A stretch of 42,485 bases of DNA from Parcubacteria group bacterium Greene0416_39. Lineage in GTDB: Bacteria > Patescibacteriota > Minisyncoccia > Minisyncoccales > UBA10102. Location of the stretch: contig VMEU01000002.1 in the NCBI GenBank assembly GCA_007375675.1, forward strand, positions 1 to 42,485. Direction: 5' to 3'. Under the pieces are notes generated by a model. That model saw only the letters and a program-made list of their open reading frames with translations, was not told where the DNA came from and ran no database searches. This document shows positions 1-42,485 of this stretch, piece by piece (positions within the stretch are counted from its first letter, which is position 1; each line of letters begins with the position of its first letter). Made by a program: the position numbers and the translations under genes.

Positions 1-399
1 CATTGCCGCAAAGCCCACGACGATCTGATTGAGATACTAAATACAAAATACAAAATACAAGATACAAAACTAAAGGGGGTTGTCCACTGCTATACCGGAG
101 ATCTTAGGCAGGCAGAACAGTTTTACAACTTGGGGCTGTACTTTGGATTCAACGGGTTGATCTTTAAAGACGTGCCAGTGCTCCCACGCCCAGAAGAGAT
201 TATCGCATCAATCCCCCTCGATAGAATTGTTCTAGAAACAGATTCCCCTTATCTCGTACCTCCTCAAACTGGGAAAGAGAGAAACGAACCCTTGTTCGTA
301 AAATATGTGGAAGAGGAGATTGCGCGGATTAAAGGGATTTCGTTAGAAGAAGTTACCTCTGTAACCACAAAAAATGCGAGAGAATTATTTCAGCTATAA
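1..399 (+). CDS. tatD: TatD family hydrolase, C-terminal part (5' truncated by window edge)
   Basis: Frame +1 is open from base 1: HCRKAHDD...GVVHCYTGDLRQAEQFYNLGLYFGFNG...IVLETDSPYLVPP, typical TatD metal-dependent DNase motifs. Confidence 0.9.
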   Translation, partial: HCRKAHDDLIEILNTKYKIQDTKLKGVVHCYTGDLRQAEQFYNLGLYFGFNGLIFKDVPVLPRPEEIIASIPLDRIVLETDSPYLVPPQTGKERNEPLFVKYVEEEIARIKGISLEEVTSVTTKNARELFQL

Positions 400-405
400 A
401 AATAA

Positions 406-436
406 AAGTGGGAGAGTGATGTGACTTTCCCACTTG
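406..436. terminator. hairpin between tatD and the convergent 195-aa gene
   Basis: AAGTGGGA...TCCCACTT inverted repeat just after the tatD stop. Confidence 0.5.
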
Positions 437-459
437 GTTGCCCAGGTAGTCCTGAAACA

Positions 460-1026
460 TTACCTCTGCCAGGTTTTAGGGTCAAGAGGATTGAACCCGT
501 TATCTTCTGGAGGAGGCACCTTGCTTTCCTTGTGCTGAACCGCGACTGACCTCTTAAAGAGAGGGTCAATGAACTCTATGGCGTAGTGAAAGTCGCCTGT
601 GAGCCGGATTTTCGCTGTTTCTTGTCTTATGAACGCAGCTAACTCCTTGTTTGCGGGCATAGACAATAGGAGATAGCGCACTAACACCAGACCCTCGGTA
701 GATAATTGCCTGGGTGCGCCGTACTCCCAGAATTGCTGGAGCTTTGAAAGAAAGTATTCGTTCTCCAATCGGAGGCCGAATTTTTCCTTGAGCTTCGCAG
801 CAACCCACAGGCATTCCATTACTCTCGGGAGGTTATCCCGGATATCATCGTGGAGTGGATACATATATTGGTGGAATACTCGTTGGGCCCAATACTTCCG
901 CTCGTTCTTGCCGATTTTTTCTAGATTTGCAAGGATTGTGCGTAGTTCTCGGCCTTCTTCTGGAGCTTCTTCTGGTGGAACAGTCACTCCTAGTACTCTC
1001 AACAACCATAGGACAAACCTTTTCAT
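460..1026 (-). CDS. hypothetical protein; preferred start MKRFVLWLL at 1026 rather than 1047
   Basis: Long ORF; AGGGAGAG Shine-Dalgarno-like sequence immediately before ATG 1026; N-terminal hydrophobic stretch. Confidence 0.65.
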   Translation of the reverse strand: MKRFVLWLLRVLGVTVPPEEAPEEGRELRTILANLEKIGKNERKYWAQRVFHQYMYPLHDDIRDNLPRVMECLWVAAKLKEKFGLRLENEYFLSKLQQFWEYGAPRQLSTEGLVLVRYLLLSMPANKELAAFIRQETAKIRLTGDFHYAIEFIDPLFKRSVAVQHKESKVPPPEDNGFNPLDPKTWQR

Positions 1027-1092
1027 ACTCACTCTCCCTGTTTTCAATTAGGCTGGTTTCTTTCTACCACAAAGGATTCAAAAAGTCCAGTG

Positions 1093-1950
1093 TTATAAGT
1101 GGTACCATTTTTTTGTTTCTTTCAAGAGACGGTCTTTGAGAAGAGAGGCAATGATTTCTTTTGAGGGATAAGAAGAGTTTTTCAGCAAGGCCTCAACCGT
1201 TGCGTGAGGCGCCCTGTTGCCCTTTTGCGTCAAGAGAAACTTCACTAATTTTGTGCGGAACGAACGGAACGAACCCTCGAATGCGCTTTGTTTATTATAG
1301 TGACGGCTCCGCTTGTTTATTTTTTTGTCTTTGAGCACCATTGTCCCATAGTCAAAAAGGGCGTAATGCCATTCTCGAGGCGTTATTCTAGGATGCCTCA
1401 ATTTTATGCCATGGCTTGGAATTGAGGATAGTGCTTTTTGGGCAATTTTTAATATTTCTTTGTCTGAGACATCTTTCTTATTACTGAAGAAAAAGTGCAG
1501 ATATACCCTGCGGATATTTGTATCTAAAAATGTTTCTGTGTTTCCAAACGCAAAACACGCAACTGCTCTGGCAGTGTAGGGGCCAATTCCGGGAAGTTTT
1601 TCTAAGCCCTCCGGCTTCGAAAACAAAACCTTGAAAAGTTTGTTTTCTCCGCCGTTAATTATCTTTGCGATTTCTTTGAGATAGAGCGCTCGCCGCCAGT
1701 ACCCCAGGCCCTGCCATACTTTAAGTACTCGTTTAATTCTCGCACGTGCGAGAATTGAGAGAGTGGGAAATGCTTTTAAGAATTCTTTGTATTTTGGGAG
1801 TACGCGGGAAACCTGCGTCTGCTGGAGCATTACTTCTGAAACCAGAATTTTGTAAGGATCTTTCGTATTTCTCCAGGGGAGGTCTCTTCTATGCGTTTTA
1901 TACCAGGAAAGAATGTGTTTTTGAAACTCAGCAATTTTCATGCTTTTCAT
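1093..1950 (-). CDS. mutY: A/G-specific adenine glycosylase (HhH-GPD), without C-terminal Fe-S cysteines
   Basis: LPWRNTKDPYKILVSEVMLQQTQVSRVLPKY...LPGIGPYTARAV...FLDTNIRRV. Confidence 0.88.
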   Translation of the reverse strand: MKSMKIAEFQKHILSWYKTHRRDLPWRNTKDPYKILVSEVMLQQTQVSRVLPKYKEFLKAFPTLSILARARIKRVLKVWQGLGYWRRALYLKEIAKIINGGENKLFKVLFSKPEGLEKLPGIGPYTARAVACFAFGNTETFLDTNIRRVYLHFFFSNKKDVSDKEILKIAQKALSSIPSHGIKLRHPRITPREWHYALFDYGTMVLKDKKINKRSRHYNKQSAFEGSFRSFRTKLVKFLLTQKGNRAPHATVEALLKNSSYPSKEIIASLLKDRLLKETKKWYHL

Positions 1951-2039
1951 TATACTAGAGTATAGATTTGCAAAACAAGAGAAGTATGCTACTGTAAAAA
2001 CCGGAAAGTACTCTCAAGGAACATTCAGAGGAGGATTTC

Positions 2040-2321
2040 ATGGAGCCTATAACCTTGGTGCCCGGGTTTGTTCTTCGGGATCGACGAAGCGTTACAGTGA
2101 TCGACGAGCATATCTCAATCATGTCTGCTCCTGGGAGGTTTCGCCAGTCGGTTGCTGCCCACGATGGTTGTAACGGTATTGTAGATGTGGTGATCGATGC
2201 CGACGACTACAATGTTCTTCGTTGCCGCAAATGTGGCAAAGACGTTAAGTTGCCCAAGGACATAACCACCTATGTAGAGCTACGAGCGTGGGCCCAGCAG
2301 GCGGCTGGTAGCACTGTATAG
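2040..2321 (+). CDS. hypothetical small protein with CxxC (CRKCGK)
   Basis: ORF preceded by GAGGAGG and followed by an intrinsic terminator. Confidence 0.6.
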   Translation: MEPITLVPGFVLRDRRSVTVIDEHISIMSAPGRFRQSVAAHDGCNGIVDVVIDADDYNVLRCRKCGKDVKLPKDITTYVELRAWAQQAAGSTV

Positions 2322-2345
2322 CAGCAGTGTTCCATTGGGAAGTAC

Positions 2346-2380
2346 TAAGTCCCGAGGATCAGACCAAGGGACTTTTTTAT
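2346..2380 (+). terminator. intrinsic terminator
   Basis: AAGTCCC-gaggatcagacca-AGGGACTT followed by TTTTATT. Confidence 0.75.
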
Positions 2381-2443
2381 TGGAATTGTTCTGCGCTTAG
2401 CAGGTGGACAAAGAGGGTGAGATTGTATACAATCAGATATCGT

Positions 2444-4843
2444 ATGGAGCTATGTAATCCACAGAAAATAGAGCAAAAATGGGCTAAAGTTTGGGAGAGG
2501 AAAGGGGTCTGGAGGGTTGACTTGAAAAAGGCGAAAAAGCCCTACTACAACTTAATGATGTTTCCATATCCTTCTGCTGAAGGATTGCACGTGGGGAATG
2601 TGTATGCGTTCACCGGTTCTGACATTCATGGAAGGTTCCGCAGGATGCAGGGTTTTGACGTGTTCGAGCCCATGGGGTTTGATTCTTTTGGCATTCATTC
2701 TGAAAACTTTGCCATCAAAAAGGGAGTGCATCCAAAAACGCAGACCGCAAAGAATATTAAGAATTTCACAAAGCAGCTTTCTGCGCTCGGCGCGTTGTTC
2801 GATTGGGACAGGGCAGTCACCACGAGCGAAGCAGAGTATTACAAGTGGACGCAATGGCTGTTTCTCCAGCTCTATAAGGCAGGACTGGCCTATAGGGCAA
2901 AGGCAGCGGTTGACTGGTGCCCTTCTTGCAAAACCGTGCTTGCAGATGAGCAGGTCATCAACGGTAAGTGCGAGCGATGCGATAGCGAAGTTATTCAAAA
3001 AGAACTGGAACAGTGGTTTTTCCGTATCACGAAATACGCAGAGCGCCTTTTGAAAAACTTAGAAACCATTGATTGGTCAGAGCGCACCAAGATCGCCCAA
3101 AGAAACTGGATTGGCAAATCCGAGGGTGCGGAGCTTGAATTTCCTATTCCTAGCTCATCATCAAAGATAAAAGTATTTACCACTCGCCCCGACACTCTTT
3201 TTGGAGCTACGTATATGGTGCTTGCTCCGGAGCACGAACTGGTAGAGAAACTGAAGCCGCATATTACGAATTGGAGTGAAGTGCAGAAATATAGAGAAGA
3301 GGCAAAAAGAAAGAGCGAACTTGAGCGCACAGAACTTGCAAAAGAAAAAACAGGAGTGGAGTTGCAGGGTCTAAAAGCAATCAACCCTGCATCAAAAGAA
3401 GAAATCCCCATGTTTATTGCCGATTATGTGCTTGTGAGCTACGGCACAGGAGCAATTATGGCAGTTCCCGCCCACGACACAAGAGACATGGAATTTGCCC
3501 AAAAGTTTAAGCTCAAAGTGAGCAACGCACCGCTCGTATCTTTCGACGAAGGAATTAAAAAAGGCGGAGGCGAGAAAACCACCCACTACCATCTTCGTGA
3601 TTGGTTAATTTCACGCCAGAGATATTGGGGTCCGCCCATTCCCATTATCTATTGTAAGAGTTGTGGCACAGTTCCAGTGCCAGAAAAAGACTTGCCAGTC
3701 TTACTCCCATATGTAAAGGAATTCCGACCCACAGGCACGGGCAAGTCTCCCTTGGCTTCTGTGGCGAGTTTCGTAAAGACAAAATGCCCTCAATGCAAAG
3801 GACCCGCTGAAAGGGAAGCAGACGTTTCAGACACCTTTCTGGATTCGGCATGGTACTACCTCCGCTACCCTAGCGTCGGAATTCAAAATTCAAAAATCAA
3901 AATGCAAAATGACAAATCAAAATCCAAAATTATCGAACTTCCTTGGGACATTAAGGTAACAAAGAAATGGTTACCGGTTGATATGTACATCGGCGGGCAA
4001 GAGCATGCGGTGCTGCATTTGCTGTATACGAGGTTTGTTACCATGGCGTTATATGACCTCGGCCTTGCTAGCTTTGAAGAACCCTTCAAGAAATTCCGCG
4101 CCCACGGCCTTCTCACCAAAGATGGAGCAAAAATGTCAAAATCAAAGGGGAACGTGGTAAATCCTGATGAGTACTTCAAAAAGTACGGGGCAGACACCGT
4201 AAGAATGTATCTTATGTTCCTTGGTCCTTTTTCAGAAGGAGGAGATTGGAGCGATAAGGGCATCGTGGGAATATACCGATTCTTGAACCGGGTTTGGCAA
4301 TTTGTTCAAGAATCTAAAATCCGCCCCGTCATTCGACGGGGCGCCCCATCGGATGATGGGGCGAAATCCGAAACAAATTCAAAATTAGAATCACTAAAGC
4401 ACAAAACAATAAAAAAAGTTACGGAAGATCTTGAAAATCTGCGGTACAATACCGCCATTGCCGCTTTGATGGAATACCTTAATGCAATGTCTAATGACGA
4501 ATTTCTAATTTCTAAAAAATCTATAGAAACGCTTCTTGCGTTGCTCGCGCCGTTTGCTCCGCATATTACAGAGGAACTTTGGCATTCGCTTGGCTATAAA
4601 GACAGCGTACACAACCAGCCGTGGCCCAAGTATGATTCAAAACTTACTCAGGAAGAAAAAATTCGGCTGGTAGTACAGGTGAACGGGAAAGTCCGAGATA
4701 TAGTTGAGGCGTCAAGAGATGTTTCAGAAAAAGAAGCAGAAAAACTTGCGCTCGGGAGCAAAAAAATCCAGAAATGGTTGGAGAACAAAAAACTGAAGCG
4801 AATCATCTTTGTGCCAGGAAGGTTAATTAATATAGTAGTTTAG
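2444..4843 (+). CDS. leuS: leucyl-tRNA synthetase
   Basis: PYPSAEGLHVGNVYAFTGSD, GVELQGLKAINP editing domain, KMSKSKGNVVNPDEY. ATG at 2444 preferred over 2327. Confidence 0.95.
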   Translation: MELCNPQKIEQKWAKVWERKGVWRVDLKKAKKPYYNLMMFPYPSAEGLHVGNVYAFTGSDIHGRFRRMQGFDVFEPMGFDSFGIHSENFAIKKGVHPKTQTAKNIKNFTKQLSALGALFDWDRAVTTSEAEYYKWTQWLFLQLYKAGLAYRAKAAVDWCPSCKTVLADEQVINGKCERCDSEVIQKELEQWFFRITKYAERLLKNLETIDWSERTKIAQRNWIGKSEGAELEFPIPSSSSKIKVFTTRPDTLFGATYMVLAPEHELVEKLKPHITNWSEVQKYREEAKRKSELERTELAKEKTGVELQGLKAINPASKEEIPMFIADYVLVSYGTGAIMAVPAHDTRDMEFAQKFKLKVSNAPLVSFDEGIKKGGGEKTTHYHLRDWLISRQRYWGPPIPIIYCKSCGTVPVPEKDLPVLLPYVKEFRPTGTGKSPLASVASFVKTKCPQCKGPAEREADVSDTFLDSAWYYLRYPSVGIQNSKIKMQNDKSKSKIIELPWDIKVTKKWLPVDMYIGGQEHAVLHLLYTRFVTMALYDLGLASFEEPFKKFRAHGLLTKDGAKMSKSKGNVVNPDEYFKKYGADTVRMYLMFLGPFSEGGDWSDKGIVGIYRFLNRVWQFVQESKIRPVIRRGAPSDDGAKSETNSKLESLKHKTIKKVTEDLENLRYNTAIAALMEYLNAMSNDEFLISKKSIETLLALLAPFAPHITEELWHSLGYKDSVHNQPWPKYDSKLTQEEKIRLVVQVNGKVRDIVEASRDVSEKEAEKLALGSKKIQKWLENKKLKRIIFVPGRLINIVV
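4322..4363. repeat. paired palindromic (BIME-like) element inside leuS
   Basis: CGCCCCGTCattcGACGGGGCG followed by CGCCCCATCggatGATGGGGCG, overlapping by CG; both stems perfect. Confidence 0.85.
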
Positions 4844-4888
4844 GATTTCGAAGTTCTGATTTCGAATTTCTTTTGCAAAGCAAAAGCT

Positions 4889-6712
4889 ATGTGCGGGATT
4901 ATTGGATACATTGGAGAAAAACAGGCAATTCCTCTTTTAGCAGAGGGGTTGAGAAAGCAGTCTTATCGAGGCTATGACTCGAGCGGCATTGTTGTGATTG
5001 GAGAGAGTGTTCAATGCATAAAAGCAGTGGGGAAGTTAGAGAACTTGGAACAAAAAGTTACCGATGTATATCCCAAAGGAACAATAGGTCTTGGCCATAA
5101 CAGATGGGCGACCCACGGAAATGTGACCGAAGAAAACGCGCATCCGCATGGGGACTGCAAAGGGAATATTTTTGTTGTGCATAACGGAATTATTGAAAAT
5201 TATCAAGTTTTGAAAGAAAAATTGGAAGCAAAAGGGCACAAGTTTGTGTCACAGACTGATACGGAAGTTTTGCCCCATCTCATTGAGCATTTCTTTCGAG
5301 GCAGTTTGGAAGATGCTGTTCGCAAAGCTCTCCAGTTGGTGCGCGGAACCTATGGACTTGCAGTCATTGCCAAAGAAGACCCTGGGAAAATCGTTGCCGC
5401 GCGTCTTTCAAGTCCTCTCGTGCTCTCTATAAATAGTTTCGGAGGGTTTGTGGCATCAGACCCAGCTGCTCTTATTTCCCATTCAAACAAGATGGTGTTT
5501 CTGGACGACAGAGAAGTTGCAGTTGTCGCCAAAGACAACTTTTTTGTGACTGATCTTGAAAGCAATCCAAAAGAGAAAGAAGAAACGCTCCTGGAATGGA
5601 CTGTTGAGGAAGCGCAAAAGGGCGGCTACCCTCATTTTATGCTCAAAGAAATCATGGAGCATCCACAGAGTCTGGAAAACACGCTGCGGGGCAGGTTGCT
5701 TCAAGAGGAAGGTTTAGTAAAACTCGGAGGATTAGAAAAATTCAAGGAACAATTGCGCGACATGGAAAAGATTCAGATTCTGGCTTGCGGGTCAGCTTCC
5801 TATGTGGCGCGTGCAGGAGAATATATGCTTGAGGAATACGGCGGTATCCCCACACAGGTTGATATTGCTTCAGAGTTTCGCTATAGAAAGCCGGTTTTCG
5901 ACAAGAAGACTCTTTCCATTTTCGTTTCGCAATCGGGTGAAACCGCCGATACCCTTGCCGCTCTCAAAGAGGTAAAAGAAAAGGGAGGGTTCACCGTAGG
6001 CGTAGTCAACGTGGTGGGTTCCTCGGTTGCAAGAGGAGTGGATGCTGGAGTATATATCCATGCAGGGCCCGAGATAGCCGTTGCTGCAACAAAGTCGGTA
6101 ACGTCCCAGTTAGCAGCAATGGCTTTAATTGCCGTGTTTCTGGGAAGGCAGCGGCAGCTATCTTTAGTGATGGGGCAACGCATTATAAAAGAGTTGGCTC
6201 GAATACCAGAACTTGCTAAAAAAGTTTTAGAGAACACAAGAGATGTTGAAAAAACTGCTGAGAAATATAGTAAGTATTCAAATTTCTTTCTCATTGGCAG
6301 AAAATACAATTTTCCTGCTGTTCTTGAGGGCGCTCTTAAGCTCAAAGAAATCGCCTATGTGCACGCAGAGGCGTTTGGGGGAGGAGAACTAAAGCACGGC
6401 TCACTTGCCTTGATCACTGAAAACTTTCCAACCATTGCCATTTGTCCTTCAGACAGCGTGTATGAAAAAATGGTTTCAAATATCCAAGAGATCAGGGCAA
6501 GAAACGGTCCCGTCATCGCGATTGCAACCGAAGGCAACGAAGACATCAAAAAGATTGCAGACGACGTAATCTACATCCCCAAAACCTTAGAAATGCTCAC
6601 CCCCATACTTTCGGTGATACCCTTGCAGTTGTTTGCCTATTATATGGGCGTGCTGCGTGGGCATGACGTAGATAAACCCCGCAACCTTGCAAAGTCAGTA
6701 ACCGTAGAGTAG
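4889..6712 (+). CDS. glmS: glutamine--fructose-6-phosphate aminotransferase (isomerizing)
   Basis: MCGIIGYIG N-terminus, RGYDSSG, SIS domains, C-terminal DKPRNLAKSVTVE. Confidence 0.97.
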   Translation: MCGIIGYIGEKQAIPLLAEGLRKQSYRGYDSSGIVVIGESVQCIKAVGKLENLEQKVTDVYPKGTIGLGHNRWATHGNVTEENAHPHGDCKGNIFVVHNGIIENYQVLKEKLEAKGHKFVSQTDTEVLPHLIEHFFRGSLEDAVRKALQLVRGTYGLAVIAKEDPGKIVAARLSSPLVLSINSFGGFVASDPAALISHSNKMVFLDDREVAVVAKDNFFVTDLESNPKEKEETLLEWTVEEAQKGGYPHFMLKEIMEHPQSLENTLRGRLLQEEGLVKLGGLEKFKEQLRDMEKIQILACGSASYVARAGEYMLEEYGGIPTQVDIASEFRYRKPVFDKKTLSIFVSQSGETADTLAALKEVKEKGGFTVGVVNVVGSSVARGVDAGVYIHAGPEIAVAATKSVTSQLAAMALIAVFLGRQRQLSLVMGQRIIKELARIPELAKKVLENTRDVEKTAEKYSKYSNFFLIGRKYNFPAVLEGALKLKEIAYVHAEAFGGGELKHGSLALITENFPTIAICPSDSVYEKMVSNIQEIRARNGPVIAIATEGNEDIKKIADDVIYIPKTLEMLTPILSVIPLQLFAYYMGVLRGHDVDKPRNLAKSVTVE

Positions 6713-6722
6713 CGATATAACA

Positions 6723-6744
6723 TTTTCTTGCTATAGCAAGAAAA
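6723..6744. terminator. palindromic terminator-like hairpin after glmS
   Basis: TTTTCTTGCTATAGCAAGAAAA perfect palindrome. Confidence 0.55.
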
Positions 6745-6760
6745 GATTATATTAATCTAT

Positions 6761-7747
6761 ATGAAAAAGAAAAGTAAACAAAAAAATATTGTAGTTATTG
6801 GAGGGGGGACTGGGACATACACGGTGCTGACGGGACTCAAACAGTATCCTGTGAACCTCACCGCCATTGTTTCTATGGCTGACGGCGGTGGTTCCACAAA
6901 GATTCTACGGGAGGAGTTTGGCATTTTGCCTCCTGGTTCTGTACGTCCTGCTTTGATAGCGCTTTCAAATGCTTCTCAAACGTTGGCTGAACTTTTTAAT
7001 TTTAGATTCAACAAAGGAAGTTTTAACGGACACAACTTTGGCAATCTTTTTATCACCGCTTTGACAGAACAATTTGGAAGCTTTGAAAAAGCGCTTGAGG
7101 AAGCAGGAAAGATTCTCCGCATTCAAGGGCAAGTTATCCCTTCAACACTTGAGAATGTCCGTCTTATTGCGGAGCTTGAAAACGGAAAGATTGTACGGGG
7201 AGAAACTAACATTGACGTGCCAAAACACGACGGCAACCTAAGAATTCAAAAAATTTGGTTAGAACCAGAGGCAAAGGGGGGTACAATACTGTACCCCCCA
7301 AAGGCCAATCCTAAAGCAAGTTCTGCAATCAAGGCAGCAGATCTTATTGTTATTGGTCCTGGTGATTTGTTTTCAAGCATTATTCCCAACTTCCTGGCAG
7401 AAGGAATGAGCAAGGCACTTCAACAAGCTCATGGCAAAAAAGCATATGTATGCAACATTATGACGAAATTTGGCGAAACGACAGGATTTTCAGCAAAAGA
7501 TTTTCTTGATACCATAGAAAAGTACCTTGGCGAAAACTCCATTGACTATATTTTGGCCAACAAGACAAAACCTTCAAAAGAAAGGGTTAAAAAATACGAA
7601 AAAGAAAAAGCAGAGTTTGTAGAGGGATCCCTCAAAGAGTTTGCAGGAAGAAAGGTAAAGGTGGTACGAGGAGATTTTCTGCGCAAAAAAGGATTTATTC
7701 GCCACGATGCAAACAAACTGGCAAAGGCCTTGATTTCTTTGGTATAA
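6761..7747 (+). CDS. yvcK: YvcK/CofD-like gluconeogenesis factor family protein
   Basis: VIGGGTGTYTVLTGLKQYPVNLTAIVSMADGGGSTKILREEFGILPPGSVRPALIAL; IVIGPGDLFSSIIPNFL. Confidence 0.93.
   Translation: MKKKSKQKNIVVIGGGTGTYTVLTGLKQYPVNLTAIVSMADGGGSTKILREEFGILPPGSVRPALIALSNASQTLAELFNFRFNKGSFNGHNFGNLFITALTEQFGSFEKALEEAGKILRIQGQVIPSTLENVRLIAELENGKIVRGETNIDVPKHDGNLRIQKIWLEPEAKGGTILYPPKANPKASSAIKAADLIVIGPGDLFSSIIPNFLAEGMSKALQQAHGKKAYVCNIMTKFGETTGFSAKDFLDTIEKYLGENSIDYILANKTKPSKERVKKYEKEKAEFVEGSLKEFAGRKVKVVRGDFLRKKGFIRHDANKLAKALISLV
7276..7299. repeat. in-frame palindrome inside yvcK
   Basis: GGGGGGTACA-atac-TGTACCCCCC, perfect 10-bp stem encoding GGTILYPP. Confidence 0.85.
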
Positions 7748-7759
7748 AAATAAAAGTGG

Positions 7760-8284
7760 TTAGGTCGGCAAAAAAGTAAAACACTCCGTGAGATGGAAGT
7801 CAGGTTCTATGGTTGGAATTGAGCGCCAGGCGAGATACTCATGTCCCTGGTCTGATGTACGAATTTGATAGAAGTTGACGCGGCAACGTGCAACTGGCGT
7901 GCGGAGCCATGCATTGGGCACCTCAAGCTTACCTTGCCAGATAAGATTTTTTACGTGGTACGTATATACGAGTGGCCGCGGATTTTTATCTGCTATCTTG
8001 CGGTATGACGCAAACTCATATACAAGCCAATGTCCACTTGGGCCAATCTCGATTTCAAGATAGGAGCCATCTGGTCTTACGAAAAAGACTTCTAATACGT
8101 CGTACTTCCAAAGACCATGAGTAAATTCTGGCGGTATGTTTGGAGCAGTAAAAACTGGATTAAGCTGCCCCTCAAAAGCGATGCTAAGCGAGTTATGTAA
8201 ACCCTTAACGCTTACTATTGTGTGTTCACTTTTTAAGGCTGGAAGCCCATTCCATTGGTTCTTCAGTTGAATCTGGACAGGCAT
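7760..8284 (-). CDS. DOMON/CBM9-like domain protein
   Basis: LWKYDVLEVFFVRPDGSYLEIEIGPSGHWLVYEFASYR resembles DOMON-like type 9 carbohydrate-binding proteins. Confidence 0.6.
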   Translation of the reverse strand: MPVQIQLKNQWNGLPALKSEHTIVSVKGLHNSLSIAFEGQLNPVFTAPNIPPEFTHGLWKYDVLEVFFVRPDGSYLEIEIGPSGHWLVYEFASYRKIADKNPRPLVYTYHVKNLIWQGKLEVPNAWLRTPVARCRVNFYQIRTSDQGHEYLAWRSIPTIEPDFHLTECFTFLPT

Positions 8285-8319
8285 ATCTTACAATTTTTTG
8301 TGGAGTAATAATATAAAAT

Positions 8320-8355
8320 GAGGGGGATGTCTCTCGCATATAGACATCCCCCTTC
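8320..8355 (-). terminator. intrinsic terminator of the glycosyltransferase gene
   Basis: GGGGGATGTCT...AGACATCCCCC; on the minus strand followed by a T-rich tract. Confidence 0.65.
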
Positions 8356-8363
8356 TGGCGCCG

Positions 8364-9071
8364 TTATTGTCTTCTGACTGCGTCTACAGCTGCCTGACGT
8401 TCAACTACATTGTTTGTCAGGTTCTTTCCGTGGCGATGGTATTGGTAAAGGCAGGAAGGCACACTACATCCTTGGTATCCTTGCTGCTGAAGGCGCCGGA
8501 GAAGATCATAGTCTTCTGCGTTTGGAAGCGTAGGATTATAGCCGCCGATATGCACGACGCTTTTTACCAAGAAGAGAACCCCAGCTCCGTGATCTCGAAT
8601 CGTTTCCTCGTTCCGTAGAAGCATACTTTCTGATCCGTCTACGTCGTTTATCACGATAAGTCCGCCGTAGGCGTATGCGATTTTCTGCAAGGGTTGCATG
8701 AGTCGTGCGGCGCAGAAGGCGTCTGTAAGCACTTCAAGCAAGGTAGGCAGAACCGTATCATCTGCATCCACCCGTGTAAAAAATTCACCGCGAGAGCGCT
8801 CAATCCCGAACTGACTTGCGTAGCCAACGCCCTTGGGCTCTGGATATCCCTCGTAACGGATCTCAACGCCGACAGAGGCATGCCTGGCACTCAATTCTTG
8901 CACAAGCTTTCTGCAGTTTGATCCGTCATCTACCACGAGAATCTCAAACTTCTCGTGTGGATAGGTTTGAGATACGAGGCTTCCAATCGCTCGCCCGAGA
9001 AATCCATCTGTCGCATACAGCTTTCCTACCGTTACAAGAACGGTTATGAAGGGACTGCCGAGAGCTTTCAT
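8364..9071 (-). CDS. family 2 glycosyltransferase
   Basis: ITVLVTVGKLYATDGFLGRAIGSLVSQTYPHEKFEILVVDDGS...TRVDADDTVLP; AGGAG before ATG at 9071. Confidence 0.85.
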   Translation of the reverse strand: MKALGSPFITVLVTVGKLYATDGFLGRAIGSLVSQTYPHEKFEILVVDDGSNCRKLVQELSARHASVGVEIRYEGYPEPKGVGYASQFGIERSRGEFFTRVDADDTVLPTLLEVLTDAFCAARLMQPLQKIAYAYGGLIVINDVDGSESMLLRNEETIRDHGAGVLFLVKSVVHIGGYNPTLPNAEDYDLLRRLQQQGYQGCSVPSCLYQYHRHGKNLTNNVVERQAAVDAVRRQ

Positions 9072-9175
9072 CTTTATTCTCCTATGGCGTGTTCTACAAT
9101 TAGTAAGGAGCAAGCCAACAATGATGTCAATATCCCAAGCGTTGACTGTATCGTTAGTTGGAGATACCCTGGGGT

Positions 9176-10171
9176 ATGGACAGAATATTACATAGCGTCG
9201 CACAATTTGGATTGAATCCGCCTTTTACTGTAGAGAAAGTACCTTCTGGCTTGATTCACAAAACATTTCTTGTGCATGCGAGAGAAGGAGAATTTGTCAT
9301 CCAGGAATTGCACAAGGTGGTGCGGCCAGAGACGTGCGAAGATGCCAAAGCAATTACTGATTATGTACGCTCGCAAGGGATTCCAGTGCCTGAATTTTTG
9401 GTTACGCATCAAGGAAAACCCTGGCATCGGGCAGCTGACGGATCTCTTTGGAGAGTAATGTTGCGTCTTCCTGGAACGAGCCATGATACGGTGAGCTCTC
9501 CAGCAGAAGCGTATGCAGCAGCACAGTTTTTAGGAAAGTTTCATGGAGTTTTTGCGCACTTCTCATATAAATTTCGTGGGACAATTCCCCATTTTCACGA
9601 TACGCCCCATATCTTTGAGCAATTCAAAAACGCGCTGAACGCAAACAAAACAACCTTGCTCTTTGCGCCGGCATCTTCTGACGTTGCCTATATTCTTGCA
9701 CACGCGCCGAAAGAGTTTCTGCCCCCAGACCTTCCTAGCCAGATCATACACGGGGATCCAAAAATTTCTAACTTTTTGTTTCACGATACCCGCATTATGG
9801 GCCTGATTGATTTTGACACTTGCATGAATCACACCAAGCTGGTAGATATAGGGGATGCGCTGCGGAGTTGGTGTAACAGAGGTGGTGAGGACGCTCAAGC
9901 AACGTTTGACCGCTCCTTGTACGAGGCTGCTCTTGAAGGATACACGAGCGCAGGAGTGGTAGGTGCTACCGAACGCGCCTTGGTGCCGCAAGCATTTTTA
10001 CTTATCACGATTGAACTCGCAATGCGTTTTTTGCAGGACTACTTTGAGGATTCCTACTTTCGATGGGATGCAGCGCGCTTTGCCAACAGACGAGAACACA
10101 ACCTGGCGCGCGCTCGCAACCAAATAGAGTTGCACCGCCAGATTACAGAATATATTCATACACCAATTTAA
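9176..10171 (+). CDS. APH-fold sugar kinase (NahK/AmgK-like)
   Basis: GEFVIQELH, IIHGDPKISNFLFHDTRIMGLIDFDTCMNHTKLVDIGDALRS. Start uncertain (TTG 9158 or ATG 9176). Confidence 0.75.
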   Translation: MDRILHSVAQFGLNPPFTVEKVPSGLIHKTFLVHAREGEFVIQELHKVVRPETCEDAKAITDYVRSQGIPVPEFLVTHQGKPWHRAADGSLWRVMLRLPGTSHDTVSSPAEAYAAAQFLGKFHGVFAHFSYKFRGTIPHFHDTPHIFEQFKNALNANKTTLLFAPASSDVAYILAHAPKEFLPPDLPSQIIHGDPKISNFLFHDTRIMGLIDFDTCMNHTKLVDIGDALRSWCNRGGEDAQATFDRSLYEAALEGYTSAGVVGATERALVPQAFLLITIELAMRFLQDYFEDSYFRWDAARFANRREHNLARARNQIELHRQITEYIHTPI

Positions 10172-10175
10172 AGCT

Positions 10176-10862
10176 ATGCAAGCAGTCATTTTAGCGGCAG
10201 GCAGGGGCACGCGCATGCGGCCCTTAAGCTCAAAACTTCCAAAGCCCTTGCTTCAAATTGGAGGCCAGAGGATTTTAGAGCACACCATTGACCAGCTTCA
10301 AGGTATTGTAGATGAAGTGATTTTGGTGGTGGGATACAGAGGGAGGCTTATCCAGAAATCTTTTCGAGATAATTACCGAGGCATGAAAATCACCTATGCA
10401 TGGCAAAAAGAGCAACTGGGGACGGGAGACGCTGCGCAAAAAGCCCTTCCGTATCTAAAAGGCCCATTTCTTTTGCTGTACGGAGATGATGTCTATTACA
10501 AAAGCGATATTTTGGAGGTTATCAAGTATTGTCCTTCCCTGCTCTTAGGGAAGACCAACAATCCTTCTCAATTCGGCGTGGTTCAGATTAAAGGGAAATG
10601 GGTAACCGGCATTGTGGAGAAGCCAAAAAATCCCAGGGGTAGTCTGGTAAATGCCGGGGTGTATTTTGTGGATCCCTCCATCTTTCGCATAAAGCTCAAG
10701 AAGTCAAAGCGAGGCGAGTATGAGTTTACTGACTACATAAAAACTGTCTTAAAAAAGGGGAAGCGCGTTGCTTTTCATGTGACTGACCGCTGGAAGCCCA
10801 TTACCACTCCAGAAAACCTTCGCGAGGCACGCTTGACAAGGACGCCGGGGAGCGTAACATAG
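10176..10862 (+). CDS. nucleotidyltransferase family protein (sugar-1-phosphate nucleotidylyltransferase)
   Basis: MQAVILAAGRGTRMRPLSSKLPKPLLQIGGQRILEHTIDQL; follows the kinase by 4 nt. Confidence 0.88.
   Translation: MQAVILAAGRGTRMRPLSSKLPKPLLQIGGQRILEHTIDQLQGIVDEVILVVGYRGRLIQKSFRDNYRGMKITYAWQKEQLGTGDAAQKALPYLKGPFLLLYGDDVYYKSDILEVIKYCPSLLLGKTNNPSQFGVVQIKGKWVTGIVEKPKNPRGSLVNAGVYFVDPSIFRIKLKKSKRGEYEFTDYIKTVLKKGKRVAFHVTDRWKPITTPENLREARLTRTPGSVT
10833..10860 (+). promoter_or_regulatory. candidate promoter for ncRNA
   Basis: TTGACA-N16-TAACAT at the 3' end of the nucleotidyltransferase gene. Confidence 0.45.
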
Positions 10863-10867
10863 ATATA

Positions 10868-11034
10868 TTAAAGTTCTAGCCCTTTCTTTTGCCATCTCAG
10901 GGCCCTTCAGGCCCCGCACCCTCCGGCAGTCACCCCCTTCCTCTGCGTGGACCAGGGGGAGGGGGTGGCAAAGCACCTTCTCGCTCCTTACTTTTCAAGG
11001 GACCGTTTCCAATTTATTGGACGGTCCTCTTTTA
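10868..11034 (+). ncRNA. candidate structured non-coding RNA (unassigned family)
   Basis: GC-rich non-coding segment: closing stem TTTGCCATC/GGTGGCAAA, hairpin GGGCC-cttca-GGCCC, hairpin CCCCCT...AGGGGG, then intrinsic terminator. Confidence 0.5.
10999..11034 (+). terminator. intrinsic terminator
   Basis: GGACCGTttCCAAtttaTTGGACGGTCC followed by TCTTTTATTT. Confidence 0.85.
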
Positions 11035-11062
11035 TTTCTGATAAAATCCTCTATAATAAGGG

Positions 11063-11653
11063 ATGATCGTATGGAAAATTAACCCTAAGAATTTTGGAGC
11101 TATAGCAAAAAAGGCAGTTCTTGCATTACAAAAAGGCAAGGTGTTGGCTTGTCCAACCGATACGGTGTATGGATTGATTGCCGACGCTGCCAATAAGAAA
11201 GCAGTCCAGAAAATCTTTCAGATCAAGGGAAGAGACATAGGGAAGCCCCTGCCTGTTTTTGTAAAAGATGTTGCAATGGCGAAACGTATTGCAAGGGTTA
11301 GTCCCTTGCAAGAGAAATATATGAGAGAGGTATGGCCAGGCAAGGTTACGCTCATATTAGAAAGCAGAGGACTATTGGCAAAAGGAACGGGAACCCAGGA
11401 ATCTATTGGATTGCGTATTCCAAAGCATAAGCTGGTTCAGGCGATATTACAAAAAGTGAATAAACCTGTCACCGGTACCTCTGCCAATCTTTCTGGAGAG
11501 CCGCCTTTATCAGATAGCAAAGAGATTTTTCGCAAATTTCAAAACAAAAAGTCTCAACCAGATATTTTGATAGACGCAGGAAAACTCTCTTTTTCCAAAC
11601 CTTCAAAAGTTATTGATATTAGAGGAAAGAAACCCATTACCATACGAAAATGA
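11063..11653 (+). CDS. tsaC: L-threonylcarbamoyladenylate synthase (Sua5/YciO/YrdC family)
   Basis: GKVLACPTDTVYGLIADAANKKAVQKIFQIKGRDIGKPLPVFV; PVTGTSANLSGEP. Confidence 0.93.
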   Translation: MIVWKINPKNFGAIAKKAVLALQKGKVLACPTDTVYGLIADAANKKAVQKIFQIKGRDIGKPLPVFVKDVAMAKRIARVSPLQEKYMREVWPGKVTLILESRGLLAKGTGTQESIGLRIPKHKLVQAILQKVNKPVTGTSANLSGEPPLSDSKEIFRKFQNKKSQPDILIDAGKLSFSKPSKVIDIRGKKPITIRK

Positions 11654-12972
11654 CCCTTAAAGATACAGACCCTCAAATCTACGAGTTGATCGAGGCAGAA
11701 AAGCAGAGGAGAAAAGACGGCCTAGAGATGATTCCCTCAGAAAACCACACTTCCCCTGCGGTGCTGGAGGCGTTGGGTTCCATCCTTACTGACAAATATT
11801 CAGAGGGATACCCAGGAAAGCGATATTATGGGGGCAATCAATACATCGATGAAGTAGAAAAGTTAGCTATTGCAAGAGCCAAACAAGCCTTCGGTGTTCC
11901 CCATGTCAATGTACAACCATATTCTGGTTCCCCGGCAAATTTTGCTGTGTACTTGGCAACCTGCAAGATAGGAGATCCTATTATGGGTCAAAACCTTCCT
12001 GACGGAGGCCATCTTACCCATGGCTGGAAGGCAAATTGGTCAGGACTCTGGTACAAAAGCATTCCCTATCACGTGCAAAAAGACGGGTACATTGATTTTG
12101 ACGAGGTACGCGCATTAGCCAGAGAGCATAAACCAAAACTGATTTGGTGCGGCGCTACCGCCTACGTGCGGGAGTTCCCATTTGAAGAATTCTCTCAGAT
12201 TGCCCAAGAGGTTGGGGCATACTTTGCAGCTGATATTGCCCATATTGCGGGGCTCGTGATTGCACAAGCCCACAAGAGTCCGGTTCCCTTTGCGCATATC
12301 GTCACCACTACAACCCACAAGACACTCCGGGGTCCAAGGGGAGCTCTGATTATGGTGACAGAAAAGGGACTACAAAAAGATCCAGAACTTGCAGAAAAAA
12401 TTGACCGGGCAGTGTTCCCTATGGGAGTACAGGGAGGCCCGCATAACCACCAGACCGCGGCAATTGCAGTAGCTCTTCAAGAAGCCATGCAGCCAGAATT
12501 TAAGGAATACGGGCACCAGATTGTAAAGAACGCAAAGGTTTTAGCATCTGCGCTCATAGAGCAGGGATTGACTCTTGTTTCTGGCGGCACAGACAACCAT
12601 ATGATGCTTGTTGACCTCACTTCAGGAGGCAAGGGGAGAGGCGTGTTCGCACAAGAGGCCTTGGATCTAGCGGGAATTACACTAAACAAAAACACAATAC
12701 CAGGAGATCCATCTTCTCCTTTTTATCCAAGCGGTATACGCTTGGGCACGCCCGCGGTTACCACAAGGGGGATGAAAGAAAAAGAGATGAAACTCATTGC
12801 AGAGTGGATCGCGCAAGTTGTTCTCGAGATCGAAGACTACAAGCTTCCAGACACAAAAGAGGAAAGGATTCAGTACCTCAAACAGTTTAGGAAAGACATA
12901 GCAGGAAACGAAGTGATACAAAATATCAAACAGCAGATTACAGAGTTTTGTAAAAAGTTTCCTATCCCATGA
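11650..12972 (+). CDS. glyA: serine hydroxymethyltransferase
   Basis: LEMIPSENHTSPAVLEALGS...KYSEGYPGKRYYGGNQYID; TTTTHKTLRGPRGALI. Confidence 0.96.
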   Translation: MTLKDTDPQIYELIEAEKQRRKDGLEMIPSENHTSPAVLEALGSILTDKYSEGYPGKRYYGGNQYIDEVEKLAIARAKQAFGVPHVNVQPYSGSPANFAVYLATCKIGDPIMGQNLPDGGHLTHGWKANWSGLWYKSIPYHVQKDGYIDFDEVRALAREHKPKLIWCGATAYVREFPFEEFSQIAQEVGAYFAADIAHIAGLVIAQAHKSPVPFAHIVTTTTHKTLRGPRGALIMVTEKGLQKDPELAEKIDRAVFPMGVQGGPHNHQTAAIAVALQEAMQPEFKEYGHQIVKNAKVLASALIEQGLTLVSGGTDNHMMLVDLTSGGKGRGVFAQEALDLAGITLNKNTIPGDPSSPFYPSGIRLGTPAVTTRGMKEKEMKLIAEWIAQVVLEIEDYKLPDTKEERIQYLKQFRKDIAGNEVIQNIKQQITEFCKKFPIP

Positions 12973-13814
12973 ATGCCAAGATTTTAGACGGTTGGAAACT
13001 TAGCCAAAACATTCTTGCCGGCCTCCCGAGTTCTCAAAAAGCAAAGCCGGGTACTGGCCAGTACCCGGCAAAGCTCGCAGTAGTTCAGGTAGGCAACAAT
13101 TTGGTTTCTGCAAAATACATCAAAGAAAAAGAAAAAGCCGCAAAAGGTCTTGGGTTTGGATTCCAACTTTACCGATTTCCTGAAAAAATTACGGGTCCTG
13201 CCTTAGAGTCTTCTCTTATGCGAATCGCAAAAGACGCAAAGAACACCGGCATTCTCATTCAGCTTCCTTTGCCCTCTCATCTTCCTTTACAGGAAGTTTT
13301 AGACTGTATTCCTCTTCAAAAGGATGTTGACGTGCTTGCATCTGAAGCCCTAGGGTTATTCGCTCAAGGCGCGCTTCCTTGGATGCCCCCAACAGTACAC
13401 GCAATCTCCATACTGCTCAAAGAGGCAAAGGTTGAGCTTAAGGGAGCGTGCGTGCTTGTTATTGGAGCAGGCCGTCTCGTAGGGCTTCCTGTATCTTTAT
13501 GGCTTTTGAAAGAAGGCGCTACCCTTACCATTGCAAACAAGGCAACCAAAAACCTTTCCTCTTTAACCAAACAGGCAGACGTTATTATCTCTGGAGTTGG
13601 GAAGCAAGGGCTCATAACAGGCAGGATGATAAAGAAGGGAGCTGTGGTGATTGACGCTGGCACCTCTGTGGAGGACGGCAAGACCAAAGGAGATATCGAC
13701 TTTAAGAGCGTCTCAAAAAAAGCAAGTTTCATCACTCCAGTTCCTGGCGGTGTCGGCCCCCTCACAGTTGCCTGTTTGTTCCAAAACCTTGTTACCTTAT
13801 GCAAGACCTCCTAA
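12969..13814 (+). CDS. folD: methylenetetrahydrofolate dehydrogenase/cyclohydrolase
   Basis: ILIQLPLPSHLPLQEVLDCIPLQKDVD; VIGAGRLVGLPVSLWLL; FITPVPGGVGPLTVACLFQN. Confidence 0.95.
   Translation: MNAKILDGWKLSQNILAGLPSSQKAKPGTGQYPAKLAVVQVGNNLVSAKYIKEKEKAAKGLGFGFQLYRFPEKITGPALESSLMRIAKDAKNTGILIQLPLPSHLPLQEVLDCIPLQKDVDVLASEALGLFAQGALPWMPPTVHAISILLKEAKVELKGACVLVIGAGRLVGLPVSLWLLKEGATLTIANKATKNLSSLTKQADVIISGVGKQGLITGRMIKKGAVVIDAGTSVEDGKTKGDIDFKSVSKKASFITPVPGGVGPLTVACLFQNLVTLCKTS
13046..13069. repeat. 24-nt perfect palindrome in frame inside folD
   Basis: GCCGGGTACTGGCCAGTACCCGGC. Confidence 0.9.
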
Positions 13815-14251
13815 CTATTTTTTTTGCAAAGTACTTTGGGTATGTTCTTCTTGGAATTTTAGCAGTTTTGTGGCTAAGAAACTTCAAAAAGTACCTTCCC
13901 CTGTTTTGGCAAGCGGCAGCAGCAGCAATTCTCTCTCGAGGCATTATTACAGAGGCAATTCGATTTTTTTGGCATCGCAGCAGGCCTTTTGTAGAACAAA
14001 ATCTTACTCCACTTATTGACCATTCTGCTTCAGCTTCGTTTCCTTCAGGGCATGCGAGCTTCTATTTTGCCATAGGTACTGTTTTGTATTTTTACAACAA
14101 AAAAGCAGGTATGGTATTCCTGCTTGGCGCAACTCTTATAGGAATTGCAAGAGTTCTTGCCGGCCTCCACTGGCCGTCAGATATTATTGGCGGAGCTATT
14201 ATTGGTATTGCGTGCGGGATTCTTGTGATACAAATTTCAAGGAAAAATTGA
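13799..14251 (+). CDS. PAP2 family phosphatase
   Basis: FFWHRSRPFVEQ...SASASFPSGHASFYFAIG...GLHWPSDIIGGAIIG. Confidence 0.88.
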   Translation: MQDLLTIFFAKYFGYVLLGILAVLWLRNFKKYLPLFWQAAAAAILSRGIITEAIRFFWHRSRPFVEQNLTPLIDHSASASFPSGHASFYFAIGTVLYFYNKKAGMVFLLGATLIGIARVLAGLHWPSDIIGGAIIGIACGILVIQISRKN

Positions 14252-14270
14252 AGTCAGACTTCAATTTACT
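14246..14270 (+). terminator. terminator hairpin after PAP2 gene
   Basis: AAATTGAAGTCaGACTTCAATTT followed by ACTTT. Confidence 0.6.
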
Positions 14271-14342
14271 TTAAGAAGTGTGCCCGGGGAGAGAGTCGGG
14301 TCTTCATATTAGTATAGACTTAACTTTTCTACCCTTATATTC

Positions 14343-15134
14343 TCATTTTTCTACCATTGGTTTTTGAGAAAGGATTGGTTCGTAACGAATACGGGGCCGT
14401 CCTTGGTGGTGATTCGGTAAAGTCATAAGTTGTTGAGTATGTTGTTCCTTGCGTAGAAGTTTTTCTACTTTCTTGCGTTTACGTTGAAGACAAGGAAGAT
14501 TGGTATCGTAATACATCCAGCTGAGTAATGCCATAGATTCCTCTTTCCCAAACTTTAAACTCCACATATTTGCGGTTTTGCCAGGGCGCATTGATTTATC
14601 TTCCCATAGATGTCCTGATATTCTGGTAAGCTGGAGAATTCTAGACCTTAGCCATTGTATATGCGTTGCGCTCGCAGAGATAAACTTTAGCCAAATTCTG
14701 GTATAAACATACTTTGGATTTTTATACGTATTGTAGCGATCTGTGTACCCTACAACTGATCCGTCTCCATCTAAATGACCCCGTAAGAAATCTCGAAAGT
14801 ATTCACCAGGAACCGCTATTGCTCCAATTGTGTAGGTTTTAGCTGGGAACAACCCTATTGTAAGAAGCCAACGATAAAATTGAGCCATGCTTGGCTGTAC
14901 CCGATAGGCTCGCTTCCGCTTATATCCATCGTTCTGATGATCAGGGGTATAGCGGATTGCGGTAGAGATATTGAGGCACTCTTTGAAAGTTTTTAGTAAC
15001 TGAACATCTGTGGATCGCATAGTGATATGCCTCCCGTCCTTGGAGAGATTACCATCAGTCACAAGAAGGCCAACTACATAAGAAAGTTGAGGAGTCCATA
15101 AAAATTCTTTTTCTGGTAGTCTCTGTTTTGCCAT
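14343..15134 (-). CDS. free-standing LAGLIDADG homing endonuclease
   Basis: LSYVVGLLVTDGNLSKDGRHI and FRDFLRGHLDGDGSVVGY, two LAGLIDADG-type motifs. Start MAKQRLPEKEF at 15134. Confidence 0.85.
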   Translation of the reverse strand: MAKQRLPEKEFLWTPQLSYVVGLLVTDGNLSKDGRHITMRSTDVQLLKTFKECLNISTAIRYTPDHQNDGYKRKRAYRVQPSMAQFYRWLLTIGLFPAKTYTIGAIAVPGEYFRDFLRGHLDGDGSVVGYTDRYNTYKNPKYVYTRIWLKFISASATHIQWLRSRILQLTRISGHLWEDKSMRPGKTANMWSLKFGKEESMALLSWMYYDTNLPCLQRKRKKVEKLLRKEQHTQQLMTLPNHHQGRPRIRYEPILSQKPMVEK

Positions 15135-15138
15135 ACTG

Positions 15139-15219
15139 TGCCCGGGGTGGGACTTGAACCCACAAGCCTTGCGGCATGCGATTTTGAGTCGCACATGTTT
15201 GCCATTTCATCACCCAGGC
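15139..15219 (-). tRNA. tRNA-Leu (anticodon CAA)
   Basis: GCCTGGGTGATGAAATGGCAAACATGTGCGACTCAAAATCGCATGCCGCAAGGCTTGTGGGTTCAAGTCCCACCCCGGGCA: acceptor GCCTGGG/CCCGGGC, anticodon arm TGCGA-CTCAAAA-TCGCA, variable arm, T-arm GTGGGTTCAAGTCCCAC. Confidence 0.93.
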
Positions 15220-15232
15220 AGGAATGATACTA

Positions 15233-18200
15233 TTATACCTCATTTTTGGGTTTCTGCCAAGTGGCAAAGTCGCAAGAAGGATACGTATTGCATCCATAGA
15301 ATATTTTTCCTCTTTTGGTTCGCTTTGCCACAACTTCGCCCTTGCTACATTTTGGACATGTCATACCAATAGGCGCATTGCTTGTTTGGAGAGATTCGGT
15401 ATATTTACACTTTGGAAACGTAGAGCAGGCATAGAACTTCCCGAATCTTCCAGTGCGTATGATTATTGGAGAAGTGCACAAGGGGCATTGTTTATTTGTT
15501 GCTTCCACCACTGCTTGTTTTTTTGGCACTTCCAGATATTTTTTTTGAAGATTTTCAGCAAACGGTTCATAAAACTCTTTTATCATTGGGACCCATTGTT
15601 CTTCTCCTTTTGCAATGTTGTCTAACTGCTGCTCCATATGGGCGGTAAACGCAATATCTACAATAGCGGGGAAATGCGTAACGAGCATATCGTTTACGGT
15701 ATTTCCCAAATCGGTTGGGTAAAATCTTTTCTGCTCATCTTTTTCAATATATCCGCGGTCTTGAATAGTAGAAAGAGTAGGGGCATAGGTCGAAGGTCTT
15801 CCCACCCCATGTTCTTCAAGCGCTTTTATAAGACTTGCTTCTGTATAGCGTGGAGGCGCTTCTGTAAAGTGCTGAGCGGGTATAAGTTTTTCAAGATTGA
15901 GCAACTCTCCTTTCTCAAGAAGAGGGAGTTGGGTTTCCTGGAATTTAATGGGGTAGGCTTTTAAAAATCCATCAAATTTGAGCATTTGGCCCGTTGCTCT
16001 GAACGTGTATTCTCCAGAATCGGCAGATTTTGAGTGGATATCTGCGGTTGAAGCCGCAAACACTGCTTGCGCCATTTGAGAAGCAATAAATCTTTTCCAA
16101 ATAAGATCGTACAGTCTTTTTTGTGGAGGAGTAAGGTTATTTGTTGTTTGTTCTAGGTTTGTGGGCCTGATAGCTTCGTGGGCTTCTTGCGCGCCCTTGG
16201 TTTTTGTCTTGAAGCGGCGCGGCCCCGCCGCATACTCGTTTCCGTAGGTGTTTTGAATGAAGCTTTGGGCCGTAGTAAGTGCCGATTCTGCCAGGTTAAG
16301 CGAGTCGGTACGGTGATAGGTACAGTTGTGGGACACAATTCCATTGGCAATAAATGTCTTTGTTGATGTTGTCACGTCATACACGTATTGCTTTGTATAG
16401 TTGATATGTTTGATCTGTTTGATTTTCTTCCAAACAACAGGAGAAGTTCCAAGATGCCAAAGGAGTTTGTTCTCTGTATCCACCATTGGCGCAAGTGCTG
16501 TTGCGATTTGTTTCGGTATATACGGATTTCGTGTGTGTGCGACGTCGGTTTTCCCGAAATAGTTAAAGAAGTCTATCCCCAAAAACTTGGAGACTTCGTG
16601 TTTTGGAATACCATGAGCTTTTAGAAGATCATCAACAGTCTTATTGAGCGTCGGTATTCCTTGTGATTGGTTAATAACTCGTTTTTCGTAAAGCGCGCCG
16701 TATTTTTGGTAAAGGTTCTTCCAATGTTCCTTCTTCAGAACAAGGCGCGGAGCAATATACTTATGAAAGCTCGGAACGCCAACTGCTGAAACAAGGAGCC
16801 AGTAGACTTGGTTTCTTTTATCGAGATGCTTGGAGCTCGGGATTCCGAATGTTTTTAAGAGGAGTTGGAGTTTATCAATGAATACTTTTGATCTTGAGCT
16901 ATAGGATAGGCGGATACTGTTGCGCCAGCTTTTCGTAATGCATCCATCAGTATCCCAAAGCCCCGCAATATAGCCGTGCAGAATTTCATCAGGTTGTCGT
17001 AACAGGATATTTGGGATATCGATTATGGAACTTTTGTTGCCCTTCGGGATCCCAAGATGCTGGAAGAGATGGTAAAGGAATGTGGATTGAAGTCGATATT
17101 GTGTTCTCAAAGTGGTGAGCCATGGATAGGGGTGATCGAGAACCTTCTCGAAGAGTTCCCGCAGATGGCACAATCCAACTTCTGATGCTTTCATTGCGAA
17201 GTTAATACGTGTGTCGAGATGTCCATCTCCTGCTATAAAACCAACTATATATGCAAGTTCAGGAGTTATTCTCAGGGGCAACTTTTGCGGTTTTGCGTTG
17301 CCAGTCTTTCCTGCTTTTTGTTTGACCCAAATTCCCTCATAATGGGATTCAATCTCTTCTAATGTGGCTTGAGAAGTAGAAAGGAGATGTTCCATCGCAG
17401 GGAAACTTGTTTCGTTCCCCCCGAATCTAAAATACACTCTCTCTCGCAGTTCCGGCGGGAACAACTTTATAAGGTCGAAAACCGTAGAAGGCTCTCGTTG
17501 TCGTGACACTGCAATACGTTCTAGGCTTGCGATAGAGTCTTTCGAAACGAGATGTTTAGCTTCAACCCATTGAGGCGATCCGTTCCGTATTACGAAAAGC
17601 GGATGGTCCTCAGTCACAGTGATCTCATCGTTTGATTCTGTTAAAATATTTATCATTGAAGAAGGTGCAGGAAGTTTCCAAAACTTCGGCACTACAGCTT
17701 CCGCCTGTTGCAGAGTCGTTTCTTCCATGCCAACAAGGCGCGTGTTTTTATATATGTGTTCTAACTCTGCTATACGGTAGATAGCTCCGTCATTTGCAAC
17801 AACGAGTGTATCTTCATCTACACAGAGACCTCTTTCATAGAGCTGCTGGGCTACACTCATGGTGAATTTTGAAGAAAAATGAAGTTTTTTTGAGCCTTCC
17901 TGCTGAAGGGTTGAGGTTGTAAAAGGCGGAAAGGGATTGCGTTTTATCTCTTTTTGCTCCACATCTGCTACGTGATAGGCCGCACCCTCAAGGCGCTTAA
18001 GAATCTCATCAGTCTGTTCTTTTGAAGATATGTCGAGCTTGCCGATTGCCTTAGTGTCTTTTTTTGAAAGAAGCGCAGAAAATTCAGTTTTAGATTTTTT
18101 GAGTATAGCTTCAATCGACCAGTATTCTTCTGCCGTAAATGCTTTAATTTCTTTTTCTCGGTCTGCGATAAGCCGTACTGCCACCGATTGCACTCTTCCT

Positions 18201-18679
18201 GCCGAAAGCCTTTTTGCAACTTTTTGCCACAAAAAGGGAGAGAGTTCGTATCCAACCAAGCGGTCAAGAATTCTTCTTGCCTGTTGGGCGTTTACCCTGT
18301 TGATGTCAACAGTTCGTGGATTCTTTAACGCTTCTTCTATTGCGGATTTGGTTATTTCGTGGAAGACGATACGCTGGGGATTTTCCAAGTCTAAAACCTG
18401 CGCGAGATGCCACGCGATTGCTTCACCTTCTCTGTCTTCGTCGGTAGCGAGCGTTACGGATTCCGCTTTCTTGGCCGCAGCCTTCAAGGAGGTCACAGTC
18501 TTTCTTGCCTTGGTGGGGATAACGTATGTTGGCTCAAAGTTTTTTTCAACATCGATGCCAAGTCTTCCTTTAGGAAGGTCTCTGATATGTCCATAGGAAG
18601 AAAGTACTCGATACTCCTTTCCCAGAAAGGATTCAATTGTTCGGCCCTTTGCTGGGCTTTCCACCACAATAAGTTTCAT
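15233..18679 (-). CDS. topA: DNA topoisomerase I, intein-containing precursor
   Basis: MKLIVVESPAKGRTIESFLGKEYRVLSSYGHIRDLPKG; ATDEDREGEAIAWHL; CTYHRTDS; C-terminal Cys4 zinc motifs. Confidence 0.95.
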   Translation of the reverse strand: MKLIVVESPAKGRTIESFLGKEYRVLSSYGHIRDLPKGRLGIDVEKNFEPTYVIPTKARKTVTSLKAAAKKAESVTLATDEDREGEAIAWHLAQVLDLENPQRIVFHEITKSAIEEALKNPRTVDINRVNAQQARRILDRLVGYELSPFLWQKVAKRLSAGRVQSVAVRLIADREKEIKAFTAEEYWSIEAILKKSKTEFSALLSKKDTKAIGKLDISSKEQTDEILKRLEGAAYHVADVEQKEIKRNPFPPFTTSTLQQEGSKKLHFSSKFTMSVAQQLYERGLCVDEDTLVVANDGAIYRIAELEHIYKNTRLVGMEETTLQQAEAVVPKFWKLPAPSSMINILTESNDEITVTEDHPLFVIRNGSPQWVEAKHLVSKDSIASLERIAVSRQREPSTVFDLIKLFPPELRERVYFRFGGNETSFPAMEHLLSTSQATLEEIESHYEGIWVKQKAGKTGNAKPQKLPLRITPELAYIVGFIAGDGHLDTRINFAMKASEVGLCHLRELFEKVLDHPYPWLTTLRTQYRLQSTFLYHLFQHLGIPKGNKSSIIDIPNILLRQPDEILHGYIAGLWDTDGCITKSWRNSIRLSYSSRSKVFIDKLQLLLKTFGIPSSKHLDKRNQVYWLLVSAVGVPSFHKYIAPRLVLKKEHWKNLYQKYGALYEKRVINQSQGIPTLNKTVDDLLKAHGIPKHEVSKFLGIDFFNYFGKTDVAHTRNPYIPKQIATALAPMVDTENKLLWHLGTSPVVWKKIKQIKHINYTKQYVYDVTTSTKTFIANGIVSHNCTYHRTDSLNLAESALTTAQSFIQNTYGNEYAAGPRRFKTKTKGAQEAHEAIRPTNLEQTTNNLTPPQKRLYDLIWKRFIASQMAQAVFAASTADIHSKSADSGEYTFRATGQMLKFDGFLKAYPIKFQETQLPLLEKGELLNLEKLIPAQHFTEAPPRYTEASLIKALEEHGVGRPSTYAPTLSTIQDRGYIEKDEQKRFYPTDLGNTVNDMLVTHFPAIVDIAFTAHMEQQLDNIAKGEEQWVPMIKEFYEPFAENLQKKYLEVPKKQAVVEATNKQCPLCTSPIIIRTGRFGKFYACSTFPKCKYTESLQTSNAPIGMTCPKCSKGEVVAKRTKRGKIFYGCNTYPSCDFATWQKPKNEV
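16325..17824 (-). other. intein (500 aa, with LAGLIDADG endonuclease domain) within TopA
   Basis: N-terminus CVDEDTLVVANDG, block B TVTEDHPLFV, LAGLIDADG motifs YIVGFIAGDGHL and YIAGLWDTDGCI, C-terminus VYDVTTSTKTFIANGIVSHN followed by +1 Cys. Confidence 0.95.
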
Positions 18680-20742
18680 GCTTTCATTTTTTCTACAGCT
18701 TCTGACAGCATTTGGCAATAGAGGTTGAGACCAACTGTGTTTATGCTTCCCGATTGCTCTTTGCCCAAAATGTTTCCTGCGCCCCGGAGTTCCAGATCTC
18801 TCATTGCTATTTGGTATCCTAAGCCGATTCCGTGTGCTTCCTTCAAAGCCTTAAGACGAAGGTTCGCTTTTTCACCTGGCCGTGAAGTTATGAAGAAATA
18901 TGCAAAAGCTGGTTTTTCCGATCTTCCAACGCGGCCCCGAATTTGGTACGCCTGGGCCAAGCCGAGTTTTGCTGCATCGTCCACAATTAAAGTATTCACA
19001 TTGGGAAGATCAAGCCCATTTTCAATAATGGTGGTTGCGAGGAGCACGTCGTATTTTCTGTTTTTAAAATCATCCATCATTGTAATAAGGATTGCTTCTC
19101 CTATTCTCCCATGCGCAACACCAATTCTTGTCTTAGGAACAAGCTTTTCCAAAAGCTTTTTCACTGCTTCAATAGTTCCTATCCTATTGTGGAGATAGTA
19201 TACTTGGCCTCCTCTTTGCAGTTCTTTTTGCACCGCTGTTTTGACGAGTTTCTCATTAAAAGAAGCAACAGTGGTTTTAATTGGCATTCGACCCTGCGGG
19301 GAGGTTTGTATAATGCTTATTCCTTTCAGAGATGATAAAGCCATGTACAAAGTTCTTGGGATAGGGGTTGCCGACAAAGAAAGCACGTCAAGGGAGGCGC
19401 GGAGTTCTCTAAGCTTTTCTTTCTGTTTCACGCCAAAACGCTGTTCGTCGTCTATGACGAGCAGCCCGAGATTCTTGAAGGCAATGTCAGAAGACAGAAT
19501 GCGGTGGGTGCCGAGAACCATATCTATGGTTCCACTTTTGATCTGCTCAACAATCCCCTGTTGCTCTCTTTTTGGCTGAAGCCTTGAAAGCATTGCGACG
19601 CGCAGGGGGAGAGATTTCAAGCGTTCTGTAAATGTTTGGAAGTGCTGGTAGGCGAGAATAGTGGTAGGAGCAAGCAACGCGGCTTGGTACCCTTGCTCCA
19701 CAGATCTTACCATGGTTCTTAAGGCAATCTCTGTTTTCCCAAATCCCACGTCTCCGCAGGCAATGCGGTCCATAGGATCTTCTTTTTCCAAATCCTTTTC
19801 AATATCCTGCAGGGTTTCCAGTTGGTCTGGAGTTTCTCTGTATGGGAACGAATCTTCCACTGCCTTAAAGATTTCTCCAGGAGCCTCATAGGGCGGCCTT
19901 TTTGCAACTTCTTTTTGCGCGTAGAGCTCCAAGAGTGCTTTGGCAAGTTTTTCCACCTCTTCTCTCACGCGCCTCTTTGTTTTAAACCAAATCTGCGAGC
20001 CAAGCCGCGATATTTTTGGGTCTGCAAACCCTATGTAGCGCGAAAGTTTCCGTTCAAGGCCCAGAGGAACGAAGAGTTTGTCTCCGCCAGCATATTCCAG
20101 TACGTAGTATTTAATATCCCCTCGGACTGAGCTCGGGGCGAAGGCTGGTATTCGGTATTTAGGATTTGTCCCGACTCTGTCGAGGATCCTCGATGAAATC
20201 GGGATTTGGGAATTAGAAATTAGAAATTGGTCATTTGTGAGCCCCGTGAACTTAGCTACTCCATGATCCAAGTGCACAAGAAAATCTCCTGGCTGTATTC
20301 CCTTGAGATCTGAAAAGAGTTTTTGAGATTTTAATCTTTTCTTAAGAACTTCTTTTGCGAGCTCCTCGTCTTTAACCTCAATACCTAACTTTTCAATTGT
20401 TTCTATGGTGTTTCCGAGAAACTCAATGCGAACCGCAAAAGGGGAATTAATGGGAAAGACTTCCAAGGTCCCACCCCGGTTGCTAAACTCTCCGGGCTCT
20501 TGCACTCCAAACACTTTTTCATACCCCATTTCATCAAGCTTTCGCAAAAGCTGGGATAGTTCCAGCTTTGCGCCTTGCCACAGGTACATGGTGTTGTCTT
20601 CAAAAAACGGCTGAGTTTTGCGCGCTTCCAGTATCTTTTGCAAGTTCTCCTCAAACCAAACATTCCCCTTTTCCAAAAAATACGGGGTTATTGCAACTAT
20701 CAAAACATTCGGAATTGTTTTTGCAGGAAGATTTTTATCCAT
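18676..20742 (-). CDS. mfd: transcription-repair coupling factor Mfd, shortened
   Basis: PGDFLVHLDHGVAKFTGL; RIACGDVGFGKTEIALR; SATPIPRTLYMALS; TTIIENGLDLPNVNTLIV; QIRGRVGRS; ends at the position preceding the canonical D7 domain. Confidence 0.9.
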   Translation of the reverse strand: MDKNLPAKTIPNVLIVAITPYFLEKGNVWFEENLQKILEARKTQPFFEDNTMYLWQGAKLELSQLLRKLDEMGYEKVFGVQEPGEFSNRGGTLEVFPINSPFAVRIEFLGNTIETIEKLGIEVKDEELAKEVLKKRLKSQKLFSDLKGIQPGDFLVHLDHGVAKFTGLTNDQFLISNSQIPISSRILDRVGTNPKYRIPAFAPSSVRGDIKYYVLEYAGGDKLFVPLGLERKLSRYIGFADPKISRLGSQIWFKTKRRVREEVEKLAKALLELYAQKEVAKRPPYEAPGEIFKAVEDSFPYRETPDQLETLQDIEKDLEKEDPMDRIACGDVGFGKTEIALRTMVRSVEQGYQAALLAPTTILAYQHFQTFTERLKSLPLRVAMLSRLQPKREQQGIVEQIKSGTIDMVLGTHRILSSDIAFKNLGLLVIDDEQRFGVKQKEKLRELRASLDVLSLSATPIPRTLYMALSSLKGISIIQTSPQGRMPIKTTVASFNEKLVKTAVQKELQRGGQVYYLHNRIGTIEAVKKLLEKLVPKTRIGVAHGRIGEAILITMMDDFKNRKYDVLLATTIIENGLDLPNVNTLIVDDAAKLGLAQAYQIRGRVGRSEKPAFAYFFITSRPGEKANLRLKALKEAHGIGLGYQIAMRDLELRGAGNILGKEQSGSINTVGLNLYCQMLSEAVEKMKA
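20170..20203. repeat. in-frame palindromic element inside mfd
   Basis: CCCGActctgTCGAGGATCCTCGAtgaaaTCGGG; inner 14-nt perfect palindrome. Confidence 0.75.
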
Positions 20743-20780
20743 TCGTAGGTTATCTATAAAACAAAACCCCGTATTTTCAT

Positions 20781-20866
20781 AGAGGGGGTCGGGGAGATTG
20801 GGTATCTCCCCGTGAAGGAAAACAGTCCCGAGCTCGCGAGGGACGTTAGAAACCGTGGGTTTCTAA
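20781..20866. repeat. dispersed intergenic element, copy 1
   Basis: agagggggtcgggg / ctccccgtgaaggaaaacag / cgttagaaaccgtgggtttctaa; the latter two blocks recur at 39377-39432. Confidence 0.8.
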
Positions 20867-20952
20867 GGAGCGAAGCAAAACTTGTTTTGCGTAGCGACAA
20901 AGTATGGGGTGATTCCGGCAATCAGGACTCTGGGGATATTTGACAATTCCAT
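20863..20952 (-). pseudogene. short ORF resembling the mfd 5' segment, in the mfd frame
   Basis: MELSNIPRVLIAGITPYFVATQNKFCFAP* versus mfd IPNVLIVAITPYF; separated from mfd ATG 20742 by 210 nt (in frame), stop TAG at 20863-20865. Confidence 0.55.
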
Positions 20953-20969
20953 CTGTTAGTACTTATACT
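20940..20969 (+). promoter_or_regulatory. sigma70-type promoter for the 157-aa gene
   Basis: TTGACA-N17-TTATAC(T). Confidence 0.75.
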
Positions 20970-21011
20970 TTTAAGTAGTACGGGAGTCAAATGTGAACAA
21001 GGAGTGGAGTT

Positions 21012-21485
21012 ATGAACGAAACGCAGGAACTCCGCGTTGGTATCTGCGCTTGTACTCGGGCTTTCCATGGACAGCTAGGCGAGCTCACGGTTTCTGTGCA
21101 AGAACTTCAAGATACTATTTTGGAGAACCCAATCATCTTTCTTGTGCGGGAACTCGTGATTCCTGAAGCAAGAGGGCATCGCGAGACATTACACAAGTCA
21201 CGATGCCACTTGTTCCTTGATGTTCATGAGGGTCCATTAGGCGGAGGCGGAGTATCGCTTGTACGGAACGAAATTATCCCAGATAAGAGAGGATGGGATT
21301 CTCTATGGATAGGAGGACAAAGTATTCGGGTAGAGAAGAAATGGCCGGTTGAGCATCCTCCAACAGCTGAAGAAATCCTTCAGACAATCCCCAGGATGCT
21401 TAAGATCCTTCCAGAGGTAAAGTTCCAACAATGGCTTGGCCGCATGACTCCCCAAGGATGGGAGCTTCAAGCCCCCATTCGCTAA
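21012..21485 (+). CDS. hypothetical protein (157 aa)
   Basis: ORF with promoter, GGAG Shine-Dalgarno and downstream terminator. Confidence 0.7.
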   Translation: MNETQELRVGICACTRAFHGQLGELTVSVQELQDTILENPIIFLVRELVIPEARGHRETLHKSRCHLFLDVHEGPLGGGGVSLVRNEIIPDKRGWDSLWIGGQSIRVEKKWPVEHPPTAEEILQTIPRMLKILPEVKFQQWLGRMTPQGWELQAPIR

Positions 21486-21507
21486 AGCGTTGAATGGTGG
21501 TTCGAGA

Positions 21508-21550
21508 CCGAGGCGCGATGATCCAGTTCGTCGCCCTCGGCTTTTTATTT
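21508..21550 (+). terminator. intrinsic terminator
   Basis: CCGAGGCG...CGCCCTCGG followed by CTTTTTATTTT. Confidence 0.75.
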
Positions 21551-21558
21551 TGCAGAAC

Positions 21559-21596
21559 TATCTTCTTAAGCTTGCCATGGCAATGTTAAGAAGATA
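21559..21596 (-). terminator. hairpin overlapping the pth stop
   Basis: TATCTTCTTAA-g-cTTGCCATGGCAAtg-TTAAGAAGATA. Confidence 0.6.
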
Positions 21597-22086
21597 AGAG
21601 AACTTTTGTCAAAGCTTCGAATGCTTGCGCGATCGCAGGTTGGAGAAGAGTTGTTTCTTTTGGAGTAAAGCTTTTGAGGACAAAAGTTTCTACGTTTTTT
21701 GGCTTTCCTGTTGCTGGCCCGCCCGCCGATGAGGTGGGCTGAATGCCGATTCTGATTCTGGTGAAGTTTTTTGTTCCAAGTTCTTTGATAATTGATTCTA
21801 CTCCTTTGTGGCCGGCAGAGCCGCGGCCGAAAGACACTTTGATTTTGCCCAAGAGAATATCAATGTCGTCGTGAACCACGACTAAGTATTTAGTATTTGG
21901 TATTTGGTATTTAGCAACTAATGACTTTACGGCTTTACCCGAATTATTCATGAAGGTTTGAAGTTTGGCAAGAATGGCATTGGGCAATTCAACCTCTTTT
22001 AACGCGTCCAAAACCATAAACCCAACGTTGTGCCGGGTTCTCTCATATTTTTTCCCAGGATTTCCCAATCCTACGATAAGAAACAT
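21586..22086 (-). CDS. pth: peptidyl-tRNA hydrolase, internally shortened
   Basis: MFLIVGLGNPGKKYERTRHNVGFMVLDAL; LQTFMNNSGKAV; VVHDDIDILLGKIKVSFGRGSAGHKGVESI. Confidence 0.93.
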   Translation of the reverse strand: MFLIVGLGNPGKKYERTRHNVGFMVLDALKEVELPNAILAKLQTFMNNSGKAVKSLVAKYQIPNTKYLVVVHDDIDILLGKIKVSFGRGSAGHKGVESIIKELGTKNFTRIRIGIQPTSSAGGPATGKPKNVETFVLKSFTPKETTLLQPAIAQAFEALTKVLLSS

Positions 22087-22146
22087 ATTCCATAGTATAA
22101 CATCCCTGCTTGCAAAACGAAAAAAAATCTGATACTATGCAAAAGT

Positions 22147-22692
22147 ATGAAAAGAACCATTTCTTTTTTCTGGGAGACCGGCAAAGTGGTTATTTTTGCC
22201 CTGGCCATCGTGATTCCAATACGCATGTTTGTGTTTCAGCCATTTTTAGTGAGAGGAGAGTCAATGGAGCCAAACTTTCACCAGGGCGATTACCTTGTTA
22301 TTGACGAGCTTTCGTTTCGTTTTCGAGATCCTGAAAGAGGAGAGGTTATTGTTCTGAAATTTCCAGGCGATACGTCCCAGCGCTATATTAAACGAATCAT
22401 TGGATTACCAGGAGAAACCGTGCAGGTGAAAGACGGGCAAGTGGCCTTGGAGAAAAACGGGGAAGAAATAGTTCTTAATGAATCTTGGTATCTTCCCCTA
22501 AACCTTCATACTCCAGGGAATACCGATATTACTTTGAAAGAAAACGAATACTTTATGCTGGGAGACAATCGCGCTTTTTCTTCAGATTCCAGGCAGTGGG
22601 GAGTGCTTGAACGTAACCTCATTGTGGGACGAGTGCTCGTACGACTTTTCCCGCCCAAGGCCTTAGCTAAAATTCAAGAACCGTCCTACTAA
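22147..22692 (+). CDS. lepB: signal peptidase I
   Basis: FLVRGESMEPNFHQGDYLVIDE; RYIKRIIGLPGETV; GDNRAFSSDSRQWG. Confidence 0.95.
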   Translation: MKRTISFFWETGKVVIFALAIVIPIRMFVFQPFLVRGESMEPNFHQGDYLVIDELSFRFRDPERGEVIVLKFPGDTSQRYIKRIIGLPGETVQVKDGQVALEKNGEEIVLNESWYLPLNLHTPGNTDITLKENEYFMLGDNRAFSSDSRQWGVLERNLIVGRVLVRLFPPKALAKIQEPSY

Positions 22693-22693
22693 C

Positions 22694-23986
22694 ATGCAAA
22701 AAAAGCAGAGACTTCAAGCTCCAACCGGGATGCACGACATTCTCCCAGAGGACCAGCCCTACTTTGAGAAGGTCTATGCAACAGCCAAAGATCTGGCAAC
22801 CTTTTATGGTTTCTCGCGAATTGATACGCCATTGGTAGAAGACGCAAAGCTTTACGAAAAAGGCACAGGAGTTACCACAGACATTGTAGAAAAACAGATG
22901 TTCTTGTTAAGGACGAAAGGAGGCGACGTTCTTGCTCTGCGGCCAGAGTTTACCCCCGGCATGGCAAGAGCGTACCTGCAGCACGGAATGGTCAACCTTC
23001 CCCAGCCCGTGAAGCTGTACACGTCAGGGCCTCTATTTCGCTATGAGCATCCGCAGGCAGGAAGATTTCGCCAGTTTCACCAGGTTGACCTTGAAGTGTT
23101 TGGAGATGAAAGCCCTGCAATTGACGCCCAAGTCATCCAGATTTTTTATTCTTTATTAAAAGAGCTCAAAATTCCTCATCTTACCATTGAAGTGAACAGC
23201 ATTGGAGACAACCAATGCAGGCCGTACTACAAGAAACTCCTGGTGAACTTTTTAAGGTCTCGCCAGTACAGTCTGTGCCTCGAGTGCAGAAGGAGAATGA
23301 AAACCAATCCCTTAAGGATTTTAGACTGCAAGGAAGAAAAATGCCAAAGGGTAAGAGCGCAAGCCCCGCAGATTATTGACCATTTGTGCGATAAGTGCAA
23401 AACCCACTTCACTTCGCTTCTGGAGCTTTTAGACGAAGCAGACCTGCCGTATCATTTAGATCCGTATCTTGTGCGGGGTCTTGACTACTACACAAAAACC
23501 GTGTTTGAAATTATCCCAGAGCGCGCCCAGCCCCAAGAGGGCGGTAAACCTTCATCCTTGGCAGGCGGGGGAAGATTTGATACCCTTGTTAAAGTGTTAG
23601 GGAACAAAGACGTTCCTGCTTCAGGAGCAGCTGCCGGCGTTGAGCGTATTGTATTTTTAATGAAGGAACTTGGCATGAGCGTCCAGATTTCCCAGACGCC
23701 CAAAGTCTTTTTGGCCCAGCTTGGAGAGTCTGCAAAAAAGAAAAGCGTCAAGCTGTTAGAGGAGTTGAGACAGGCGAATATTCCAGTGGCAGAGTCTTTG
23801 GGCAGAGATTCTTTGAGAGCGCAGTTGGCGAGAGCCGACAAATTAGAGGTGGCGTTCACGCTCATTTTGGGCCAGCGGGAAGTGTTAGACAATACCATTG
23901 TGATAAGGCGCATGGACAATGGCATTCAAGAAACCTTGAAAATAGACAAGGTTGTGGAAGAGATCAAGAAGCGATTAAAGAAATAA
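22694..23986 (+). CDS. hisS: histidyl-tRNA synthetase
   Basis: PTGMHDILPEDQPYFEKV; ALRPEFTPGMARAYLQHG; LVRGLDYYTKTVFEI. Confidence 0.95.
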   Translation: MQKKQRLQAPTGMHDILPEDQPYFEKVYATAKDLATFYGFSRIDTPLVEDAKLYEKGTGVTTDIVEKQMFLLRTKGGDVLALRPEFTPGMARAYLQHGMVNLPQPVKLYTSGPLFRYEHPQAGRFRQFHQVDLEVFGDESPAIDAQVIQIFYSLLKELKIPHLTIEVNSIGDNQCRPYYKKLLVNFLRSRQYSLCLECRRRMKTNPLRILDCKEEKCQRVRAQAPQIIDHLCDKCKTHFTSLLELLDEADLPYHLDPYLVRGLDYYTKTVFEIIPERAQPQEGGKPSSLAGGGRFDTLVKVLGNKDVPASGAAAGVERIVFLMKELGMSVQISQTPKVFLAQLGESAKKKSVKLLEELRQANIPVAESLGRDSLRAQLARADKLEVAFTLILGQREVLDNTIVIRRMDNGIQETLKIDKVVEEIKKRLKK

Positions 23987-24301
23987 ATGGATTGTTTGTT
24001 TTGCAAGATTGCAAGAAAGGAGATTCCTTCAGACATCGTGCACGAAGACGAAAAGTTTTTGGTGTTTAAAGACATTAATCCAAAAGCTTTATTTCACGTG
24101 CTTATCATTCCCAAGAAACACATTGAGTCTATAGACCACGTGGAGCTTCAAGATAAAGAATTAATGGGCGAACTCATCCTCACAGCCCAAAAGGTCGCAA
24201 AGGAAAAGAATTTACAAGGATACAAACTTGCAATTAACGTAGGAAGAAAGGGCGGGCAGATCATAGATCACCTGCACCTCCACGTATTAGCTGATCTATG
24301 A
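23987..24301 (+). CDS. HIT family protein
   Basis: DCLFCKIARKEIPSDIVHEDEKFLVFKDINPKALFHVLIIPKKHI; GGQIIDHLHLHVL. Confidence 0.93.
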   Translation: MDCLFCKIARKEIPSDIVHEDEKFLVFKDINPKALFHVLIIPKKHIESIDHVELQDKELMGELILTAQKVAKEKNLQGYKLAINVGRKGGQIIDHLHLHVLADL

Positions 24302-24564
24302 AAGACACCACACGATTTCAAATAAAACGCCAGGAGCGGGAAACAAACCTTTCTTTGGTGCGCCGTTTTACCAAGCGCGTCAAAGAATCGGGAGTTTTGA
24401 GAGCGGCAAAGAGATCGCGCTTTAAGCACCGGGAGTTGAGCGAGGTGAAGAAAAAAGCAGCCACGTTAAGGCGGATTGAAAAGAAACAGGAGCACGATAA
24501 GCTTTTTAAGCTTGGAAAAGTTTCACGAGATGAGTCTAAGAAGTTCAATTCAAGAAAGAATTAG
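24298..24564 (+). CDS. rpsU: 30S ribosomal protein bS21 family
   Basis: Small basic protein, RRFTKRVKESGVLRAAKRSRFKHRELSEVKKKAATLRR. Confidence 0.75.
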   Translation: MKDTTRFQIKRQERETNLSLVRRFTKRVKESGVLRAAKRSRFKHRELSEVKKKAATLRRIEKKQEHDKLFKLGKVSRDESKKFNSRKN

Positions 24565-25030
24565 AGAAGCACTCAAGGCGCATGACCAAGTGCTCGCGGG
24601 CACGCTCCGTTTTCTTTTTGCTTCCATTGTCAATAAAGAGAAAGAGAAGAGGTATAGACTAAGCAAGGAGAGCCCCAAGTTATCACAAGAACAGCTTGCA
24701 AAACAAAGCGAACTCCAAGACCAGGAGGTTTTAGACGTTGTAGCGTCTGAAGCAAAAAAACACAAAGAGTCTATTGAGGCGTTTGAGAAAGGCGGCAGAA
24801 AAGACTTGGTAGTAAAAGAACAGGCAGAACTAAAAATTTTAGAAGTATATCTTCCAGAACAACTGTCGGAAGAAGAAGTCCGAAGACTCGTACAAGAGGC
24901 CATTGCGTCAACAAGTGCTTCCTCTGCGAAAGATATAGGCAAAGTTATGGTTGCCTTGATGCCCAAAGTCAAAGGCCGCGCCGACGGCGCCTTGGTAAAC
25001 AAAATCGTAAAAGAACTTTTGACCTCGTAA
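24530..25030 (+). CDS. yqeY: GatB/YqeY domain protein
   Basis: MSLRSSIQERIREALKAHDQVLAGTLRFLFASI...EAFEKGGRKDLVVKEQAELKILEVYLPEQLSEEE...KGRADGALVNKIVKELL. Confidence 0.92.
   Translation: MSLRSSIQERIREALKAHDQVLAGTLRFLFASIVNKEKEKRYRLSKESPKLSQEQLAKQSELQDQEVLDVVASEAKKHKESIEAFEKGGRKDLVVKEQAELKILEVYLPEQLSEEEVRRLVQEAIASTSASSAKDIGKVMVALMPKVKGRADGALVNKIVKELLTS
24971..24990 (+). repeat. 20-bp direct repeat, left copy (inside yqeY)
   Basis: AAAGGCCGCGCCGACGGCGC, identical at 25645-25664. Confidence 0.95.
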
Positions 25031-25037
25031 ACTTTTA

Positions 25038-25352
25038 ATGGAGGTACGCATTCTTGATGAGTCGCTGGAAGAGTTTATACAGTCGCTGGAGAAGCCGACA
25101 ATTGCAAAAGTTTTACACACGATTGAACTTTTGGAAACATTTGGACATCGTTTGACTATGCCGCACAGCAAGAAGGTTGCTGGTGGCATTTTCGAGTTGC
25201 GAATACGGGGAAGTCAAGAAGTGAGAATTTTCTATGCATTCGATAAAACTTCGGCTGTGCTCCTGCATGGTTTTGTCAAGAAATCTCAAAAAATTCCCTT
25301 GAAAGAAATACAAATGGCAGTGCAGAAACTAAAGGGCTTGACAGGTATATAG
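25038..25352 (+). CDS. RelE/HigB-type toxin (phage Gp49-like family)
   Basis: MEVRILDESLEEFIQSLEKPTIAKVLHTIELLETFGHRL...KVAGGIFELRIRGSQEVRIFYAF. Confidence 0.85.
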   Translation: MEVRILDESLEEFIQSLEKPTIAKVLHTIELLETFGHRLTMPHSKKVAGGIFELRIRGSQEVRIFYAFDKTSAVLLHGFVKKSQKIPLKEIQMAVQKLKGLTGI

Positions 25353-25373
25353 CGTATATGTTATGTTTGAAAT

Positions 25374-25646
25374 ATGAAATCCTACAGACAACTTCGTACA
25401 AAACTTCTCCGGGATAAAAGAGTTAGAGGGGCATACGAAAATCTTGCGCCCGAGTTTGCTTTTGTCAGGATGATTATTCAAAAAAGAGTTGAGAAAGGGT
25501 TGACACAGAAAGAACTTGCCAGTAAAATTGGCACAAAACAGTCTGCTATAAGCCGCTTTGAATCTGGAACTTACAACCCCACCCTTTCTTTTTTAGAGAA
25601 AATCGCGAATGCCTTTGGCGCGAGAGTAATCGTTTCCTTGAAGTAA
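25374..25646 (+). CDS. XRE-family HTH antitoxin
   Basis: FVRMIIQKRVEKGLTQKELASKIGTKQSAISRFESGTYNPTLSFLEKIANAFG. Confidence 0.9.
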   Translation: MKSYRQLRTKLLRDKRVRGAYENLAPEFAFVRMIIQKRVEKGLTQKELASKIGTKQSAISRFESGTYNPTLSFLEKIANAFGARVIVSLK

Positions 25647-25664
25647 AGGCCGCGCCGACGGCGC
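25645..25664 (+). repeat. 20-bp direct repeat, right copy
   Basis: AAAGGCCGCGCCGACGGCGC. Confidence 0.95.
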
Positions 25665-25701
25665 TCTTGTGAACCGTATCGTGAAAGAGAGTCTTTCTTA
25701 A
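25645..25701 (+). pseudogene. displaced yqeY C-terminal remnant
   Basis: Translates KGRADGALVNRIVKESLS*; compare yqeY end KGRADGALVNKIVKELLTS*. Confidence 0.85.
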
Positions 25702-25756
25702 TAATTATTCATCCATTTGGAAACAAATACACCCTGGGGTTTCCAAGGTGTTTGTC

Positions 25757-25784
25757 TTTGGAGCGGGCCTTTGCGGGCCCGCTC
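25757..25784. terminator. strong GC hairpin between convergent genes
   Basis: GGAGCGGGCC-tttgcg-GGCCCGCTCC. Confidence 0.5.
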
Positions 25785-25798
25785 CGTAGACTTATGCG

Positions 25799-26308
25799 TT
25801 AGCCCTTTTGTGGGGCAGGGCAGGACGTTCTGGTCGGTGGAGAGAACGTCACCTCTAACTCTGTCCCAGGATCAATCCGGGGCGTTGTCGAGAAGATCGT
25901 AACGCGCACAAGGATTTGTTTTTTTGCTTTGGGACTCATTGAGATTACTCCAGGTACGCTGACCCCGTCAGCGAAGATAGTAGCATTCATGTGCACTATC
26001 CTCTTGTCTGTGACGGTCAACCCTGTTGATGCTATGAGGCAGTAGGTGTTTCGTTCGGACGTGTTTTTTACCGTCCACGTCCTTTCTATGAAATCCCCTG
26101 GCTCGGTTGTCGCGTTGAAGAGGTCAACGCCTCTTTCGATGAGAATTGGTTCCTGGAGCTGCACGATGATTTTGTCCTCACCACCGCCCGCCGCAGACAC
26201 CTTGGCGATGAGACCGGGGCCGAATATGGTGCCGAAGCCGAGGACTGAAACCAGCAAGACGAGAGCCAGTGGGACCCGACCGACGATCCGACCCATGTGC
26301 CTTTTCAA
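25799..26308 (-). CDS. secreted hypothetical protein
   Basis: TTG start with AGGAGG spaced upstream; signal peptide VPLALVLLVSVLGFGTIFGPGLIAKVSAAGG; PGDFIERTWTVKNTS. Confidence 0.7.
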   Translation of the reverse strand: MKRHMGRIVGRVPLALVLLVSVLGFGTIFGPGLIAKVSAAGGGEDKIIVQLQEPILIERGVDLFNATTEPGDFIERTWTVKNTSERNTYCLIASTGLTVTDKRIVHMNATIFADGVSVPGVISMSPKAKKQILVRVTIFSTTPRIDPGTELEVTFSPPTRTSCPAPQKG

Positions 26309-26433
26309 GGAACACCTCCTAAAACTTACTCCTCATCCGTGAGGGATTGTTTCTTTTATATCATACGAGAGTATTTTTGTCAACCCCCCCATTTCTTTCT
26401 TCTTGGAAAAGAATTACAATAAAACATCACGAA

Positions 26434-26919
26434 ATGATTGAAATTCGAAATCTTACCAAGACTGCAGTTGATGTAAAGCTTTTGCGAAAGGTCGCACAAG
26501 ATCTTTTCAGGAAAGCTGGAGTTAAGAGACCTATCTCGGTTGTGTTCGTGGGGCCAAACCCGCCAAAAGCCCGTAGGGCATTTAGGCGGGCCCGCCAAAC
26601 TGCGAAGCTGTTGGCGGGACAGCGCCTCCTAGATATTTCCGTTGCCTTGGTGAGTCCTCAAAGAGCAAGACAGCTTAACATGATCTACCGCAAGAAAACA
26701 TATGTGCCAAACGTGCTTTCATTTGACTACGGCGAAATTGTGTTGTGCCCCTCAAAGATTAGGAAAGATGCCAAAAAATATGGTATACTCTTCAAAGAGG
26801 AGTTGGCGCGCGTGTTTGTTCACGGGGTGCTGCATCTCATAGGGTACGACCATATCCACCAAAAAGATTATCAAAAAATGTCTCGCAAAGAAACAGTGTA
26901 TCTCTCTCGTTTTGTATGA
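26434..26919 (+). CDS. ybeY: endoribonuclease YbeY
   Basis: YVPNVLSFDYGEI; RVFVHGVLHLIGYDHIHQKD. Confidence 0.9.
   Translation: MIEIRNLTKTAVDVKLLRKVAQDLFRKAGVKRPISVVFVGPNPPKARRAFRRARQTAKLLAGQRLLDISVALVSPQRARQLNMIYRKKTYVPNVLSFDYGEIVLCPSKIRKDAKKYGILFKEELARVFVHGVLHLIGYDHIHQKDYQKMSRKETVYLSRFV
26559..26618. repeat. two tandem in-frame palindromes inside ybeY
   Basis: CCCGCC...(GCCCgtaGGGC)...GGCGGG then CCCGCCAA-actgcgaagctg-TTGGCGGG. Confidence 0.8.
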
Positions 26920-28118
26920 AGCCTCACGTTATTGCAGGATTAGACATTGGGAGCCACTCGTTGAAGATGGTGGTTGCCCAAAAGAAAGAAGAAAACGGAG
27001 ACATTGAGATTTTAGGCGTGGCGCAAGAGCCCTCCTCTGGGGTAAGAAGAGGCGCGGTGGTAAATGGGGAGGAGCTTGCCTTGAAGGTTCTGTCTCTCAA
27101 ACAACGCGTTGAAAATCTGGCTGCAAAGAAAGCAAACCGTGCTGTTGTGAATATTGGAGGAAGCCACATTACGTCTATTACTTCCCATGGCATAGTTGCA
27201 GTTTCCCGAGCAGACCACCAGATTTCTCCTGAAGACGTGGAACGCGTTATTGGAGCCGCGCAGACGTTTTCTCTTCCTTCAAATAAAGAGATTTTAGAAG
27301 CGTTTCCCCAGCAATTCAGTGTTGACGGAGAGCAGGGCGTGAAAGAACCTACTGGCATGAAAGGAGTGCGTTTGGAAGCAGACGTGATCGCGGTTTGCGC
27401 GTTTTCTCCCTATGTGAAAAGCTTGACTGACGCAGTATTATCGTGCGATATTGAGATTGAAGATATCGTGCCTTCTCCCTTATCTTGCTCTTTTTCTGTG
27501 CTTACTTCCCAGCAAAAAGAGCTTGGAGTAGCCCTGTTGGATTTTGGAGCCCAAACCACAAACCTAGCAGTGTTTGAAGAAGGAGAACTGGTGCATCTTG
27601 CGGTATTCCCTGTAGGATCAGAATCCATCACGAACGATATTGCCATTGGGTTACGAACCGAGCACGATTTGGCAGAACGCATTAAAAAAGAATTTGGAAC
27701 CTTAGGCGCGTCTCGAGGGAAAAGGCAAGAAAAAATAGATAATCCCGACGGTTCTTTGTTTACCTTTCCCTCAAAGCTTCTTTTCCATATAGTTGAGGCA
27801 AGAACAAAAGAAATTTTCCAGTTTGTGGCAAAAGAGTTAAAATCAATTGAAAAAGGAGGAAAGTTGCCAGCCGGCGTAGTGTTGGCAGGAGGAGGGGCGA
27901 AACTTCCTCGTTTAGATGAGTTTGCAAAGAAAGAGCTAAAGCTTCCCAGCCGTCTTGGGACTCCCCAGGGCATTTCTACCTTTGAAACCGACCCTGTGTT
28001 TTTGGGAGCAATGGGTTTAGCTATGAAAGGGCTTGAGGGTCTTCCGAGAAGAACCTCTGTGGAAGAATCTGAAATTCTGCGCAAGATTAAAAAATTGTTT
28101 AAAGTATTTATCCCGTAA
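26916..28118 (+). CDS. ftsA: cell division protein FtsA
   Basis: IAGLDIGSHSLKMVVAQ; GVALLDFGAQTTNLAVFEEGEL; VVLAGGGAKLP. Confidence 0.9.
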   Translation: MKPHVIAGLDIGSHSLKMVVAQKKEENGDIEILGVAQEPSSGVRRGAVVNGEELALKVLSLKQRVENLAAKKANRAVVNIGGSHITSITSHGIVAVSRADHQISPEDVERVIGAAQTFSLPSNKEILEAFPQQFSVDGEQGVKEPTGMKGVRLEADVIAVCAFSPYVKSLTDAVLSCDIEIEDIVPSPLSCSFSVLTSQQKELGVALLDFGAQTTNLAVFEEGELVHLAVFPVGSESITNDIAIGLRTEHDLAERIKKEFGTLGASRGKRQEKIDNPDGSLFTFPSKLLFHIVEARTKEIFQFVAKELKSIEKGGKLPAGVVLAGGGAKLPRLDEFAKKELKLPSRLGTPQGISTFETDPVFLGAMGLAMKGLEGLPRRTSVEESEILRKIKKLFKVFIP

Positions 28119-28121
28119 GCG

Positions 28122-29057
28122 ATGGCGAAAACTTCAGTAAAAGTTATTGGCATAGGCGGAGGGGGAGGAAACGCGATTGACCGCATGGTTGCTGCTAAAA
28201 TTTCAGGAGTGGAGCTTATAGCCGCAAACACCGACGAGCAAGACCTAAAAAAAATCAAGGCGCACAAGAAAATTCGCATAGGGAAACAAGTAACAAGAGG
28301 CCTTGGAGCGGGAACAAACCCTGAGCTTGGGAGAAAAGCGGCCTTGGAAAGCAAAGAAGAGTTAACCCAAGCGTTATTGGGGGCAGACCTCGTGTTTCTT
28401 GCTGCCGGCCTAGGAGGAGGAACAGGATCGGGAGGCATCTCACTTCTTGCAGATATTGCGCGCTCTCAAGGAGCATTGGTTGTGGCCGTGGTCACCAAAC
28501 CATTCTCTTTTGAGGGGTTTTCTCGCATGAGGGTTGCTGAAAGGTCTTTAGAAGAGCTTCAGGCAAAAGTGGATACCTTGCTTGTTGTTCCCAACGACCA
28601 GATCTTAAAGCTCTTAGGCCCTGAAACAACGGTTCAGGGAGCGTTCTGGAAGGCAGACGAACTCTTACGCCAAGCCGTGCAGGGGATTTCAGACCTTATC
28701 ACAAAGACTGGCATCATTAACGTAGACTTTGCAGACGTGAAAGGCGTGATGAAGAACGCGGGCAAGTCAGTTTTTGGCATAGGATACGGAAAAGGGGAAA
28801 AGCGCATAGACATGGCCTTGCACTCGGCCCTGCACTCTTCGCTTTTAGATATTTCTCTTCAAGGAGCAAAAGCAGTTCTTTTGCATATTGCAGGCCCAGC
28901 CGACCTTAGCCTGCAGGAAGTGCAAACAGCAGCTCAACAGGTAAAAAAAGAAGTTTCGCCTCAGGCGAAAATCATATTCGGAGCTTTGCACGACAGAAGT
29001 TTAAAGCAGGGAGAGGTAAAAATCACTCTCATTGCAACAGGGTTTGCCACGCAGTGA
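28122..29057 (+). CDS. ftsZ: cell division protein FtsZ, no C-terminal tail
   Basis: KVIGIGGGGGNAIDRM; AAGLGGGTGSGG; NVDFADVKGVM; ends ...LIATGFATQ. Confidence 0.95.
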   Translation: MAKTSVKVIGIGGGGGNAIDRMVAAKISGVELIAANTDEQDLKKIKAHKKIRIGKQVTRGLGAGTNPELGRKAALESKEELTQALLGADLVFLAAGLGGGTGSGGISLLADIARSQGALVVAVVTKPFSFEGFSRMRVAERSLEELQAKVDTLLVVPNDQILKLLGPETTVQGAFWKADELLRQAVQGISDLITKTGIINVDFADVKGVMKNAGKSVFGIGYGKGEKRIDMALHSALHSSLLDISLQGAKAVLLHIAGPADLSLQEVQTAAQQVKKEVSPQAKIIFGALHDRSLKQGEVKITLIATGFATQ

Positions 29058-30370
29058 AAAAAATTCTCTTTGCATTATCCCTCGCATGTATTGCAGGGGT
29101 TTTTGTTTGGAGCATAATTCCCCGCGCTCCCTCAAGAGTTTCGCAGGAGTTTGCGCGGTTTTACGGGAGTAATGTTGAATTTGACGGCATAATTTCTCAA
29201 GACCCGACTCCCAGAGCAAAGAACGTGCAGTTTGTTTTCGCTCCCTCGGAGTTTTCTGCAGGGAAAGTTTTTGTCAGCACAAACAAGTTTTCCCCTTTGA
29301 GGTATGGAGATCTCGTGCGCGTCTCAGGCAAACTCCAAGAACCCCCGGCGTTTGAGGACTTTAATTACCAAAAATACCTGGAATCAAAAGGGGTGTATGG
29401 AACCATGTATTTTCCAAAGATTGAGCTCGTACGCACGGAAGCGTATCCTGGTTTGCGGCAGACTGTATTTGCAAGAGTTCTTCACGTTAAGCACCGATTC
29501 CGTGAGGTGATCGCCCTGCATATGAGGGCTCCAGAGAGCGCGCTCCTCGGAGCGTTACTTCTGGGAGATCAGAGCGCGCTTTCTGAATCTTTGAAAAACA
29601 AACTGAACTTCACGGGATTGCGCCACATTGTTGCCATTTCAGGCCAGCACGTTGTGATTCTCACAAATATGCTTATGGCCTTTTTTCTTGGCCTTGGCCT
29701 ATGGAAGCGCCAGGCGCTTGCGCTTTCTTTTGCGCTTATGGTTTTGTTTATTTTGCTCACAGGGCTTGAATCTTCTGCAATACGAGCAGGAATTATGGGA
29801 GGGCTCCTGCTTGTGGGCCAGTATGCAGGACGCATGCAGGCTTCTTTCCGCGCCCTCGTGTTTGCCGCGGCTCTGATGCTTCTTTTCAATCCTTTACTAT
29901 TAACGAGAGACGTGGGATTCCAACTTTCCTTTCTTGCGGTTCTAGGAATCATATTCTCGTTTTCTTTTTTCAAGCATCTCTTAAGAAATGTTCCGCAAAC
30001 GTTGGGCTTACAAGATATGATGGCGATGAACTTTTCTGCCCAGATTTTCACCTTACCTATTTTAATCTACAACTTTGGGTATGTTTCTTTAATTTCCCCT
30101 TTCACGAACATTCTCGTGTTGCCCGCAATTCCTTTTCTCATAGGAGTTGGGTTTGTGTTTCTTCTTGGAGGAGCTGTGTGGGGCTGGTTGGGAACATTAC
30201 TTTCCTTTCCGGTCTTTCTCTTCGCTTTTTACTTCCATTTTATTGCTGAGTTTTTCTCAAAGCTTTCTTTTGCGCGCCTTGCCATAGAAAACCTTTCTTC
30301 CTTGTGGCTCATTCTATTTTATATCCCTGTCATACTTTTCATCCGCAAGTTCGAAAAAAATGTGATATGA
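29054..30370 (+). CDS. comEC: ComEC/Rec2-type membrane protein, without the beta-lactamase-like domain
   Basis: GALLLGDQSALSESLKNKLNFTGLRHIVAISGQHVVILTNML; multiple TM segments; GTG start overlaps the ftsZ stop. Confidence 0.88.
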   Translation: MKKILFALSLACIAGVFVWSIIPRAPSRVSQEFARFYGSNVEFDGIISQDPTPRAKNVQFVFAPSEFSAGKVFVSTNKFSPLRYGDLVRVSGKLQEPPAFEDFNYQKYLESKGVYGTMYFPKIELVRTEAYPGLRQTVFARVLHVKHRFREVIALHMRAPESALLGALLLGDQSALSESLKNKLNFTGLRHIVAISGQHVVILTNMLMAFFLGLGLWKRQALALSFALMVLFILLTGLESSAIRAGIMGGLLLVGQYAGRMQASFRALVFAAALMLLFNPLLLTRDVGFQLSFLAVLGIIFSFSFFKHLLRNVPQTLGLQDMMAMNFSAQIFTLPILIYNFGYVSLISPFTNILVLPAIPFLIGVGFVFLLGGAVWGWLGTLLSFPVFLFAFYFHFIAEFFSKLSFARLAIENLSSLWLILFYIPVILFIRKFEKNVI

Positions 30371-30380
30371 TGGGAACGGT

Positions 30381-31553
30381 ATGCGAAAACGAATCTATCT
30401 TGACTATGCTGCGACTACACCCTTGGACCCGAAGGTTCTCAAGGCAATGCTTCCGTATTTGAAAAAAGAATACGGCAACCCTTCTTCAAGCCACTCTTTT
30501 GGACAGGCGGCAAAAGCGGCAATAGAAAAGGCAAGAGAGCAGGTTGCCAAGTTTTTGAGTTGTAATCCCTTAGAAGTAGTGTTCACCTCAGGAGCTACGG
30601 AGGCAAACAACCTTGCCATTCAGGGTATTATCAAACCCAAATCTCAAAATTCAAAACCTCATATCATAACGAGTCAAATTGAGCATGAGTCGGTTCTTTC
30701 GCCATGCCAGGCATTAGAACAAGAAGGGGTTGCTGAAGTTACGTATGTGCCAGTAGATAAAGAAGGGATTGTGCGGGTTGAAGATATTGAGAAGGCGATA
30801 AAACCAAACACCGCACTGGTTTCTGTTATGCATGCAAATAGTGAAATTGGAACCATACAGCCAATAGCAGAAATCGGAGCGTTGTTAAAAGTTATAAGTC
30901 AAAAGTTAAAAGTTAAAATTCTCTTTCACACCGACGCCGTTCAGGCTGCGCAGTTTCTTCCTTGCGACGTGCAGAAACTTGGCGTGGATATGCTTACCCT
31001 GAGCGCGCACAAATTCTACGGCCCCAAAGGAACAGGAGGTCTGTTTGTGAGAGAAGGAGGCAGGCTTGATCCATTGTTTTTAGGCGGAGGCCAAGAGCAG
31101 GGTCTTCGATCTGGGACTGAAAACGTTGCCGGCATTGTAGGCATGGGAGAAGCAGTAGAAGAAATTCATCCTGTCACTATTCGGAATATCAAAATCCGTC
31201 AGCTGCGCGACCAGCTTATCAGAGGAGTTCTCCGCAACATTCCGCGGGGTTCCTTAACAGGGTCTTTGCAAGCTCGGCTTCCCAATAACGCGCACTTTTG
31301 CTTTGAGGGTATACAGGGCCAGGAGCTTCTTATGGCTTTAAATGAAAATGGCATTGCAGTTTCTACAGGGTCTGCGTGTTCAGAAAAAACCAATGAGCCC
31401 TCGCACGTTCTTCTTGCATTGGGCATGGCCGCGTCAAACGCAATGTCTTGCATACGAGTAACACTGGGCAAGCAGACGACAAAGGAAGAAATTGAAAGGA
31501 CGGTGAAAACTTTGAGGGCTGTACTTGAAAAACTGCGGAGGCCTCGTATATAA
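30381..31553 (+). CDS. cysteine desulfurase (NifS/IscS family)
   Basis: RIYLDYAATTPLDPKVL; FTSGATEANNLAIQG; LTLSAHKFYGPKGTGGLFV; GSACSEKTNEPSHVL. Confidence 0.95.
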   Translation: MRKRIYLDYAATTPLDPKVLKAMLPYLKKEYGNPSSSHSFGQAAKAAIEKAREQVAKFLSCNPLEVVFTSGATEANNLAIQGIIKPKSQNSKPHIITSQIEHESVLSPCQALEQEGVAEVTYVPVDKEGIVRVEDIEKAIKPNTALVSVMHANSEIGTIQPIAEIGALLKVISQKLKVKILFHTDAVQAAQFLPCDVQKLGVDMLTLSAHKFYGPKGTGGLFVREGGRLDPLFLGGGQEQGLRSGTENVAGIVGMGEAVEEIHPVTIRNIKIRQLRDQLIRGVLRNIPRGSLTGSLQARLPNNAHFCFEGIQGQELLMALNENGIAVSTGSACSEKTNEPSHVLLALGMAASNAMSCIRVTLGKQTTKEEIERTVKTLRAVLEKLRRPRI

Positions 31554-31563
31554 TAAGAGTGGT

Positions 31564-32826
31564 ATGTTTCTCCGATCGTTGCGAAAAAAGAAAATGCAAA
31601 AGATCTTGGCGCCGGTCATTTCTCTGTCTGTTGCTTTTGGATTGATTTCAGGTATTGCGGGCGGTTTTGCCTATGAGAAGCTTGCCGAATTTCCAGAAAG
31701 GATCATTGAGCGGGAGCGCGTGGTAGAAAAAGAATACATCCCGCAGACAACTCAAGAACAAAAAGTTATTGACGTGGTTCGCAACGTTTCTCCCTCGGTC
31801 GTGAGCATTGTCATAAGCAAAGATGTTCCGGTTTTGGAGCAGTACTTTACGAACCCTTTTCAAAACATTCCCGGGTTTCCTTTCCAACTCCAAATTCCCC
31901 AGGTTCGCCAAAAAGGCGTGGAAAAGAAAGAGGTGGGAGGCGGTTCAGGGTTTTTGGTTTCCCCAGACGGCTTGGTGCTTACCAACAAGCACGTCGTGCT
32001 TGACCAAGACGCAGAATACGCGGTTTTCACCAATGAGGGCAAATCGTATCCTGCCAAGGTTTTGGCAAAAGATCCCTTTCAGGATTTGGCGGTTCTCAAA
32101 ATAGATGAAGAACAGTTGGTAGACTCCAAGGGCCTTTTCATTCAAAAGCCCTTTCCCTACGCAAAGCTCGGAAATTCAGATACCTTGGAGATGGGGCAGA
32201 CCGTTGTTGTCATTGGCAATGCCTTAGGAGAATTCCGCAATACCGTTTCTGTTGGAGTGATTTCAGGGCTTAGCCGTACCATCACGGCTGCAGGAGGCAG
32301 CAACTTTGTAGAAACGATTGAAGATGTGATACAAACAGACGCAGCAATCAACAAAGGGAATTCAGGCGGGCCTTTGTTGAATCTTGCAGGCGAAGTGATT
32401 GGAATTAATACTGCAACCGTGCTCCAAGCGCAGAGTATTGGATTTGCAATTCCTGCCAACAAAGCAAAAAGAGGGATTGAACAGGTAAAGCTTCTTGGCA
32501 AGATCGTTTATGCTTCACTGGGAGTGCGCTATGTTCTTATTGACGAGAAGATAAAACAAGAACGTTCGCTCCAGGTAGATTACGGAGCATTGGTAAGCAA
32601 AGGTTCCCAGGGAGAGCCTGCGGTGGTTCCAGGGTCTGCAGCACAAATCGCGCTCATCCAGGAAGGCGATATCATTCTTGAACTGAACAAGGAAAAGGTC
32701 ACCAAAGAGAATTCCTTAGGAAAAGTGCTTCAAAAGTACAACCCAGGAGACGTCGTAGCCATAAAGATATTAAGGGAACCCTCAATACTCACGCTCAATG
32801 CCACCCTTGGCGAGCGTAGCGAATAG
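31564..32826 (+). CDS. HtrA/DegP-like trypsin-family protease with PDZ domain
   Basis: N-terminal TM; LTNKHVV, DLAVLKID, NKGNSGGPLLNLAGEVIGIN triad; C-terminal PDZ-like region. Confidence 0.92.
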   Translation: MFLRSLRKKKMQKILAPVISLSVAFGLISGIAGGFAYEKLAEFPERIIERERVVEKEYIPQTTQEQKVIDVVRNVSPSVVSIVISKDVPVLEQYFTNPFQNIPGFPFQLQIPQVRQKGVEKKEVGGGSGFLVSPDGLVLTNKHVVLDQDAEYAVFTNEGKSYPAKVLAKDPFQDLAVLKIDEEQLVDSKGLFIQKPFPYAKLGNSDTLEMGQTVVVIGNALGEFRNTVSVGVISGLSRTITAAGGSNFVETIEDVIQTDAAINKGNSGGPLLNLAGEVIGINTATVLQAQSIGFAIPANKAKRGIEQVKLLGKIVYASLGVRYVLIDEKIKQERSLQVDYGALVSKGSQGEPAVVPGSAAQIALIQEGDIILELNKEKVTKENSLGKVLQKYNPGDVVAIKILREPSILTLNATLGERSE

Positions 32827-32841
32827 TGCTATAGTTAAACC

Positions 32842-37558
<4,717 letters not shown>

Positions 37559-37565
37559 TAGTGGC

Positions 37566-38225
37566 ATGCCACGGCGGAAAGAAAAAATGTTTCTTGAGGG
37601 GAGACCATATCATATCCTCAACAAAGCGGTTGACCAAAGGCCCATTTTTGGCTTAAAAGAAGACTGCAACCGTTTTATTTTTCAAATGTACGCGGCAAAT
37701 ATAGGAAGCCCCGCGCCAAATCTTCAGCGTCTCAATATTGGGGAAGCCGCGCAAAAAATCCTTAGAGGAGAAAAACTTTCCGATAAATTTCTTATAAAGA
37801 GCCACGACCCCTTAGTTGAATTTTTCAGTTTTGTTTTAGCAAAAGACCATTATCATTTTGGCCTTGTTCCTTTAGCTGGCAATGGCATTTCCAGGTATAT
37901 GCAAAAATTGAACCTTGCATACGCAAAATATTTTAACAAAAAACACGAGCGTCAAGGCCCTCTTTTTGAAACAAGATTTCGCGCCAAGGCAATCACAACT
38001 CCAGCCCAGCTCAATGCATTGGTAAAAATGATTAATATCCAAAATATTCTTGAGATTGCGGAGGATCCTTCCGTGTACTTTTACTCAAGTTTTCCTGACG
38101 TGTTCTCCAAGCGCAAGTCGCTGTTCATTCTTCCTGCAACACTTTCTGAACTCAAAAAAAACCTTGGAGAGGATTTCTTTAAAAGCATAAGTTTGAAATC
38201 CGATTTACAACAAGTTAGAAAATGA
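37566..38225 (+). CDS. REP-associated tyrosine (Y1/IS200-like) transposase
   Basis: YHILNKAVDQRPIFG; FVLAKDHYHFGLVPL (HUH-type HxH); ISRYMQKLNLAYAKYFNKKHERQGPLFETRFRAKAI. Confidence 0.88.
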   Translation: MPRRKEKMFLEGRPYHILNKAVDQRPIFGLKEDCNRFIFQMYAANIGSPAPNLQRLNIGEAAQKILRGEKLSDKFLIKSHDPLVEFFSFVLAKDHYHFGLVPLAGNGISRYMQKLNLAYAKYFNKKHERQGPLFETRFRAKAITTPAQLNALVKMINIQNILEIAEDPSVYFYSSFPDVFSKRKSLFILPATLSELKKNLGEDFFKSISLKSDLQQVRK

Positions 38226-38258
38226 ACGTAAAATAGCGTTTTATACCCGGTTTTAAAC

Positions 38259-39341
38259 ATGCTAGCCCATTTTAAAAATCTTGACTGGATCATAATAGGA
38301 AGCGTCATTCTCCTCACTATTTTTGGCATTGTGAGTATTTGGAGCATCTCTGTGGGGTACCAAAACTTCGCAAACTTTGAGAAACAGCTTATTTTCTTTG
38401 GAATAGGGCTATTTTGTATGTTTTTGTTCTCTTTTATTGATTGGAGATGGATTAAAAATAATCCTTATTTGATTCTTATACTGTATGGGGTTGGGGTTCT
38501 CGCAATTGCAGGCCTTTTTATCTTTGCGCCAGAGATCAGAGGTACAAGAGGGTGGTATAAAATAGGGGCTCTATCGGTTGATCCAATAGAGTATATGAAG
38601 GTACTCCTTATTATTTTAATGGCAAAATATTTCTCTATGCGCCATATTGAAATGTATCGGATACGGCACGTTCTTCTATCGGGGCTTTACTTTGCCTTGC
38701 CAATTTCTCTTATCTTTTTTAAGCCAGACCTTGGTTCTACCCTGCTTTTAAGCATAATTTGGCTTGTAACCTTAATTGTTTCAGGAATAAAGAAGCGCCA
38801 CCTCTTTATTATTCTTTCTGTTGGATTGGTCATCTTTGCTTCAGGATGGACCTTTGTATTGCAAGATTATCAAAAGAACCGTATTCTAAGTTTTGTAGAG
38901 CCCGAATTAGATCCTCTAGGTATTGGATGGAGCCAACTTCAATCTAAAATAGCTGTTGGAAACGGGGGAGTATTTGGTACCGGTTTCCAACAAGGGAGTC
39001 AAACTATGTATGGATTTCTTTCAGAGCCGCAAACCGACTTCATTTTTGCTTCAATAGCTGAAGAATTCGGATTTGCAGGGATTGTTTTTTTGTTTACCTT
39101 ATTCGGAGTTCTCATTTGGAGAGTGTTAAAGCTGGCCAGGGAAGCGCAAAGCAATTTTCCAAGGCTTATTGGAACAGGATTTGCAACCCTTTTGATCGTG
39201 GAAATAGGCATAAACGTTGGCATGAACCTTGGCTTACTCCCTATTGTAGGCCTTCCCTTGCCTTTTGTAAGCTATGGAGGATCGTCTCTTATTATGGGAT
39301 ATGCTGCCTTAGGCCTTTTGCAGAGCATCAAAACCCACTAA
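38259..39341 (+). CDS. rodA: SEDS family RodA/FtsW
   Basis: Multi-TM; FIFAPEIRGTRGWYKIGALSVDPIEYMKVLLI; LSEPQTDFIFASIAEEFGFAG; PFVSYGGSSLI. Confidence 0.93.
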   Translation: MLAHFKNLDWIIIGSVILLTIFGIVSIWSISVGYQNFANFEKQLIFFGIGLFCMFLFSFIDWRWIKNNPYLILILYGVGVLAIAGLFIFAPEIRGTRGWYKIGALSVDPIEYMKVLLIILMAKYFSMRHIEMYRIRHVLLSGLYFALPISLIFFKPDLGSTLLLSIIWLVTLIVSGIKKRHLFIILSVGLVIFASGWTFVLQDYQKNRILSFVEPELDPLGIGWSQLQSKIAVGNGGVFGTGFQQGSQTMYGFLSEPQTDFIFASIAEEFGFAGIVFLFTLFGVLIWRVLKLAREAQSNFPRLIGTGFATLLIVEIGINVGMNLGLLPIVGLPLPFVSYGGSSLIMGYAALGLLQSIKTH

Positions 39342-39346
39342 AACAC

Positions 39347-39371
39347 AAAATTTGCCTTTAGGGCAAATTTT
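39347..39371. terminator. terminator-like hairpin after rodA
   Basis: AAAATTTGCC-tttag-GGCAAATTTT. Confidence 0.65.
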
Positions 39372-39376
39372 CGGTT

Positions 39377-39448
39377 CTCCCCGTGTAGGAAAACAGCGAG
39401 TGAAGCGAGCGTTAGAAACCGTGGGTTTCTAAAAGAGGGGGGTCGGGG
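39377..39448. repeat. dispersed intergenic element, copy 2 (permuted)
   Basis: ctccccgtgtaggaaaacag / cgttagaaaccgtgggtttctaa / agaggggggtcgggg. Confidence 0.8.
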
Positions 39449-39466
39449 GGAACCGTGTGAGCGTAT

Positions 39467-39515
39467 ATCGGTTATCCACACATATCCTCTTGACAGAGCT
39501 GTGTGCTTAACCGAT
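39467..39515. promoter_or_regulatory. operator-like inverted repeat containing a DnaA-box sequence
   Basis: ATCGGTTATCCACACA (39467-39482) / TGTGTGCTTAACCGAT (39500-39515), 14/16 complementary; TTATCCACA at 39472-39480. Confidence 0.65.
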
Positions 39516-39518
39516 ACT
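39490..39518 (+). promoter_or_regulatory. sigma70-type promoter
   Basis: TTGACA-N17-GATACT. Confidence 0.7.
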
Positions 39519-39524
39519 AAACCT

Positions 39525-39615
39525 GTAGAACTTTTCAACAAGAACCCTAGGGAAAATTACCCCTTAAAGGAAATAGAAATCCTTGAGGGAAATTTTGCCT
39601 AGGGTTTTTTGTTTT
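39525..39615 (+). ncRNA. candidate small RNA ending in a long hairpin terminator
   Basis: Begins ~7 nt after the -10; AACCCTAGG/CCTAGGGTT closing stem (39543-39606) with further inner pairing and a TTTTGTTTT tail. Confidence 0.5.
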
Positions 39616-39713
39616 AGGAAGCGATAAATAAAATGCAAATCTACAAATGATATACGAATGCCGCGAATAAAAAGTAGTATTTGTACATTCGCAAGCATTC
39701 GTAGATTAGCATT

Positions 39714-42485
39714 ATGAATACAGAAGAACCAAAATACATTTCGCTTCAAGAGGCAACGCAATTCTGCAATTACTCGCAAGAGTATTTGAGTTTGCGTGCA
39801 AGGAGCGGAAAATTGCGCGCAGTAAAAATAGGCCGCAATTGGGTCACCACGAAAGAGTGGTTGGAAGAGTATGTTGGTGGAACAAAAAAACTCCGTCCTC
39901 CTGAAAATCTTCCAATGGAGGAAGAAGAAGTTTTTTCAGAACCGTCTCAATGGCTTCCCATATTGGAGAAAGTAGGAGCTTTTGCTCTTGCGAGTCTCGC
40001 AGTTGTATTTTTTGCTACAGGAGGAATTGCATTTGGCAAAGACGGATTTTTCGAAACAACGTATCGGATAAACGGCCTTGCCCAAAGCTTTGGAAAAGGA
40101 TTTGACGTTGGAGCTGCATCTGTGGGTGATGGCGTAAAAGAGTATGCGGGGTGGCTCGGAGAAAATATTTCTGCGCTCAATAAAAAAGTTGAGCAAGAAC
40201 TGAAACAGAATTTCAATACTGTGGCGCGAGGATATGAAGAACTAGATGAAGGATTTTTTGAAACAACGTATCGGATGAATGTTCTTGCGCAGGAATTTGG
40301 CACAGGGTTTGATATGGGATTGCAGGCAGCACAAAAAGGGTTGGTGCAAGGATATGAAGAGCTAAAAGGAGAGTTTGAGACGGGGCTTGGCATTGCAAAA
40401 AAGACTATTCCAGAAAATTTGCAACATGCGCAAAAAAATTTGGCGCAAAAATACGAGGACCTGAATGACAGTATCAGGGATACATATTCAAGCATTCAAA
40501 AAGGGGTTAGCATAGTGGCGTTTCGTGCGGATACAACTGTACAAGAATTTGGGCAAGGGTTTGATGTTGGGGTTAGTATTGTTGTTCAAGACTTTCAAGA
40601 CGCATTTGGCTCTGGCCTTCAATTCTCAGCAGCTGTTGGAGATGGGGCAAAAGGATATGGAAGCTGGTTTAAAGAAAACATTACAGAGAGTGGCAGGGCT
40701 ATCAAGCATACATATGTAAACCTGCAAAAAGGAGTGACGAGGGCAGCAAAGAACGTGGCTGAACTTCTCACAAAAGAAGAATTCGTCGAGCCTGAACGGC
40801 CTATTGTGGTTTTGGAGGAAGAAAAGAAAACAGAAACGCCCTTGCTCGTGCGAGAGATTGAAGTCTCGCGTGTCACAAGAATTGAGCCGGTGCGCGAGAT
40901 TGTGCGGGAAGTGGTAGTTGCAGACAATGTTCAGCTCGTAGCTGATATGCAAGAAGATCTTCAAGATGTGCTTGCCTGGAGAGGCGCCTTGAGAGGAGAG
41001 ATTGAAAGTCTTAAACAGATCACTGCAAAACTTCAGTCAACTCCTCCTTCTTCTTCTGGAGTGAGCGCGCCAATCTACATTAGCTCGGGAGGTCTTCAGG
41101 TTGGTGGCAATGGCACGTTTTCTTCTTTAGGAGTTTCAGGATTCGCGAGCGTAGACAGTTTGTCAATTGGGAGGTCTGCAACAATCAGCCAAAACCTTAT
41201 TGTCGGCGCAGCCACTTCTGTAGTAGAAACCCTTGCAAACCCTGGTTTTCTTATAAATGGAGACGACCTCTTTGTTGCCGGATCCGCAGGCATTAAAGGC
41301 AACATCTACACAGACGGCACTCTTATTGTAGGAGGAGGAACCACCATATATGGAGACAACTCTATCACCATTGCAAACGCAGGAACGTTAACCGTCACCG
41401 ACGGTACCAACACCCTGTTCTCTGTGGTAGACAACGGAACAACTGGAACGGTTAGTGTCACAGGCAGTTTAGACCTGAACAACACCACAACCACAGCAAT
41501 TTCTGCAAACGCAAACGCAAAAATATTGAACATTCAGGGAACGTTTATTGAAGCAGCATCTGGAGTTCACGCAAGAATGGCAGGCCTTGAAATTACTCCA
41601 CCCACCATTACCGCGGGAGTAGCAACCGTAACAGACACCGCTTCCTTATATATATCAGCCGCACCGACCGCAACAGTAACAGGCGCCAACTACGCTTTGT
41701 GGGTAGATGCAGGCACTACAAGGTTAGATGGAAATGTAGGCATCGGGACTGCAACTCCCTTAACGGCATTGCATATTAGTTCTACCGACGGTCTTATTAT
41801 CCCGGTTGGGACCACAGGGCAAAGGCCTGGTACTGCCACCACCGGTACCATTAGATATAATGCCACCACCTCGCAATTTGAAGGTTTCGGCACTGCGAGC
41901 TGGGGTTCTTTGGGCGGTCTTATTGACGTAGACCAAGATACCTATATTAGCGCTGAAACCAGCCCAGGCGCAGATAACGATGAATTGAGGTTTTTTACCG
42001 CGGGCACTGAAAGAATGCGAATTCTTATCACCGGCAACGTTGGCGTTGGCAATACAGCCTCCACAGCGTTGCTTGATGTGAACAACACAACAACCATAAC
42101 CATTACTGCAGCAGCAAACGCCAGAGTTCTCAACGTGCAGGGAGCATTCACAGAAGCAGCATCTGGAGTTCACGCAAGAATTGCAGGCTTTGAAATCACT
42201 CCGCCCACCATTACCGCGGGAGTAGCAACCGTAACAGACACCGCTTCCTTATATATATCAGCCGCACCCACCGCAACAGTAACAGGCGCCAACTACGCTT
42301 TGTGGGTAGACGCAGGTGCAAGCAAGTTTGACGGAGCCATTACTGCAGATGGATTGATCATAGGCACAGGCGGTCTCACTCTCACTGGAGCAACAGCCAT
42401 TGCCATTGGCAACAACTTGAGCACAGTAGCCATAGACTCTTCTGACTGGGATATTACTGCCACAGGAGTCATGACAGGCATTGGA
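39714..42485 (+). CDS. large HTH (excisionase/MerR-like)-TM-fibre repeat protein (3' truncated by window edge)
   Basis: Frame open for 924 codons to the window end (absent from the ORF track because there is no stop). MNTEEPKYISLQEATQFCNYSQEYLSLRARSGKLRAVKIGRNWVTTKEWLEEY, then TM FALASLAVVFFATGGIAF, then long Ala/Thr/Gly beta-type repeats with GNVGIGTATPLTALHI. Confidence 0.85.
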   Translation, partial: MNTEEPKYISLQEATQFCNYSQEYLSLRARSGKLRAVKIGRNWVTTKEWLEEYVGGTKKLRPPENLPMEEEEVFSEPSQWLPILEKVGAFALASLAVVFFATGGIAFGKDGFFETTYRINGLAQSFGKGFDVGAASVGDGVKEYAGWLGENISALNKKVEQELKQNFNTVARGYEELDEGFFETTYRMNVLAQEFGTGFDMGLQAAQKGLVQGYEELKGEFETGLGIAKKTIPENLQHAQKNLAQKYEDLNDSIRDTYSSIQKGVSIVAFRADTTVQEFGQGFDVGVSIVVQDFQDAFGSGLQFSAAVGDGAKGYGSWFKENITESGRAIKHTYVNLQKGVTRAAKNVAELLTKEEFVEPERPIVVLEEEKKTETPLLVREIEVSRVTRIEPVREIVREVVVADNVQLVADMQEDLQDVLAWRGALRGEIESLKQITAKLQSTPPSSSGVSAPIYISSGGLQVGGNGTFSSLGVSGFASVDSLSIGRSATISQNLIVGAATSVVETLANPGFLINGDDLFVAGSAGIKGNIYTDGTLIVGGGTTIYGDNSITIANAGTLTVTDGTNTLFSVVDNGTTGTVSVTGSLDLNNTTTTAISANANAKILNIQGTFIEAASGVHARMAGLEITPPTITAGVATVTDTASLYISAAPTATVTGANYALWVDAGTTRLDGNVGIGTATPLTALHISSTDGLIIPVGTTGQRPGTATTGTIRYNATTSQFEGFGTASWGSLGGLIDVDQDTYISAETSPGADNDELRFFTAGTERMRILITGNVGVGNTASTALLDVNNTTTITITAAANARVLNVQGAFTEAASGVHARIAGFEITPPTITAGVATVTDTASLYISAAPTATVTGANYALWVDAGASKFDGAITADGLIIGTGGLTLTGATAIAIGNNLSTVAIDSSDWDITATGVMTGIG
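41550..41714 (+). repeat. 165-bp near-identical direct repeat, copy 1
   Basis: EAASGVHARMAGLEITPPTITAGVATVTDTASLYISAAPTATVTGANYALWVDAG. Confidence 0.9.
42153..42317 (+). repeat. 165-bp near-identical direct repeat, copy 2 (offset 603 bp)
   Basis: EAASGVHARIAGFEITPPTITAGVATVTDTASLYISAAPTATVTGANYALWVDAG. Confidence 0.9.

Follow-up and report, generated by a model that had tools for sequence, protein, structure and literature searches.

Organization of the locus

The window analyzed in this study is the complete contig VMEU01000002.1 (42,485 bp). Its gene order is ftsA, ftsZ, a comEC-like gene, genes for an aminotransferase, a trypsin/PDZ protease, and a Clp ATPase, ligA, a Y1 transposase-like gene, ftsW/rodA, and a gene encoding an HTH, a transmembrane (TM) helix, and a surface part, referred to here as the HTH-TM gene. 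The HTH-TM gene is single-copy in the 517-kb host genome, and no phage genes were identified next to it in the window. Its frame is stop-free from the ATG at 39714 to the contig end; as the window spans the entire contig, the gene lacks its 3' end here. The ftsW/rodA gene and the segments of the encoded protein were located as follows.

38259..39341, + strand: FtsW/RodA gene, the syntenic upstream neighbour (PF01098, 283.9 bits)
39714..42485, + strand: HTH-TM-surface protein gene, 5' part (924 codons, 3' end off the contig)
39732..39881, + strand: winged HTH, aa 7-56 (AF2, Foldseek, 100 homologous HTH copies)
39882..39977, + strand: cytosolic acidic linker with PPENLP motif, aa 57-88 (sequence; NLP in homologues)
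39978..40034, + strand: transmembrane helix, aa 89-107 (hydropathy, AF2)
40035..41065, + strand: helical extracellular stalk with FFETTYR..FG.GFD.G repeats (sequence)
41080..42485, + strand: Thr/Ala/Gly-rich beta-repeat, tail-fibre-like exterior (PHROG matches)

A sequence-only reading had described an ORF without a stop in the window, encoding an N-terminal HTH, an acidic linker and a TM, helical repeats, and then Thr/Ala/Gly-rich beta repeats with a tail-fibre signature; this layout was borne out throughout. The linker contains PPENLPMEEEEVFSEPS, and its NLP motif is kept in 36 of 92 homologues. The hydropathy peak at aa 89-107 coincides largely with a helix at aa 80-106 in the AF2 model. 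In the helical region (aa ~108-450), FFETTYR...FG.GFD.G repeats start at aa 112, 181, and 279. The beta region carries GNVGIGTATPLTALHI at about aa 689-704 and matches virion structural/baseplate families of PHROG (phrog_6005, 4e-26). AF2 modelling of part of the exterior repeats gave a pLDDT of 46, and the model was unusable.

The HTH domain and its topology

A winged HTH was predicted by AF2 (43 sequences) at a pLDDT of ~97, together with a helix across the TM; SQEYLSLRAR is the recognition helix and KIGRNWVTT the wing. HTH_17 was the sole HTH match in Pfam (aa 8-54, 15.9 bits, under the curated cut-off of 27), with no match to the OmpR/PhoB-type winged helix (Trans_reg_C). Excisionase families of PHROG matched the window HTH at E-values of 0.016-0.018, and a sequence search of the PDB with the N-terminus gave no match. 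The best PDB folds in Foldseek were BldC-DNA, Pukovnik Xis, RdfS, and RacA-DNA, and the 50 best were mostly DNA-binding BldC/Xis/RacA/MerR proteins; with E-values of at least 0.03 and high probability, these matches support the fold class, not close homology. The HTH region thus folds, in the models, as a DNA-binding-type domain, in keeping with the earlier proposal.

The TM lies in the same chain as the HTH, as judged by hydropathy across 92 homologues. The mean net charge in the homologues is +7.8 on the N-side and -1.4 in the 60 aa past the TM, a bias that fits the predicted N-in topology. An AxA-like motif past the TM was found in 21 of the 92 homologues, and signal-peptide-type cleavage may be possible for these members. 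On this comparative evidence, the TM looks like an anchor and not a cleaved signal peptide.

Distribution and gene neighbourhood of the family

The HTH is encoded in 102 of the 247 genomes of the order. From the fetched loci we collected 99 ORFs of other genomes, which yielded 96 distinct upstream regions for the promoter counts given below. All have the order seen in the window, which is therefore beyond chance: one or two HTHs, then the TM, then a variable exterior of 0 to >5,000 aa. The complete ORFs encode 112 to 5,308 aa, and the TM lies at about aa 70-190 in nearly all ORFs of sufficient length. The HTH is near-invariant (all 100 copies have the same residue at the positions aligned with W43, K38, L25, and L27) and the exterior varies freely. 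A Peptidase_S74 chaperone, for which the sequence-only reading had suggested a search, was detected at the C-terminus of one homologue, L059 (44.6 bits, cut-off 22).

Beyond the order, the HTH was also found in a phylum-wide sample of 382 genomes, both in giant proteins and as 73-95-aa ORFs. Scanning named genomes with an HTH alignment gave 198 related stretches, and the 80 of these that were retained include Nealson-, Wildermuth-, Portnoy-, Gribaldo-, Torok-, and Komeilibacteria, mostly Parcubacteria/Paceibacterota; the same scan with a single HTH sequence gave no match. One locus labelled Omnitrophica WOR_2 (L177, MHGW01000050.1) also has the HTH, possibly through misbinning. In two genomes (L048 in G108 and L050 in G109), rodA and the giant gene are separated by a 121-125-aa HTH-TM gene, a paralogue with the regulator part only. 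Tandem HTH pairs precede the TM in L105, L109, L112, L121, L126-L128, L132, and L143, and in L126-L128 the coding sequence itself contains a TATCCGATAC site close to the second HTH.

The HTH-TM gene lies within 1.5 kb downstream of rodA in 60 of 90 loci, mostly after ligA. This position in the ftsA-ftsZ-ligA-ftsW neighbourhood, the presence of MreB in 30 of 30 relatives, and an HTH-TM-exterior layout resembling that of RodZ would suit a shape or division factor. In that case the HTH would bind MreB or another protein in the cytosol, and not DNA, and link the cytoskeleton with FtsW/RodA and the cell surface. We consider such a role improbable: no RodZ match was obtained in Pfam up to E = 1, RodZ was not among the 50 best PDB folds, most of them DNA-binding proteins, and the DNA sites described below accompany the HTH gene at loci away from rodA as well. 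Soluble HTH homologues, moreover, head operons that bear the same palindrome.

Promoter, candidate operator sites, and DnaA-box-like site

The sequence-only reading had placed a possible operator at a dyad (39467-39515), the 17-nt arms of which are 88% complementary. The dyad holds two inverted TATCGGTTA sites (39466-39474 and 39508-39516), and the following elements were assigned in and around it.

37203..37232, no strand: inverted TATCGGATA pair inside ligA, possible auxiliary sites
38655..38663, + strand: TATCGGATA inside ftsW/rodA, encoding conserved YRI; may be coding constraint
39466..39474, + strand: candidate operator half-site 1, overlapping the DnaA-box-like site
39472..39480, + strand: TTATCCACA, DnaA-box consensus, 9 bp upstream of the -35
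39490..39518, + strand: sigma-70-type promoter TTGACA-17-GATACT
39508..39516, - strand: candidate operator half-site 2, overlapping the -10
39540..39609, + strand: stable leader hairpin with T-run (z = -6.0, -38.7 kcal/mol), possible attenuator between promoter and ATG
40062..40070, + strand: TATCGGATA inside the HTH-TM gene itself

The promoter layout common to the family consists of an operator, ATCGG-N4-CCGAT (often a half-site), abutting TTATCCACA, followed by 9 bp, TTGACA, 17 bp, the -10, and a second operator; the window promoter carries separated half-sites and not the full palindrome. Among the 96 upstream regions, TTATCCACA (searched as TGTGGATAA on either strand) occurred in 54, against 0.6 expected, with 53 boxes in forward and 4 in reverse orientation, and TATCCGATA occurred in 50, against about 1.3 expected. 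The exact operator half-site is missing from 31 of these regions. Where box and -35 are both exact (43 genes), the box is followed by 9 (7-13) bp, TTGAC, a 17-bp spacer, and the -10, and the operator sites abut the box and/or sit about +12 to +104 from the start of the -35.

TATCGGWTA has six copies in the host genome, all at 37203-40070, that is, within 2.9 kb around the HTH-TM gene, and among them are two inverted pairs, spaced by 21 and 42 bp. Of 19,753 9-mer families that share its shape and have 5-8 copies in this genome, it was the sole one with all copies inside 3 kb. Such clustering, and the RacA-DNA structure among the fold matches, could also be accommodated by a chromosome-to-membrane tether, in which an HTH array would pin the site-rich ligA-ftsW-own-gene locus to the envelope in the manner of RacA or ParB and not act on transcription. 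This explanation appears very improbable, since the sites of relatives peak within 400 bp before the gene, with a low shoulder farther upstream, since promoter-overlapping positions fit regulation, and since some coding sites are accounted for by conserved residues. The site inside rodA was considered as a conserved auxiliary operator and rejected, being mostly accounted for by conserved YRI codons.

Association of the operator with the HTH gene

The operator is present at 20 of the 38 HTH genes located away from rodA, and it is rare elsewhere in the same genomes. Conversely, 13 rodA loci were taken from genomes without an HTH match; 11 were readable, and ten of these have no operator-box pair after rodA, although one has a single site 540 bp on and another a single box 1.4 kb on. 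In L230, the eleventh locus, the contig ends 598 bp after rodA, just beyond an operator-box-operator arrangement, and its HTH gene has therefore probably been lost to assembly. A general promoter feature was ruled out as the source of the operator, as 19 of 20 regions at other DnaA-box promoters lack a nearby operator. DnaA-box/-35 promoters were also seen before apparent ribonucleotide reductase genes (G000:C4:59618 and L281; protein read by eye) and at MscS-like genes (G000:C14:6912 and L268).

Outside the order, TATCGG-NTAN-CCGATA (at least 12 of 14 matches) was found in 64% of 22 HTH upstream regions and in 0.5% of control windows drawn from the same loci; as the palindrome was recognised while some of these sequences were being viewed, this is a strong enrichment and not a blind test. 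In several of these other classes, the HTH is a separate 72-83-aa protein heading an operon for giant or membrane proteins. L246 has a 72-aa HTH gene with a gene for a 2,575-aa protein immediately after it; in L248, an 83-aa HTH precedes a surface protein whose start resembles a signal peptide; and in L249, L251, L254, and L256 the HTH gene heads a run of mostly single-TM proteins. We read the separate small HTH as a putative regulator that the order of the host has fused to its target.

Another regulator might bind ATCGG..CCGAT, with the HTH a conserved fusion of different function. Box and operator motifs are both enriched, and binding of the operator by the HTH is a prediction, which leaves some room for this alternative. 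We nevertheless regard it as having little probability, for the motif is rare elsewhere in the same genomes and follows the HTH gene across classes, even where a small gene of its own encodes the HTH.

Leader region and repeats

Long leader hairpins were found in relatives too. A simple terminator scan did not flag the hairpin at 39540..39609, and Rfam gave no credible family in the leader or in its relatives. In 28 of the 96 upstream regions (e.g., L143, L110, L100, and L122), an opposite-strand TTGACA-16/17-TAxxxT lies between the promoter and the ATG. This element would yield a hairpin RNA of 50-110 nt, in most cases with a T-rich end, and is a candidate antisense RNA; no Rfam match to it was obtained in the 12 loci searched, and an alignment of the antisense hairpins gave no consensus pairs. 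Together, leader hairpin and antisense elements suggest that there may be extra control after initiation.

A dispersed palindromic repeat of ~80 bp (ACGAATGC..GCGAAT type) lies directly before the ATG (39632-39713). It has tens of partial copies in the genome, spread over host contigs C1, C3, C4, C11, C12, and C14, and is possibly MITE/REP-like; in view of these copies, the near-ATG dyad was rejected as a private operator. The 82 bp at 39379-39460, which lie between rodA and the promoter, recur at C14:8548-8629 with 95% identity.

Proposed mechanism

The explanation that accounts best for these data, and which we hold to be likely, is a membrane-anchored one-component autoregulator fused to its own surface product. 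The BldC/Xis/MerR-like winged HTH would remain cytosolic and bind ATCGG-N4-CCGAT sites, often as half-sites, that flank or overlap its own promoter; the single TM helix would be the anchor, and the remainder the surface stalk and fibre. Acting from the membrane, or from the nascent chain, the HTH would in this way limit the output of a very large protein. Regulation is probably negative, i.e., repression of the own gene, as one operator lies over the -10 and the other over the DnaA-box-like site at an activator position. It is plausible that BldC-like oligomers occupy the sites, whose spacings of 21 and 42 bp equal two and four turns. From the sequences we infer the binding of the HTH to the operator, the repression, the role of DnaA, and the outside signal in this explanation. 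Autoregulation through the adjacent dyad, as proposed in the sequence-only reading, thus stands as the best, still predicted, reading: the half-site recurs in homologous promoters phylum-wide and tracks the HTH gene.

The protein may also be a contact-sensing adhesin and transcription factor. Its exterior would touch the host or a neighbour, the TM would relay load or binding to the HTH, and the HTH, with DnaA, would set the expression of the surface stalk and perhaps of nearby division genes. We think this rather unlikely; if true, host attachment and the cell cycle would be linked in Patescibacteria. Replication in these bacteria seems to be stimulated by host attachment (PMC7906910), and the control of their differentiation has been described as completely unknown (PMC11665869).

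In this family, a surface protein that is very large and variable forms a single polypeptide with a DNA-binding domain that apparently controls its gene, in tiny host-associated Patescibacteria/Parcubacteria with few known regulators. The family provides a testable operator sequence, promoter layout, and domain, with the split-gene form of other classes as a natural comparison, and a way into the question of how the surface is tuned in these bacteria and possibly coupled to the cell cycle.

Comparison with known systems

The HTH-TM-surface family is apparently undescribed; no earlier description was found in the literature searched, which was mostly open-access and without bioRxiv, so that this is weak evidence of novelty. 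The protein resembles phage tail-fibre and S74-type proteins in its GNVGIGT repeats, its PHROG virion matches, and the S74 chaperone of L059. Unlike these, it is cellular, membrane-anchored, and encoded in a cell-division gene neighbourhood. With RodZ it shares the order of HTH, TM, and exterior and the proximity to rodA; it differs in HTH class, in having no RodZ family match, and in the presence of DNA sites. The fold and size of the HTH are those of BldC, Xis, and RdfS (6ama, 4j2n, and 8dgl; PMC5859096), with target-normalised TM-scores of about 0.6-0.79, a likeness that makes oligomeric binding to repeated sites plausible. Those proteins are soluble, whereas here the HTH is fused to a TM and an exterior, and the operator is a palindrome or a pair of half-sites.

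The closest kind is that of the transmembrane transcription regulators of the ToxR/CadC type, which have a cytosolic DNA-binding domain, a single TM, and an extracellular C-terminal part (PMC10269533); the main text of that survey does not name Patescibacteria. ToxR/CadC-type proteins act on promoters from the membrane, and the same is predicted for the present family. Their HTH is OmpR-type and their outer part a small sensor; the MerR/BldC-type HTH, the giant fibre-like product outside, and an apparent main target that is the own gene set the HTH-TM-surface family apart.
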